Shown here piece by piece: positions 1 through 64,000 of a DNA stretch of 64,000 nt. The notes under the pieces were generated by a model. It was not told the origin of the DNA and searched no databases. It was given only the letters and a program-made list of their open reading frames with translations. The position numbers and the translations under genes were made by a program. The first letter of the stretch is position 1, and the number at the start of each line of letters is the position of its first letter. The DNA lies in assembly GCA_002082245.2 (NCBI GenBank), contig NBTC02000002.1, positions 372,001 to 436,000 on the forward strand, written 5' to 3'. The DNA comes from Yersinia enterocolitica (lineage in GTDB: Bacteria > Pseudomonadota > Gammaproteobacteria > Enterobacterales > Enterobacteriaceae).

Positions 1-198
1 ATGAATGTGCCATTCCAAATGAAGGATGCCTCCTTGGATAAAGTGTTCCTTAGCGAGGCACAAGAGCAGGGTTTGCAAGCCTTAAAAGGCCATCGTGTTG
101 CTGGTGGGATGCGGGCATCGATTTATAATGCGATGCCAATTGAAGGCGTTAAAGTCTTAACAGATTTTATGGCTGACTTTGAACGCCGCCATGGTTGA
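1..198 (+). CDS. serC: Phosphoserine aminotransferase, C-terminal part (5' end outside window)
   Basis: The reading frame is open from base 1 to a TGA at 196-198. It gives 65 residues ending in ADFERRHG, which matches the C-terminus of enteric SerC as I remember it, including the block [11 protein letters not shown]. SerC is a PLP enzyme that transaminates 3-phosphohydroxypyruvate in serine synthesis and also serves pyridoxine synthesis. The catalytic lysine lies outside the window. aroA follows 95 bp downstream on the same strand, the usual enteric serC-aroA operon. The ATG at base 1 is an internal Met, not the start. Confidence 0.93.
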
Positions 199-293
199 TT
201 CCTCCGGGCGGATGTTTGTCTGCTCAGACTGAGTTATCACCCTTATTTAAAATATATTTATTTGCACACAGAAGACTGGAGAGTGCTTTTCCC

Positions 294-1580
294 ATGTTGG
301 AATCCCTGACTTTACAACCCATTGCTCTGATCAATGGCACCGTTAACTTACCCGGTTCTAAAAGTGTTTCTAACCGTGCACTTCTTCTGGCAGCGCTGGC
401 CGAAGGGACGACCCAGCTGAATAACTTGTTAGACAGTGACGACATTCGCCATATGCTCGATGCCTTGCAGGCATTGGGGGTGAATTTCCGCCTTTCGGCT
501 GATCGCACTCAATGTGAAGTGGATGGTGTAGGTGGCAAATTGGTCGCAGACCAACCCTTGGAACTGTTCTTAGGCAATGCGGGCACGGCAATGCGCCCAT
601 TGGCTGCGGCACTTTGCTTAGGTAACAGCGACATCGTACTAACCGGTGAACCGCGGATGAAAGAGCGGCCAATTGGCCACTTGGTTGATGCCTTGCGTCA
701 GGGCGGGGCGCAGATTGATTATCTGGAGCAAGAGAGCTACCCGCCGTTGCGCTTACGTGGTGGTTTCCGTGGTGGAAAACTGACCGTTGATGGTAGTGTC
801 TCCAGCCAATTTCTGACAGCATTGCTGATGACTGCCCCCTTGGCTGAGCAAGATACCGACATTCAGATTCAAGGCACTCTGGTCTCTAAGCCATACATCG
901 ATATTACCCTGCATCTGATGAAAGCCTTCGGTGTTGATGTGGTGCATGAGAACTATCAACTGTTTCATATAAAAAGCGGCCAGACATATCGCACTCCGGG
1001 TACTTATTTGGTTGAGGGCGATGCGTCTTCTGCGTCCTATTTCTTAGCCGCCGCGGCAATTAAAGGTGGCACCGTGCGTGTTACGGGTATCGGTAAAAAA
1101 AGCGTGCAGGGTGATACCAAATTTGCTGATGTGCTGGAAAAAATGGGCGCAAAAATTAGCTGGGGTGATGACTATATAGAATGTAGCCGTGGCGAATTAC
1201 AGGGTATCGATATGGATATGAATCACATTCCTGATGCGGCCATGACCATTGCTACCACCGCACTGTTTGCCAATGGCCCGACGGTTATTCGTAATATCTA
1301 TAACTGGCGGGTAAAAGAGACTGACCGCTTATCTGCGATGGCCACTGAGCTGAGAAAAGTGGGTGCGGAAGTTGAAGAAGGTGAAGACTATATTCGTGTG
1401 GTGCCACCCGTGCAATTAATTGCCGCTGAAATAGGGACTTACAATGACCACCGTATGGCGATGTGCTTCTCACTGGTGGCGTTATCTGATACTCCGGTGA
1501 CGATTCTTGACCCTCAATGCACCGCTAAAACCTTCCCTGACTACTTTGAACAATTGGCCAATCTGAGCCAGACAGCCTGA
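294..1580 (+). CDS. aroA: EPSP synthase (3-phosphoshikimate 1-carboxyvinyltransferase)
   Basis: The 428-residue protein has the usual length. It transfers the enolpyruvyl group of PEP to shikimate-3-phosphate in the cytosol, the sixth step of the shikimate pathway. Visible signatures are [17 protein letters not shown] with Lys23, and the class I PEP-site block [17 protein letters not shown] near residue 95, typical of glyphosate-sensitive enzymes. The C-terminal DHRMAM block is also present. I chose ATG 294 because [11 protein letters not shown] matches enteric AroA; the frame is open further upstream but that part is not conserved. A strong hairpin follows the stop. Confidence 0.97.
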
Positions 1581-1608
1581 CCTTTTTGCGCCGAATTTAT
1601 TGACCTCT

Positions 1609-1632
1609 AATGGGTACCAGTCGGTACCCATT
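1609..1632 (+). terminator. Hairpin downstream of aroA
   Basis: There is a perfect 10-bp inverted repeat, AATGGGTACC and GGTACCCATT, around a 4-base loop (AGTC), 29 bp after the aroA stop. Only a loose T-rich stretch follows, so it may stabilise mRNA or terminate weakly. Confidence 0.55.
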
Positions 1633-1859
1633 CCCTATTTTATAGACGGATAGCACTTTTCTTTATTGGCAAATAAGAATAAATGTTTTTTCTGGCTATC
1701 TTTCACATCTCTTCTACACTCCAGCCACGGCTTATGGTTTTATTTTCAGCAACTGAACCACGCGAGGGTAACAGTTCACATCGATGCGGCGTATAATGCT
1801 GCTCCTGTGTTTGCCCTGCTGGGTAGACAAGAGGTTTTGCCTACCGAAAGGAGAGAGAA

Positions 1860-2552
1860 ATGACGGCGATAGCCCCGGTGATAACCGTTGATGGACCAAG
1901 TGGTGCAGGTAAAGGTACGCTTTGCAAAGCTTTGGCTGAATCGTTGAACTGGCGCTTGCTGGATTCGGGTGCGATTTACCGGGTTTTGGCGTTAGCAGCC
2001 CTGCATCATCAGGTTGATATCAGCACCGAAGAGGCATTGGTTCCACTTGCCGCACATCTCGATGTTCGTTTTGTCTCACAGAATGGGCAGTTAAAAGTGA
2101 TTTTAGAAGGTGAGGATGTCAGCAATGAAATCCGCACCGAAACTGTAGGGAATACTGCATCTCAGGCGGCGGCTTTCCCGCGAGTCCGTGAGGCATTACT
2201 ACGCCGCCAGCGAGCATTTCGTGAAGCACCGGGCCTGATTGCCGATGGTCGCGATATGGGGACGGTGGTCTTCCCTGATGCGCCGGTGAAAATATTTCTT
2301 GATGCAAGTTCGCAAGAACGCGCGCACCGACGTATGCTACAGTTGCAGGAAAAGGGGTTTAATGTTAACTTTGAACGTCTTTTGGCTGAGATACAGGAGC
2401 GAGACTCTCGTGATCGTAACCGGTCTATTGCACCTTTAGTCCCTGCGGCGGATGCGTTGGTACTGGATTCAACCAGTATGTCCATCGAGCAGGTGATCGA
2501 ACAGGCGCTGGCTTATGCCCAACGAATTTTAGCGTTGCCGTTGAAAAAATAA
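1860..2552 (+). CDS. cmk: Cytidylate kinase
   Basis: The 230-residue (d)CMP kinase supplies CDP and dCDP for nucleic acid and phospholipid synthesis. The P-loop GPSGAGKGT spans residues 12-20. [18 protein letters not shown] is the CMP-binding region, and [14 protein letters not shown] and [10 protein letters not shown] are further family blocks. It is close to full identity with the remembered E. coli Cmk. The start has a strong GGAGAG site just upstream. rpsA follows 168 bp later, the standard cmk-rpsA pair. Confidence 0.97.
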
Positions 2553-2720
2553 CGACAATGCGGTCAGTTCTGAGCTCTCAACGATTTATTTTTTAATTAA
2601 AATTATTTTTGATGAGCACTTTAACCTTGCTGCAAGGATCTGTGGCGAGGCATGTGAAACAACCCCATCCGGCGGGATGCTAGATGGACGTTAAACTTAA
2701 GAATCCTGAAGATTATTAAC
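2553..2720 (+). promoter_or_regulatory. rpsA leader, probable S1 autoregulatory region
   Basis: This 168-bp AT-rich spacer has no canonical Shine-Dalgarno. A degenerate GAAG lies about 9 bases before the rpsA ATG, and a short hairpin ATCCGGCGGGAT is visible at 2668-2679. In E. coli the same position folds into hairpins that S1 itself binds. The equivalence is inferred from position and the weak ribosome site. Confidence 0.4.
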
Positions 2721-4394
2721 ATGACAGAATCTTTTGCTCAACTCTTTGAAGAATCCCTGAAAACAATTGAAACACGTCCGGGCTCTATCGTCCGTGGTGT
2801 TGTTGTTTCTATCGATAAAGATATCGTACTGGTTGACGCCGGTCTGAAATCTGAGTCAGCAATTCCAGCAGAACAGTTCAAGAACGCGCAAGGCGAACTG
2901 GAAATTCAAGTTGGTGACGAAGTTGACGTTGCTCTGGACGCTGTTGAAGACGGCTTCGGTGAAACTCTGCTGTCCCGTGAAAAAGCTAAGCGTCACGAAG
3001 CATGGCTGATGCTGGAAAAAGCTTACGAAGAAGCTGCAACCGTTACTGGTGTGATCAACGGCAAAGTGAAGGGCGGCTTTACAGTCGAACTGAACGGTAT
3101 CCGTGCGTTCCTGCCTGGTTCACTGGTTGATGTGCGCCCAGTTCGCGATACTCTGCATCTGGAAGGCAAAGAGCTTGAGTTCAAAGTCATCAAGCTTGAT
3201 CAGAAACGCAACAACGTCGTTGTTTCTCGTCGTGCAGTTATCGAATCTGAGAACAGCGCTGAGCGTGATCAATTGCTGGAAAACCTGCAAGAAGGCATGG
3301 AAGTTAAGGGTATCGTTAAGAACCTGACTGACTACGGTGCATTCGTTGATCTGGGTGGCGTTGATGGCTTGCTGCACATTACTGACATGGCTTGGAAACG
3401 TGTTAAACACCCAAGCGAAATTGTCAATGTGGGCGACGAAATCACTGTTAAAGTTCTGAAATTCGACCGCGAACGTACTCGTGTATCCCTGGGCTTGAAA
3501 CAGCTTGGCGAAGATCCATGGGTTGCTATCGCTAAACGTTACCCAGAAAGCACCAAGCTGACTGGTCGTGTAACTAACCTGACTGATTACGGCTGCTTCG
3601 TAGAAATCGAAGAAGGCGTTGAAGGTTTGGTACACGTTTCAGAAATGGATTGGACCAACAAAAACATTCACCCGTCTAAAGTTGTTAACGTTGGCGACGT
3701 AGTGGAAGTTATGGTTCTGGACATCGATGAAGAACGTCGTCGTATTTCTCTGGGCCTGAAACAGTGCAAATCTAACCCATGGCAGCTGTTTGCAGAAACT
3801 CACAACAAAAACGACCGCGTTGAAGGTAAAATCAAGTCTATCACTGACTTCGGTATCTTCATCGGCTTGGACGGCGGCATCGACGGCCTGGTTCACCTGT
3901 CTGACATCTCCTGGAACGTTGCAGGCGAAGAAGCAGTTCGTGAATATAAGAAAGGCGACGAAATCGCAGCTGTGGTTCTGCAAGTTGACGCAGAACGTGA
4001 GCGCATCTCCCTGGGCGTGAAACAACTGGCAGAAGACCCGTTCAATAACTACCTGTCTGTTAACAAGAAAGGTGCTATTGTTACTGGTAAAGTAACTGCA
4101 GTTGACGCTAAAGGTGCTACAGTTGAATTGGCAGGCGGCGTAGAAGGTTATCTGCGTGCTTCCGAAGCAACTCGCGACCGCGTTGAAGATGCGACGCTGG
4201 TTCTGAACGTCGGTGATGAAGTTGAAGCCAAATATACTGGCGTTGACCGTAAAAACCGCGTAATCAGCCTGTCTGTTCGTGCTAAAGACGAAGCTGATGA
4301 GAAAGATGCTATTGCTACAGTTAACAACAAGCCAGAAGAAGGTAACTTCTCTAGCGCAATGGCAGAAGCGTTCAAAGCTGCAAAAGGCGAGTAA
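2721..4394 (+). CDS. rpsA: 30S ribosomal protein S1
   Basis: The 557-residue protein carries six S1/OB-fold repeats. The first two bind the ribosome, and the remaining four, recognisable by blocks such as [22 protein letters not shown] near residue 200, bind mRNA and help initiate translation. Codon use is strongly biased as expected for a very highly expressed gene, which explains long shadow frames on the opposite strand. No strong Shine-Dalgarno is seen: only GAAG lies upstream of ATG, as in E. coli, where S1 represses its own translation through this leader. Confidence 0.98.
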
Positions 4395-4400
4395 TAACGG

Positions 4401-4419
4401 GGGGCGGTTTTTCCGCCCC
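4401..4419 (+). terminator. GC-rich hairpin after rpsA
   Basis: A perfect 7-bp stem, GGGGCGG with CCGCCCC, surrounds a T5 loop 7 bp after the rpsA stop. No T-run follows, so it probably reduces rather than stops read-through into ihfB, or protects the rpsA 3' end. Confidence 0.5.
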
Positions 4420-4454
4420 TATACGGTAGTTTAGCTGCAAAGCTTGGAGGTAAT

Positions 4455-4739
4455 ATGACCAAGTCTGAACTTATTGAAAGACTTGCTGGCCAGCAATCTC
4501 ATGTACCGGCTAAAGCCGTTGAGGATGCAGTGAAAGAAATGCTTGAACATATGGCTGGAACACTAGCTGAAGGTGAGCGCATTGAGATCCGAGGATTTGG
4601 CAGTTTTTCTCTTCACTACCGTGCTCCGCGTGTTGGCCGTAATCCAAAGACTGGCGCTAAAGTTGAATTGGAAGGTAAGTACGTTCCACACTTTAAGCCA
4701 GGTAAAGAATTGCGTGATCGCGCTAATATCTACGGTTAA
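4455..4739 (+). CDS. ihfB: Integration host factor subunit beta
   Basis: The 94-residue DNA-bending protein pairs with IhfA and acts in nucleoid structure, recombination and promoter architecture. It has the full HU/IHF fold, with [22 protein letters not shown] forming the beta arm that enters the minor groove and contains the intercalating proline. The site TTGGAGGTAAT precedes ATG. It lies 60 bp after rpsA as in E. coli. Confidence 0.98.
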
Positions 4740-4785
4740 GTTGGTTACAACTTACCGCGTTATTATCTATACCTAAATCATTGGT

Positions 4786-4808
4786 GTCATAGCTAATACT
4801 GCTATGAC
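4786..4808. repeat. Perfect 8+8 inverted repeat after ihfB
   Basis: GTCATAGC and GCTATGAC flank the 7-base spacer TAATACT, 47 bp after the ihfB stop and before the intrinsic terminator. No T-run follows. It could be an mRNA 3' stem or a protein site; nothing in the sequence decides between these. Confidence 0.5.
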
Positions 4809-4840
4809 GCTGATTATAAAAGGTATAAACGCTGATAAGA

Positions 4841-4868
4841 AACGGTGCCTAATGGCACCGTTTTTCTT
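4841..4868 (+). terminator. Intrinsic terminator of ihfB
   Basis: AACGGTGCC and GGCACCGTT pair around TAAT and are followed by TTTTC and a long T-rich tract. This is a canonical rho-independent terminator. Confidence 0.85.
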
Positions 4869-4970
4869 TTTTTCTTTCTAATGTCACGCGCTAAAATTAG
4901 CTGAATATATATTAAAACCTTATAACGAATAGATTAAATATTGTTTATTCACTTATTCAAATACCCTCAT

Positions 4971-5018
4971 CTATCTCTATCTCTATCTCTATCTCTATCT
5001 CTATCTCTATCTCTATCT
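4971..5018. repeat. Hexanucleotide tandem repeat (CTATCT)x8
   Basis: Eight perfect copies of CTATCT occupy 48 bp between the ihfB terminator and comEC, bounded by CCCTCAT and CCCTTTTA. It is a simple-sequence repeat of the kind used for VNTR typing in Yersinia. It is outside any gene. Confidence 0.95.
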
Positions 5019-5305
5019 CCCTTTTACCTGTAATAAGCTCAGCTTTATTTTCGATACATTCCGCATAGGCGTTGTTAGCTATGTAACAAGATTAAACTAT
5101 CCGCGAAGCCGCTCTGAACTTCCACTTTTTGTACTGGCTGCATCATCCATCAACAGAGAAAATCAGCATATTCACGATGAGGCAAGCGGATGGCAATGAG
5201 GCTATCTGGCAGTAATACAAGGGATGGCTTCTTATCACTTTATCAATCGATCATGCTGCGGCCGCTATTGCCATTGGCTTCTTACCCCTTATTTTTCTAC
5301 CTCAG

Positions 5306-7516
5306 TTGCCAGGAACTCTCATCATTGTGGGGCTGCTAGTGTTGGGGGGACTGGTATGGTTAAGTGGGCGTATCTACTGGCAATGCGTGGCATTAGTCAT
5401 CATCAGTTTTGCGTGGGGAAGTTGGCACGGAAATAGGGTATTAATGCAAATTGAGGCGTTAACTCAAGGTGAGCAGCAAGTTATCGCCACTATAAAGAAT
5501 GCCTATCTGACATGGGGAGAAGGGAATAAGGTCCTGTTGGGCATTCAGCAAGTTAATGGGCAAAGAGTATTTCCGCCGATTGCAGTATCAGTAAAGTGGC
5601 CGGAGAAGCTTGAGCGCTATTGTGCTGGGCAGCAATGGGTGTTGAGGCTACGAATGCGGGCGGTGCATAGCTTACTCAATGAAGGGGGGTTTGATAGCCA
5701 ACGCTGGGCTATAGCCAACCAGCGTCCATTGCAAGGGCGAGTGATTAAGGCTGAATTGCGTGATGCTCATTGTAATCTCCGCCAGCGGGCCATCAGTGTT
5801 ATTGAACAGCAGCTACAGCAGTATGACCAGCGGCAGATACTGCTAGCTTTAGCTTTTGGTGAAAGAGAACAGTTGAACACACGCCAGTGGGCACTTTTTC
5901 GTAATACCGGAACGGCGCACCTGATGGCGATATCGGGTTTGCACATCGGGCTAGCGGCGCTGTTTGGCGGGATACTGGCTCGTGGGATCCAGTTCTTTCT
6001 ACCCGTTAGTTGGGTAGGGCCCGTGTTCCCGCTGCTGATTGGCTGGTTTGTGGCAATGGTTTATGTTTGGTTGGCGGGCGCGAATCCACCCGCGATGAGG
6101 GCGGCTATAGCATTAACCCTATGGTTACTGCTGAGGTTGTTCGGTATTTTATGCAGCGCCTGGCAAGTGTGGCTCTGGGTGTTGGCGTTAATATTACTTA
6201 GTGAACCACTGGCGGTACTATCAGACAGTTTTTGGCTCTCCTGTCTGGCGGTATTCAGTCTGATATGTTGGTTCTATTGGGTGCCAATTACTCAGCGTTT
6301 TAGGGGCGGATGGCTTGGGCTGATTATCCGCTGGTTCCATTTACAATTTGGTATGATGCTACTATTGATGCCACTGCAGATAGGCCTATTTCATGGCGTC
6401 AGCTTGTTTTCTATCCCTGCAAATTTGTGGGCAGTGCCTATCATATCCCTGCTTACTGTGCCTTGCGTATTGTTGGCCTTGGCCTGCATACCATTGCCTA
6501 CCGTAGCTGGCCTGTTTTGGTTCTTGGCCGATATATCGCTTTGCGCGGTACTCTGGCCACTCAATCATCTAAAAACCGGTTGGTTGCATACTGGGTTAGC
6601 ATCCGTTGCCGTGGCTTATGCGGGGTGGCTGGTAATACTTATTTGGCGTTTTCAGTGGTGGCGCAGCTATCCAATTGGGGTGGTAGTCCTGTGTGTCAAT
6701 TTGGTGTTATTCACTCAGCGGCGTGATGATTATCGCTGGCGTGTTGATATGTTGGATATTGGGCACGGTCTGGCAATAGTGATAGAACGCGCAGGGAAAG
6801 CAATTATCTTTGATACGGGCAATCGTTGGCACACCAGTAGCATGGCAGCTGCGGTTATTCTCCCTTATTTACGTTGGCGGGGCATTGTGGTTGAGCAAAT
6901 TATCCTTAGCCATGATCATCTTGATCACACCGGAGGGCTAGCTGAGTTAAAGGCGGCATTCCCGCAGGCGAAAATCCGTGCACCTTTCTCCTTAACTGGC
7001 CCGATAGCGGGTTTGCCCTGTCAGCAAGGCGTGAAATGGCAATGGCAAAATTTAAATTTTGAGGTTTTATGGCCAAGAACTCATGTGATTAACGCCCAAA
7101 ATGATGACTCATGTGTTATTCGCATTGATGATGGCAAACACAGTCTGTTATTGACGGGCGACCTTGAAACACGGGGAGAGCGGCAGTTAGTTAAAAATTA
7201 TCGTGCTAAGCTAGCCTCAACATTGCTGCAAGTTCCCCACCATGGCAGCAATACCTCTTCAACCGGCCCATTTTTGCGGGCAGTGAAGCCAGAATTGGCT
7301 TTTGCTTCCGCTGCACGCTATAACCAATGGCACCTGCCAGCTAAAAAAGTGATTAAACGCTATCAAAAAAATAGCATTATTTGGCGTGATACCTCGGTAT
7401 CCGGACAGCTAACTGTGTATTTTTACAGCGATAGTTGGCAAATTAGGGGCTATCGGGAACAAATAATGCCACGTTGGTATCACCAGCGGTTTGGCGTTGG
7501 AGGCCATAATGAGTAG
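5306..7516 (+). CDS. comEC: ComEC/Rec2-family DNA uptake channel homologue
   Basis: The 736-residue inner-membrane protein (YcaI in E. coli, about 754 residues) has an N-terminal domain ([12 protein letters not shown] block near residue 120), a ComEC membrane core with [12 protein letters not shown] near residue 205 and many helices, and a C-terminal metallo-beta-lactamase-like domain with [11 protein letters not shown] and [11 protein letters not shown]. Homologues transport single-stranded DNA in competent bacteria. The first available start codon is TTG 5306, inside the conserved LPQLPGTL block; about 22 conserved-type residues lie upstream with no start codon. The 5' end may therefore be damaged. 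msbA follows 35 bp downstream. Confidence 0.85.
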
Positions 7517-7551
7517 AATGGGCCGCTATTTCTTCTGGTGCTGGTATTTGC

Positions 7552-9300
7552 ATGATGAATGATAAAGATCTATCCACATGGCAGACGTTCCGTCGCCTCT
7601 GGCCAATGATCTCTCCTTATAAGACCGGTCTTGTTGTCGCGGCGATAGCATTAATCCTTAATGCCGCCAGTGACACGTTTATGCTGTCGTTACTGAAACC
7701 TTTGCTCGATGATGGTTTTGGTAAAGCGAATAGCTCAATTTTAAAATGGATGCCGTTGGCTGTTATCGGTTTGATGGTGGTTCGTGGAATAACCGGCTTT
7801 ATTTCTAGCTATTGTATCTCATGGGTCTCTGGTCAAGTCGTGATGTTCATCCGTCGCCGCTTATTTAGCCATATGATGGGGATGCCGGTATCCTTCTTTG
7901 ACCAGCAATCGACTGGCACGTTGTTGTCCCGTATTACCTATGATTCTGAGCAGGTAGCGGCATCGTCTTCTGGCGCATTGGTTACAGTGGTGCGTGAAGG
8001 GGCCTCTATTATCGGTTTGTTTATCATGATGTTTTATTACAGCTGGCAGTTGTCGCTGATTTTAATCGTCATTGCACCGATTGTTTCTGTTTCTATCCGG
8101 TTAGTCTCTAAGCGTTTTCGTAATATCAGTAAAAATATGCAAAGCACCATGGGAGAAGTGACCACCAGTGCAGAGCAAATGCTGAAAGGGCACAAAGAAG
8201 TGTTGATCTTTGGTGGCCAGAAAGTTGAAACCGAGCGTTTTGATACCGTCAGTAATCGCATGCGTCAGCAGGGGATGAAGCTGGTTTCTGCTTCTTCCAT
8301 TTCTGATCCCATCATTCAGTTGATTGCTTCATTTGCGTTGGCGTTTGTGCTGTATGCGGCAAGTTTCCCTAGTGTGATGGAAACTCTGACAGCGGGTACC
8401 ATCACTGTGGTGTTCTCGGCAATGATTGCTCTGATGCGCCCGTTGAAGTCCCTTACCAATGTGAATGCACAGTTCCAGCGCGGGATGGCAGCTTGTCAGA
8501 CGCTATTTGCTATTCTGGATATGGAACAGGAAAAAGACGAGGGGAAACTGGAAGTTGAGCGGGCTAAAGGCGAAATAGAATTCCGCCATGTCACTTTCTA
8601 CTACCCAGGCAAAGACACCCCAGCACTGAATGATATCAATATGCACATTGAAGCGGGTAAGACCGTGGCATTGGTAGGGCGTTCAGGCTCAGGTAAGTCA
8701 ACTATCGCCAATTTACTGACCCGGTTCTATGATGTCAGCGAAGGCAGTATCTTGATGGACGGGCACGATTTGCGTGATTATCGGCTTGGTGCCTTGCGAA
8801 ACCAAGTCGCCTTGGTGTCGCAAAATGTTCATCTGTTCAATGATACGGTTGCCAATAATATCGCTTATGCCCGTGACGAGCACTATAGCCGCGCTGAAAT
8901 CGAAGAAGCCGCCCGAATGGCATATGCCATGGATTTTATCAATAAAATGGAATTTGGCCTTGATACTGTTATTGGCGAGAACGGTGTGATGCTCTCAGGT
9001 GGGCAACGTCAGCGTATCGCTATCGCTCGTGCGTTATTGCGAGATTGCCCGATATTGATTCTGGATGAAGCTACCTCAGCGCTGGATACTGAATCTGAAC
9101 GGGCGATTCAGTCCGCATTGGATGAGTTGCAGAAAAACCGTACTTCATTGGTTATTGCCCATCGCTTATCTACGATTGAAAAAGCCGATGAAATTTTGGT
9201 CATTGAAGAGGGGCGCATTGTCGAGCGTGGTGTACATGCAGAGTTGTTGGCGCAACATGGTGCCTATGCCCAACTTAATCGTATGCAGTTTGGCCAATGA
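7552..9300 (+). CDS. msbA: Lipid A export ABC transporter, ATP-binding/permease
   Basis: The 582-residue half-transporter flips core lipid A across the inner membrane and works as a homodimer. Six membrane helices lie in roughly residues 20-310. The nucleotide-binding domain has Walker A GRSGSGKS at 376-383, the signature [16 protein letters not shown] and Walker [13 protein letters not shown]. The length equals E. coli MsbA. Start at 7552 (Met-Met-Asn); 7555 is also possible. Its last four bases overlap the lpxK start, so the two are translationally coupled. Confidence 0.98.
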
Positions 9301-10283
9301 TTGAGCGTATCTGGTCTGGGCGGTCTCGGCTGTATCTGCTACTGCTGCCACTATCTTGGTTATACGGTGCGGTCACAGCACTTATCCGGGCCAGTTACTC
9401 TCTTGGCTGGCGTTCTGCTTGGCGCTCACCGGTCCCGGTGGTTATTGTCGGCAACCTTACTGCTGGCGGAAATGGTAAGACACCGGTCGTAATCTGGTTA
9501 GTGGAACAGCTAAAACTACGGGGTTACCGTGTTGGGGTGGTGTCTCGTGGCTACGGGGGCAAATCTACGGTGTATCCGCTACTGCTATCCAATGAGACAT
9601 CCACGGTGCAGGCAGGTGATGAGCCGGTTCTGATATATCAACGTACTCAGGCACCGGTCGCTGTCTCACCAAAGCGCTCAGATGCCATCAAAGCGTTACT
9701 AAAAGCTCACACTTTGGACTTCATCATCACCGACGATGGATTGCAACATTATGCGCTACAGCGTGATTTTGAGCTGGTGGTGATCGATGGTGTGCGTCGT
9801 TTCGGTAATGGTTGGTGGTTACCGGCAGGCCCGATGCGTGAACGGGCGGGGCGTTTGCACTCAGTGGATGCGGTAATTACCAATGGTGGTATTGCCGCCA
9901 GCGGAGAAATACCGATGCAGTTGGTGGCGCGGCAGGCCGTCAATCTGGTTAGCGGTGAGCGGTTACCCGCACAGCAACTCCAGCATGTCGTTGCAATGGC
10001 GGGTATTGGTCATCCTCCTCGGTTCTTTACTACCCTGAATTTACTGGGTATTGAGCCTAAGAGTAAGCATGTTTTTGCTGACCATCAGGATTATTCATTA
10101 GCACAACTTAGTCCGCTAACGAGTGGCCCGCAAATATTATTGATGACTGAAAAAGATGCAGTCAAGTGCCGGGCTTTTGCTCAGCCTAATTGGTGGTACC
10201 TGCCGGTAGATGCACAGTTACCGCCGGATCAGGCTGAACAATTGCTGTTGAACATTCAGGCATTATCACGCCACACCAAGTAG
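9297..10283 (+). CDS. lpxK: Tetraacyldisaccharide 4'-kinase
   Basis: The 328-residue inner-membrane-associated kinase phosphorylates the 4' position of the lipid A disaccharide. The P-loop is in [16 protein letters not shown] near residue 60, after an N-terminal hydrophobic helix ([17 protein letters not shown]). SRGYGGKS and [20 protein letters not shown] are LpxK blocks. The ATG overlaps the msbA TGA by four bases. In E. coli the ycaQ-ycaR-kdsB genes come next; here an oppositely oriented ydcJ begins instead, ending only 6 bp away. Confidence 0.97.
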
Positions 10284-10289
10284 CCCACT

Positions 10290-11696
10290 TTATAGACTCA
10301 GCAGTGTTAGCTTGAGGGATGCCGCGCATGCCACAATTGAGCGCTGCTGGGTTTCTTCATATAGCTGTAGTTCATCAATTACCGTGGCTCCCAGCGCCCG
10401 CTGGAAATCCTGCTTGCTGGAGTGCCCCGCAAACTGGCTGTGACCACTGTCCCCTAAATTTGATTGAAAAATACCTGCTGCGCTGACGGGGAGAAAATCC
10501 TCATAAACTAACGGCTCATATTGGATAAATTCCCCGTCAATCAATTGGTCTAATGTCAGGTTTTGCATTGATTCAGTAAGGGTACTTAGCCCTCTCTCGG
10601 TAGGGAAATAGCGAAAGAAAGCGAGCTGTTCAGCGCGCATTGTCGGGTAGTCATCTGGGAACTGGCTAAATTTCTCCTTGAGAATCGCCATGTATTGCAG
10701 GGCATTTTTTTCATTTACGGGAACCTGTAGTTGATCTTGTGCCGCCTGTAGCAGGCAGTCATAGAGATTACGCCCCTTCGCTGTCAGCGCTGTCCCCCGT
10801 TGTTCTATTTCACCAAAACGGGCGGTGTGATGCCCTCGAGTGAGTCGACCATCTGTTGCGACAAACGAAACCTGTTCCTCAAGGGCTTTAAAACTGGTTT
10901 GCCGTAATAATATTGGACAGCGGCGCGGAGGTGGCCCTTCGATCACCGCTTTGGGGGTAATCTGATGTTCTGGCATCGCAATTTGTACGGCATCGATATG
11001 CAACGTTCGTGGCGTTAGGTGGTTAATATGGGGTCCTTTGAAAGCCACCACATCGGCAATTAAACGATGCTGATCGTGCAGTTGTTGGTAAACATCAGCA
11101 CTTACTGTCGCTTGATTATGCCAGCGAAATGTCTCTAATGACTGAGCAATAAAGTCATCGGCTTCATTGCTGGTCAGCCCGCCGGAAATTTCATGCTGAG
11201 TAATTAATTCGATAGCCCGTGGAGTAAATATCACTCTTTTTGCCAGAATATCGGCAGCTTGTTGCCGCAGCTCTGGTTGTTCAATTAATTCAAGGCGCAA
11301 TAATGAGGTGAAAATTCTAAATGGGCAGGTTTGCAGCGAAGCTTCATGGACAGCGCGGAATGCCGTCGAGTGAACCGGAACCCCAGCCGGGGCCAGGTCA
11401 TAATAACCAACAGGCAGCATACCCATCACCGCAAACAGGCGGCGCAGGGTCGCAAGTTCAGCGGCGGTTCCCACTCGGATAGCACCGTGTCGTTCCATGT
11501 TCAGGCGCTCAATCTCTCCGGTCCGGCGTAAATGGCGGGTAAGTTCCGGTTGCTGACCCATAGTTTGGTTGTTGATATCAGCAACCAGTTGTAACAAGGC
11601 TCCGTATAGCGGCACTTCATCCTGATACATATCCGACATGGCACTGGAGAATCTGGCGCGAATCTCATCGGGGTGGACAAACGGTGGGTGAGTCAT
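10290..11696 (-). CDS. ydcJ: 2-oxoadipate dioxygenase/decarboxylase family protein (YdcJ/HglS, DUF1338)
   Basis: The 468-residue protein closely follows E. coli YdcJ (about 447 residues) in blocks such as GAIRVGTAAELATLRRLFA, PRTLHID and EDFLPVSAAGIFQSNLG. Characterised family members are non-haem iron enzymes turning 2-oxoadipate into 2-hydroxyglutarate in lysine breakdown. The expected metal ligands appear present: His70 in NMERHGAIRVG, a His in HINHLTPR and the Glu in RFGEIEQRG. AAGGAG lies 10 bases before ATG. E. coli keeps ydcJ elsewhere, so this is a relocated or inserted copy. It faces lpxK tail to tail. The in vivo substrate is inferred. Confidence 0.85.
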   Translation of the reverse strand: MTHPPFVHPDEIRARFSSAMSDMYQDEVPLYGALLQLVADINNQTMGQQPELTRHLRRTGEIERLNMERHGAIRVGTAAELATLRRLFAVMGMLPVGYYDLAPAGVPVHSTAFRAVHEASLQTCPFRIFTSLLRLELIEQPELRQQAADILAKRVIFTPRAIELITQHEISGGLTSNEADDFIAQSLETFRWHNQATVSADVYQQLHDQHRLIADVVAFKGPHINHLTPRTLHIDAVQIAMPEHQITPKAVIEGPPPRRCPILLRQTSFKALEEQVSFVATDGRLTRGHHTARFGEIEQRGTALTAKGRNLYDCLLQAAQDQLQVPVNEKNALQYMAILKEKFSQFPDDYPTMRAEQLAFFRYFPTERGLSTLTESMQNLTLDQLIDGEFIQYEPLVYEDFLPVSAAGIFQSNLGDSGHSQFAGHSSKQDFQRALGATVIDELQLYEETQQRSIVACAASLKLTLLSL

Positions 11697-12101
11697 AATC
11701 GGATAGCTCCTTCATGCTTATTCAGTTTTTAGTCTAGATTGATATCGATAATTAATGGGGTAAGCAGTGGAGAATATTGGTTTTTTATGCGTGGCATCCC
11801 ATTGATGCTACTTACTGAACTACCTTCCCAGATAAAATAGTTGCGCGGCATGGTATTTTATGAGTTAATAGCCGCTGGCCTGTGCTACAGACCTATTTAT
11901 GTGTAAGAGTGTTCGAGACTAAAGTAAAGCAGTTCCTCCCAGACGTTATCTTGTTGATGCCGATCCAAAGACGAACCTTCCAGTATCTCTGATAGTAACT
12001 CCCATAAGTAATGTTCTGATGCAGGCCCGCTATTACTCATAGCGCGAGTGCCTTATGGCAGATTTAATGTTATTTGAAAGAAGAAGTTGAAGGTGAAGTT
12101 T
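11697..12101. other. 405-bp divergent intergenic stretch, ydcJ and first csp gene
   Basis: This region must hold the start signals for leftward ydcJ and rightward csp. No convincing -35/-10 pair, operator or small ORF could be picked by eye. Part of it is likely a long csp leader, since the cold-shock family often has leaders over 100 bases, but no cold-box was recognised. Confidence 0.4.
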
Positions 12102-12311
12102 ATGTCTAAGAAGACAGGTCAGGTTAAGTGGTTCAACGAAAGCAAAGGTTTTGGTTTTATTGAACAGCATGATGGCGGTAAAGATGTGTTTGTTCACTTC
12201 TCCGCGATCGCAACTGATGGTTTCAAAACCTTGGCTGAAGGCCAGCGTGTTGAGTATACCATCCAAGACAGCCCGCGCGGGCCGGCTGCTGCAAACGTTG
12301 TTGCTCTGTAA
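12102..12311 (+). CDS. Cold-shock protein, CspE/CspC type
   Basis: The 69-residue single-domain OB-fold RNA chaperone has both RNA-binding motifs intact: RNP1 KGFGFI (residues 16-21) and RNP2 VFVHF (29-33). It also has the family ending [11 protein letters not shown] 12102 is chosen because [14 protein letters not shown] aligns with CspE/CspC and AAGGTGAA lies just upstream. It sits alone before its own terminator. Which csp paralogue it corresponds to in other Yersinia cannot be settled here. Confidence 0.93.
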
Positions 12312-12393
12312 TTTAAGAGAAATAATGTTTAGATTATCTTAGAAAGTGATGATGCCGATGTGCTAATCATCGATCTGGATAGCAAAATTCTAA

Positions 12394-12417
12394 AGCCCGC
12401 ACTTATGCGGGTTTTTT
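12394..12417 (+). terminator. Intrinsic terminator after first csp gene
   Basis: CCCGCA and TGCGGG pair around CTTA and are followed by six T residues. Confidence 0.88.
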
Positions 12418-12527
12418 CATAAAATCAAGCTCATAGAGGTTTAATCAGAAAACTTTAGGATGGGCAACTGCATCTAAACAATAAATAAAAATGAGTTGTT
12501 AGGATGCCCAGTAAAAGGAAATTTATT

Positions 12528-12737
12528 ATGACGTTAAAAATGGGTCGCGTGAAATGGTTCAACCAATCAGAAGGTTACGGTTTCATCTCGCCACACGATG
12601 GTAGTTTGGATGTGTATGTCAGCAAGACGGCTATCGCCAACACCAAAAATAAATCACTCAGTGAAGGGCAAGACGTTGAATTCTCTACTTATCGTAGTAT
12701 TCACGGGCCGTCAGCAGCAGATGTGATCGCTTTCTAA
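12528..12737 (+). CDS. Divergent cold-shock-domain protein with altered RNP2
   Basis: The 69-residue cold-shock-domain protein begins MTLKMGRVKWFNQSEGYGF. RNP1 is nearly normal (EGYGFI), but RNP2, usually VFVHF, reads VYVSK, so the conserved His and the second aromatic residue that stack on RNA are missing. The ending AADVIAF keeps the family pattern. ATG 12528 follows AAAGGA at 6-7 bases. The gene lies 216 bp after the canonical csp and has its own terminator, so a duplication followed by divergence is likely. RNA affinity may be reduced; E. coli CspF/CspH show comparable drift. Confidence 0.85.
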   Translation: MTLKMGRVKWFNQSEGYGFISPHDGSLDVYVSKTAIANTKNKSLSEGQDVEFSTYRSIHGPSAADVIAF

Positions 12738-12769
12738 GTAAACGACGACGATCAACTCGTTTTCTAAGC

Positions 12770-12795
12770 AAACGGCTACCTTTTGGTAGCCGTTT
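12770..12795 (+). terminator. Intrinsic terminator after divergent csp gene
   Basis: AAACGGCTACC and GGTAGCCGTTT form an 11-bp perfect stem with a T4 loop, followed by GTATTT. Confidence 0.8.
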
Positions 12796-12963
12796 GTATT
12801 TATACCCTTGGGTATTTTTGGCCTCTATTCGACAGGTTGCTTTGTCGCCGGGCAGCTTTTGCAGGTGCTTCTATTTGTCTTTATGCGGCTTAGTTGCTGA
12901 AGTTAGCAAACAGCGCAATAATTTTATGGAATACTTTCATCTCTTACTCGACATGCCCATTTA

Positions 12964-12979
12964 TGTGATGTGAATCACA
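12964..12979. promoter_or_regulatory. CRP-type palindrome
   Basis: TGTGATGTGAATCACA is a perfect TGTGA-N6-TCACA site with flanking A/T. It is 215 bp upstream of ycaR and 227 bp after the divergent csp stop, so its target is unclear. CRP binding is inferred from the motif alone. Confidence 0.6.
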
Positions 12980-13193
12980 AAATTCTACTCCTCGCTATTC
13001 AACATATCAATAACAAAACCAGCATTTATCCCACGAGATAGCTATCTATATTTACTTATGTAGTTGCTAATTAACATAACTCCTTGTTATTAATCGCTGA
13101 TAGCGCAGGCAGCATCGGTACAGTTAACCTGCCTCAGCAGATATGGTATCCTCGAGCACTTTCCTGCTGGCTAAACTCCATTCTGGAGGATGT

Positions 13194-13376
13194 ATGGACC
13201 ACCGTTTACTCGAGATCGTTGCCTGTCCGGTTTGCAACGGCAAGTTGTATTTCAATAAAGAAAACCTTGAATTGGTATGTAAAGCTGACAATCTGGCTTA
13301 CCCGGTGCGCGATGGTATTCCGGTATTGTTGGAGAATGAAGCCCGCCCACTGTCAATTGATGAGAAGCACGCATGA
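13194..13376 (+). CDS. ycaR: Trm112-family zinc-binding-type small protein YcaR
   Basis: The 60-residue protein has the same length as E. coli Yca[19 protein letters not shown] has the N-terminal CPxC pair typical of Trm112/UPF0434 proteins, and [12 protein letters not shown] is the second family block. Its biochemical role is not established. CTGGAGGA lies just before ATG. The stop overlaps the kdsB start by four bases, indicating translational coupling with kdsB. Confidence 0.93.
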
Positions 13377-14125
13377 GTTTCATCGCTATAATTCCCGCTC
13401 GATATGCTTCAACCCGGTTACCCGGCAAGCCATTGGCTGATATTGCGGGCAAACCGATGGTAGTTCATGTGATGGAACGAGCAAAGGCGTCGGGCGCGTC
13501 ACGGGTGATTGTGGCAACAGATCATCCTGAGGTGGTGAGAGCCGTTGAGGCTGCCGGTGGTGAGGTCTGTATGACCCGTACCGATCATCAATCTGGCACC
13601 GAGCGCTTAGCCGAAGTTATTGAACTATATGGTTTTGCCGATGATGATATTATCGTAAATGTCCAAGGGGATGAACCTCTGATACCCCCGGTAATTATCC
13701 GTCAGGTGGCTGATAATCTGGCCGCTTGTCGTGCTGGCATGGCAACATTAGCGGTGCCGATTGAAAGTAGCGAAGAAGCATTTAACCCTAATGCGGTTAA
13801 AGTGGTGATGGATGAGCAAGGCTACGCGCTCTATTTCTCCCGCGCGGCGATCCCATGGGAAAGAGAGCGTTTTGCTCAGTCAAAAGAGACTATCGGTGAT
13901 TGTTTCTTACGCCATATTGGTATCTATGCTTATCGTGCAGGTTTTATCCGCCGTTATGTTAATTGGGCGCCGAGCAAACTCGAACAAATCGAGCTATTAG
14001 AGCAACTTCGAGTACTGTGGTATGGCGAAAAGATCCACGTCGCGGTAGCAAAAGCGATACCCACGGTTGGGGTTGATACTCAGGCTGATCTGGATCGGGT
14101 GCGCGCTATCATGCTTCATCAGTAA
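13373..14125 (+). CDS. kdsB: CMP-KDO synthetase
   Basis: The 250-residue cytosolic enzyme activates KDO with CTP for the inner core of LPS. N-terminal [15 protein letters not shown] is the nucleotide-binding signature, [10 protein letters not shown] contains the metal-binding Asp, and [14 protein letters not shown] is another conserved block. The start overlaps ycaR. A terminator follows at 14150. Confidence 0.97.
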
Positions 14126-14149
14126 CCATTACGGGCACCGAACTGTTTG

Positions 14150-14178
14150 CGCCAGGTCCAATTGGGCCTGGCGTTTTT
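14150..14178 (+). terminator. Intrinsic terminator of kdsB
   Basis: CGCCAGG and CCTGGCG pair around a 10-base loop and are followed directly by five T residues. Confidence 0.88.
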
Positions 14179-14297
14179 ACGTTGTATCCGATAGTTTGAT
14201 TTTTATTATCAATAATAGTTGATCTGCATTCTGGAAATCTCCCGCCCGTCATCCCATTATGAACCATCAATTTCGCCAGATAATTGGACTGAGCATA

Positions 14298-15191
14298 ATG
14301 GAACAACTGAAAGCTGAATTAAGTGTGGTGCTCGGGGAATCTATCACCCGCCTCGAACGTATCAGCGAGCAGCCCTATGCCCACCTGTACGCGATGTATA
14401 ACCAGCAGGGGCAGGCAATCCCATTACTGGCGAAGAGCTATGTTTGTCAGGGGATTGCACAGCAAGAGGCGTATAAACTTTCCATGCTGGCTCGGGAAGG
14501 TGATATCCGGTTACCCACAGTGTACGGACTGGTGATGACCCACCAATCCCCGTATAAAGAAATTCTGTTGATGGAGCGTTTACGTGGTGTTTCGGTGGAG
14601 GCACCGACTCGGACGGGGGAGCGCTGGGATGCTTTGATGGATCAGATAGTTGAAGGTGTGCTGGCATGGCACCGCATTGATAGCCACGGTTGTGTGGGTA
14701 ATGTTGATAGCACCCAGGAAAATGATTGGTTCAGTTGGTATCAGCAACGAGTTGAAGTGTTGTGGGCGACCTTGTCTAATATGAATTCACCGGTTATGAC
14801 ATTGGAAGACCGTGCAATACTTTACCGTGCGAAGGCGTCATTAACGGCACTTTTTGCCGGTTTTGATGACAGCTCAGTGCTGGTGCACGGCAACCTGACT
14901 CTCCGCAGCATGTTAAAAGATGCGCGCAGCGATCAGTTGCTAGCGATGCTTAATCCTGGCCCGATGTTGTGGGCTCCACGAGAGTATGACTTGTTCCGCC
15001 TCAGCGAAGAGGGCATGCCTAGTCAGCTATTCTATCGTTATCTCAATAAAGCACCGGTCTCTGAATCCTTTGTTGCCCGCCGATGGCTCTATACCCTTTG
15101 GGAACTGGTGGCCCGCTTCATCCATACCGGGAATCTGGATCGTGCTGTATTTGATAATGCCGCCAGGCAACTTCTCCCTTGGCTAGATTAA
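14298..15191 (+). CDS. ycbJ: YcbJ, kinase-like fold protein of unknown function
   Basis: The 297-residue protein has the same length as E. coli YcbJ. The sequence has aminoglycoside-phosphotransferase-like features: VLVHGNLTLRSML near residue 207 resembles the catalytic HGDLxxxN loop, but with Arg where Asn is usual. LLMERLRGVSVEAP resembles the hinge region. Activity is unknown. ATG 14298 is chosen because MEQLKAELS aligns with E. coli; the frame is open 13 codons further up. An ERIC repeat starts at the stop codon. Confidence 0.88.
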   Translation: MEQLKAELSVVLGESITRLERISEQPYAHLYAMYNQQGQAIPLLAKSYVCQGIAQQEAYKLSMLAREGDIRLPTVYGLVMTHQSPYKEILLMERLRGVSVEAPTRTGERWDALMDQIVEGVLAWHRIDSHGCVGNVDSTQENDWFSWYQQRVEVLWATLSNMNSPVMTLEDRAILYRAKASLTALFAGFDDSSVLVHGNLTLRSMLKDARSDQLLAMLNPGPMLWAPREYDLFRLSEEGMPSQLFYRYLNKAPVSESFVARRWLYTLWELVARFIHTGNLDRAVFDNAARQLLPWLD

Positions 15192-15334
15192 TATCCTTCA
15201 TCTTTCAAGTTGCTGGTGTGTTGGCTGCGCTCAATAACCCGAATCACTTACTGCTCTTGACCTTAAAAAATAAGTAAGCTCATCGGGATTTTTTCCCTTG
15301 CCGCCTTCCTGCATTTCGAAATCTATTGGATATT
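15191..15334. repeat. ERIC-type repeat
   Basis: This roughly 144-bp element begins at the ycbJ stop. It has terminal inverted sequences (ATATCCTTCATCTTTCAAGT at the left, CGAAATCTATTGGATAT at the right) and the ERIC core words TTGGCTGCGCTC, CCCGAATCACTTACT and TAAGTAAGCTCATCGGGATT. It separates convergent ycbJ and elyC and may fold as a long transcript stem. Confidence 0.8.
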
Positions 15335-15365
15335 GACGGGTGACAATGAGTTATTAATAGCAAAA

Positions 15366-16133
15366 TTATTCATCCTTGCTATCCCCGCTTAATTTTTGCC
15401 ACAACAGCCCCAATGTTTCATACCAGGCACGCTCGGTGTGGCCTAAATAAGCCGCTGCTGGAATAGCACGCTCCCAGCTATGCAGTGGCGTGGTGATGGC
15501 TAACTGATTTGCAGGCGCGGGGATTGGATGTAACCCAATGGCGGTAAAGAATTTAATCGCTCGGGGCAGATGATTTGCCGAGGTGACCAGCAAAAATGGT
15601 TTATTACCCACCAGAGTGGCCACCGCCGCGGCTTCTTCAACGGTATCTTTCGGTTGCTCTAACGCAATAATATTCGCCACCGGAACACCTAAGCTTTCTG
15701 CCACCTGAGCTGCTGTTGTTGCACTGCTTTGGTTGTTCGGACCCGCACTGCCAGTAAAAACCATTTTTGCGTTAGGATGTGCACGATACAGCCTGACACC
15801 CTCAGTGACTCTTGGCAGGCTATTTGCGAATAAATTGGCGCTTGGTGCCCAATTCGGATTAAACGTGTAGCCGCCACCGAGCACAACAATGTAATCTACC
15901 GGGTCGTTTCCCTGATAAGTCGGGTATGACTTTTCCAGTGGCAATAGCAGGCGGTCAGCGACAGGTTGCAGGCTAATAAGCAATAATACCAGCCAACTCA
16001 ACGCAAAAAGTGTTTTGCCACTTTTCTGCCAGCGGGTAAACCACAATAAAATTAGTGCCAGCCCCATGATGATGAGTAACAAGGGCAGGGGCATTAATAA
16101 GCCGCCAACAAACTTTTTTAAGGTGAAAAGCAT
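15366..16133 (-). CDS. elyC: Envelope biogenesis factor ElyC (DUF218)
   Basis: The 255-residue inner-membrane protein (E. coli about 259) has two N-terminal membrane helices, PLPLLLIIMGLALILLWF and FALSWLVLLLISL. A DUF218 domain follows, with VDYIVVLGGGYTFNP, FTGSAGPNNQS, KDTVEEA and LLVTSANHLPRA. In E. coli ElyC is needed for peptidoglycan synthesis at low temperature through its effect on undecaprenyl carrier metabolism. It is transcribed away from cmoM. Confidence 0.93.
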   Translation of the reverse strand: MLFTLKKFVGGLLMPLPLLLIIMGLALILLWFTRWQKSGKTLFALSWLVLLLISLQPVADRLLLPLEKSYPTYQGNDPVDYIVVLGGGYTFNPNWAPSANLFANSLPRVTEGVRLYRAHPNAKMVFTGSAGPNNQSSATTAAQVAESLGVPVANIIALEQPKDTVEEAAAVATLVGNKPFLLVTSANHLPRAIKFFTAIGLHPIPAPANQLAITTPLHSWERAIPAAAYLGHTERAWYETLGLLWQKLSGDSKDE

Positions 16134-16314
16134 AAAAATAGGGCCCTTTTGGCTGAAAAACCGGCATTTGGCGCTGATTACAGGCCAAGAGGATTTATTC
16201 TAAGTCAGGCTGTGCCAAAATAGCAGGTTGGTAGGCATTCTTTTTACTGTGGCTATTGATTTACCATTATCTATCAAAGCCGTTAAATCAATAGTTATAG
16301 CGGAGCAGTTGTTC

Positions 16315-17100
16315 ATGCAGGATCGCAATTTCGATGACATTGCTGAGAAGTTTTCCCGCAATATCTATGGTACGACGAAGGGAATGATTCGCCAGGCGGT
16401 GGTTTGGCAAGATATCAGCGGGCTGTTAGCGCAGTTGCCACCACGCCCGTTGCGGATTTTAGATGCAGGTGGTGGCGAAGGGCATATGGCTTGCCAACTG
16501 GCGGCATTAGGCCATCAGGTCCTATTATGTGACCTGTCAGCGGAGATGATCCAGCGCGCGAAGGCCGCTGCCTTGGAAAAAGGTGTGAGCCACAACATGC
16601 AATTTGTACAAAGTGCGGCTCAGGACATCACCCATCATTTAGAACAGCCGGTTGATCTGATATTGTTCCATGCGGTTTTAGAATGGATTGCAGAGCCTCA
16701 ACACGTTCTGCAAATACTCTTTAATGCGTTGACTCCCGGCGGCGCGCTCTCATTGATGTTTTTCAATGCCAATGGATTGGTGATGCGTAATGCGGTATTG
16801 GGTAACTTTCAGTTGGCGTTACCGGGTGTAAAAAGGCGTAGGCAGCGTTCGCTATCGCCGCAATACCCTTTAGATCCACCAACGGTATATGGTTGGCTTG
16901 AGCAAATGGGTTTATCCATTAGCGGTAAGACGGGAGTACGGGTGTTTCACGATTACATGAAAAATAAACAGCAACAAGTTGATGAGTTTGCTGAATTATT
17001 GGCGTTGGAACAGCGCTATTGCCGGCAGGAGCCCTTTATCAGCCTGGGGCGCTACGTGCATGTCATGGCGTTTAAGCCAAATCTGAAGGACCCATTATGA
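16315..17100 (+). CDS. cmoM: tRNA 5-carboxymethoxyuridine methyltransferase
   Basis: The 261-residue SAM-dependent methyltransferase (formerly SmtA) converts cmo5U34 to its methyl ester in t[23 protein letters not shown] is motif I, and [11 protein letters not shown] and [13 protein letters not shown] are later Rossmann blocks. The start [19 protein letters not shown] aligns with E. coli; 29 further codons are open upstream but unconserved. Its stop overlaps the mukF ATG by four bases, so it heads the cmoM-mukFEB operon. Confidence 0.95.
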
Positions 17101-18419
17101 GTGACTTTTCCCAGACAGTACCCGAACTGGTCGCCTGGGCGCGGAAAAATGACTTTTCGATTACTCTGCCCACCGATCGTTTGGCCTTTCTTTTAGCTAT
17201 TGCCACGTTAAACGGTGAGCGGCTGGATGGCGAAATGAGTGAAGGGGAGTTAGTTGATGCATTTCGCCACGTCTGCAAAGGTTTTGAGCAGACCCATGAA
17301 ACCGTGGCCGTGCGCGCGAATAATGCTATCAATGACATGGTGCGCCAGCGGTTACTCAACCGCTTTACCAGTGAAATTGCCGATGGTAATGCGATTTACC
17401 GCCTGACGCCGTTAGGCATTGGTATCACTGACTACTATATCCGGCAGCGCGAATTCTCCACCCTGCGCCTGTCAATGCAGTTATCGATTGTCGCACAAGA
17501 GCTACAACGGGCGGCAGAAGCAGCCGAAGAGGGGGGGGATGAATTCCACTGGCATCGTAATGTTTTTGCCCCGCTAAAATATTCAGTTGCTGAAATTTTC
17601 GACAGCATTGATATGACGCAACGCTTGATGGACGAGCAGCAACATAGTGTGAAGGAAGATATCGCCGCGTTGCTGAATCAGGATTGGCGGGCGGCTATTG
17701 CCAGTTGTGAAATGCTGTTGTCAGAAACATCCGGCACACTGCGTGAATTACAAGATACGCTGGAAGCGGCAGGTGATAAACTTCAGGCTAACCTGTTACG
17801 TATTCAAGAAGCCACTATCGGCAATGCGGGTCTGGATCTGGTGGATAAGTTGGTCTTTGATTTACAAAGTAAACTTGACCGCATTATCAGTTGGGGTCAG
17901 CAGGCGATTGACCTGTGGATCGGCTATGACCGCCACGTGCATAAGTTTATCCGTACTGCGATTGATATGGATAAAAACCGTGTCTTCGCCCAACGCTTGC
18001 GCCAGTCAGTTCAGAATTATTTTGATAGCCCATGGACTCTCACCTATGCCAACGCTGATCGCTTGCTGGATATGCGCGATGAAGAACTGGCGTTGCGCAG
18101 TGAGGAAGTTACCGGGGAGCTGCCACCGGATCTGGAATTTGAAGAATTTAATGAGATCCGTGAGCAATTAGCCGCCCTGATTGAGCAGGCGTTGTTGGTA
18201 TACCAGCAACAAAAGATGCCACTTAATCTGGGGGAAGTGATGCGCGACTACCTCGCGCAATATCCGCGTGCTCGTCATTTCGACGTGGCTCGTATCCTGG
18301 TCGACCAGGCAGTTCGCCTTGGTGTGGCCGAAGCCGATTTCTCAGGGTTACCAGCAGAATGGTTGGCAATCAATGATTACGGAGCCAAGGTGCAGGCACA
18401 TGTCATCAACAAATATTGA
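17097..18419 (+). CDS. mukF: Chromosome partition protein MukF (kleisin)
   Basis: The 440-residue kleisin of the MukBEF condensin has an N-terminal winged-helix dimerisation domain (about 1-120), a helical middle, and a C-terminal winged helix that binds the MukB head. It bridges MukB heads and recruits MukE. The gene overlaps cmoM by 4 bp and mukE by 20 bp, so production of the complex is translationally coupled. Confidence 0.98.
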
Positions 18420-19128
18420 AGTAGTAATGCCCGTTAAACTGGCTCAGGCATTGGCCAACTCACTGTTTCCAGCACTTGACAGCCAGTTACGTGCCGGTCG
18501 TCATATCGGGATTGATGAACTGGATAATCATGCTTTCCTGATGGATTTTCAGGAGCAACTGGAAGAGTTTTATACCCGTTATAACGTGGAGTTAATCCGT
18601 GCACCGGAAGGTTTCTTCTATCTGCGTCCCCGTTCTACCACGCTGATTCCACGCTCGGTGCTATCTGAGCTGGATATGATGGTTGGCAAGATCCTTTGTT
18701 ATCTGTATCTCAGCCCTGAACGTTTGGCCCATGAAGGCATTTTCGCGCAGCACGAATTATACGAAGAGCTGCTAAGTCTGGCCGATGAGAGCAAATTGCT
18801 GAAGTTTGTTAACCAGCGCTCAACCGGGTCGGATTTGGATAAACAGAAGTTGCAGGAAAAAGTACGAACCTCACTTAACCGGCTGCGTCGGTTGGGGATG
18901 ATCTACTTTATGGGCAATGACAGCAGCAAGTTTCGTATCACTGAAGCGGTATTCCGCTTTGGTGCTGATGTGCGTAGCGGCGATGACCCACGGGAAGCCC
19001 AGTTACGCATGATCCGTGATGGCGAGGCCATGGCGGTGGAAAACAGTCTGTCACTCCATGATGAAAGCGATGAAACTGACATCACCATGGGTAATGCAGC
19101 GGACAGTGCAGAGGATGAACAGGAATGA
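18400..19128 (+). CDS. mukE: Chromosome partition protein MukE
   Basis: The 242-residue winged-helix accessory protein of MukBEF binds the MukF middle region and DNA. ATG 18400 is selected because [20 protein letters not shown] aligns with E. coli MukE; the frame continues upstream inside mukF and that part is a shadow. [22 protein letters not shown] is the conserved C-terminal winged-helix region, followed by an acidic tail. It overlaps mukB by 4 bp. Confidence 0.97.
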
Positions 19129-22100
19129 TTGAACGCGGTAAATTTCGCTCGCTGACCTTGGTTAACTGGAATGGTTTTTTTGCCCGGACATTCGATCTTG
19201 ATGAGCTGGTAACCACTTTATCTGGCGGCAATGGTGCGGGTAAATCCACCACTATGGCCGCTTTCGTTACAGCACTGATTCCTGACCTGACACTGCTGCA
19301 CTTTCGTAACACCACCGAAGCCGGTGCCACCAGTGGTTCTCGTGATAAAGGTCTGCACGGCAAATTGCGGGCCGGGGTCTGTTATTCAACGCTGGATGTC
19401 GTCAACTCCCGCCACCAACGTGTGGTTGTCGGGGTGCGGTTGCAACAAGTGGCAGGGCGTGACCGCAAGGTTGATATTAAGCCTTTCACCATTCAGGGGC
19501 TGCCGACGGCTATCCAACCTACCCAGATTCTTACAGAGGTGGTGGGTGAGCGTCAGGCGCGCGTCCTGTCATTACAAGAGCTGAAAGAGCGCGTCGAAGC
19601 GATGGAAGGGGTGCAGTTCAAGCAATTTAACTCCATCACTGACTACCACTCGCTGATGTTTGATTTGGGTGTGATTCCAAAGCGTTTACGCTCTTCTGCC
19701 GATCGCAGCAAATTTTACCGTTTGATAGAAGCATCGTTGTACGGTGGTATTTCCAGCGCGATTACCCGCTCACTGCGTGATTACTTATTGCCAGAAAACA
19801 GCGGCGTGCGGAAAGCCTTCCAGGATATGGAAGCGGCATTGCGTGAAAACCGTATGACCCTTGAGGCTATTCGTGTCACTCAATCTGATCGTGATCTGTT
19901 TAAGCATCTGATTTCAGAGGCAACGTCCTACGTTGCTGCTGACTATATGCGTCATGCCAATGAGCGGCGGATCCATCTTGATGGCGCATTGGTATTGCGC
20001 CGTGACTTGCTGACCAGCCGCAAGCAATTGGTGACTGAGCAGTATCGTCATGTGGAAATGTCGCGAGAATTAGCCGAGCAAAGCAGTGCGGAATCGGATC
20101 TGGAAACAGATTATCAGGCGGCCAGTGACCACCTGAGTCTGGTGCAGACCGCCATGCGCCAGCAGGAAAAGATCGAGCGCTACCAGAGTGATTTGGAAGA
20201 GTTGACTTACCGGCTGGAAGAGCAAAATGAAGTTGTCGCCGAGGCCAGCGAGCAGCAGGCCGATAACGAAGCCCGTGCTGAAGCTGCTGAGTTGGAGGTG
20301 GACGAACTGAAAAGTCAGTTGGCCGATTACCAGCAAGCGCTGGACGTTCAACAGACCCGTGCTATCCAATATCAGCAAGCCTTACAGGCTTTGGAACGCG
20401 CGCGCGCACTGTGTCAGTTGCCAGAATTAACTGCCGATAATGCCGAAGAGTGGCTAGAAACCTTCCATGCCAAAGAGCAGGAAGCGACTGAATCTTTATT
20501 ACAACTTGAGCAAAAACTGAGTGTTGCTGATGCTGCGCACAGCCAATTTGAGCAAGCTTATCAGTTAGTGGTGGCTATCGCCGGCGAGGTCAGTCGCAGT
20601 GAAGCCTGGCAAACTGCGCGGGAATTGTTGCGTGACTGGCCGTCTCAACAACATTTGGCTGAACGTGTGCAACCATTGCGGATGCGTTTGTCAGAGCTGG
20701 AACAGCGTTTACGTGCTCAGCAAGACGCAGAGCGCTTGCTGCAAGAGTTCTGTAAACGTCAGGGGCAAGTATACCAGCCGGAGGAGTTGGAAGAGTTGCA
20801 GCGTGAGCTGGAGTCACAGGTTGAAGAGCTCTCTCTCAACGTCAGTGATGCTGGTGAGCGGCGCATGGAAATGCGTCAGGAACTCGAGCAAATTAAGCTC
20901 AAAATTCAAGAGCTGACGGCGCGTGCGCCAGTCTGGTTGGCGGCACAAGATGCGCTGAGTCAACTCAGCGAACAGAGCGGTGAGGCGCTGGAGGATAGCC
21001 GTCAGGTTACCGAACACATGCAGCAACTGCTGGAGCGTGAACGCGAAACCACGGTGGAGCGCGATGAAGTTGCCGCAAGCAAACGTGCTGTTGATACGCA
21101 AATTGAGCGGTTAAGTCAGCCAAGTGGTGCTGAAGATGCGCGGATGATTGCTTTGGCCGAACGCTTCGGTGGTGTGTTGCTCTCCGAGATTTATGACGAT
21201 GTTACCATCGATGATGCGCCATACTTCTCCGCGCTGTATGGCCCATCGCGCCACGGTATCGTGGTACCGGACTTGTCACTAGTGCGGGATCAACTACAGG
21301 GGTTAGAAGACTGCCCGGAAGACCTCTATCTTATCGAGGGTGACCCGCAATCATTTGATGACAGTGTATTTGCCGTTGAAGAGCATGAAAAAGCAGTAGT
21401 GGTTAAAATTGCGGATCGCCAGTGGCGTTACTCCCGTTATCCAGAACTGCCGCTGTTTGGCCGCGCTGCCCGTGAGAACCGGCTGGAAGCACTGTATCAA
21501 GAGCGTGACAGCCTGGCTGAGCGTTATGCTACGTTGTCATTTGATGTGCAAAAAACGCAACGCTTGCATCAAGCATTCAGCCGTTTTATCGGTTCTCATC
21601 TGGCCGTGGCATTTGATGCAGATCCTGAAGCTGAAATTCGTTTACTCAATACCCGTCGTGGTGAAATAGAGCGAGCTCTGAGTGCACACGAAGAAAGCAA
21701 CCAGCAGCAGCGCCAGCAATTTGAACAGGCTAAAGAGGGGATTTCAGCCCTTAACCGCTTGATCCCACTGATTTCATTGCTACTTGATGATACGTTGACT
21801 GACCGTGTCGAAGAGATAACTGAAGAATCGGCGCAAGCGCAAGAGGCGGCTCGCCATATTCAGAAGCATGGCGCTTCCCTGACTAAACTTGAACCGCTGT
21901 TAGCGGTATTACAAAGTGACCCGCAACAACACGAACAGTTGCAGGAAAACTATGTATTGGCGCAAAACAGCCAGCGTCAGGCTAAACAGCAAGCTTTTGC
22001 ACTGACTGAAGTTGTTCAGCGTCGTGCGCACTTTAGCTATACCGATTCTGCGGGCATGTTGACGGAGAACTCTGATCTCAACGATAAACTGCGCCAGCGT

Positions 22101-23582
22101 TTGGAGCAGGCGGAAGCAGAACGCACTCGCGCTCGTGAGCAGTTACGTCAGTATCAAGCGCAATTTACCCAGTATAATCAGGTGCTAGCGTCGTTAAAAA
22201 GTTCTTATGACGCCAAGCGTGACATGCTGAAAGAGTTAAGTCAGGAACTGGTGGATATCGGTGTTCAGGCTGATGCTAATGCAGAAGCCCGTGCTCGTAC
22301 CCGCCGTGACGAGTTGCATGCGGCATTAAGTACTAACCGTTCACGCCGTAATCAGTTGGAAAAACAGCTAACCTTCTGTGAAGCTGAGATGGATAGCCTC
22401 CAGAAGAAACTGCGCAAGCTGGAACGAGATTATCATCAGATCCGTGAACAAGTCGTCAATGCCAAAGCAGGTTGGTGTGCGGTGATGCGGATGGTGAAAG
22501 ATAATGGCGTTGAGCGTCGTTTGCATCGCCGCGAACTGGCCTATATGGACGGTGACGAGCTGCGTTCTATGTCGGATAAAGCCTTGGGTGCTCTGCGTCT
22601 GGCGGTGGCTGATAATGAACATCTGCGCGATGTGCTGCGTTTGTCTGAAGATCCGAAACGGCCTGAGCGTAAGATTCAGTTCTATATCGCGGTCTACCAA
22701 CATCTGCGTGAACGTATTCGTCAGGATATTATTCGCACTGATGATCCGGTTGAAGCCATTGAACAGATGGAGATTGAACTGGGCCGTTTGACCGAAGAAT
22801 TAACCGCTCGCGAACAGAAGCTGGCAATCAGTTCCAAAAGTGTATCGAATATTATCCGTAAAACTATTCAGCGCGAACAGAACCGCATCCGTATGCTGAA
22901 TCAGGGTTTGCAAGCGGTGTCATTTGGTCAGGTCAAGAGCGTGCGGCTGAATGTGAATGTACGTGAAGCTCACGCGACCTTGCTCGATGTGCTATCCGAG
23001 CAGCAAGAGCAGCATCAGGATCTGTTTAATAGCAATCGTCTGACCTTCTCCGAAGCATTGGCAAAACTGTACCAGCGGTTGAACCCACAAATGGATATGG
23101 GGCAGCGCTTGCCGCAGACCATCGGTGAAGAACTGCTTGATTACCGTAACTATCTGGAACTGGAAGTCGAAGTTTATCGCGGTTCAGATGGCTGGCTGCG
23201 GGCAGAAAGCGGCGCATTGTCAACCGGTGAGGCTATTGGTACCGGTATGTCAATACTGGTCATGGTGGTACAGAGTTGGGAAGAAGAGTCACGTCGTCTG
23301 CGCGGCAAAGATATTTCCCCTTGCCGTTTGCTGTTCCTCGATGAAGCGGCGCGTTTGGATGCCAAATCTATCGCGACATTATTTGAACTGTGCGAGCGGC
23401 TGGAAATGCAATTAATAATTGCAGCACCAGAAAATATCAGCCCGGAAAAAGGGACAACCTATAAGTTGGTACGAAAAGTCTTCCAAAATCATGAGCATGT
23501 ACATGTGGTTGGCTTACGAGGTTTTGCCAATGAAATACCAACATTGCCGCCGATACCTGCCGAGATACAACCCGGCGGTTAA
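19125..23582 (+). CDS. mukB: Chromosome partition protein MukB (SMC-like ATPase)
   Basis: The 1485-residue SMC-type protein has an N-terminal head with the P-loop GGNGAGKST at residues 34-42. Long coiled coils rich in Glu, Gln, Leu and Arg occupy about 280-650 and 790-1200, around a hinge ([19 protein letters not shown] region). The C-terminal head has the signature [13 protein letters not shown] and Walker [15 protein letters not shown]. The homodimer organises and segregates the chromosome with MukF and MukE and binds topoisomerase IV and MatP. Confidence 0.98.
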
Positions 23583-23929
23583 TTATTGTTCAGAAAGAAG
23601 GCGGCAATAATTAATCCGATTAAATGGTCGCTAACTAGCGGCCATTTTTATTTCTTCCACACCTTAGGGTTATATTTTATAACCACTGGAAATCTGTTAG
23701 CGTAACGTAAATGGTTAAATTTATATCGTTGACCACGCAAGGGGCAGTTCTGTTTGTATAATAATGATGAAAACCCGAAACTATTGAAGTGGTAGCCAAC
23801 GAACAAATCTCGTTGAACTGATCGACGCTCAGGGATTCGGGTGCCAGAGCAGCAACAATGCTGCGGCTTCAGGGAAGAAGGGTAACGACAGACTATGACG
23901 TACTTAGATAAGCATACCGGGGGCATAGA
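23583..23929. other. 347-bp intergenic stretch between mukB and ldtD
   Basis: Apart from the mukB terminator, no gene was seen. It should contain the ldtD promoter. GTAAC and GTAAA words near 23702-23713 are too irregular to call a CpxR box. Confidence 0.4.
23622..23650 (+). terminator. Intrinsic terminator of the cmoM-mukFEB operon
   Basis: ATGGTCGCT and AGCGGCCAT pair (one G-T) around AACT and run into TTTTT, 40 bp after the mukB stop. Confidence 0.8.
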
Positions 23930-25798
23930 ATGTCGATAGGGAAACGAAATCCGCAACGCGCATTAGCATTATACTGCGCTTTAATTTATAGCCTGATGCC
24001 GATATTTACAGCATCAGCCACGGCACCTGTCATGCCGTTAGACTCATCCTCAGCGCTGCCTATGAGTGGTACGACAATGTCGGTCGCACAAAGCCGCTCA
24101 CAGTTATTATCAGTGCTGCCTAAAACGGTGACACCTTTCTATGCTTCTGAGTTGGCATTACTTTATGCCGCCAACCGTATGCAACCGATGTGGCAGGATA
24201 GAACTGCGGTGCAGCATTTTCAGCAGCAATTAGCTGAAGTGGCACTCTCCGGTCTCCAGCCGCAATTTATGCAGTGGGTAAAATGGCTGAGTGACCCTGA
24301 CATTACCGGTCAAGCTCGCGATGTTATTTTGTCGGATGCCATGCTGGGATACTTGCACTTTATTTCAGGTGTTGGCGCTAACGGTAGTGTCTGGTTATAC
24401 AGCAATGTGCCATACAAAATGGCGATGCCGCCGGTTACTATTTTAAATCGTTGGCAGCAAGCGGTGCATGAAGGGACCACCGCACCCTATCTGGCATCGC
24501 TGGCCCCCCAACATCCTCAATACGACAAAATGCATCAGGCATTGAAACTGATGCTGGCAGACCGCCAGCCATGGCCACAGATGTCTAATGGCCCCAGCCT
24601 GCGCCCAGGTCAGTTAAGTGACGATATTCCAGCGCTACGGGAAATCCTAGACAGAACGGGCATGCTACACCCCATTGCATCTGAACCGGCCAAAGTCCCA
24701 GAGGTTATCCCGGTGGATAATCCAGCAGTAGCCGTGGTCAATGATGATCTCTCGGTTGATGAAGAAAAGAGCCGTGCTCAGGCTCACAGTTTAGTGGTTA
24801 GCCCTTCAGCGGCACCCGTGGCCGACGTTCCTGTTACCGGTGGGGTTGTAGCGTCGCCATCAGCGCCGCTCACCACAACTATAACCGACAATGTTTATAC
24901 GCCTGAGTTGGTGGAAGCCGTTAAACGTTTTCAACAGTGGCATGGGCTAAGTGATGATGGTGTTATTGGTGTCCGAACTCGTGAATGGTTGAATGTCTCA
25001 CCACAAACGCGGGCAACATTATTGGCATTGAATATTCAGCGGTTGCGTATTTTACCGGGACACGTCGATAACGGCATTATGGTTAATATCCCAAACTATT
25101 CGCTTAATTATTATAAGAATGGTGCTGAGGTTCTCTCATCGCGGGTGATTGTTGGCCGTCCAAGCCGCAAGACACCGTTGATGAGCAGTGCGTTAAATAA
25201 TGTGGTGGTCAATCCGCCGTGGAATGTACCAACGTCTCTGGTGCGCCAGGATATCGTACCCAAAGCACGCTATGACGCCGGCTATTTCCAGCGTCATGGT
25301 TATACCGTTCTGTCTGGTTGGAGTAATGAGGCTGAAGTTGTTGATCCATCGATGATCGATTGGAGCATGATTTCGCCTAATAACTTCCCGTACCGTCTGC
25401 GTCAGGCACCAGGTGCCAGCAATTCATTAGGGCGCTTCAAATTCAATATGCCAAGCTCTGATGCTATCTACTTACATGACACGCCGAACCATGGTCTGTT
25501 CCAGAAAGATATCCGTGCATTAAGTTCCGGCTGTGTCCGCGTCAATAAAGCCTCGGATCTGGCAAATATGTTATTGCAAGATGCTGGCTGGAATGATGCG
25601 CGGGTTTCCTCAACGTTAAAACAAGGCGATACCACCTACGTGAATATTCGCCAACGTGTCCCGGTGCAATTGTATTACCTGACAGCATGGGTAGCGGATG
25701 ACGGTAGGCCACAATTTAGAACAGATATTTACAATTATGATAAGACGGTGAGATCCGGTGCACAAATCTCACCTCAGGCTGAACTTTTAATGCAATAA
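23930..25798 (+). CDS. ldtD: L,D-transpeptidase LdtD (YcbB)
   Basis: The 622-residue periplasmic enzyme makes 3-3 peptidoglycan cross-links and is beta-lactam tolerant except to carbapenems. An N-terminal signal segment (ALALYCALIYSLMPIFTASA) is followed by a scaffold domain. A peptidoglycan-binding repeat (VEAVKRFQQWHGLSDDGVIG, near 330) and the YkuD domain come next, with HDTPNHGLF and the catalytic Cys535 in LSSGCVRVN. Residues about 255-320 are a Pro/Ala/Val-rich linker. It precedes mepK, another cell-wall enzyme. Confidence 0.95.
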   Translation: MSIGKRNPQRALALYCALIYSLMPIFTASATAPVMPLDSSSALPMSGTTMSVAQSRSQLLSVLPKTVTPFYASELALLYAANRMQPMWQDRTAVQHFQQQLAEVALSGLQPQFMQWVKWLSDPDITGQARDVILSDAMLGYLHFISGVGANGSVWLYSNVPYKMAMPPVTILNRWQQAVHEGTTAPYLASLAPQHPQYDKMHQALKLMLADRQPWPQMSNGPSLRPGQLSDDIPALREILDRTGMLHPIASEPAKVPEVIPVDNPAVAVVNDDLSVDEEKSRAQAHSLVVSPSAAPVADVPVTGGVVASPSAPLTTTITDNVYTPELVEAVKRFQQWHGLSDDGVIGVRTREWLNVSPQTRATLLALNIQRLRILPGHVDNGIMVNIPNYSLNYYKNGAEVLSSRVIVGRPSRKTPLMSSALNNVVVNPPWNVPTSLVRQDIVPKARYDAGYFQRHGYTVLSGWSNEAEVVDPSMIDWSMISPNNFPYRLRQAPGASNSLGRFKFNMPSSDAIYLHDTPNHGLFQKDIRALSSGCVRVNKASDLANMLLQDAGWNDARVSSTLKQGDTTYVNIRQRVPVQLYYLTAWVADDGRPQFRTDIYNYDKTVRSGAQISPQAELLMQ

Positions 25799-26003
25799 AT
25801 GCAGTAAAACTCAATAACTAATGGTCTTAATATCGGGTTGTCGTAGGGGGCCCCAAATTGGGGTTCTCTATAACCGAACTTAAACGCACAGCGAGTGCGG
25901 GCCGAATGCGGGTTGACTGGTTTTCCGTAGGCGGTTATGGTTCGGGACGGCACATTTGGTTAGTGCTTTCTTTTGACATTCTTGCCGGGTATTAACAGAG
26001 ATC

Positions 26004-26552
26004 ATGGATAAAATTGATAATTATCGCCGTAAATGGCTAACGTTAGGCGGGGCAGCGCTGGGTATATCGCTGCTTCCAGGGCAGGCATTTGCCACCCTTT
26101 CTACTCCTCGCCCACGGATCTTGACCCTGAATAACCTCAATACAGGCGAGTCCATAAAAGCCGAATTTTTTGATGGTCGGGGCTATAACAAAGATGAACT
26201 TTCCCGCTTAAACCATCTCTTTCGCGATTATCGGGCCAATAAGGTAAAAACTATCGACCCACGCCTGTTTGATCAACTATACCGCCTGCAAGGGCTTCTT
26301 GGCACAACTAAACCGGTGCAGCTTATTTCCGGGTACCGCTCACTTGATACCAATAATGAACTGCGCGAACGCAGCCGTGGTGTGGCCAAACACAGTTTCC
26401 ACACGCAAGGGCGGGCAATGGATTTTCATATTGAAGGTATTCAATTGAGTAATATCCGCAAAGCAGCATTAAAAATGCGTGCAGGTGGTGTAGGATATTA
26501 CCCTCGCAGTAACTTTGTACATATTGATACTGGGCCGACAAGAACCTGGTAG
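26004..26552 (+). CDS. mepK: Murein endopeptidase MepK (YcbK, M15 family)
   Basis: The 182-residue protein has RRKWLTLGGAALGISLLPG at the N-terminus, a twin-arginine-like export signal. The M15-type zinc centre is visible as His133 and Asp140 in HSFHTQGRAMDFH and His173 in FVHIDTGP. In E. coli the enzyme cuts meso-DAP cross-links, preferentially 3-3 links made by LdtD-type enzymes, so its place after ldtD is functionally sensible. It is 205 bp from ldtD and probably has its own promoter. Confidence 0.95.
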   Translation: MDKIDNYRRKWLTLGGAALGISLLPGQAFATLSTPRPRILTLNNLNTGESIKAEFFDGRGYNKDELSRLNHLFRDYRANKVKTIDPRLFDQLYRLQGLLGTTKPVQLISGYRSLDTNNELRERSRGVAKHSFHTQGRAMDFHIEGIQLSNIRKAALKMRAGGVGYYPRSNFVHIDTGPTRTW

Positions 26553-26580
26553 CAGACATTTTTATGCCAATGCATTGAAT

Positions 26581-26779
26581 CATACCTAACAGATTTCAAA
26601 TTGTAGGGCGGTGGCAAGCAAGTGCCAAATCGGTCAGAGTGGGTTTGAATAGCACTTATGCCAGCCACAGGGCGAGCCTCAAAGTCCTGGCTCGCTAATC
26701 TCGATAAACTGATGCTATCAGTGATTCGGGTAAACGACCGCAGCCCATACAGATGTATGGTTGAAAGATGATAGGTATA
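26581..26779. repeat. ERIC-like degenerate repeat upstream of ycbL
   Basis: This element of about 200 bp has inverted ends (CATACCTAACAGATTTCAAA left, GTTGAAAGATGATAGGTATA right) like the other repeats here. It contains one ERIC word (CAGTGATTCGGGTAAACGACCGC), while the left interior does not match ERIC. It lies just before the ycbL ribosome site and is probably in its leader or promoter. Confidence 0.6.
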
Positions 26780-26807
26780 TTGCCAGTTGCATTTGGGGTG
26801 GAGTTTT

Positions 26808-27455
26808 ATGAAATATCAAATTATTCCGGTGACGGCCTTTAGCCAGAACTGCACTTTAATCTGGTGTGAAGCCACAAAGCAGGCCGCATTGGTAGACCCT
26901 GGTGGTGATGCAGCCAAGATCATTGCTGAAGTTGCACGTCAGGGGGTAAAGGTCAGCCAGATTTTGTTGACTCACGGCCATCTGGATCATGTGGGTGCTG
27001 CTGCTGAGTTAGCCGCTCATTTTGATATCCCGATTTATGGCCCTGAAAAAGAAGATACGTTCTGGTTGGAAGGGCTACCGGCGCAGAGCAGAATGTTTGG
27101 TTTGAGCGAATGTGAAGCTTTTACCCCAACCCGTTGGTTGACCGAGGGTGACAAAATCACTGTTGGTGAAGTGGAGTTATCGGTATTGCATTGCCCTGGG
27201 CATACGCCAGGTCACATTGTCTTCATTGACCAACAGGGGCGTCTGGCACTGGTCGGTGATGTTATCTTTAACGGTGGTGTTGGGCGTAGTGATTTCCCAC
27301 GCGGTGATCACCAACAACTGATTAACTCCATTCGGACTAAATTGTTGCCTTTAGGTGATGACATAACGTTTATTCCCGGTCATGGTCCAATGTCTACGTT
27401 AGGCCATGAACGGCAGACTAACCCGTTTATACGTGAAGAACCGGCTATTTGGTGA
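26808..27455 (+). CDS. ycbL: Type II glyoxalase-like metallo-hydrolase YcbL
   Basis: The 215-residue metallo-beta-lactamase-fold protein has the metal motif [16 protein letters not shown] near residue 58, HCPGHTPGH near 133 and [15 protein letters not shown]. YcbL of Salmonella has glyoxalase II activity on S-lactoylglutathione. It lacks the C-terminal helical domain of classical GloB. GGGGTGGAG precedes ATG 26808; seven upstream codons are open but lie in repeat-derived sequence. Confidence 0.93.
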
Positions 27456-27487
27456 TGTCGACATCATAAACAGCTAGAATTTCAAAG

Positions 27488-27510
27488 AAGGCACCGTCTG
27501 GTGCCTTTTT
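27488..27510 (+). terminator. Intrinsic terminator of ycbL
   Basis: AAGGCACC and GGTGCCTT pair around GTCT, followed by TTTTT. Confidence 0.9.
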
Positions 27511-27582
27511 ACGTTATATTGAATAAGTGATTTACATATTTTTTGAAGCAATAGTTATTTATCTATTGGTGCTGTGATCATA

Positions 27583-27690
27583 ATGATGATAGCGGTCGGT
27601 GCTTATATTATCTTTGCGAGATGGATAAAGCCTGACCAACAAACAGTCGTCACGTTTATTGACCCGGCACTGTTTCTGCTGCCGTTTTGA
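27583..27690 (+). CDS. Possible 35-residue hydrophobic peptide upstream of the EAL gene
   Basis: An ATG-ATG start at 27583 opens 35 codons to TGA 27688. The product begins MMIAVGAYIIFARW, which looks like a membrane helix, and ends in FIDPALFLLPF. It lies between the ycbL terminator and the phosphodiesterase gene, 26 bp before the latter. The ribosome site (GGTG) is weak. It could be a leader peptide, a small membrane protein or chance. Confidence 0.22.
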   Translation: MMIAVGAYIIFARWIKPDQQTVVTFIDPALFLLPF

Positions 27691-27716
27691 GTTCGTAATA
27701 TTACGAGCGCCTTTCA

Positions 27717-29258
27717 ATGGAAGCCACTATGCCGTTTCGTCGTTTCAGACTGAATAAATTCCTGTCCCGGCTAAGTTTTTCTTTCATGGTATTATTCTTA
27801 TTTCTGTTGTTAGGGGCGGCAGTGATTTATGCGCAAACCAAAGCCAATATGCATCAGGATGCTGAAGCTAAGTTATTACAAGGTAGGGCTCGATTCGAGC
27901 AGATATTTAATAATTTGCAGCATGCGGCGCTTCAGGTAGAAACCGGATTAGGCAAACCTTGCATGCAAGTTGTTCAAAATCTGCGGGATCAAGTTGTCAT
28001 TATACCGGATGTGCGTTCAGTCTCTTTAGCTAAGGGGACGACCATCTATTGTTCCTCGATATATGGCCCACTTTCCACGCCGTTTGATCTAGATGTGTTC
28101 GTTGATGGTCAACTGGAGCTAATGCAGGGGAATGATGTCACTCCAGATCGTGCTTTGATGGTGTATCGGCTGGCGCGAGGTGATTACAGCATACTGGTTG
28201 CGGTCGATGGCTATTATCTGCGCAGCATCCTTAACTTATTAAGTGGTGATATACAGTTGTATCTGAGAGTGGGTGATAAATGGATGGATGCGGTGGGTAT
28301 GGTACATCCAGGCCACCCCCCCGAGGGAAGCGAACCGTTATATCTGGCCTCAGACAAGTTTGCTTATTCATTAAATACGACGCTCTCTAACCAGCAATAT
28401 TTGGCCTATGCCTGGCAATATAATCAAGGTAGCCTGATATTTTTCATCTTAATGAGCATCGGTTCAGCCGCGCTGGTTTTCTGGTTATCGGGTAGGGCGG
28501 CATCACCCACACAGGTATTAAAACAGGCGTTAGAAAACAACGAGTTTGTTGCTTATATGCAGCCGATAGTATCAGGCAAAGAGCAATGCTGGGTGGGTTG
28601 TGAAGTTCTAATGCGTTGGCAGCATCCTGTTAATGGTTTAATTCAGCCGAATAAATTTATTCCGATGGCCGAGGACAGTGAACTTATTGTTCCGATGACT
28701 CGCGCTATCATGCAGCAAGTTAGTACCACTTTTGCACCTTACGTAAATCAGTTACCGGAAGGTTTTCACTTTGGTTTTAATATCAGTGCTAACCATTGCC
28801 GTGATCTGAGTCTGGTAGATGATTGCCGCCGTTTTATTCAGGCCTTTGGTGGTAATAAAATCAATATCACATTGGAATTAACCGAACGGAAATTAATCGT
28901 TGCCGATGAGATTACTGACCGATTATTTGCCGAGTTGCATGCTTTGGGGGTATTTATTGCTATCGACGATTTTGGTACCGGGCATTCAAGTCTGACTTAT
29001 TTGCAGAACTTTAAAGTGGATTTTCTGAAAATTGACCAAAGTTTTGTTGGCATGATTGGTTCCGATGCATTGTCGAGCCACATTGTCGGGAATGTTATCG
29101 ATCTCGCGACCCGACTGGGGTTGCAGACCATTGCAGAGGGAGTCGAAAACGACACTCAAATGCGCTATTTACAGGCCCATAACGTCGACTATCTGCAAGG
29201 CTATATGTATGGGCGGCCCATGCCGATGAGCGAATTTGCCAAATATATGTTCCATTAA
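27717..29258 (+). CDS. Cyclic-di-GMP phosphodiesterase, periplasmic CSS sensor plus EAL domain
   Basis: The 513-residue protein has membrane helices near 20-42 and 240-260. They flank a periplasmic domain with a conserved Cys (GKPCMQV) and the CSS motif (IYCSSIYGP), as in E. coli PdeB/PdeC-type enzymes whose activity is set by disulfide state. The cytosolic EAL domain looks catalytic: EVLMRWQHP, NISANHCRDL, LELTER, IAIDDFGTGHSSLTYL, KIDQSF and LQGYMYGRP are all present. ATG 27729 has the better-spaced site GGAAG and may be the true start. It is absent from this position in E. coli. Confidence 0.9.
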   Translation: MEATMPFRRFRLNKFLSRLSFSFMVLFLFLLLGAAVIYAQTKANMHQDAEAKLLQGRARFEQIFNNLQHAALQVETGLGKPCMQVVQNLRDQVVIIPDVRSVSLAKGTTIYCSSIYGPLSTPFDLDVFVDGQLELMQGNDVTPDRALMVYRLARGDYSILVAVDGYYLRSILNLLSGDIQLYLRVGDKWMDAVGMVHPGHPPEGSEPLYLASDKFAYSLNTTLSNQQYLAYAWQYNQGSLIFFILMSIGSAALVFWLSGRAASPTQVLKQALENNEFVAYMQPIVSGKEQCWVGCEVLMRWQHPVNGLIQPNKFIPMAEDSELIVPMTRAIMQQVSTTFAPYVNQLPEGFHFGFNISANHCRDLSLVDDCRRFIQAFGGNKINITLELTERKLIVADEITDRLFAELHALGVFIAIDDFGTGHSSLTYLQNFKVDFLKIDQSFVGMIGSDALSSHIVGNVIDLATRLGLQTIAEGVENDTQMRYLQAHNVDYLQGYMYGRPMPMSEFAKYMFH

Positions 29259-29287
29259 GACTCATATTCTGACATTTGAAACAAAAT

Positions 29288-29313
29288 AAAAAGGGTGCAT
29301 ATGCACCCTTTTT
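29288..29313. terminator. Bidirectional terminator between EAL gene and aspC
   Basis: AAAAAGGGTGCA and TGCACCCTTTTT form a perfect palindrome with A-run and T-run on either side, serving both convergent genes. Confidence 0.9.
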
Positions 29314-29335
29314 ACGGTAGGTCATTGATGCCTAA

Positions 29336-30526
29336 TCACAGCACAGCAACGATAGCTTCACACAGCGGAGCCATGTTATCAGGTGTCATACCTGCAACGT
29401 TTACTCGGCCAGAGTTGACAGCATAAACAGCAAACTCATTGCGTAGGCGCAGAACCTGCTCTTTAGTCAGGCCACTGAATGAAAACATCCCATTCTGGTT
29501 AATGATAAAGCTGAAGTCCTGCTTCGCACCTTTTTCCTGCAATGTATTCACAAACAACTGACGCATACGATGAATGCGCTGGCGCATATCGGTCAGTTCT
29601 TGTTCCCAAATGGCGCGCAATGTCGCGTTGCTCAGGATGGTGGCAACCACTGACGCCCCATGGGCTGGTGGGTTGGAATAGTTAGCACGGATAACGGCTT
29701 TAACCTGGCTGAAGGCGATATCGGCCACGTCGCTGCTAGCGGCAACAATGGTGCAAGCCCCGACACGCTCATTATACAAACCAAAGTTTTTCGAATAAGA
29801 GCTACAAACGATCAGTTCCTGATGTTTAGCAGCGAAAATACGCAGCCCCTGAGCATCTTCCTCCAAACCTTTGGCAAAACCTTGGTAGGCGAAGTCAAAC
29901 AGTGGCAGCCAACCTTTGGCAACTGACAGCTCAGCTAATTGGCTCCATTGGGCTTCGGTTGGGTCGATACCGGTAGGGTTATGGCAGCAGCCATGGAATA
30001 GCACTACGTCGCCAGCCTGAGCTTCTGAGAGGCTTTTTAATAGCCCATCGAAGTCCAGTGAATGGTTCGCAGCGTCATAATAGGCATACTCAACCACTTC
30101 AAGCCCGGCAGCGGCGAAGATATTTTTATGGTTCGGCCAGCTAGGATTACTGACCCAGACACGTTTAGCGCTGGTCTGATGGGCGATAAAATCAGCAGCA
30201 ATACGTAACCCACCGGTACCACCTGGGGTTTGAGCGGTACGCGCACGCTTATCGGCAATAATAGCGCTGTCGGCACCGAACAACAGTTTTTGCGTGCAAC
30301 TGGCGAAAACCGGCAGGCCATCAATACCCAGATAGTTTTTAGTAACTTCGTTTTCCAGCAAATACTGCTCAGCTTTCTTCACGCTGGTCAGCACCGGCGT
30401 TTTACCGGTTTCGTCTTTGTAGACACCAATCCCCAGATTGATTTTATGAGGGCGGTCATCCGCGCGGAAAATATCGGTCAGGCCCAAAATCGGGTCAGCA
30501 GGTGCAGCAGTGATTTTTTCAAACAT
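29336..30526 (-). CDS. aspC: Aspartate aminotransferase
   Basis: The 396-residue PLP enzyme has the same length as E. coli AspC and interconverts aspartate/2-oxoglutarate with oxaloacetate/glutamate. The PLP lysine lies in [15 protein letters not shown], with NPTGIDPT and [11 protein letters not shown] upstream. Start 30526 ([12 protein letters not shown]) follows GGAAG by 8 bases; five codons further up are open but not conserved. It is transcribed convergently with the EAL gene. Confidence 0.97.
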
Positions 30527-30711
30527 GTCAGAGGCTTCCATGGCTTAGCGTTAAGCAAACAGAACTATCAGGGTAGCGCCAGTTGCAGTCTTTGCCAACC
30601 GTTTGCGATAAAAAGAAATGAATGTTGTGAGGCGGGGGAATTCAGGGTGAAAAATCGGCAAAATAGTGCATTCGACAGCGTAATATCCCTCTATTGGCTA
30701 AGGATAAAAAC

Positions 30712-30742
30712 AAAAAGACAGAGCCGAAGCCCTGTCTTTTTT
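30712..30742 (-). terminator. Terminator downstream of the porin gene
   Basis: AAAAAGACAG and CTGTCTTTTT pair around a 10-base loop, with homopolymer runs on both sides. It is placed 41 bp after the porin stop on the minus strand. Confidence 0.85.
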
Positions 30743-30782
30743 CAACTTATGTCAGCAGATAAACTGCGTGATTAAGTTTAAC

Positions 30783-31883
30783 TTAGAACTGGTATACCAA
30801 GCCAACACCAACAACGTCATCAGTCATCAGATTGTTAGCACGGGTGAAGTTGTCTTCGTCCAGCAAGTTGATTTTGTAATCAACATAGGTGGTCATGTTT
30901 TTGTTGAATGCGTAGTAGGTACCAACAGAAACATATTTCAACAGGTCATGGTTGTCATCAGTGTTGTTGTTCAGATCCTTACCTTTGGACTGAACATAAC
31001 CCAGTGACGGACGCAGACCGAAGTCGAACTGGTACTGTGCAGTGATTTCGATGTCACGAGTCTTGTTAGCAACAGAATCGTCACCGAATGGAGTCATGTT
31101 CTGAGTTTCAGCATACATTACAGCCAAGTATACGTTGTTAGCGTCGTATTTAGCACCAACGTTCCATGCTTGAGCTTTATCGCCTTCAGCAAATGTTTGG
31201 TTAGACAGGTGAGCATCTTTCTGCAGAGTAGTACGGTTAGCAGAAGAGAAACCAGCACCGAAGTTTACGCCGTAACCGATATCATAAGTAGAAGAGATAC
31301 CGAAGCCGTCACCGTTTTGAGTGGTCAGCAAGCCATCACGGCCACTTTCGTTTTTGCCTTGATATTGCAGAGCAAAGTTCAGGCCATCAACCAGACCGAA
31401 GAAGTTGGTGTTACGGTAAGTAGCCAGACCAGTAGAACGGCCAGTCATGTAGTTGTCAGAGGCGGAGATTGAATCACCACCGAACACTGGCAGCATGTCA
31501 GTCCATGCGTTGACGTCATAGATTACGCCGTAGTTACGGCCGTAGTCGAATGAACCGAACTCAGCAAATTTCAGACCAGCAAAGCCCAGACGGGTTTTGT
31601 TGCCTTTGCCTTCTTGAGCTTCAGCATTGTTAGCCTGAATGTTATATTCCCACTGGCCGTAACCGGTCAGTTGGTCAGTAATTTGGGTTTCACCTTTGAA
31701 GCCGAAACGAACATAAGATTCGTCGCCGTCTTGACCCTTGGCATCAGAGAACTGGTGACGCGCATCAACTTTACCGTACAGATCAAGTTTGTTGCCGTCT
31801 TTGTTGTAGATTTCTGCTGCATTAGCTGCGCCAGCTACTAACAATGCTGGGATTACTACTGCAAGAATATTGCGCTTCATCAT
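30783..31883 (-). CDS. ompF: Outer-membrane general porin at the ompF position
   Basis: The 366-residue precursor has signal peptide [22 protein letters not shown] followed by [20 protein letters not shown], the classic start of OmpF/OmpC trimeric porins. It ends in GVGLVYQF with the C-terminal Phe needed for barrel assembly. The constriction loop motif is seen in [20 protein letters not shown]. Codon use indicates high expression. The double ATG after GAGGGTAATAATA is as in E. coli ompF. Its place between aspC and asnS supports OmpF over OmpC. The frame extends upstream but has no conservation. Confidence 0.92.
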
Positions 31884-32057
31884 TATTATTACCCTCATTG
31901 GTGTTATTCGGACACCTGCCACTGCCGCCAATAATTTTTTTGGAACTATTGTTGAGAGTTTGGTGTCGTCTGTGTCTGAACGCAGTGTTCCATTCACAGA
32001 CCTGATAATCCACACCGAAAATGCTACCAATTACCTGAATGTGTTTCATTGAGATAC

Positions 32058-32078
32058 TATGTGTTACTAAATGTAAAT
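32058..32078 (-). promoter_or_regulatory. Possible OmpR-binding sequence upstream of ompF
   Basis: On the minus strand, TTTACATTTAGTAACACAT resembles the OmpR half-site pattern (TTTACATTTTGAAACAT). It lies about 175 bp upstream of the porin start, in the region expected to carry OmpR F-boxes. Identified by eye only. Confidence 0.4.
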
Positions 32079-32123
32079 ACTGGGGAACTTTGTGACTTAG
32101 ATCGAACTTTAAAAAATGACAAA

Positions 32124-32146
32124 AGCCAGCTGAGCTGGCTTTTATT
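32124..32146 (-). terminator. Hairpin after asnS
   Basis: AGCCAGC and GCTGGCT pair around TGA, flanked by AAAA and TTTT on the two sides. It sits 36 bp after the asnS stop and upstream of the ompF promoter. Confidence 0.8.
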
Positions 32147-32181
32147 TATACAAATAAACATTTTTTTTCGAAATGACGAAC

Positions 32182-33582
32182 TTAGAAGCTGGCATTTCTC
32201 GGCGTGCGTGGGAATGGGATGACATCCCGAACGTTTTGCACCCCTGTTACATAGGAGATCAATCGTTCAAATCCAAGGCCAAATCCTGAATGCGGTACCG
32301 TACCGTAGCGACGCAGATCACGATACCACCAATAATCTTCTTTATTGAGGCCCATCTCTTCCAGACGTGCGTCCAACACATCTAAGCGCTCTTCACGTTG
32401 TGAACCCCCGATGATTTCACCAATTCCCGGCGCTAATACATCCATCGCTGCAACGGTTTTGCCATCTTCGTTCATCCGCATATAGAAAGCTTTAATGTCT
32501 TTCGGGTAGTTTTTAACCACTACCGGTGCCTTAAAGTGTTTCTCAGCCAAATAACGCTCATGTTCAGAAGACAAATCTATGCCCCATGACACGTCATTTT
32601 CAAATTTCTGGCCCGATGCTAGCAAAATCTCGATAGCGTCGGTGTAATCAACCTGAGCAAAATCAGAGGTGACAAAACGTTGTAGGCGATCTACCGCGTC
32701 TTTATCTACCCGCTCAGCAAAGAACTTCATGTCATCAGCACGTTCATTGAGCACAGCCTGGAAAACATATTTCAGCATTTTCTCGGCTAATGCGGCGACG
32801 TCATCTAAAGAAGCAAATGCGACTTCAGGTTCAACCATCCAGAACTCCGCCAAATGACGGCTAGTGTTGGAGTTTTCTGCCCGGAAAGTGGGGCCGAAAG
32901 TGTAAACTTTGGACAATGCACTGGCGTAGGTTTCTCCATTCAACTGACCGGATACCGTCAGGAATGCTTCTTTACCGAAGAAATCCTCGCTGAAATCGAC
33001 AGCTCCAGTATCCGTGCGTGGCAAGTTTTCCAGATCCAGCGTCGACACACGGAACATTTCACCAGCACCTTCGGTGTCTGAAGCGGTGATCAGTGGGGTA
33101 GAAACCCAGAAGTAGCCGTTTTCATCGAAGAAACGGTGAATTGCCTGCGCTAAGGTGTGGCGGACACGGGCAACAGCACCAATCAGGTTTGTACGTGGGC
33201 GTAAGTGAGCCACTTCGCGCAAGTATTCGATGCTGTGACGTTTTGCCGCCATCGGATAGGTATCGGGATCATCAACCCAGCCGACCACTTTGATAGCAGT
33301 TGCCTGAATTTCAAAGCTCTGGCCTTCACCTGGTGATGCCACCACTGTTCCAGTGACTTCTACTGAGCAGCCGGTAGTCAGATGCAGTACTTCATCCTGA
33401 TAATTAGGCAAAGCATTATTCACGACGGCCTGTAACGGGTCAAAGCAGGAACCGTCATAAACGGCAACGAAGGAGATACCCGCTTTAGAATCTCTCCGGG
33501 TACGCACCCAACCGCGTACGGTGACTTCACTGTCAACCGCAGCACGGCCTTGCAGTACGTCGACTACAGGCACTACGCTCAT
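32182..33582 (-). CDS. asnS: Asparaginyl-tRNA synthetase
   Basis: The 466-residue class II synthetase has an N-terminal OB-fold anticodon-binding domain ([20 protein letters not shown], residues about 19-38). The catalytic domain carries motif 2 in [21 protein letters not shown] and motif 3 [21 protein letters not shown] near the end. The length matches E. coli AsnS. It is followed by a hairpin and then ompF. Confidence 0.98.
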
Positions 33583-33844
33583 AGATTTCTCTCTTTAATA
33601 GTTTTGATATAGAAATAGTTAACAACCCAACCAAATGGGGATGTTGCTATGTTACTTGCGGCAGTGCAGGACACAAGTAGAAATCACCAGATCAGTGCAA
33701 CATTTCTGTCGTTATCCTTAATAAAGGCGGCACAAATCAGAGCTGGGTTTAATTGGGAAGTGGTTGTGAGGGGAAAACGGCTAAGTGAAGTGGCTCGCCG
33801 GGCTATATTAACGCCCCGACGAACCCTCATTATGCAGGCCGATA

Positions 33845-35050
33845 CTAACTGGCCTTTTTGACTAACGGCAGGGCGAATGCTTCGCGTAACTCATCAACAA
33901 AAGCCGGGTCCTGACAGATAGTTTTACCCGGACTATCCGAGAGCTTTGCGACCGGCTTGTTGTTGCATTCAACCAGTTTAATGACAATGTTGAGCGGTTT
34001 AACGCCGGGAATATCACAAGTTAAACGGGTACCGATACCGAACACCAATTTAATTCGTTGATAGAAATGGCGATAGAGTGACAACGCTTTTTCCAGATCT
34101 AAATTATCTGAGAACACCAATGTTTTACTCATTGGGTCAATACCCAGCTTTTCATAATGGGCGATAGCTTTTTCACCCCATTCTACCGGGTCACCTGAGT
34201 CATGGCGCAATCCTTGATAGCGATTGGCGAATGTCTCATCAAAATCGCGCAAGAAGGCATCCATGGTAATACAGTCAGTCAGTGCGACACCAAGTTGATT
34301 TGGGTACTCATCTAACCAGACTTGAAGTGCCACGCGCTGACTATTGGCCAGTATCGGACTTATCTGCTGATGAGCCTGGAACCATTCATGGGCTTGAGTA
34401 CCGACCGGAGCTAATGCCAGGTTGCGGGCTAAATCATAGTTGCTGGTACCTACAATATAGGGGAACTCATCTTTTAAGCTGCTGACAATAGCATGCTGTA
34501 TATCGCGTGAAAAACGGCGACGGGTGCCAAAATCCATTAGCTTGAAATGACTAATATCGATATCCGCGCTGAGAATCTTAAACTGCTGAAGTTTGTTGCG
34601 CAGTTGCGTGACGGCCTCGGCTGTTGTGACACCGACTGACCGGCGCCGATGAACGATTTCACTGATCACCGCCAGCAAAGGGACTTCCCATAAAATCGTT
34701 TCGCACCATAAACCGGCAATCCGAATATCTAATTTACCGTCATTATTGGATACGGTGACCTGCTCAGGGTTAAAACGAAAATCCCGCAACCAATTGAGGT
34801 AATCATCTTGAAAGAAGGGTAACCCCGAGAGGTAGGTAAACTCATCATCGGTTAACGCTAATTGTTTCATTAGCGCTATCTGATGGCGGATTTCATCGGC
34901 ATATTCGCCCAGCAACTCATCACCACGGCAGCGGAATTCAGCGGCAACGGTAATATGGCGATAGCGATGGAACACGGCTTGTTGCATATGGAGCTTATAA
35001 GCATCCGTATCAAGCAGTGAAGTCAAAATCGGTGAGGCGTCTTGGGTCAT
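33845..35050 (-). CDS. pncB: Nicotinate phosphoribosyltransferase
   Basis: The 401-residue enzyme of the NAD salvage pathway joins nicotinate to PRPP with ATP. The family blocks [49 protein letters not shown] and VFSDNLDL are intact. Start 35050 ([13 protein letters not shown]) aligns with E. coli. A longer frame to 35140 reads into an ERIC-type repeat and is not expected to be translated. Confidence 0.97.
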
Positions 35051-35598
35051 GGCGCTATACAGCATCCTCGTAGGAGCATTTTCCGCAGTCAGCATATACC
35101 CTTGGTACTTGAAGTTGTCAGGGCTGCTTCGTTCACTCACCCGAATGACCTACTTATGTAAGCTCATCGTAATGCGTTCACTGGCCGCCGACCGGCAACA
35201 CCAATTACTTTGGACATAATCTATAAAGTCGCAGGAGTATACCGGTATTATCCTGTTATTGAAGTCTCATCACACCATAAATGCTAATCACAGGTCTAGG
35301 ATTAAACGTGCCATTATCAGTGAAACGGTTATTTTCTTTAGTGGTGTTGGCCCTGAAGGTCAGATTTTTAACTGTTTAGCGAATAAAGGATAAATTGACT
35401 TATAAAATATAGGGTTATTAAATTGCACTACCGAGCAACAAAAGGTAAATCTTTGTTTCCTGTTAGTTATCAGAGGTCACCTTGGCAGCCTGGTGCGGGT
35501 ATTTCCCCATCATTGAGATATCACAATCAACGCAGAGCAATGTGGGGAAATAGCAAACATCATACTATATGTTTAGACATCGACTTAGATAAGTACGA
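35051..35598. other. 548-bp intergenic stretch between pectate lyase and pncB
   Basis: Beyond the ERIC copy, 35221-35598 is AT-rich with no supported gene. One imperfect inverted repeat, ATTTCCCCAT (35501) with GTGGGGAAAT (35542), spans about 50 bp and might end the pectate lyase upstream neighbour's transcripts or be chance. Confidence 0.4.
35094..35220. repeat. ERIC-type repeat upstream of pncB
   Basis: Core words CACTCACCCGAATGACCTACTTATGTAAGCTCATCG, here interrupted for listing as CACTCACCCGAATGACC and ACTTATGTAAGCTCATCG, mark an ERIC copy. Its right end is CAACACCAATTACTTTGGA, shared with the tandem array at 51603. The element ends 44 bp before the pncB ATG, so it lies in the promoter or leader. 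Confidence 0.75.
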
Positions 35599-36708
35599 TC
35601 AGGGAAGATGGCCGTAGGGTAGACCCGATCCCGCTTGATTGCGGATATGGTCGGTGAATTCTTGGCTAAGCGCTACAACATCATAGGCATAGGGTGGGAC
35701 CCAGCCGATATCAGCGTCAAACCCACAATTGTTGAGTTCAGCAAGGCTATGGTTAAAAGTCGAGCTGTCATCATTAACTTTATCGCCGCCATTAAACGCC
35801 TTCATTACCCGACATTCAGCCGTAAGGTCATTAACCAAAAATATATTTTTCTCTGATAAAATACTAGACTGATAACCCAAGCCATAGCTGTATTCGTAGG
35901 GATATATAGGATCTGATTTATCTTGCTCAAATAAATTATTATAGAGATGTATGCTGCCGAAACGAACTCGCGGAGTACGCTGGATTATCCGCGTAAAGTA
36001 ATTATTAAAGAATGTAACGTGCATGGTTCCTGCATCTTGCTCAGCATTACTATCGCTATGACCAATCAAAATAGTTTTGTCATGTAATTCAAAACGGCAG
36101 TGAGAAATCGTGACATAGTCAGAGCCGCGTTTAATATCTAACGCGCCATCATGCTGAACAAACTTCCAGCCATCCTTCTCGGTGTATTGATCAATCGTAA
36201 AACGGCCATCACTAAACGTGACATGGTCGATCCAGACATGGTGTGAATTAATGATATTTAAACCATCCCATTCAGCATTCCACCCATCACCTTCTTCAAA
36301 CTGGGGATCGACATCTACTGGGTTCTCAATATAGATGTTATGAACGATAACATTACTGGCATCTTGGATAATGATTGAACCTTCGATAAATTTCGCATTC
36401 TCGGTGACACCAATTAACGTGGTATTGGCATTGAGATAAACAATACCACGCTGTTTCTGGTCTGCTTGGTCCTGATAAGGAAGACCTTCACTCACATCAA
36501 TCAGACCATATACTTGAATTATCTTCGGCCGCTCTCCTGATTCCGATAATGCCCGTCTAAGTTCTGATACCGAAAAAACCAGATAAATATCATCACTGGT
36601 GGCTTCGCTGCCTCCGGTAGTTCCTCCGGCTTCAGCGGCCCAGCCTCCGACAGGAGAAATGTTTCTTGCAGCTTGATGAATGACACGTGAATTGATTCTG
36701 CTGGTCAT
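35599..36708 (-). CDS. Pectate/pectin lyase, polysaccharide lyase family 1
   Basis: The 369-residue parallel beta-helix enzyme has family 1 features: HHVWIDHVTFSDG, the calcium-site block DGALDIKRGSDYVTISHC, and the catalytic-arginine block RTPRVRFGSIHLYNN. It would cleave polygalacturonate by beta-elimination. The start ATG 36708 has an excellent site, AAAGGAGTTATT. The N-terminus MTSRINSRVIHQAARN lacks a hydrophobic signal segment, so Sec export is not evident and it may act in the cytosol or leave by another route. It is an insertion compared with E. coli. A KdgR-like box lies just upstream. Confidence 0.9.
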   Translation of the reverse strand: MTSRINSRVIHQAARNISPVGGWAAEAGGTTGGSEATSDDIYLVFSVSELRRALSESGERPKIIQVYGLIDVSEGLPYQDQADQKQRGIVYLNANTTLIGVTENAKFIEGSIIIQDASNVIVHNIYIENPVDVDPQFEEGDGWNAEWDGLNIINSHHVWIDHVTFSDGRFTIDQYTEKDGWKFVQHDGALDIKRGSDYVTISHCRFELHDKTILIGHSDSNAEQDAGTMHVTFFNNYFTRIIQRTPRVRFGSIHLYNNLFEQDKSDPIYPYEYSYGLGYQSSILSEKNIFLVNDLTAECRVMKAFNGGDKVNDDSSTFNHSLAELNNCGFDADIGWVPPYAYDVVALSQEFTDHIRNQAGSGLPYGHLP

Positions 36709-37303
36709 AATAACTCCTTTTACATTTGAATATCTTAACAATCCTCCATTGAAATAGAACATAATTTTATTTTAAATAAAACGACGTCTCTATTGTTTTT
36801 GTTAAATCGATAATATGTATTATGAAGTGTTGAATCTTCAGTGTGTTGAGCTTATTTTTTATTGTTATATGGAATGGATGGCTATTTTGCGTTAAAGAAA
36901 ACGATGAGTTAGGGGGGCAACGACAAAAAGATCTGAATCTATGTTCAATCTTATTAATGTATGAAGGCCAATGTGCATGATGTCGGGTTTCGTCTGATGG
37001 TATTGGCATATTTTGCTGTCAGAAATGACGATACCGAGCAAATCAACGGATATTTTGCTCACCAAATGCAAGAAGGAAAATGAGCTGCGAGGCGGCTCGA
37101 AAAAAGCACATTCAATGCGTTATCTGCCGTAATAGCACTCGCTCTCACCTAGGTTTTTTTTACAATTGTGATACATTAAAAAGCTATCTGAGTCTAAGGC
37201 TAATGGGCTGACAGCAATGTTCTGGTCGCCGTGATACTGGCCTTATACGACTATTAATACAGACCTGATAATCATATTCACTGATGACGTCAAAAGGGTT
37301 CCT
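36709..37303. other. 595-bp divergent intergenic stretch, pectate lyase and pepN
   Basis: It holds the KdgR-like box and must include both promoters. A frame at 36767-37009 on the minus strand has no ribosome site or recognisable motif and is not called. Nothing else stands out. Confidence 0.4.
36753..36771 (-). promoter_or_regulatory. Probable KdgR operator of the pectate lyase gene
   Basis: AATAAAATTATGTTCTATT (minus strand) matches 17 of 19 positions of the remembered KdgR consensus AATRAAAYRNYRTTTYATT. The score is the same on either strand. It is 44 bp upstream of the start codon, suitable for repression relieved by pectin breakdown products. Confidence 0.6.
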
Positions 37304-39919
37304 ATGACACAACAGCCGCAAGCTAAATACCGTCACGATTATAAATCGCCGGATTACACCATTACCGATATCGATTTGGACTTCGCACTGGATGCGCAAA
37401 AAACGACGGTAACGGCGGTCAGTAAAGTAAAACGTCAGGTAGCAGATGTGACGCCGTTGATTCTAAATGGTGAGGATCTCACGCTCGTCAGTATCAGTGT
37501 TGATGGGCAAGTTTGGCCTCATTATCAGCTACAGGATAACTCGCTGGTCATTGAGCAATTACCCGCACATTTCACACTGACAATCGTCAATGATATTCAT
37601 CCTGCGACCAACAGTGCACTTGAGGGATTATATCTTTCCGGTGACGCGCTGTGCACCCAGTGTGAAGCTGAAGGTTTCCGCCATATTACTTACTATTTAG
37701 ACCGTCCTGATGTTTTGGCCCGTTTTACGACCCGCATCGTGGCTGACAAATCTCGTTATCCTTATTTGCTTTCCAATGGTAACCCTGTGGGGCAGGGGAC
37801 ACTGGAAGATGGTCGTCATTGGATAAAATGGCAAGATCCATTCCCTAAGCCTTGTTATCTGTTTGCTCTGGTTGCCGGTGATTTTGATGTCTTGCGCGAT
37901 AAGTTCATTACCCGCTCCGGGCGTGAAGTCGCATTAGAGCTTTTTGTTGACCGGGGTAATTTAGATCGTGCCGACTGGGCGATGACGTCGTTGAAGAACT
38001 CCATGAAATGGGATGAGACTCGTTTTGGTCTGGAATACGATCTCGACATCTATATGATTGTCGCGGTTGATTTCTTCAATATGGGTGCGATGGAAAATAA
38101 AGGCCTGAATGTATTCAACTCTAAATATGTTCTGGCAAAAGCTGAAACAGCAACAGATAAAGATTATCTGAACATTGAAGCGGTTATCGGACATGAATAT
38201 TTTCATAATTGGACAGGTAATCGAGTCACGTGCCGTGATTGGTTCCAGTTAAGCCTGAAAGAGGGCTTGACGGTATTCCGTGATCAAGAGTTCAGCTCTG
38301 ATTTAGGTTCACGTTCAGTTAATCGAATTGAGAACGTACGCGTAATGCGTGCCGCACAGTTTGCCGAAGATGCCAGCCCAATGGCCCATGCTATTCGACC
38401 AGACAAAGTTATCGAGATGAACAACTTTTACACCCTTACCGTGTATGAGAAGGGTTCAGAAGTTATCCGCATGATGCATACCCTACTGGGTGAACAACAA
38501 TTCCAGGCCGGTATGCAGCTCTATTTTGAACGCCATGATGGTAGTGCCGCAACGTGCGATGATTTTGTACAAGCAATGGAAGATGCATCGAATGTCGATC
38601 TCTCTTTATTCCGTCGCTGGTATAGCCAGTCCGGCACTCCGATTCTGACCATTCGTGATGACTATGATGCTGAGAAGCAGCAGTACCATCTGCACGTCAG
38701 CCAGAAAACCTTACCAACCGCTGACCAGCCGGAAAAACTGCCGCTGCATATTCCATTAGATATTGAACTATATGACAGTAACGGTAATGTGATTGCGCTA
38801 CAGAAAAACGGCTTGCCCGTCCATCATGTCCTGAATGTGACGGAGTCTGAGCAGACATTTACCTTTGATAATGTTGAACATACGCCGATCCCCTCTTTGC
38901 TGCGCGAATTCTCCGCCCCAGTCAAACTGGATTATACCTACAGTGATCAGCAGCTCACTTTCCTGATGCAGCATGCGCGTAATGAATTCTCTCGTTGGGA
39001 TGCTGCCCAGAGCTTGCTGGCAACCTATATCAAACTTAATGTTGCCAAGTATCAGCAGAAACAGCCGCTGAGTTTACCCACTCACGTTGCGGATGCTTTC
39101 CGGGCAGTATTACTCGATGAAAATCTTGATCCGGCTCTGGCAGCGCAGATCTTGACCTTACCGTCAGAAAATGAAATAGCAGAGCTGTTTACTACCATTG
39201 ATCCGCTGGCGATCAGTGCGGTTCATGAGGCTATTACTCGTTGTTTGGCTCAGGCATTGTCTGATGAACTGTTAGCCGTATATGTTGCGAATATGACACC
39301 TGTGTATCGTATTGAACACAGTGATATTGCCAAGCGTGCATTGCGTAATACCTGCCTGAATTATCTGGCTTTTGCTGATGAAGATTTTGCTAACAAGCTG
39401 GTCTCGTCACAATACCACCAGGCGGATAATATGACTGATTCGCTGGCCGCATTAGCGGCGGCAGTCTCTGCACAATTACCTTGCCGTGATGAGTTGCTTA
39501 CAGCCTTCGATATGCGTTGGAATCATGATGGTTTGGTTATGGATAAATGGTTTGCACTGCAAGCGACGAGTCCGGCGGCTGATGTTTTGACACAGGTGCG
39601 GGCTTTGCTTAAGCATCCGGCATTCAGTTTGAGCAATCCAAATCGCACTCGTGCGTTAGTCGGTAGTTTTGCTTCGGGTAATCCGGCGGCATTCCATGCC
39701 AGCGATGGCAGTGGTTATCAATTCCTAGTCGAAATTCTCAGTGATTTGAATACCCGTAACCCGCAGGTGGCTGCACGGCTGATTGAGCCGTTGATTCGCT
39801 TGAAACGTTATGATGCTGGCCGTCAGGCTCTAATGCGCCAGGCGCTGGAGCAACTTAAAACGCTAGATAATCTGTCCGGTGATTTATACGAGAAGATAAC
39901 TAAAGCACTGGCCGCATAA
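37304..39919 (+). CDS. pepN: Aminopeptidase N
   Basis: The 871-residue M1-family zinc aminopeptidase trims N-terminal residues in the cytosol. The GAMEN exopeptidase motif is in FNMGAMENKGLNVFN near residue 262. The zinc site HEYFHNW begins at His297, with the third ligand Glu in LKEGLTVFRDQEFS. The C-terminal half is the helical ERAP1-like domain. The length matches E. coli PepN. It lies divergent from the pectate lyase. Confidence 0.98.
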   Translation: MTQQPQAKYRHDYKSPDYTITDIDLDFALDAQKTTVTAVSKVKRQVADVTPLILNGEDLTLVSISVDGQVWPHYQLQDNSLVIEQLPAHFTLTIVNDIHPATNSALEGLYLSGDALCTQCEAEGFRHITYYLDRPDVLARFTTRIVADKSRYPYLLSNGNPVGQGTLEDGRHWIKWQDPFPKPCYLFALVAGDFDVLRDKFITRSGREVALELFVDRGNLDRADWAMTSLKNSMKWDETRFGLEYDLDIYMIVAVDFFNMGAMENKGLNVFNSKYVLAKAETATDKDYLNIEAVIGHEYFHNWTGNRVTCRDWFQLSLKEGLTVFRDQEFSSDLGSRSVNRIENVRVMRAAQFAEDASPMAHAIRPDKVIEMNNFYTLTVYEKGSEVIRMMHTLLGEQQFQAGMQLYFERHDGSAATCDDFVQAMEDASNVDLSLFRRWYSQSGTPILTIRDDYDAEKQQYHLHVSQKTLPTADQPEKLPLHIPLDIELYDSNGNVIALQKNGLPVHHVLNVTESEQTFTFDNVEHTPIPSLLREFSAPVKLDYTYSDQQLTFLMQHARNEFSRWDAAQSLLATYIKLNVAKYQQKQPLSLPTHVADAFRAVLLDENLDPALAAQILTLPSENEIAELFTTIDPLAISAVHEAITRCLAQALSDELLAVYVANMTPVYRIEHSDIAKRALRNTCLNYLAFADEDFANKLVSSQYHQADNMTDSLAALAAAVSAQLPCRDELLTAFDMRWNHDGLVMDKWFALQATSPAADVLTQVRALLKHPAFSLSNPNRTRALVGSFASGNPAAFHASDGSGYQFLVEILSDLNTRNPQVAARLIEPLIRLKRYDAGRQALMRQALEQLKTLDNLSGDLYEKITKALAA

Positions 39920-39968
39920 TGGCTGAATCAGCCAATAGCGCTGCCCACTAACGTTACCTTCACAGCAC

Positions 39969-39993
39969 AGAGGGCAGCAATGCCCTCTTTTTT
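39969..39993 (+). terminator. Intrinsic terminator of pepN
   Basis: AGAGGGCA and TGCCCTCT pair around GCAA and are followed by TTTTT. Confidence 0.9.
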
Positions 39994-40070
39994 ATGGTTC
40001 TTGACCTACAAATAGTTAACACCTTGTTATCAATATAGTTAAACAAAGAGATTCTTTGCGTGGCTTTACT

Positions 40071-40086
40071 GAGCAATCGTTTACTT
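40071..40086 (+). promoter_or_regulatory. PurR-type operator upstream of pyrD
   Basis: GAGCAATCGTTTACTT agrees with the PurR consensus ANGCAANCGNTTNCNT at 10 of 11 fixed positions. It is 65 bp before the pyrD ATG. E. coli pyrD is a known PurR target with an operator in the same area. Confidence 0.65.
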
Positions 40087-40144
40087 TCCTGATAGATAAA
40101 TTTACCATTCCCGCGTCTATCCATAGGTTGAAAGCCGGTCAGGA
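40087..40144 (+). promoter_or_regulatory. pyrD leader able to mask its ribosome site
   Basis: TCCTGA (40087-40092) is complementary to TCAGGA (40139-40144), which includes the Shine-Dalgarno AGGA of pyrD. In E. coli and Salmonella, transcripts starting at C include such a 5' arm and are poorly translated, while those starting one or two bases later are not. The same CTP-sensing scheme is inferred here. Confidence 0.45.
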
Positions 40145-40150
40145 GATCAC

Positions 40151-41161
40151 ATGTACTACCCACTCGTCAAAAAAGCACTATTTCAGCTTGATCCAGAACG
40201 TGCCCATGAATTCACTTTCCGGCAGTTAAAACGTGTTACTGGCACACCACTCGAATTCCTGGTTCGCCAGTCGGTACCAACCAAACCAGTGAGCTGTATG
40301 GGATTGTCATTCAAAAATCCATTAGGTTTGGCGGCGGGGCTGGATAAAGACGGTGAGTGTATTGATGCGCTGGGCGCGATGGGGTTCGGTTTTATCGAAG
40401 TGGGTACGGTGACACCCCGGCCACAGTCAGGTAATGATAAGCCAAGGTTGTTTAGGATCGTTGAGGCTGAAGGCTTGATCAACCGGATGGGATTTAATAA
40501 TCACGGAGTTGATAACTTAATTGAAAATGTCAAAAAATCACATTTTGGCGGAATATTAGGTATTAATATCGGGAAAAATAAAGACACCCCGGTAGAGCAA
40601 GGTAAAGAAGATTACTTGATTTGTATGGATAAAATTTATCCTTACGCGGGATATATTGCGATTAATATCTCCTCACCTAATACCCCAGGGTTACGATCTT
40701 TGCAGTATGGTGAAGCGTTAGATGATTTGTTGGCAGCAATTAAAAATAAACAAACTGAATTACATCAGCGCCATCATAAATATGTTCCTGTGGCAGTAAA
40801 GATCGCGCCGGATCTTACCGAGGAAGAGTTGATCCAAATAGCTGACAGTTTAGTTCGCCATAATATAGATGGCGTTATTGCCACTAATACAACGTTAGAT
40901 CGCTCTCTCATTCAGGGATTAAATTATTGCGAACAAGCCGGTGGTTTAAGTGGCCGACCATTACAATTACGCAGCACGGAAGTCATTCGTCGCTTATCAC
41001 AAGAGCTGCAAGGGCGTCTGCCAATTATCGGGGTAGGTGGAATTGATTCGGTTACTGCCGCTCGCGAAAAAATGGCGGCAGGTGCTTCATTGATTCAAAT
41101 TTATTCCGGCTTTATCTTCCGTGGGCCTGGTTTGATTAAGAATATCATCACTCATATCTAA
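40151..41161 (+). CDS. pyrD: Dihydroorotate dehydrogenase (quinone)
   Basis: The 336-residue class 2 DHODH is an inner-membrane-associated FMN enzyme that oxidises dihydroorotate with ubiquinone in pyrimidine synthesis. The N-terminal amphipathic region [21 protein letters not shown] docks to the membrane. [34 protein letters not shown] (with the catalytic Ser region) and [27 protein letters not shown] are FMN/substrate blocks. The length equals E. coli PyrD. Confidence 0.98.
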
Positions 41162-41235
41162 TTATTTAACTTCATTACTGGCCGGGGGGTTTATTTCTTC
41201 CTCCGGCTCGTCTATATTTTACTCCGGTAGATTAA

Positions 41236-41425
41236 ATATACAGCGAAAGCCCTATACCTAAATAATGTGAGTTGCAGGTAGCCGGTAATCGAATAACAAA
41301 GTGGTCGTGAACTGATTTGAACGCGACTTATAGTGGTCTCGTAGAGGCGAGCTCCATGGATGGGCTGAGTAACGAGAGCCGCCAACGCACATGCTGTTTG
41401 AAGTATGATGCGGATATATGAAATT
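41236..41425. repeat. Dispersed repeat, non-ERIC core, upstream of zapC
   Basis: The left end TATACCTAAATAATGTGAGT and the right end GTTTGAAGTATGATGCGGAT are roughly inverted to each other. The inner words GAGGCGAGCTCCATGGATGG and GAGTAACGAGAGCC recur in the element at 47451. It lacks the ERIC core. It lies in the 335-bp pyrD-zapC gap (41162-41496), which holds no gene that I can support. Confidence 0.6.
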
Positions 41426-41496
41426 AATCCCATTTGATGGGCGAAGAACTCAGTTATTGAGTCAATGATGTTAGCAGCATGGCGGGAAGGAAAAAT

Positions 41497-42048
41497 ATGC
41501 GAATTAAACCAGATGATAAATGGCGTTGGTATTTTGATACCGAACACGACCGACTGATGTTGGATTTAGCTAATGGTATGATATTTCGCTCGCGTTTCCC
41601 GTCTAAAATGCTAACCCCAGATGCTTTCGATGAATCCGCATTCTGTGTCGACGATGCCGCTCTCTATTTTGAATTCGAAGATCAATGTCGCCAAATTAAA
41701 TTGAGCCATGAACAACGTTCAGAATTAGTGTTAAATGCATTGGTCGCATTTCGTTTCCTAAAACCACTAATGCCCAAAAGTTGGTATTTTGTACAATACC
41801 CTAAAGCGCTGATGCCAAAAAATGGTGAGTTGGCGTTAGTTAAAGTATTGGATAGTGGTGAAGATGTTCGCTTGTTAGTGGTTGAGTCGGGTGATTCGGC
41901 AAGTTTGTGTTTATTAGCACAATCACAAGTGGTATTAGCTGGACGGCAGATGGTATTAGGTGATGCCATTAAGATAATGAATGACCGTTTGTTGCCCCTT
42001 ATCATTGCAGAGGTTTATACCGCCCCAGCTTTCGACCGAGCGGTATAA
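41497..42048 (+). CDS. zapC: Cell division protein ZapC
   Basis: The 183-residue cytosolic protein bundles FtsZ filaments at the Z ring. [20 protein letters not shown] and [15 protein letters not shown] match the E. coli N-terminus. [14 protein letters not shown] and [14 protein letters not shown] are further conserved parts. GGAAGGAA precedes ATG 41497 closely, so the upstream six codons are excluded. Confidence 0.95.
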
Positions 42049-42111
42049 TTCCCCTTCATACCGCAGTAAAGTGGTTAGCTGCGTGCAGAGAGTAAGTTTA
42101 TCGGGATTATC

Positions 42112-43224
42112 TTATTTACCGCTGAGGGTAATATCCCCTGTGGGAATACAGCTACAACAAAGAATAGTTCCGTCGTTGCCAATGGCACTCTGTTTTAAAG
42201 GTGCAACATCGCCATTCACTAATGTAATTCTACAACTGCCACATATCCCAGCCCGGCATGAATAAGGAATGCGGATATTTTGTTGTTCCAATTGTTCCAG
42301 CAATACCTGCTGATTATTACCATTAAAGCGAATGCCGTTATATTCAATCGATACCGCTTTGGATTGATCAAGTGGTGCCGCCAGGCTTTCAACTATGGCA
42401 CCTGCACTGTATGGCCGAGGTGGTTTGGTTGACAGAATTTCTACTTCATCACCTATCCGAATAATGCCGCTGTTCCTGGCCACCATATTCTGGCCAAAAT
42501 CGATATCGCCATTTTCCGCAGTTCGGAATGTCTGTAGTGTTCGTAATGGCTCACCGGTTGGGTGTTTCCGCCCGCGTTCTACGCTGACGGTGGTTAATAC
42601 ACAACGGCTGCATGGCTTAACCAAATCAAAGGTGATATCTCCAACGCGAATCACCTGCCAACTGTCTTCGGCAAATGCACTGGCACCGGTTACGACTAAA
42701 TTCGGGCGAAACTGTTCTAATTTAATACTGCCAGGGCAGCGTTGCTGTAGTTCTTTAAATGATGCTTCGTTAACGAGCAGGTAAGGGAAGCCATCAGCAA
42801 AAGACAGTGGAATCTCTGGCATCGGCTTCACCCTGCGGGTTAACTGTGCACCGAGCCAGCGTAATTGCACTTCACGCTGAAAATAGCCACTGAGCCAGTT
42901 GTTGATGGTCTCAGGGGCAATTAGCGCCGTAAAATGATTTCCCCAGACTTCCGTCGGTTCAGCATTGGCTAAAAAATCATTAAAGCGGATACTGGCACTC
43001 TCGCCATCGGGCGCCGTGAGATATAAACCGTCCGGCATTAATGCCGGGGTGAACAACACCATCTGCGGATTTTGGCGCGCAGTAATAAAAGTGCCATCCG
43101 GTTCGGTAATCATAAATACGCGGTCAAAGGCCAGCCCACTGCTGCTGACTTGAGCATGAGAAAGCTGCAAGCCGCGCATGGATTTCACCGGATGAACGTA
43201 GAGTCGGGAGAGGGTAATCACCAT
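42112..43224 (-). CDS. ycbX: YcbX, MOSC domain fused to 2Fe-2S ferredoxin
   Basis: The 370-residue protein has an N-terminal MOSC beta-barrel ([16 protein letters not shown]), the MOSC domain with the cofactor Cys in [15 protein letters not shown], and a C-terminal plant-type ferredoxin. The 2Fe-2S ligands are in [12 protein letters not shown] plus the Cys of ILCCSC. In E. coli it reduces N-hydroxylated bases such as 6-hydroxylaminopurine, using molybdenum cofactor. It is convergent with zapC and divergent from rlmKL. Confidence 0.95.
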
Positions 43225-43323
43225 TGCCTCCGTGCGAGTATTAAATAAGAAGGAGCAACTTTATGACAAGCTGCTGGGATTAGCTATAATGCGCAACAAT
43301 TTTCTTTTTGGTGATAGTGCGAT

Positions 43324-45444
43324 ATGAACTCTCTGTTTGCCAGCACGGCGCGTGGACTGGAAGAACTGTTAAAAAGCGAACTCGAAGCGCTGGGCGCTCA
43401 CGACTGTAAAATAGTACAGGGTGGGGTACATTTTCAGGGTGACGATCGACTCATGTACCAAAGCCTGCTGTGGAGCCGCCTGGCTTCGCGCATCTTGTTA
43501 CCGCTTAACGAATTTAAAGTTTACAGCGATTTGGACTTGTACCTCGGGGTGCAGGCGATCGACTGGCCGTCAATTTTTGGTGTGGATAAAACCTTTGCTG
43601 TGCACTTTAGCGGCGTGAATGATGAAATCCGCAACAGCCAGTACGGTGCATTGAAAGTAAAAGATGCCATTGTTGACAGCTTTACCCGTAAGTTGGAGCA
43701 GCGCCCAACGGTTGCCAAGCAGCAACCGGATATTCGGGTGAATGTTTTCCTACAACGGGATATGGCCAGTGTGGCATTGGATCTCAGTGGTGAAGGGCTG
43801 CATCAGCGCGGCTACCGTGATCTGACCGGTCAGGCTCCCCTGAAAGAAAACCTGGCAGCGGCAATTATCCAGCGTTCTGGCTGGCAGTCAGGTACACCGA
43901 TGGTCGATCCGATGTGTGGTTCCGGTACATTGCTGATTGAAGCGGCAATGATAGCCTCTGATCGCGCCCCTGGTTTGCATCGCGCCCATTGGGGCTTTAC
44001 CGCCTGGAGTGCCTTCAACGAAGTGCTATGGCGTGAATTGACCACCGAGGCGCAAGTGCGTGCCCGCAATGGTTTGCAGGAAACCACTTCTCGCTTCTTC
44101 GGTTCAGACATCGACAGACGAGTTATCGAAATGGCGCGTGCTAATGCCCGCCGCGCTGGGGTATCAGAGCTGATTAGCTTCAATGCCAATGATGTCAGTA
44201 AGTTAGTGAACCCCCTGCCGGAAGGGCCGGTAGGCACGGTTATCAGTAACCCGCCTTACGGTGAGCGGTTGGAAAGCGAGCCGGCATTGATTGCATTGCA
44301 TAATATGCTCGGTCGCATCATGAAATCGGCATTTGGTGGCTGGCGTTTATCGCTGTTCAGTGCATCACCGGAATTGCTGAGTTGCCTGCAACTGCGGGCG
44401 GAACGTGAATTTAAAGCGAAAAATGGCCCGCTGGATTGCGTGCAGAAAAACTATCAGTTAGCGGCGAATCCACAGGGTGCTGCGGGTGTTCAGGTGGCAG
44501 AAGATTATGCCAACCGTCTACGTAAAAACGTGAAAAAGCTGGATAAGTGGGCCAAACAGCAGGGTATCGAATGCTACCGTCTGTATGATGCCGATTTGCC
44601 TGATTATAATGTGGCCGTCGATCGTTACGGCAGCAAAGTGGTGGTACAGGAATATGCGCCGCCGAAAACGATTGATGCGCAAAAGGCCCGCCAGCGCTTA
44701 TTTGATGTGATTAATGCCACCCTTGCGGTACTGGATCTCCCATCCAATCAATTGGTATTAAAAACCCGTGAGCGCCAGAAGGGCAAAAACCAATACGAAA
44801 AGCTGGCACAAAAAGGTGAATTCCTGCTGGTGAGTGAATATAACGCCAAGCTATGGGTTAACCTGACCGATTACCTCGATACCGGTCTGTTCCTTGATCA
44901 CCGTATCGCTCGCCAGATGCTAGGTAAAATGAGCCAGGGTAAAGACTTCCTTAACCTGTTTGCCTATACCGGTACGGCCAGTGTTCATGCCGGCTTGGGT
45001 GGTGCGCGCAGTACCACGACGGTTGATATGTCGCGTACCTATCTGGAGTGGGCCGAGAAGAATTTGCGGGTGAATGGCTTAACTGGCCAACAACACCGCT
45101 TGATTCAGGCTGATTGCCTTTCATGGCTCAGTAACACCGATGAGCAGTTCGATGTGATCTTCATTGATCCACCGACTTTCTCCAACTCCAAGCGTATGGA
45201 GACCACCTTTGATGTTCAGCGCGATCACTTAGTGCTGATGAAAGAACTTAAACGGTTACTGCGCCGTAAGGGAACAATCATGTTCTCGAACAATAAGCGC
45301 GGTTTCCAGATGGATTTGGACGGGATAAAGGCGTTAGGGCTGGAAGCGAAAGAGATAACAGCTCAGACACAATCAGAAGACTTTGCCCGTAATCGTCAAA
45401 TCCACAACTGTTGGCTGGTCACCCACAGCCACGAGGAAAAGTAG
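43324..45444 (+). CDS. rlmL: 23S rRNA m2G2445/m7G2069 methyltransferase RlmKL
   Basis: The 706-residue fused bifunctional enzyme has an N-terminal THUMP domain (about 40-155) and the RlmL methyltransferase with [16 protein letters not shown] and [10 protein letters not shown] (NPPY catalytic motif near 309). The C-terminal RlmK methyltransferase has [21 protein letters not shown] and [13 protein letters not shown]. It modifies G2445 (m2G) and G2069 (m7G) of 23S rRNA. uup follows after 5 bp. Confidence 0.97.
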
Positions 45445-45449
45445 AAACT

Positions 45450-47363
45450 ATGTCGTTAATTAGCATGTCCGGTGCCTGGCTGTCGTTCAGCGATGCACCT
45501 TTATTGGATAATACTGAATTGCATATTGAGGCAAACGAGCGCGTTTGTCTGGTGGGCCGTAATGGCGCAGGTAAATCCACCTTATTGAAAATTTTGAGCA
45601 AAGAAGTCGTACTGGATGATGGCCGCATCATTTATGAGCAAGATTTGATTGTGGCGCGTCTGCAACAAGACCCGCCACGCAATGTGGCCGGTACCGTGTT
45701 TGACTTTGTGGCTGAAGGCGTGCAAGAACAGGCTGAACATTTAAAAGCCTACCACGCAAGCTTGCATCAGGTTGAGTTAGACCCAAGTGAGAAGAACCTC
45801 AATCGTCTGGCGGCATTGCAGGAGATTCTGGACCATCAAGGTTTGTGGCAATTAGACAGCCGCATTCAGGAAGTGCTGGTTCAACTTGGTTTATCTGCTG
45901 ATGCCGAACTTTCATCACTGTCAGGTGGTTGGTTGCGTAAAGCAGCACTAGGCCGTGCGCTGGTAAGCTCGCCGAAAGTGCTGCTGCTGGATGAACCGAC
46001 CAACCATTTGGACATCGAAACCATTAATTGGCTGGAAGGCTTCCTGAAAGAATTCCAGGGCAGCATCGTGTTTATCTCTCATGACCGTTCCTTTATCCGC
46101 GCGATGGCGACCCGTATTGTCGACCTTGATCGTGGCAAATTGGTGTCATGGCCAGGGAATTACGAACTGTATCTTGCCAGCAAAGAAGAAGCACTGCGGG
46201 TTGAAGAGCTGCAAAACGCTGAATTTGACCGCAAACTGGCGCAGGAAGAAGTGTGGATACGCCAAGGTATCAAAGCGCGCCGCACCCGTAACGAGGGCCG
46301 TGTGCGCGCGCTGAAAGCGCTGCGCATGGAGCGTTCTGAACGCCGTGAAGTGATGGGCACAGCCAAGATGCAAGTCGAAGAGACTGTGCGTTCAGGCAAA
46401 ATTGTCTTTGATCTGGAGAATGTTAACTATCAGATTGATGGCAAAGTATTAGTGAAAGATTTTACCGCACAAGTACAGCGTGGCGATAAAATCGCGCTGG
46501 TGGGCCCAAATGGTTGCGGTAAAACGACATTACTGAAACTGATGCTCGGTCAGCTTAAAGCGGACAGCGGCAAAGTACATTGTGGCACCAAGTTGGAAGT
46601 GGCTTATTTTGACCAGCATCGGGCAGAACTTGATCCCGAACGTACGGTGATGGATAACCTGGCAGAAGGTAAGCAAGAAGTGATGGTAAATGGCCGCTCG
46701 CGCCATGTCCTCGGTTACCTGCAAGACTTCTTGTTCCACCCTAAACGCGCAATGACACCGGTGAAAGCGCTGTCTGGTGGTGAGCGTAATCGCCTGTTAT
46801 TGGCTAAATTATTCCTTAAGCCTAGCAACTTGCTGATTCTCGATGAACCGACCAACGATCTGGATGTGGAAACACTGGAGTTGTTGGAAGAGATGGTTGA
46901 TAGCTATCAGGGCACAGTGCTGTTGGTAAGCCATGACCGTCAATTCGTTGATAACTCAGTGACTGAATGTTGGATCTTTGAAGGTAATGGCCAGATCAAT
47001 AGTTTTGTTGGCGGCTATTATGACGCGCATCAGCAACGTGCTGAGGCAAAACCTATCCGTCAGGTAGCGGCTAAAGTTGAAGAAACCAAAACTGCGACAC
47101 CGGTTAAGAGTAATGCTCCCGCCGCTAAGCGCCCGGGTAAGTTGAGCTATAACTTACAACGTGAGTTGGATCAGTTACCGCAACAGCTAGAAAAACTGGA
47201 AAATGAAATCAGTGAGTTACAGGCTGAAGTTGGTCACGCAGATTTTTTCTCCCGCCCGCATGAAGAGACACAACAGGTCTTGAAAGCATTAGCTGATGCT
47301 GAACAGGCGTTAGAAGTAGCATTTGGTCGTTGGGAAGAGCTGGAAGCTCAGAAAAACGGTTAA
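45450..47363 (+). CDS. uup: ABC-F ATPase Uup
   Basis: The 637-residue soluble ABC-F protein carries two nucleotide-binding domains. The first has Walker A GRNGAGKSTLLK (about 36-47), signature LSGGWLRKAALG and LLLDEPTNHLD; the second has GPNGCGKTTLLK, LSGGERNRLLLAK and LILDEPTNDLD. A C-terminal coiled-coil domain binds DNA. Mutants in E. coli alter precise excision of transposons; a role at the ribosome is also proposed. Start 45450 matches MSLISMSGAWLSFSDAP. Confidence 0.97.
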   Translation: MSLISMSGAWLSFSDAPLLDNTELHIEANERVCLVGRNGAGKSTLLKILSKEVVLDDGRIIYEQDLIVARLQQDPPRNVAGTVFDFVAEGVQEQAEHLKAYHASLHQVELDPSEKNLNRLAALQEILDHQGLWQLDSRIQEVLVQLGLSADAELSSLSGGWLRKAALGRALVSSPKVLLLDEPTNHLDIETINWLEGFLKEFQGSIVFISHDRSFIRAMATRIVDLDRGKLVSWPGNYELYLASKEEALRVEELQNAEFDRKLAQEEVWIRQGIKARRTRNEGRVRALKALRMERSERREVMGTAKMQVEETVRSGKIVFDLENVNYQIDGKVLVKDFTAQVQRGDKIALVGPNGCGKTTLLKLMLGQLKADSGKVHCGTKLEVAYFDQHRAELDPERTVMDNLAEGKQEVMVNGRSRHVLGYLQDFLFHPKRAMTPVKALSGGERNRLLLAKLFLKPSNLLILDEPTNDLDVETLELLEEMVDSYQGTVLLVSHDRQFVDNSVTECWIFEGNGQINSFVGGYYDAHQQRAEAKPIRQVAAKVEETKTATPVKSNAPAAKRPGKLSYNLQRELDQLPQQLEKLENEISELQAEVGHADFFSRPHEETQQVLKALADAEQALEVAFGRWEELEAQKNG

Positions 47364-47450
47364 AAATGTGTAACCGCCGTTCTACCAGATGACGTGCAAT
47401 ACGATATTATGTCTATTGTTATAGTAAGTCTCTTGATAGAACGGTGTTCA

Positions 47451-47575
47451 ACAATACCCAATAGATTTCAACGTGCAGGAAGGTAGCTTGCAGCGGCCTG
47501 ATAGAGGCGAGAACCATGGATGGCGGAGTAACGGAACAGCCAACCATCTGCATGTTGAAAGATGAAGGGATATAC
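47451..47575. repeat. Dispersed repeat, non-ERIC core, upstream of pqiA
   Basis: The left end is CAATACCCAATAGATTTCAA and the right end GTTGAAAGATGAAGGGATAT. The interior shares GAGGCGAGAACCATGGATGG and GGAGTAACGGAACAGCCAAC with the element at 41236. It finishes 12 bp before the pqiA ribosome site, so the pqi transcript or promoter contains it. Confidence 0.65.
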
Positions 47576-47599
47576 AGGCCAGCCGTAAGGACATAGATA

Positions 47600-48886
47600 T
47601 TGTATTCTGTTATTGAGCCTAAACACGGCGGGCAGTCAGGGAATGTCATCCTGTGCCGGCAGTGCGACATGTCAGTGGCCTTACCCTCCCTGCCTTATGG
47701 CACTAAAGCGGTATGTCCGCGTTGCAAAACCACACTGACTACCAGGTGGGATGAGCCACGCAAGCGCCCTGTGGGGTACGCGGTTAGCGCATTATTTATG
47801 CTATTACTGGCTAATATGTTTCCGTTCGTCAACATGCGTGTGGCCGGGATCACCAGCGAAATTACCTTACTCCAAATACCCAGAGTCATGGTGTCAGATA
47901 ACTATGCCAGCATGGCAACGTTATTTATGGTACTGGTTCAGTTGATACCGGCATTCTGTATGGTAGCCATCATCCTGCTTTGCCTGCGGGTGCGGATGCC
48001 AGCCCACTTGAAAGCCGCAATAGCGAAAGCGTTATTCCAATTTAAAAGCTGGTGCATGGTTGAGATCTTCCTCGCCGGTGTGCTGGTGAGCTTTGTCAAA
48101 CTGATGGCGTATGGCGACATCGGTATTGGCAGCAGTTTTATCCCCTATTGCCTATTTTGTGTATTACAAGTCCGCGCCTTCCAATGTGTCGATCGTCATT
48201 GGATGTGGCAGGATATTGCCCCGGCTCCTGAACTGAAGCTCCCGTTGGTTGCGGGCCGTACTGGTTTGCGTCAGGGGTTGCGATCCTGTTCTTGTTGTAC
48301 CGCAATTTTGCCGCAATCCCAGGTGCAATGCCCGCGCTGCCATACTCATGGCTATGTTCGTCGTCGCCATAGCTTGCAGTGGACAATGGCCCTATTGATC
48401 ACCTCGATTCTGCTCTATATTCCGGCTAATTTGATGCCGATTATGATTACCGAAAGTCTGGGGAGTCAAATGGGTTCTACCATTATGGCGGGGGTCATTT
48501 TCTTGTGGAGCGAAGGTTCTTATCCGGTGGCGATGGTGATTTTTATCGCCAGTATCATGGTGCCATCGTTAAAAATGTTAGCGATTGCCTGGCTGTGTTG
48601 GGATGCAAAAGGTAAAGGTAATAGCGATACTGAACGGATGCATTTCATCTATGAAATCGTGGAATTTGTTGGCCGTTGGTCAATGATCGATGTCTTTGTT
48701 ATTGCTGTGCTCTCTTCATTAGTCCGTATTGGGCAACTGATGAGTATTTATCCAGCGATTGGTGCACTGCTATTTGCCATGGTAGTGGTTCTGACAATGT
48801 TTGCTGCATTAACCTTTGATCCTCGTTTAACCTGGGATCGAATCAGTGAATCAACCCAAAAGGAGCCGCAAGGTGACGGACAATAA
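47600..48886 (+). CDS. pqiA: Intermembrane transport protein PqiA
   Basis: The 428-residue inner-membrane partner of the PqiABC lipid-transport bridge has two similar halves. Each begins with a zinc-ribbon-like pair of CxxC motifs (CRQCDM and CPRCKT; CSCCTA and CPRCHT) followed by membrane helices. It ends near the family block FDPRLTWDR. No ATG lies upstream of the first Cys pair; TTG 47600 has AAGGA 8 bases before it and is the likely start. The gene is paraquat-inducible via SoxRS in E. coli. Confidence 0.94.
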   Translation: MYSVIEPKHGGQSGNVILCRQCDMSVALPSLPYGTKAVCPRCKTTLTTRWDEPRKRPVGYAVSALFMLLLANMFPFVNMRVAGITSEITLLQIPRVMVSDNYASMATLFMVLVQLIPAFCMVAIILLCLRVRMPAHLKAAIAKALFQFKSWCMVEIFLAGVLVSFVKLMAYGDIGIGSSFIPYCLFCVLQVRAFQCVDRHWMWQDIAPAPELKLPLVAGRTGLRQGLRSCSCCTAILPQSQVQCPRCHTHGYVRRRHSLQWTMALLITSILLYIPANLMPIMITESLGSQMGSTIMAGVIFLWSEGSYPVAMVIFIASIMVPSLKMLAIAWLCWDAKGKGNSDTERMHFIYEIVEFVGRWSMIDVFVIAVLSSLVRIGQLMSIYPAIGALLFAMVVVLTMFAALTFDPRLTWDRISESTQKEPQGDGQ

Positions 48887-50525
48887 TCCCAGCCAGAATG
48901 TGGCGGAAATTGAAAAAATCAAGCGATGGTCGCCGGTGTGGATCATCCCGATTGTCACTGTGCTGATTGGCGCATGGATTTTGTTTTATCATTTCAGCCA
49001 CCAGGGGCCACAGGTGGTATTGACCACACTGAATGCCGAAGGTATTGAAGCAGGTAAAACAAAAATAAAAAGTCGTAGTGTGGATGTCGGTATCGTAGAG
49101 CAGGTCACGCTGAGTGAGGATCTGAACCATGTTATCGTGCAGGCACGGCTCAGCTCAGGCATGAATACCCTGTTACATGGCGATACCGTCTTCTGGGTGG
49201 TGAAGCCGCAGATTGGCCGTGAGGGTGTATCTGGCCTGGGAACACTACTTTCCGGTGCTTACATTGAGCTGCAACCGGGTAGCAAAGGTAAATCATTAAG
49301 TGAATTCACCTTATTGGATTCCCCACCGCTGGCCTCACCTGATGCTAAAGGGGTGCGTATCATTCTGGACAGCGAACAGGCTGGGCAGTTGAATGCTGGC
49401 GACCCGGTATTGTTCCGTGGCTACCGGGTCGGATCGGTAGAAACCAGCACCTTCGATGCCAAGTCACGCTTAATGCGTTATCAGTTATTTATTGGTGCGC
49501 CTTATGACAGTCTGGTCACCAGTAATGTCCGTTTCTGGAAGGACAGTGGTGTAGCGGTCGATCTATCATCACAAGGAATGCGAGTTGAAATGGCATCGCT
49601 GGCAACCCTTTTCAGTGGTGGCGTAAGTTTCGATGTGCCTGATGGTTTGGATCTGGGCAAACCGGTCACGGCAGATAAAGCTGAATTCAAACTGTTTGAT
49701 AATCGCAGCAGCATTCAAAATTCTCTGTTCACTGAACATGAAGATTTCTTGTTGTTCTTCTCCGACTCTGTACGTGGTTTGCAGTCTGGTGCGCCGGTAG
49801 AGTTCCGTGGTATTCGTGTGGGTACTGTGGCCGATGTGCCGTTCTTCACCGAAGGTATGAGGCAGCGAGTTGATAATGATTTCCGTATTCCGGTGCTTAT
49901 TCGCATTGAGCCAGGCCGTTTCCGCGATGATTTAGGCTCGGATACCAACTTTGCGCAAATATTGAAAACAGCCAAAGAACGCGGGCTACGTGCCTCATTG
50001 AAATCAGGTAACTTGCTGACGGGGGCGCTGTTTATTGATCTGGATTTCTACCCAGATGCCAAACCGTGGAAAGGGCCGTTGGAAGTGGCGGGCTATCCAT
50101 TGCTGCCCACAGTCAGTGGTGGTTTAGCGCAAATTCAGCAGAAATTGATGCAAACACTGGATAAGATTAATAGTCTACCTCTGGATCCAATGGTGAATGA
50201 AGTCACGAAGACACTGGCTGAAAGTCAGAAAACGATGCGTGAAACTCAGAAAACCTTGGCGGCATTGACTGCAATCACCTCAAGCCCGGCGATGCAGGAT
50301 CTCCCCAAAGATCTGCAAAAAACCCTGAATGAGTTGAATCGCAGCATGAAAGGCTTCCAGCCAGGTTCACCGGCCTACAACAAGATGGTGGGTGATATGC
50401 AACGGTTAGATCAGGTCTTGCGTGAATTACAGCCAGTATTGCGTACGCTGAATGAGAAGAGTAACGCGCTGGTATTTGAAGCGGCAGGAAGTCAGGATCC
50501 TCAGCCTAAGAAGGCCAAAAAATGA
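48873..50525 (+). CDS. pqiB: Intermembrane transport protein PqiB (three MCE domains)
   Basis: The 550-residue periplasm-spanning protein has one N-terminal membrane anchor (SPVWIIPIVTVLIGAWILFYH) and three MCE domains (beginning near residues 40, 160 and 285). A long C-terminal helical needle (LMQTLDKINSLPLDPMVNEV onward) follows. The hexamer forms a tunnel for lipids between membranes. GTG 48873 is chosen since AAGGAG lies 8 bases upstream; it overlaps pqiA by 14 bp. An upstream GTG at 48846 is less well placed. Confidence 0.95.
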   Translation: MTDNNPSQNVAEIEKIKRWSPVWIIPIVTVLIGAWILFYHFSHQGPQVVLTTLNAEGIEAGKTKIKSRSVDVGIVEQVTLSEDLNHVIVQARLSSGMNTLLHGDTVFWVVKPQIGREGVSGLGTLLSGAYIELQPGSKGKSLSEFTLLDSPPLASPDAKGVRIILDSEQAGQLNAGDPVLFRGYRVGSVETSTFDAKSRLMRYQLFIGAPYDSLVTSNVRFWKDSGVAVDLSSQGMRVEMASLATLFSGGVSFDVPDGLDLGKPVTADKAEFKLFDNRSSIQNSLFTEHEDFLLFFSDSVRGLQSGAPVEFRGIRVGTVADVPFFTEGMRQRVDNDFRIPVLIRIEPGRFRDDLGSDTNFAQILKTAKERGLRASLKSGNLLTGALFIDLDFYPDAKPWKGPLEVAGYPLLPTVSGGLAQIQQKLMQTLDKINSLPLDPMVNEVTKTLAESQKTMRETQKTLAALTAITSSPAMQDLPKDLQKTLNELNRSMKGFQPGSPAYNKMVGDMQRLDQVLRELQPVLRTLNEKSNALVFEAAGSQDPQPKKAKK

Positions 50526-51082
50526 TGAAATGGATGGCAGTTCTCGCAGCGCTGTTACTTAGCGCTTGCAGTAGCGAACCCGGCAAAACCTACTATCAGT
50601 TACCGGCACTCAGCGCACCTGCTACGGTCAGTAGTAGTGTTGCTTCAAGGCAATTATGGATTGAACATGTTGGTGTTGCTGATTATCTGGCTGCGACGGG
50701 AGTGGTATACCAAACCAATGATGTACAGTATGTCATTGCCAGCAACAACTTGTGGGCCAGTCCACTGGATCAACAGTTGCAGCAAACCTTGGTAACCAAT
50801 CTGAGTAATGCGCTGCCGGGTTGGTTGGTCTCTTCACAACCACTGGATAGCGATCAGGATGTCCTCAATGTGACTGTAACCGGCTTCCATGGCCGCTATG
50901 ATGGTCGCGCCGTCATTCGTGGTGTGTGGATACTGAAACATCAGGGACAGTTGATTAAGCAGCCATTCGATCTCGAGCTTAAACAGAGTGAAGACGGCTA
51001 CGATGCTCTGATCCGAACCTTGGCGCAGGGCTGGCAGCAGGAAGCCAAGGTTATTGCTGCTCAGTTACAAAACGTTAAGTAA
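50522..51082 (+). CDS. pqiC: Outer-membrane lipoprotein PqiC (YmbA)
   Basis: The 186-residue lipoprotein has signal MMKWMAVLAALLLSACSS with lipobox LSAC. It also has the DUF330/ABC-auxiliary domain blocks LPALSAPATV and LWIEHVGVADYLA. It anchors the PqiB tunnel at the outer membrane. The start overlaps the pqiB stop by four bases; a second ATG follows directly at 50525. Confidence 0.95.
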   Translation: MMKWMAVLAALLLSACSSEPGKTYYQLPALSAPATVSSSVASRQLWIEHVGVADYLAATGVVYQTNDVQYVIASNNLWASPLDQQLQQTLVTNLSNALPGWLVSSQPLDSDQDVLNVTVTGFHGRYDGRAVIRGVWILKHQGQLIKQPFDLELKQSEDGYDALIRTLAQGWQQEAKVIAAQLQNVK

Positions 51083-51113
51083 TATTTTGTTCTAATTTAG
51101 TCTAATATCAGTC

Positions 51114-51162
51114 AAACCCTCTTTCGTTGCTAATGAAAAATTACTGCGAAAGAGGGTTTTTT
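51114..51162 (+). terminator. Intrinsic terminator of pqiABC
   Basis: AAACCCTCTTTCG and CGAAAGAGGGTTT form a 13-bp perfect stem around a 20-base loop, ending in TTTTTT. Confidence 0.88.
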
Positions 51163-51361
51163 GTTTAATATCAATATATTGCTTTCAGTTATCCCAAATC
51201 AATTACTTAGCAAATTCAGCGGACATAGCTCACAAATATGACATTGGCGTGAATTTTGCGCATTGCTTTTCTGTTTCCTAAGGTCTATCACTTAATTGTG
51301 ACTGCACATAAAGTGGTCACTGTTTTCTTTCCACCAGACCGAAAGATGAGGGAAACGAGGC

Positions 51362-51529
51362 ATGAAGAGACAGAAAAGAGATCGCCTGGAAAGGGCGTTG
51401 TCACGCGGGTATCAAGCAGGTATTTCAGGGCGTTCAAGGGAAATTTGTCCCTATCAAGCTTTAGACGCCAGATCGCATTGGTTAGGAGGTTGGCGACAAG
51501 CCATGGAGGACAGGGCTGTGACCGCTTAA
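51362..51529 (+). CDS. rmf: Ribosome modulation factor
   Basis: The 55-residue basic protein begins MKRQKRDRLERALSRGYQAG and ends GWRQAMEDRAVTA. It is the same length as E. coli RMF, with SREICPYQALDARSHWLGGW in the middle. It binds the 30S platform and drives formation of inactive 100S ribosome dimers in stationary phase. GAGG precedes the ATG by one to two bases of spacing with AGGGAAACGAGGC as a broader purine tract. The gene stands alone with its own terminator. A longer frame covering it (51256-51549) is a shadow. Confidence 0.96.
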   Translation: MKRQKRDRLERALSRGYQAGISGRSREICPYQALDARSHWLGGWRQAMEDRAVTA

Positions 51530-51555
51530 GCGGCTCTCTGTCAGACTAAGGGATC

Positions 51556-51588
51556 ACCTCCGCTTTATGCGCATATTGCGGAGGTTTT
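51556..51588 (+). terminator. Terminator of rmf
   Basis: ACCTCCGC and GCGGAGGT pair around a 14-base loop; TTTCATTTTT follows. Confidence 0.75.
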
Positions 51589-51602
51589 CATTTTTACTCT
51601 TC

Positions 51603-52043
51603 GTACTTGGTGCCGCAGCGTTGTTGGCTGCATTCGCTCACCCGAATCATTGACTAGTGTCAACTCATCGGGATTCACTCATTTGCCGCCTAGCTGCAAC
51701 ACCAATTACTTTGAGTAATACAGGTGGTACTTGTCGCTGCAGCATTGTTGGCTGCATTCGCTCACCCGAATCATTGACTAGTGTCAACTCATCGGGATTC
51801 ACTCATTTGCCGCCTAGCTGCAACACCAATTACTTTGAGTAATACAGGTGGTACTTGTCGCTGCAGCATTGTTGGCTGCATTCACTCACCCGAATCATTG
51901 ACTAGTGTCCAACTCATCGGGATTCACTCATTTGCCGCCTAGCTGCAACACCAATTACTTTGAGTAATACCGGTGGTACTTGTCGCTGCAGCATTGTTGT
52001 CTGAATTCGCTCACCCGAATCATTGACTGGCGTCAACTCATCG
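51603..52043. repeat. Tandem array of a 124-bp ERIC-derived unit (about 3.6 copies)
   Basis: Units start at 51603, 51727, 51851 and 51976, with lengths 124, 124, 125 and a truncated 68 bp. Each contains ERIC core words (CGCTCACCCGAATCATTGAC, CAACTCATCGGGATTCAC) and the end CAACACCAATTACTTTGAG. The first three are nearly identical; the third has one inserted C and the fourth is degenerate and cut off 13 bp before the KAS II stop codon. It fills most of the 527-bp gap 51530-52056 between rmf and that gene. Confidence 0.95.
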
Positions 52044-52056
52044 AGGTCTGACCAAA

Positions 52057-53331
52057 TTATTCAGCCCAGCGTTTTAGCAAGATACTCGCGTTAACCCCGC
52101 CAAAACCGAAGCCATTTGACAGTGCATAGGTTATCTCATGGGGGAGAGCTTTACCTGCCACAATATTCAACCCCTTGGCCGCGGCATCCAGATTCTCCAA
52201 ATTCAGAGTGGCAGGCACGATTTGATCACGCAGTGCCAGTACCGTGAAGATGGTTTCCAATCCGCCAGCCGCCCCCAGCAAATGCCCGGTGGCTGACTTG
52301 GTTGAGGTAATGGCTAAGGTATTACCTTCACCAAATAAGTGTTTAATCGCATTGATTTCGCCAAGATCCCCCACCGGAGTTGAGGTTGCATGCGCATTAA
52401 GATGCTGAACTTGTTCTGGCTTAATTTTAGCCTGACGCAATGCGATCTTCATTGCGCGATATGCGCCATCACCATCTTCAGCTCCAGAGGTCATATGGTA
52501 GGCATCAGCACTGGTACCGTAGCCGACAATCTCAGCTAACGGTTGTGCGCCACGGGCGAGAGCATGTTCCAATTCTTCAATAATCAGTAAACCGGCACCT
52601 TCCCCCATCACAAAACCATCGCGAGCACTGTCGAAGGGACGGGAGGCTTTCTCAGGTGTGCTATTAAAACCGGTTGATAGAGCACGAGCTGCAGCAAAAC
52701 CAGCCAAACTGACCTTATCAATCGCGGCTTCAGCGCCACCACATAAGGCAACATCCGCTTCATCGTTGCGGATCATCCGCACCGCATCACCAATAGCTTG
52801 CACTCCCGCCGCACAAGCGGTGACGGGCGCGCCAATTGGCCCTTTAAAATGATGTTTAATAGAAACATGACCCGCAGCCAAATTCACCAAAAATGAAGGT
52901 ATTGTGAAAGGGGAGAGGCGTTTTGGCCCGCGAGTGTCGGTGGTGCGTACGGCATGGGCAATTGCAGGGAAACCGCCAATACCAGAACCAATCACGGTAG
53001 CGGTACGTTCCTGTTTTTCTACATCGTCAGCATGCCAGTCGGCTTGGGTAATAGCTTCATCTGCCGCCGCCATCGCAAACGCAATGAAACGATCCATTTT
53101 CTTCTGATCTTTTGGCGCAACAGCTTTATCAGGATCAAAGCCTGCTTCTGAGTCTGCATCAAGTGTAGGCACTTGCCCACCAATCTTAGCTGACAAATCA
53201 CCGACAATCTCATCCGGCAGAATACGGATGCCGGATTGCCCTGCCAGCAAACGTTGCCAAACAGTTTCGCTACCACAGCCTAACGGGGAAACCACACCCA
53301 TACCTGTAATTACTACACGGCGCGTATTCAT
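52057..53331 (-). CDS. Beta-ketoacyl-ACP synthase II paralogue (FabF-like)
   Basis: The 424-residue thiolase-fold enzyme has the full catalytic set of KAS I/II: Cys173 in PVTACAAGVQ, His314 in NAHATSTPVGD, Lys345 and His350 in TSTKSATGHLLGAAGG. FGFGGVNAS near the end is typical of FabF/FabB. The canonical fabF normally sits in the plsX-fabHDG-acpP cluster, which is not in this window, so this is probably an additional copy. It follows the HxlR gene by 35 bp with the same orientation, forming an operon. Its place beside fabA hints at a role in unsaturated or special acyl chains. Confidence 0.9.
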   Translation of the reverse strand: MNTRRVVITGMGVVSPLGCGSETVWQRLLAGQSGIRILPDEIVGDLSAKIGGQVPTLDADSEAGFDPDKAVAPKDQKKMDRFIAFAMAAADEAITQADWHADDVEKQERTATVIGSGIGGFPAIAHAVRTTDTRGPKRLSPFTIPSFLVNLAAGHVSIKHHFKGPIGAPVTACAAGVQAIGDAVRMIRNDEADVALCGGAEAAIDKVSLAGFAAARALSTGFNSTPEKASRPFDSARDGFVMGEGAGLLIIEELEHALARGAQPLAEIVGYGTSADAYHMTSGAEDGDGAYRAMKIALRQAKIKPEQVQHLNAHATSTPVGDLGEINAIKHLFGEGNTLAITSTKSATGHLLGAAGGLETIFTVLALRDQIVPATLNLENLDAAAKGLNIVAGKALPHEITYALSNGFGFGGVNASILLKRWAE

Positions 53332-53366
53332 TGTTTTTCCTTTTGAGACTTAATTGAGTGAGACTG

Positions 53367-53873
53367 TTACCTGGTATCTATTGACTGTTTGCCATGCATC
53401 AGTGCCAACCGTTTATTAATTATATCGCTCTTGACGGAGCCTGCCGCAAGAGTGACATCTTGTGCACAAATAGGTTGCCCGGTATTTCTGTCCAGTAAGA
53501 TAGTTTCTACCGGATTACCCGTACGGCGATCTGCGAGAACTACCGCAGGACCAAGTGGTGCAAAATGCTGATTACCCCACTGGAATAGTGCCGCCATCAC
53601 TGGGAAAAAATCATTGCCACGCTCAGTCAGTAAATACTCATAGCGGGCAGGACGCGGATTATAGAGCCGCTTTTCAAGGATTCCACTTTCCACCAGATAC
53701 TTTAGGCGGCGGGTGAGGATAGTGGGTGATAGCTGCAAACTTTGCTGAAATTCATCAAACCGCGTTAACCCCTGAAAGGCATCGCGGATGATTAATATGC
53801 TCCACCATTCGCCGACGCGTTCAAGAGAGCGGGCAACCGGGCAAGGCATGTCTTCAAGGCGGGTTCTTTGCAT
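53367..53873 (-). CDS. HxlR-family winged-helix transcriptional regulator
   Basis: The 168-residue protein has the HxlR domain in residues 1-110: DMPCPVARSLERVGEWWSILIIRDAFQGL, shown in part as PCPVARSLERVGEWW, then RFDEFQQ and LSPTILTRRLKYLVESG, then RPARYEYLLTERG. The family's N-terminal Cys (Cys11) is conserved and in relatives senses thiol or quinone stress. A 55-residue C-terminal extension contains one more Cys. Start 53873 has GAGGA five bases upstream; the longer frame to 54023 would run through the fabA terminator. A perfect palindrome lies 64 bp upstream. Confidence 0.9.
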   Translation of the reverse strand: MQRTRLEDMPCPVARSLERVGEWWSILIIRDAFQGLTRFDEFQQSLQLSPTILTRRLKYLVESGILEKRLYNPRPARYEYLLTERGNDFFPVMAALFQWGNQHFAPLGPAVVLADRRTGNPVETILLDRNTGQPICAQDVTLAAGSVKSDIINKRLALMHGKQSIDTR

Positions 53874-53936
53874 TCCATTCCTCACATCATTATTGTGGCT
53901 TTGGCTGAGCGTGGGCTGAAAATTAACATTCAACAG

Positions 53937-53959
53937 GTGACTACATTTATTGTAGTCAC
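53937..53959. promoter_or_regulatory. Perfect 9+9 palindrome, candidate HxlR operator
   Basis: GTGACTACA and TGTAGTCAC are separated by five A/T bases. The site lies between the fabA terminator and the HxlR start, where an autoregulatory operator is expected. Binding by this regulator is inferred from position and symmetry. Confidence 0.6.
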
Positions 53960-53966
53960 TTGGGTT

Positions 53967-53987
53967 AAAAAAAATGCCTCGTGGCAT
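53967..53987 (-). terminator. Intrinsic terminator of fabA
   Basis: On the minus strand ATGCC and GGCAT pair around ACGA and run into eight T residues. A second, stronger stem without T-run (GTGCAGGGG/CCCCTGCAC, 53998-54023) precedes it, 15 bp after the fabA stop. Confidence 0.82.
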
Positions 53988-54037
53988 CATTATTATGGTG
54001 CAGGGGAGTAACTGCCCCTGCACAGGGATAACAGATA

Positions 54038-54556
54038 TTAGAAAGTATTGGTGTCTTTAAACAGACCGACTTTCAAGTCGGTGGCAGTGTAAATCACTTT
54101 GCCATCAACCAAAACTTCACCGTCCGCGACACCCATAATTAATTTACGCATAATAACGCGTTTAAAATTAATACGATATGTTACTTTCTTGGCTTCAGGC
54201 AGTACCTGACCGGTGAATTTAACTTCACCGACACCCAGCGCGCGGCCTTTGCCTTCGCCACCTAGCCAGCCAAGATAGAACCCAACCAATTGCCACATAG
54301 CATCAAGGCCCAAGCAGCCTGGCATTACAGGATCACCGATAAAGTGGCAACCGAAGAACCATAGATCTGGATTGATATCCAGTTCCGCTTCCACATAACC
54401 TTTGCCATAGGTACCGCCGTCTTCTGTCATCTTGACGACACGGTCCATCATTAACATATTGCCTGCTGGCAATGGTGGTCCGCCAGCGCCAAACAGTTCG
54501 CCACGGCCTGATGCTTCAAGGTCTTCTTTTGTATAGGATTCGCGTTTATCTACCAT
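54038..54556 (-). CDS. fabA: 3-hydroxydecanoyl-ACP dehydratase/isomerase
   Basis: The 172-residue hot-dog-fold enzyme has E. coli length. It dehydrates 3-hydroxydecanoyl-ACP and isomerises the trans-2 product to cis-3, starting unsaturated fatty acid synthesis. Catalytic His71 lies in [14 protein letters not shown] and Asp85 in [11 protein letters not shown]. Start 54556 ([17 protein letters not shown]) is conserved; the open frame above it overlaps lonH and is a shadow. FabR- and FadR-type sites lie 39-74 bp upstream. Confidence 0.98.
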
Positions 54557-54594
54557 GTTCTCAGTAAGCCTTATTTTAGTGAAGTGCGCAGAAT

Positions 54595-54612
54595 AGCGTA
54601 CACCTGTACGCT
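54595..54612. promoter_or_regulatory. FabR-type palindrome of fabA
   Basis: AGCGTACACCTGTACGCT is a perfect palindrome matching the FabR consensus (AGCGTACA-N2-TGTACGCT) found before fabA and fabB in enterics. It is 38 bp upstream of the fabA start. Confidence 0.8.
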
Positions 54613-54630
54613 GAGCAAGTCCGATCAGCC
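54613..54630 (-). promoter_or_regulatory. FadR-like activator site of fabA
   Basis: Minus-strand GGCTGATCGGACTTGCTC closely resembles the FadR site of E. coli fabA (CTGATCGGACTTGTTC). It directly abuts the FabR palindrome on the promoter-distal side, the same arrangement as in E. coli. It overlaps the last codons of lonH. Confidence 0.6.
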
Positions 54631-56397
54631 CTGGTTGAACCAGTTTAGCCAGCGTAATGGCCAAGGCCAACGGTGTCTGTCCTGCGGATTAACCTGTGAG
54701 ATTCGCTCTTGAATTATACCTAACAGGCTTGGTTGCTGCTCGTCGGCATACACCATGCCTGTCAATAACGGCAGTGCTTCAGCGGCGCTATCAACCGCCC
54801 AGAGATGGAACTGACCATTTTGTACCGCCTCAATCACTGCCTGATTCAGGCATAAATGACGGACATTGGTCGTCGGTAGAATCACCCCTTGAGTGCCCGT
54901 CAACCCGCGACGCTGACAAGCTTCGAAGAAGCCTTCGATCTTTTCATTTACGCCGCCAATAGGCTGCACATTACCAAACTGATCAACAGAGCCTGTGACC
55001 GCAATTTGCTGGTTGATAGGCTGCTGCGAAAGGGCACTGATCAAGGCGCAAAGCTCGGCCAGTGATGCGCTATCACCATCGACCTCACCATAGGATTGCT
55101 CAAAAACAATCGAAGCCGAGAAGGGTAGCGGCTGATCAAGTTCCAATTCTGAGATCAAGAATGCTTGCATAATCATCATGCCTTTAGCATGTAGATTACC
55201 GCCCAGTTCTGCTTTACGTTCAACGTCAACAAACTCGCCATCACCCAAGTGAACCACACAACTGATACGTGCAGGTTCGCCAAAAGCATAAGGGTGACCT
55301 GGGTATTCCAGTACCGACAAACCATTAATCTGACCGACGACTAACCCTTCGGTATCAACCAAAATTTGCCCTAGTTCAATCTCATCTTGCATCCGCTCAG
55401 CAAGATAACTATTACGCCAATCACGGGCATTCAAGGCAATGTCCAGCGCATTGGCTGTAATTGACTCTTCTTCAGCATACAGCGCTGCTTCTGCCAACTG
55501 GCCAGTTAGCCATACTGGGCACAGCGGCAGACTGCCCTGATCACCGCTGTAGCGCACTGCCTGACGAAACAGAACTGGCCAGGCATCGGCAGATAAAGAT
55601 GGCAACTGCTTTTCCTGCAATAACGCATTGATATAGCCACACCATAGGGTCATGCCATCGATATCGACCAGCGGCAGCTCGACTTCGAACTCGCCATAGA
55701 TAGCCAATTCACCTAACTCGGGTTCCATATCGTGGAAATCGCCAAGGCCCAGACGGTCGCCAACGAGAATCAGGCGCAGATCCAGTGGCATAGAGGGAAT
55801 GTGTACTGGCAGAGGGCGAGTTTCATCAGGTGACAACCAATCGAAGCGCTGCTGGACAATCATCTGTTTCAGACGCAGCCACATCAGTGGTTGAGCTTGT
55901 AATGCCCGTACTGACAGGATCAATATGCCGCCATTAGCCTGATGAACCAAGCCGGGTTGCAGACTGATTTGATCTTTATGCCATCTAACACAACCAAACA
56001 GTTGTTCTGGTTCTATCCATTCCTGATAGAGACAGCGTGAATGTGCCGCAAAAGGCTCGTCACCACGTTGTGCCGGCTGCCAGGTCACTAGATTGGTATC
56101 AATCTGATAATCGCCACCAAACACGGCAGAGGCTTCAGGTTGCAGCTCTTTAACTGCCTGCGCGATCAATGCCAGATACTCAGTACTCTCCTGTGCTTTA
56201 ATCAGCATAAAACGCGGTTGAGATTGTGGATGACAAAATAGCGTCATGCCATTCTCTAACCGGGGCTGAATCGCCGAGAAAGAAACCGGCTCCAACTGGG
56301 AGGCAGTAGTAAATAACGCTTCATAGGGCGTTGCGTTCGGCAGCATTGACTGCCATTCAAGTCGGTTATTGGTCAAAGTAATAGATGCAATCGTCAA
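54625..56397 (-). CDS. lonH: Lon-like AAA-lacking-type protease LonH (YcbZ)
   Basis: The 590-residue homologue of E. coli YcbZ (586) has a C-terminal Lon protease domain with catalytic Ser in [14 protein letters not shown] and catalytic Lys in [15 protein letters not shown]. The N-terminal half matches YcbZ ([29 protein letters not shown]) but a canonical Walker A is not obvious. The physiological substrate is uncertain. The first start codon in frame is TTG 56397 without a clear ribosome site; Met18 is an alternative. The 3' end overlaps the fabA control region. Confidence 0.92.
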
Positions 56398-56586
56398 AAA
56401 GGGAAAGGGCGATTATACAAGAATAAAGCAGGCTGCATATACGTAGAGTGGCAGTTGGTAGCAAGGAGTAAGACATCGGCAGTATTCCGTACAAAAAACA
56501 AACTAATCATAGGCTTTTAGTAGGGTGAAATTCTGCGTAAAACTGTTATGCTTGACTTAAGTTACACGGTCACTAAAGAGCTCACG

Positions 56587-57042
56587 ATGAAATATCAACA
56601 ACTGGAAAATCTGGAAAGTGGTTGGAAATGGGCGTATTTGGTAAAAAAACACCGTGAAGGTGAAGCCATTACCCGCCACATTGAAAACAGTGCAGCTACA
56701 GACGCAGTAGAGCAATTGATGAAACTGGAAAGTGAACCAGTAAAGGTGCTGGAGTGGATTGACACTCATATGAACGTACAACTGGCGACGCGGATGAAGC
56801 AGACTATCCGCGCCAGACGTAAGCGCCATTTCAATGCTGAGCATCAGCATACGCGCAAAAAGTCGATCGATCTGGAATTTCTGGTTTGGCAGCGTTTGGC
56901 AGCTCTAGCCCGGCGCCGTGGCAATACTCTGTCAGATACAGTGGTGCAGTTAATTGAAGATGCTGAGCGTAAAGAGAAATATGCCAACCAGATGTCATCT
57001 TTGAAACAGGACTTACAGGATATTCTCGGTAAAGAGATTTAA
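56587..57042 (+). CDS. matP: Macrodomain Ter protein MatP
   Basis: The 151-residue DNA-binding protein is almost colinear with E. coli MatP (150). The ribbon-helix-helix region is in [19 protein letters not shown] and the C-terminal coiled coil in [20 protein letters not shown]. It binds matS sites of the terminus macrodomain and links to ZapB and MukB. ATG 56587 is conserved. It is divergent from lonH and convergent with ompA. Confidence 0.97.
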
Positions 57043-57130
57043 CCTGTCTTGGTATGAATTAGATAAAAGTTGATATTGATATAGAGCCATTAAGAAAAGA
57101 GATGTGGCCTGGTTTGTTATCATTGATGAC

Positions 57131-57159
57131 AAAAAAAACCCCGCAATGCGGGGTTTTTT
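57131..57159. terminator. Bidirectional terminator between matP and ompA
   Basis: CCCCGCA and TGCGGGG pair with one A between, flanked by A8 and T6, suitable for both genes. Confidence 0.9.
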
Positions 57160-57174
57160 ACGAAAGGAGTAAAC

Positions 57175-58251
57175 TTAAGCCTGTGGCTGAGTTACAACTT
57201 CTTTGTAGCCTTTAACTTCGATCTCTACGCGACGATCTGGTGCCAGGCAATTGATCAGAGCAGCACGTGGTTTCACGTTGTCACAGGTGTTACCAGTAAC
57301 TGGGTTTGCTTGACCTTCACCGCGAGCGGTGATTTTGTCAGCAGGGATACCTTTAGAAACCAGGTAATCACGCACGCTGTCAGCACGACGCTGAGACAGA
57401 ACTAAGTTCGGTGCTGGTTGACCGATACGGTCAGCGAAGCCCAGAACAACTACAGAACCGTCTTTAGGATCGATAGAGCTCAGTTGTGCATACAGTTGGT
57501 CCAGAGCTTGCTGGCCTTCTGGTTTCAGAGTTGCTTTGTTGAAAGCGAACAGCACGTCAGATTTCAGTGTGAAACGCTTAGTGTCAACAACTGGAGCTGG
57601 AGCTGGTGCTGGAGCAACTACTGGCGCTACTGCATCTTCCTGACCGAAACGGTAAGAAACACCCAGGCTCAGCATGCCATTGTCTGGACGAGCACCAACG
57701 GTAGCTTTATCACCGATGTTGCTAACCCATTGGTATTCCATACGGGTTGCCCAGTTTTTGGTCCATGCATATTCTGCACCCAGCGCTACCAGTGGAGAAA
57801 CACCGGTGTCATGGTTGCTAGCACGGCTATCAGTAGGAGCATCGTAAGCGCTAGAATCTACGCGCCAAACCAGACCACCCAGACGGGTGTACAGGTCCAA
57901 GTCCTGAGCAATTGGGTAGCTCAGTTTAGCAGCCAGCTGTACGCCTTGTGCTTTGAATGCGCCGTTATTTACGTCGCCTTTGTAAGGCATACGGCCAAGC
58001 CAGTCGTATCCCATTTCAAAGCCCAGGTATTGGTTTGCTTGGTAACCCAAGAACGCACCAGCACCCAGTTGGTCTTTATGGGTAGGACCGTCGTTGCCAA
58101 CGTTGCCATAGATACCGCCAGTGCCAGTATCTTGATACTGGGACCAACCCAGTTTACCACCGGTGTACCAGGTGTTATCTTTCGGTGCGGCTTGCGCTAC
58201 TGTAGCGAAACCAGCCAGTGCCACTGCTAATGCGATAGCTGTCTTTTTCAT
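57175..58251 (-). CDS. ompA: Outer-membrane protein A
   Basis: The 358-residue precursor has signal peptide [21 protein letters not shown], an eight-stranded barrel ending at about residue 195, and a Pro/Ala hinge ([10 protein letters not shown]). The C-terminal OmpA domain binds peptidoglycan ([19 protein letters not shown]). It stabilises the envelope and acts in adhesion. Very biased codon use gives long antisense shadow frames. GAGGCG precedes the ATG. Confidence 0.97.
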
Positions 58252-58609
58252 TTTACGCCTCGTTATCATCCAAATAGGCAATGAGCTTTAAAAAGCTAAG
58301 CCCTTGGTTAAAATTCTTCGCCAAGGTTTTAACGCTCCCGTTAATCACGCTGCCAGTATAATTTGGCGTTTTAGAGCAACCTTGGCGATGTAAAGTCTAC
58401 AACGTGGCGAGAAAGTTACAAGTGTGATGTGATAAACCGCCTGAAAAAAAAGCGAAATAGTGCATTATCTTTAACGATTTAGCGGTAAAAACCCGCGTTT
58501 TCTAGACGTTATTTTCTGCTGCAAGCCGCATTCCGACTCGCTTTATGCCGGTTTTACAGGAGTAAGCGCTAAATATTGTAATAATTCATGGGATAAATCC
58601 TAAATTTAC
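58252..58609. other. 358-bp intergenic stretch with ompA promoter and leader
   Basis: On the minus strand a good -10 (TATACT, 58355-58360) implies an ompA leader of about 100 bases, consistent with the long stabilising leader of this mRNA. TTGTAGACTTTACATCGCCA (58381-58400) recalls the E. coli ompA upstream region. No gene was found in 58401-58609. Confidence 0.5.
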
Positions 58610-59116
58610 TTAATGATACAAAGAAGAATGAATTTTTAACGTTGCGCACTGTCCTTGGTTCAGTTTTATGTCATTCAACGGACGCATAACAAACCCATAA
58701 GCATTCCCTAACTTTGCTGCCAAACGTAATCTGATTCGATCATTTTCTGACAACTCCGGTAGCCAACCAAGAACGACACTGTAATTTCCCGTCAATAATG
58801 CCTTCTCCATTGCATCAACAGTCGACAATGGATTGATTTGCCGTAACTGAACGACTTTATCTATTGGTAAGCCTGAATGCTGTAACCATAAACGACTTAA
58901 TTTCTGTTGTGGGGCCAGCCATAAAAGCCACCGAGACTGCTTACCAAGTTGTTGCAATAAAGGAAGCAATAACTGAGTTACCGCAGGCTGGTTTTCACTG
59001 TACACAAGTTCACTGATAAGGCCACTATCTGTTGGAGCATCAGCTCTTTCCGGTGTTTCACGGCTAATAAGAGAATGATAATTAGCATTATAAGGTTTTA
59101 GTGATTGAGTACGCAT
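58610..59116 (-). CDS. sulA: SOS cell-division inhibitor SulA
   Basis: The 168-residue protein (E. coli 169) binds FtsZ and blocks polymerisation during DNA damage; Lon degrades it. The conserved core [35 protein letters not shown] and the C-terminal degron-like ending LKIHSSLYH are present. The N-terminal 30 residues are unlike E. coli, as is common. GAGG lies six bases before ATG 59116. A consensus LexA box is 23 bp upstream. Confidence 0.95.
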
Positions 59117-59138
59117 TATGAACCTCGCCTGTAGTGTG

Positions 59139-59154
59139 CTGTATGCATATACAG
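59139..59154. promoter_or_regulatory. LexA box of sulA
   Basis: CTGTATGCATATACAG has the exact CTG-N10-CAG ends and alternating TA core of an SOS box, placed just upstream of sulA. Confidence 0.92.
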
Positions 59155-59345
59155 TAGTCACTGTTTGTTCGAAGATCAACTAAATTTTTACAAGACGCTT
59201 CGCATAATTGTGATGTAAATCCGTGCAAATTCATTTTGTGTTTGGCTAGGTAATCCATATTGCGTATTTTTTAATTGGTTGTTCCTCTTACACTTATTGC
59301 AACTGGATAGGGACGTTGGATTGGATTTTTACTAAAGGAGTAGTT

Positions 59346-59981
59346 ATGGAAAACGCATCAGAAAACAAAATCATGCAAGCACAGGATCGTTTCGATTTTT
59401 TAGGCAAGATCACAGTTCGTTCGCAATTTGGTGGCTATGGCCTATTGGCGAACGGCATTATGTTTGCGGTGATTTCGGACGGCGAACTGTATTTACGCGC
59501 TAATAATAAGATAGAAACGCTATTCCGCAGTCGGGGGATGAGTAACTTTGTCTACGCTAAACGCGGGTTACCGGTATTGCTGCGTTATTATTGGGTAGAC
59601 TCTGCATTATGGAGTGATGAGTGCACACTAAGTCATTTTGCTACACGCGCTTATCAAGGGGCGAAAGCTGAGATTTTAAGCAAAAAAGGGCCAACAGTTC
59701 GTCTGAAAGATTTGCCGAATCTCAGTGCCAGCCTTGAACGACTATTGTGGAAAGCCGGCATCAAGAATGCGGCGGAACTGCGGCGTGAAGGGGCCAAATG
59801 CTGTTATCTGAAGTTACGTGCATTAAGGCGCTCACTCGGGGTTAATGTATTATTGGCGCTTGCTGGGGCGATAAGTGGCCACCATTATGCTGTGCTGCCT
59901 TTATTGATGCGTAGTGAACTTATTGAATGGTTTGAGATACACATCCGTTCGCCCAACATTACGCAGTTTGAAACAGCATAG
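59346..59981 (+). CDS. sxy: Sxy/TfoX-family DNA transformation regulator
   Basis: The 211-residue protein has an N-terminal TfoX domain (FLGKITVRSQFGGYGLLANG) and a C-terminal TfoX domain (LKDLPNLSASLERLLWKAGI, AELRREGA). Sxy acts with CRP at CRP-S promoters of competence genes in gammaproteobacteria. Its presence with comEC in the same window is notable, although natural transformation is not established here. AAAGGAG precedes ATG 59346; the ten upstream open codons are excluded. Confidence 0.93.
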   Translation: MENASENKIMQAQDRFDFLGKITVRSQFGGYGLLANGIMFAVISDGELYLRANNKIETLFRSRGMSNFVYAKRGLPVLLRYYWVDSALWSDECTLSHFATRAYQGAKAEILSKKGPTVRLKDLPNLSASLERLLWKAGIKNAAELRREGAKCCYLKLRALRRSLGVNVLLALAGAISGHHYAVLPLLMRSELIEWFEIHIRSPNITQFETA

Positions 59982-60007
59982 CGGGGCCATCGGGAATGGC
60001 CCCAATC

Positions 60008-62143
60008 TTAATTAGTCTGGCTGATGTGCCTATTCAGTTCACTGAGTTCAGGTAACAGTTCAAGCAATAAACCTATTTGTTGTAAAACCAATTGGTCTTT
60101 GCTCTCCGGCTCAGGATTACAGTTCTGTAGCCGGGTAGATAAGCTGGCTAGCACCTGGGCCATTTTCGCGCTGTCAGGCTGCTCTTGCTCAAGTGTACCC
60201 TCGACATAACAAATCGCATCATTAAGCAGATTCAGGGTGGCGGTGTTGCTCAGTTTCTCTCGATGAGCACCCAGCGCGGATATATAGCTCAGCATCGTGT
60301 GGTTCAGACAGAGCAATCGGAATGCTGCCTCCTGAGTTTCTTTGTCATTTTTGGGTTCGGCAGACATATTTGAGATCACTGAGGCTAACTCCGCGTCGCA
60401 ATTATGTGCATCACGGCGGGCTATACGGTAGGGCAGGCTATTATCTTTGCCTTGATAGTATTGCACCAGAATTGCATCCAAATAGCGGCAGTTGGCATTC
60501 AGCGTTTTATGAACCACCGCAGGGAGGTGGCGGAACTTCCAATCCGGCCAGATAAAACTCACCGCTACCCAGGCGATGGCACAGCCTAGCAGGGTATCAA
60601 ATACCCGAGGTGCGGCAACCTCAAATCCTTCCCCTAATAGGTTAAAACAGAGCAAAACCAGCAGGGTAATAAACATCGTTGCATGAGCATACTGAACATT
60701 ACGGAAAGCAAAAAATAGCACCCCGGTAATGACAATAAGGATGAGTTGCCCCTCAATGGAAGGCACAAAATACAGGATAGGCAAACCAATAAGAATACCC
60801 GCTAGCGTGCCAATTATACGCAATGCAAGGCGGCGGCGCGTCGCATTATAGTTAGGTTGGCAGACAAAAAGACTGGTCAGTAGGATCCAATAGCCGTGGC
60901 GCATGCCTGTTAGTTGAATAAACGCATAACCGAGACATAGCACCACTGACATGCGAACTGCGTGGCGAAATAGTGCAGATTGTGGGGTGAGATGGCGGCT
61001 GATACGCAGCTTGATATCACTCCATCCGGTAATGTGGTCGTCAGACAAACGGCTCTCGGGCTGAGGGCCTTCGGCTAATACTTGTTCGGATTCAATTCCC
61101 GCCAATTGGGCATCAATAGCCCGTAAATTTCTCAGTAAGTGGGAAAGGGCTTTAACTTGCGGGATATTCTCGTTTTGCGCGAGTTCTCTGGCCAGTGCCG
61201 CATCTAAAAACGTAAAGGCTCGCTCGAAGCGAGGATCATGCTGATACTTTTGTCTCATCAGAATGGATTGCGAAAGTTGCAGGCAGGCTCTGGCTTGCAT
61301 ACTCAGTAAGCGCTGAAAGCGGAATAGCACGTCGCTGTAACGGAATTTCTCTCGTAGAACCTGATATTGGACATGTGACGAGCTGGCGCGTTCATGAATA
61401 TCTTGTGCGACAAAATAGTAGTGAAGTGTCCGTCTGGTCCCACGCTGGCCCCGATCACCTTTCAAGCGAGTCACCAGTGAGGCTTTGGCCTGATTTAAGG
61501 TTGATACCAGTGTGCCGTTGGCCATCGCCACATCAATAAGAGGCTGGTCGACATCAGATTCGATATCAGGATCGAAGAGATTAGCTTTTGCTTCCAAATA
61601 GTGAGCAAGCTGCTGGTAGCAACGAGCTAGATTATCCTGCAAGGGGCGGATAGGGAAAATAAGGTGTCCGCACAAGGTCAGTACGTTATACCAAACAGCT
61701 CCGAGCAGCAGCAGTAGCGGCTGTTGGTACCAGATATGGTACATCGAGGTACCCAACATGGTGTAGATAGCAATTAGCAATGCGCCAAAGGCAATGGTTG
61801 CATAGCGTTGCCCCAAAGCCCCCAGCAGAATAAAACCACAGGTTGAAAAGGTCAGACCGAGGGCAAAAAACCAGGGATAAGGAAATAACAACTCTATCGA
61901 TGCGGACGCGACAAAAAAACAGATCAGCGTAATGAATAAATTGCGTAATCGCCCTGTCAGGCGGTCATCAAGATCAGTAAGTGCTGCCGCGACGACACCG
62001 AGTGTTAACGGAATTGTCAGTTTGGGCTGACCAATCCACCACGGAACCGCCGTTACTCCCGCCAACGCGATAAAAATACGGGCATGATAAAGCAGGCTAC
62101 TATTGTAGACATAACGGCGTAAACCAGTGACGAAAGTGAGCAC
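60008..62143 (-). CDS. yccS: YccS, FUSC-family inner-membrane protein
   Basis: The 711-residue protein has two sets of membrane helices (about residues 20-165 and 395-525), separated and followed by cytosolic helical domains. This is the fusaric-acid-resistance/aromatic-efflux (FUSC) architecture. HGYWILLTSLFVCQPNYNATRRR is the family signature region. Function is unproven. The start is GTG 62143 with AGAGG eight bases upstream. yccF ends 23 bp before, suggesting a yccF-yccS operon. Confidence 0.93.
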   Translation of the reverse strand: MLTFVTGLRRYVYNSSLLYHARIFIALAGVTAVPWWIGQPKLTIPLTLGVVAAALTDLDDRLTGRLRNLFITLICFFVASASIELLFPYPWFFALGLTFSTCGFILLGALGQRYATIAFGALLIAIYTMLGTSMYHIWYQQPLLLLLGAVWYNVLTLCGHLIFPIRPLQDNLARCYQQLAHYLEAKANLFDPDIESDVDQPLIDVAMANGTLVSTLNQAKASLVTRLKGDRGQRGTRRTLHYYFVAQDIHERASSSHVQYQVLREKFRYSDVLFRFQRLLSMQARACLQLSQSILMRQKYQHDPRFERAFTFLDAALARELAQNENIPQVKALSHLLRNLRAIDAQLAGIESEQVLAEGPQPESRLSDDHITGWSDIKLRISRHLTPQSALFRHAVRMSVVLCLGYAFIQLTGMRHGYWILLTSLFVCQPNYNATRRRLALRIIGTLAGILIGLPILYFVPSIEGQLILIVITGVLFFAFRNVQYAHATMFITLLVLLCFNLLGEGFEVAAPRVFDTLLGCAIAWVAVSFIWPDWKFRHLPAVVHKTLNANCRYLDAILVQYYQGKDNSLPYRIARRDAHNCDAELASVISNMSAEPKNDKETQEAAFRLLCLNHTMLSYISALGAHREKLSNTATLNLLNDAICYVEGTLEQEQPDSAKMAQVLASLSTRLQNCNPEPESKDQLVLQQIGLLLELLPELSELNRHISQTN

Positions 62144-62166
62144 AAAAAACCTCTAAAACTGAAAAT

Positions 62167-62619
62167 TCAGCGTTGCTGATATTGGCGTTGAGCGTTAGCC
62201 ATTCTCGCTTGCTGTGCCATTTCGACTGAAACGACACGGCGGCCCACGGGCCACAAAGCAATAGCAGCAATTTTAAAATTGGCAATACCGACCGGGATAC
62301 CAATGATGGTTATGCATTGCACAATCCCTGTGGCGATATGGGATAAACACAGCCACCAACCAAATAAAATGAACCAGACAATATTCAGTAACGAGCCGCC
62401 TGCAGTTATCAGAGCATTACTTTTTTCTGGGTATAATTCATTGACATGGATCGCCTCATTGCCATAAGGAAGAAATGATAATTTGGTAATTTCCCAGCAA
62501 GAGCGCGTTAATGGTAAGGTAAAAATCAGAACGACACTGACGACTGTGGCGAATAGCCAGCCCAGTGTGGTGAAGAAACCACCTAAAACAAAATTAAGAA
62601 TATTCAGTACAGTACGCAT
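62167..62619 (-). CDS. yccF: YccF, small inner-membrane protein
   Basis: The 150-residue protein has several hydrophobic segments (LGWLFATVVSVVLIFTLPL, SLLNIVWFILFGWWLCLSH, IVQCITIIGIPVGIANFKI) and the family block PLTRSCWEITKLSFLPYGNE. It has the YccF domain and unknown function. It is transcribed ahead of yccS. Confidence 0.93.
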   Translation of the reverse strand: MRTVLNILNFVLGGFFTTLGWLFATVVSVVLIFTLPLTRSCWEITKLSFLPYGNEAIHVNELYPEKSNALITAGGSLLNIVWFILFGWWLCLSHIATGIVQCITIIGIPVGIANFKIAAIALWPVGRRVVSVEMAQQARMANAQRQYQQR

Positions 62620-62813
62620 AGTGATTTATCTGCCTAGCTGAATAAAAAAACCGCAACGCGGATGAGTGATAACAAACGCTAACCATTCTATATGAATAGG
62701 GCGGGTTAGTTTCCGTTGTCAACTATCGGATACCTGTTGTTTAAACTCAATTATTTTATTTACACTCCATTGTGTTATTTCAATTCACTTAATACGAGTA
62801 ATGGCGCGCAGAT

Positions 62814-64000
62814 ATGGAACTTAAAGCGACATCTTTTGGCAAGCATTTGGCTCAGCACCCTTACAACCGGGTGCGCTTGCTCAATGCTGGCATCGAAGTA
62901 TGCGGTGATAAACATCAGTACCTAATTCCTTTTAACCAGTTGGTTAACATTGAATGTAAGCGCGGTATTGTCTGGGGCGAACTGGAATTTGAATTGCCAG
63001 ACCAACAAGTTGTCCGTTTACATGGCACCGAATGGCAGGAAACTCAACGTTTCTATCAACATTTACTGGGCATCTGGCAGCAATGGAGTGAAGAGATGAG
63101 CTTGGTTTGTGTTGAGGTTTTACATAAACAAGTGGAATCAATCAAGCGGATTGAGCAACAGGATAAATGGTTTAAACGCAGTGAGTTAGGACAGGTGCAG
63201 CACTCTATTCGCGAGGCTTTCGCCTCATTGCCAATACCGGTGCAGCGGTTGAACGAATTTGAGACCTGTCGTGCAGATTATGAGATCTGTTTGCGCTGGT
63301 TGCAGCAAGGTAGTCGCAGTGTAGAACGCCGGAATCAGCAATGGACCAACCGAATGTTGGAAGAGCATCAAGATTTCTTCCAAAGTGTAGAAACCTCCCC
63401 TCTGAATGAATCGCAAAGCCGGGCGGTGGTTAATGGCGAAGACTCGGTATTAGTTCTGGCAGGTGCCGGCAGTGGTAAAACATCGGTGCTGGTAGCCCGT
63501 GCCGGTTGGTTGTTACGCCGTAATGAAGCATTACCGGAGCAGATTTTACTGCTCGCATTTGGCCGTCAGGCGGCTGATGAGATGAATCATCGCATTAAGC
63601 AACGGTTAGCTGTGGATGATATTCAGGCTAAAACCTTCCATGCACTGGCATTGCAGATTATCCAGCAAGGCAGCCGTAAAACACCACTAATCAGTAAATT
63701 AGAATCAGACAGCCAGGCCAGAAGATCGTTATTGATTAAGAATTGGCAACAGCAGTGTAGTGAGAAAAAAGCGCAGGCAAAAGGGTGGCGTGAATGGCTA
63801 ACTGATGAGCTTGAGTGGGAGGTTGATGAGGGTGAGTTTTGGCAAGATAAACGTTTAGCAGCCAGATTGGCGGGGCGGCTGGGGCGTTGGGTAGGGCTGA
63901 TGCGAATGCACGGTGGTAGTCAAGCCGAAATGATTGAGCAGGCCGATGAAGAAGTGCGTGATCTCTTCCAGAAACGTATACGGTTAATGGCACCGTTATT
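62814..64000 (+). CDS. helD: DNA helicase IV, N-terminal part (runs off window end)
   Basis: The frame is open for 395 codons to the window edge. MELKATSFGKHLAQHPYNRV aligns with E. coli HelD, a superfamily 1 helicase of about 684 residues with 3'-5' activity on DNA. Walker A is in VLVLAGAGSGKTSVLVARAG, and LLLAFGRQAADEMNHRI and AKTFHALALQIIQQGS are motifs Ia and Ib-like. The first 100 residues form the family's N-terminal domain. The C-terminal motifs lie beyond the window. Confidence 0.95.
   Translation, partial: MELKATSFGKHLAQHPYNRVRLLNAGIEVCGDKHQYLIPFNQLVNIECKRGIVWGELEFELPDQQVVRLHGTEWQETQRFYQHLLGIWQQWSEEMSLVCVEVLHKQVESIKRIEQQDKWFKRSELGQVQHSIREAFASLPIPVQRLNEFETCRADYEICLRWLQQGSRSVERRNQQWTNRMLEEHQDFFQSVETSPLNESQSRAVVNGEDSVLVLAGAGSGKTSVLVARAGWLLRRNEALPEQILLLAFGRQAADEMNHRIKQRLAVDDIQAKTFHALALQIIQQGSRKTPLISKLESDSQARRSLLIKNWQQQCSEKKAQAKGWREWLTDELEWEVDEGEFWQDKRLAARLAGRLGRWVGLMRMHGGSQAEMIEQADEEVRDLFQKRIRLMAPL

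What the first reader, a model, noticed from the sequence alone, without database searches (positions are those of the whole stretch)
53367..53959. Possible new regulatory unit: HxlR regulator, second KAS II and a perfect operator palindrome beside fabA
Between fabA and rmf, where E. coli has nothing comparable, lies a two-gene operon (regulator 53873-53367, KAS II 53331-52057, gap 35 bp). A palindrome of two perfect 9-base arms (53937-53959) sits between the fabA terminator and the operon start. The KAS II has an intact catalytic set. The regulator keeps the N-terminal Cys used for redox sensing in some relatives. Together this suggests stress-switched elongation of acyl chains next to the unsaturated-fatty-acid branch enzyme. 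Linkage and sites are seen; the switch is inference.
Basis: partly seen in the sequence, partly recalled or inferred. Interest (0 to 1): 0.7.

Follow-up and report, generated by a model that had tools for sequence, protein, structure and literature searches.

The report
Repressor-controlled spare fatty-acid enzyme operon
Beside the gene fabA, this Yersinia genome carries a spare fatty-acid-building enzyme together with the DNA-binding protein that probably keeps it switched off; the DNA switch looks real and conserved, and resembles a chemical-stress back-up kit already half known from Pseudomonas.

Summary
In detail: HxlR regulator (53873-53367), second KAS II (53331-52057), 35-bp gap, perfect 9+5+9 palindrome (53937-53959) after fabA's terminator. 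A lone 9-base palindrome proves little, but this one is present in 22 of 22 Yersinia loci with the gene pair, and the same spaced half-sites, AGTNACT-N11-AGTNACT, precede 35 of 52 non-Yersinia relatives of the regulator, against 8 of 2600 shuffles. It is very probably the regulator's operator; in Yersinia a -10-like TACAAT lies inside it, which fits autorepression.

The KAS belongs to a FabF2 clade. In Pseudomonas putida, FabF2 is a cryptic KAS under its own TetR repressor; derepression replaces FabB (PMC8319022). Of 40 FabF2 loci opened, 32 have an HxlR or TetR gene within 1.4 kb; of 30 canonical fabF loci, none. Relatives of this HxlR also sit beside efflux pumps, and an HxlR-FabF2 cassette occurs on multidrug plasmids.

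Best reading: an autorepressed back-up KAS, switched on by an electrophile or KAS inhibitor. The link to fabA is adjacency seen only in Yersinia. The trigger remains inference. New variant of a known kind.

The parts
53367..53873 (-). HxlR-type regulator, 168 aa, PA1374-like subfamily; Cys11
52057..53331 (-). second KAS II, FabF2 clade, 424 aa; Cys173, His314, His350 intact
53936..53960 (-). predicted operator, 25 bases, AGTNACT-N11-AGTNACT type; perfect 9-base dyad at 53937-53959
53949..53954 (-). -10-like TACAAT inside the operator (no convincing -35 found)
   Evidence: TACAAT 19, TACTAT 2, TATAAT 1 of 22; the promoter scan does not list it
53965..53988 (-). terminator-like stem and T run after fabA
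   Evidence: visible in most Yersinia rows
54038..54553 (-). fabA, neighbour; not shown to be part of the unit

Best explanation
An autorepressed back-up KAS operon. The HxlR protein binds the 25-base operator, which in Yersinia overlaps a -10-like box, and silences its own gene and fabF2. A chemical signal releases it, and the cell makes FabF2, a long-chain KAS that can stand in for an inhibited FabB or FabF. I think the signal is a thiol-reactive electrophile acting on Cys11, or a KAS-inhibiting xenobiotic. Shown here: the gene pair, a conserved site that goes with this regulator subfamily, FabF2 membership, and the recurring pairing of FabF2 with an HxlR or TetR gene. Shown by others in P. 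putida with a TetR repressor: autorepression, cryptic fabF2, derepression replacing FabB. Inferred: that this HxlR represses rather than activates, the nature of the signal, and the benefit.
For: Site in 22 of 22 Yersinia pair loci; half-sites in 35 of 52 distinct non-Yersinia upstreams against 8 of 2600 shuffles, 0 of 52 coding and 0 of 52 reversed controls, with the unscored core also conserved; 0 of 22 TetR-gene upstreams at p<=0.01. FabF2 rows separate from 4 canonical FabF rows at 100/100. HxlR 16, TetR 16, either 32 of 40 FabF2 loci within 1.4 kb, 0 of 30 canonical. P. putida genetics. Relatives beside HlyD+DHA2 pumps in 8 and MATE pumps in 4 of 30 loci; HxlR-HlyD-DHA2-FabF2 in Pantoea sp. 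At-9b; cassette near tet(G) and floR on two opened plasmids. PA1374 among 28 genes induced by bromofuranone BF8 in P. aeruginosa persisters. G006 lost regulator and site together while keeping an open KAS gene.
Against: 17 of 52 relatives miss the motif threshold. The motif was chosen after seeing Yersinia and a few relatives. No good -35, so activation is possible. In P. putida, fabF2 deletion changed no fatty acids and raised resistance to three antibiotics, which does not fit a simple protective role. fabF2 (PA1373) is not named among the BF8-induced genes in the section read (table not seen). G006 keeps the KAS without regulator, so dedicated repression is dispensable at least there; since regulator and site adjoin, one deletion explains their joint loss. 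8 of 40 FabF2 loci show neither HxlR nor TetR within 1.4 kb.
Confidence: 0.6

Rival explanations
1. Fatty-acid homeostasis: the HxlR senses an acyl-thioester or membrane state and tunes FabF2 to adjust unsaturated fatty acids together with fabA.
For: FabF2 of P. putida does the FabB step, and loss of its repressor also raised fabA expression; the pair sits beside fabA in Yersinia; fabF2 of P. aeruginosa rises 23.4-fold on SigX overexpression (PMC3875570, passages).
Against: fabA adjacency absent from 54 other FabF2 loci; no operator-like site at the fabA promoter (within 3 mismatches the window holds only 53937 and 51298); fabF2 deletion leaves P. putida fatty acids unchanged; pumps as alternative partners of the same regulator.
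Confidence: 0.2
2. HxlR acts as an activator, recruiting polymerase to a weak promoter, rather than as a repressor.
For: No convincing -35 upstream of the -10-like box (sequence; one search lists no promoter here); activators exist in the family (PDB names HxlR of 7bze a transcriptional activator).
Against: The site overlaps the -10-like box in 22 of 22, a repressor's place; the analogous P. putida regulator represses.
Confidence: 0.15
3. The palindrome is an RNA hairpin (attenuator or part of fabA's terminator), not a DNA operator.
For: The stretch folds well as RNA (z -4.4) with the dyad as a 9-bp stem.
Against: Dyad pair 4/22 is complementary in only 10 of 22 Yersinia sites, while the unpaired central positions 11 and 13 are fixed in 22 of 22; the same half-sites with another core precede distant relatives. 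Neighbouring hairpins share in the fold energy.
Confidence: 0.04

Closest known systems
P. putida F1 Pput_2425 - efflux pump genes - fabF2 (PMC8319022)
   Same: A KAS annotated FabF2 in one operon with its own repressor, which also represses itself; derepression lets FabF2 replace FabB.
   Different: The repressor is given as TetR family and two efflux genes lie between; here an HxlR directly precedes the KAS. The authors write that all such clusters carry a TetR regulator. Whether the P. putida protein falls in the clade was not tested: its sequence was not fetched.
PA1374 / PA1373 (fabF2) of Pseudomonas aeruginosa
   Same: PDB chain 4gcv, which I recall as PA1374, is 49.7% identical over residues 1-159; PA1373 is fabF2 (PMC4597187, passages); in four family-f28 genomes a 62-74% relative of 4gcv lies beside FabF2.
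   Different: In those four the regulator gene is on the opposite strand to the KAS, not in one operon. Adjacency of PA1374 and PA1373 is taken from the locus numbers. The structure paper is known only as a cited title (not held).
Cys-based HxlR/DUF24 sensors (YodB, HypR/YybR, QsrR)
   Same: Same winged-helix family: 4a5m, 5hs7, 4hqm match by sequence; an N-terminal Cys used for sensing (recalled).
   Different: They control detoxification genes (recalled), not a KAS; here a C-terminal extension of about 60 aa beyond the HxlR domain and no second conserved Cys.

Membership tests
HxlR family of transcription factors | HxlR winged-helix domain over the curated cut-off | tested here: met
   PF01638 71.5 bits, cut-off 20.8
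PA1374-like HxlR subfamily | Full-length match to 4gcv including the C-terminal extension | tested here: met
   Residues 1-165 aligned; 49.7% identity over 1-159
PA1374-like HxlR subfamily | Upstream AGTNACT-N11-AGTNACT site (proposed here) | tested here: met
   11 of 12 positions at 53936-53960; 35 of 52 relatives reach 10
Redox-sensing HxlR (YodB/HypR type) | Conserved N-terminal Cys | tested here: met
   Cys11 in 73 of 74 distinct relatives; that it senses anything is not shown
Redox-sensing HxlR (YodB/HypR type) | Change of DNA binding on thiol modification | not testable with these tools
   Needs protein; only an indirect hint, PA1374 induced by BF8
FabF2-type KAS | In the FabF2 clade and outside canonical FabF | tested here: met
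   Separate at 100/100 in 64 rows, though long branches meet there; NF004970 745 bits against TIGR03150 545
FabF2-type KAS | FabB-like elongation of cis-3-decenoyl-ACP | not testable with these tools
   Shown only for P. putida FabF2
P. putida-type fabF2 operon | TetR repressor as first gene | tested here: not met
   The first gene is HxlR

The most novel reading that the evidence does not exclude
The pair belongs to an undescribed, widespread target-bypass module: HxlR (or TetR) regulators that answer one class of chemical by releasing a spare KAS, a pump, or both, against natural products or electrophiles that hit the KAS active site. The HxlR branch shares one operator code, AGTNACT-N11-AGTNACT, across Pseudomonadota; the cassette has also moved onto multidrug plasmids; Yersinia kept the enzyme arm alone and fixed it beside fabA.
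Probability: 0.35. Interest if true: 0.8.

Novelty: new variant of a known kind. Interest (0 to 1): 0.52.

Why it matters
It turns one palindrome into a testable operator code for a regulator subfamily for which my searches found no target site in print (open-licence papers only). It extends the cryptic FabF2 of P. putida to a recurring cassette whose regulator has been exchanged several times. If the trigger is a KAS inhibitor, many bacteria hold a repressed bypass for an enzyme step that is itself an antibacterial target.

Tried and rejected
Second operator in the rmf leader: 51298-51320 resembles the palindrome (3 mismatches) with the same half-site spacing, and its outer five bases stay complementary in 9 of 11 Yersinia rows; but a like dyad stands in E. 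coli K-12 and in G009, which lacks the pair (alignment), so I take it as a feature of rmf, not of this regulator. An earlier judgement of mine that the dyad was mostly lost was wrong and is mended here. Regulon scan: half-sites alone give 198 places within 2 mismatches, fewer than the reversed control's 623, so they do not work as a scan; with the core, only this site is strong. fabA as part of the unit: rejected. RNA hairpin: unlikely. Inhibitor resistance from active-site residues: FabF2-type differences are visible (HGTSTP to HATSTP, STKSMTGH to STKSATGH) but I could not turn them into a test. A P. putida-like gene order: in G338 a TetR gene lies about 3.3 kb from the pump adaptor, so the match is only loose.

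Literature searches: HxlR+fabA+Yersinia 0; HxlR+FabF 3, off topic by listing, not opened; PA1373/PA1374 8 papers, of which I searched five for passages and read one section of one; fabF2+P. aeruginosa 15; fabF2+Yersinia 1; thiolactomycin+fabF2 3; HxlR+fatty acid synthesis+operator 0; HxlR+beta-ketoacyl+palindrom 0; HxlR family/electrophile/P. aeruginosa/furanone 17, none on topic by listing; HxlR+inverted repeat+gtaac 0.

Limits: one search holds near-copies (same strains from two collections); searches do not. In one search, 76 loci were given and 52 distinct upstreams kept; the rest had no such regulator at 90 bits, no start codon in reach or too little upstream DNA. One search gave 40 matches outside the own genome; I fetched 39 and left out G215, whose FabF2 gene has an in-frame TAG, and added G028, making 40. 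The canonical control covers 30 of 39 genomes (loci cap). Neighbour classes rest on phmmer against a few reference proteins. The TetR labels include four genes 2.3-4.6 kb away.

Full report
What is there. In E. coli K-12 rmf and fabA are 69 bp apart with nothing between. The window lies in an unnamed 5.07-Mb genome; the ten closest named relatives of the regulator are Yersinia species at 82-90% identity.

Is the palindrome more than chance? Alone, barely: by my arithmetic such 9-base dyads occur about twice per 64 kb, and another perfect one lies about 40 bp away. Conservation decides. In the own genome and 24 same-genus genomes, 22 of 25 have the pair beside fabA. All 22 carry the site: in 19 it ends 42-67 nt before the regulator's start, in three (L048, L054, L055) 202 or 128 nt before it, with extra DNA between. 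The 25 bases are 0.88 identical on average, the 40 bases on either side 0.52 and 0.30, compared without gaps. Of the other three, G009 and G011 have no FabF2-level match, and G006 keeps an open KAS gene 91% identical, but neither regulator nor site between fabA and KAS (best 8 of 12).

The site goes with the regulator. The half-sites AGTNACT-N11-AGTNACT reach at least 10 of 12 in 35 of 52 distinct upstream regions of non-Yersinia relatives (40-58% identical for the 30 named), against 0 of 52 coding, 0 of 52 reversed and 8 of 2600 shuffled sequences; unscored core positions are conserved too (TTGCATNATG). 21 of 27 relatives beside FabF2 and 14 of 25 without it pass. Upstreams of TetR genes show none (0 of 22 at p<=0.01; HxlR rows 60 of 85, near-copies included). 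In Yersinia the core is CTACAATAAATGTAG with small variations; TACAAT (19), TACTAT (2) or TATAAT (1) stands at one place in 22 of 22, a -10-like box inside the operator. I found no convincing -35, and the promoter scan lists none here.

What the enzyme is. It scores 745 bits to NF004970 and 545 to the FabF model and is 47% identical to the genome's canonical FabF. In a tree of 64 rows FabF2-type enzymes are separate from four canonical FabF rows at 100/100, with a long-branch warning. Cys173, His314 and His350 are intact. Of PMC8319022 I read the abstract, part 1 of 3 of Results, two further Results sections and the Discussion: P. putida FabF2 does the FabB step, is cryptic, and is released when the repressor gene at the head of its operon is lost; that repressor also represses itself. 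The authors write that all such clusters carry a TetR regulator.

What this adds. Of 398 genomes drawn across the phylum, 40 (own included) have a match at E<=1e-150. Of the 40 matches outside the own genome I opened 39 (G215 left out) plus G028. Within 1.4 kb, 16 of 40 have an HxlR gene, 16 a TetR gene, 32 either, 11 a pump gene; of 30 canonical fabF loci from these genomes none has any. On the enzyme tree HxlR and TetR each need 8 changes, of which well-supported branches force 4 and 5; a TetR-linked enzyme (G425) falls among the Yersinia ones. So the enzyme tends to keep a local regulator whose kind is exchangeable.

What it may answer to. Relatives of this HxlR lie next to HlyD+DHA2 pumps in 8 and MATE pumps in 4 of the 30 non-Yersinia loci. 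In Pantoea sp. At-9b HxlR, HlyD, DHA2 and FabF2 follow one another on one strand. A 2-kb HxlR-FabF2 cassette lies near tet(G) and floR on two opened plasmids; 8 of 59 matching plasmid records hold at least 80% of it, and E. coli genomes gave no match in near mode. That EmrAB-type pumps export thiolactomycin, a KAS inhibitor, is recalled; the paper was not held. PA1374, recalled as the 4gcv structure, is 49.7% identical to the window regulator and is among 28 genes induced by bromofuranone BF8 in persister cells (PMC3447867, one section read); PA1373 is fabF2 (PMC4597187, passages). Cys11 is the only Cys conserved among 74 distinct relatives (73 of 74). These favour a chemical trigger over fatty-acid homeostasis; none tests the window's own protein.

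Against. In P. putida, fabF2 deletion left fatty acids unchanged and raised resistance to three antibiotics. fabF2 is not named among BF8-induced genes in the section read. 17 of 52 relatives miss the motif threshold, 8 of 40 FabF2 loci show neither HxlR nor TetR within 1.4 kb, G006 does without the regulator, and activation instead of repression is open.

Verdict. Observation confirmed, interpretation partly supported. It is very probably an autoregulated operon of a kind known in outline from Pseudomonas, with an HxlR in place of the published TetR and an operator code for which I found no report. The fabA neighbourhood looks incidental: 0 of 54 FabF2 loci outside the Yersinia set have fabA beside them.

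Noticed in passing
window 51603-52043: Tandem array of a 124-bp unit, 3.5 copies, 95% matching, directly downstream of the KAS gene; not identified.
   Followed up: no
window 51297-51321: rmf leader holds a dyad with the same half-site spacing as the operator; also in E. coli K-12 and in G009, which lacks the pair. Its role is unknown to me.
   Followed up: partly
L213 (G006) 853-1500: A Yersinia with fabF2 beside fabA but without regulator and operator; 648 bp of other DNA lie between.
   Followed up: partly
L203 4130-4654 (G000:C2): A second HxlR of about 40% identity in the own genome, divergent from an MFS exporter gene.
   Followed up: no
L085 4487-6260; L086 4484-6260: HxlR-FabF2 cassette on multidrug plasmids of Enterobacter hormaechei and Pseudomonas paraeruginosa near tet(G) and floR.
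   Followed up: partly
G274:C2:1046713-1047798; G215:C3:181092-182351: FabF2 genes with one in-frame stop each; G274's lies beside RND pump genes.
   Followed up: no
L048, L054, L055 upstream of the regulator: Extra DNA between operator and regulator start in three Yersinia loci (202 or 128 nt instead of 42-67).
   Followed up: no
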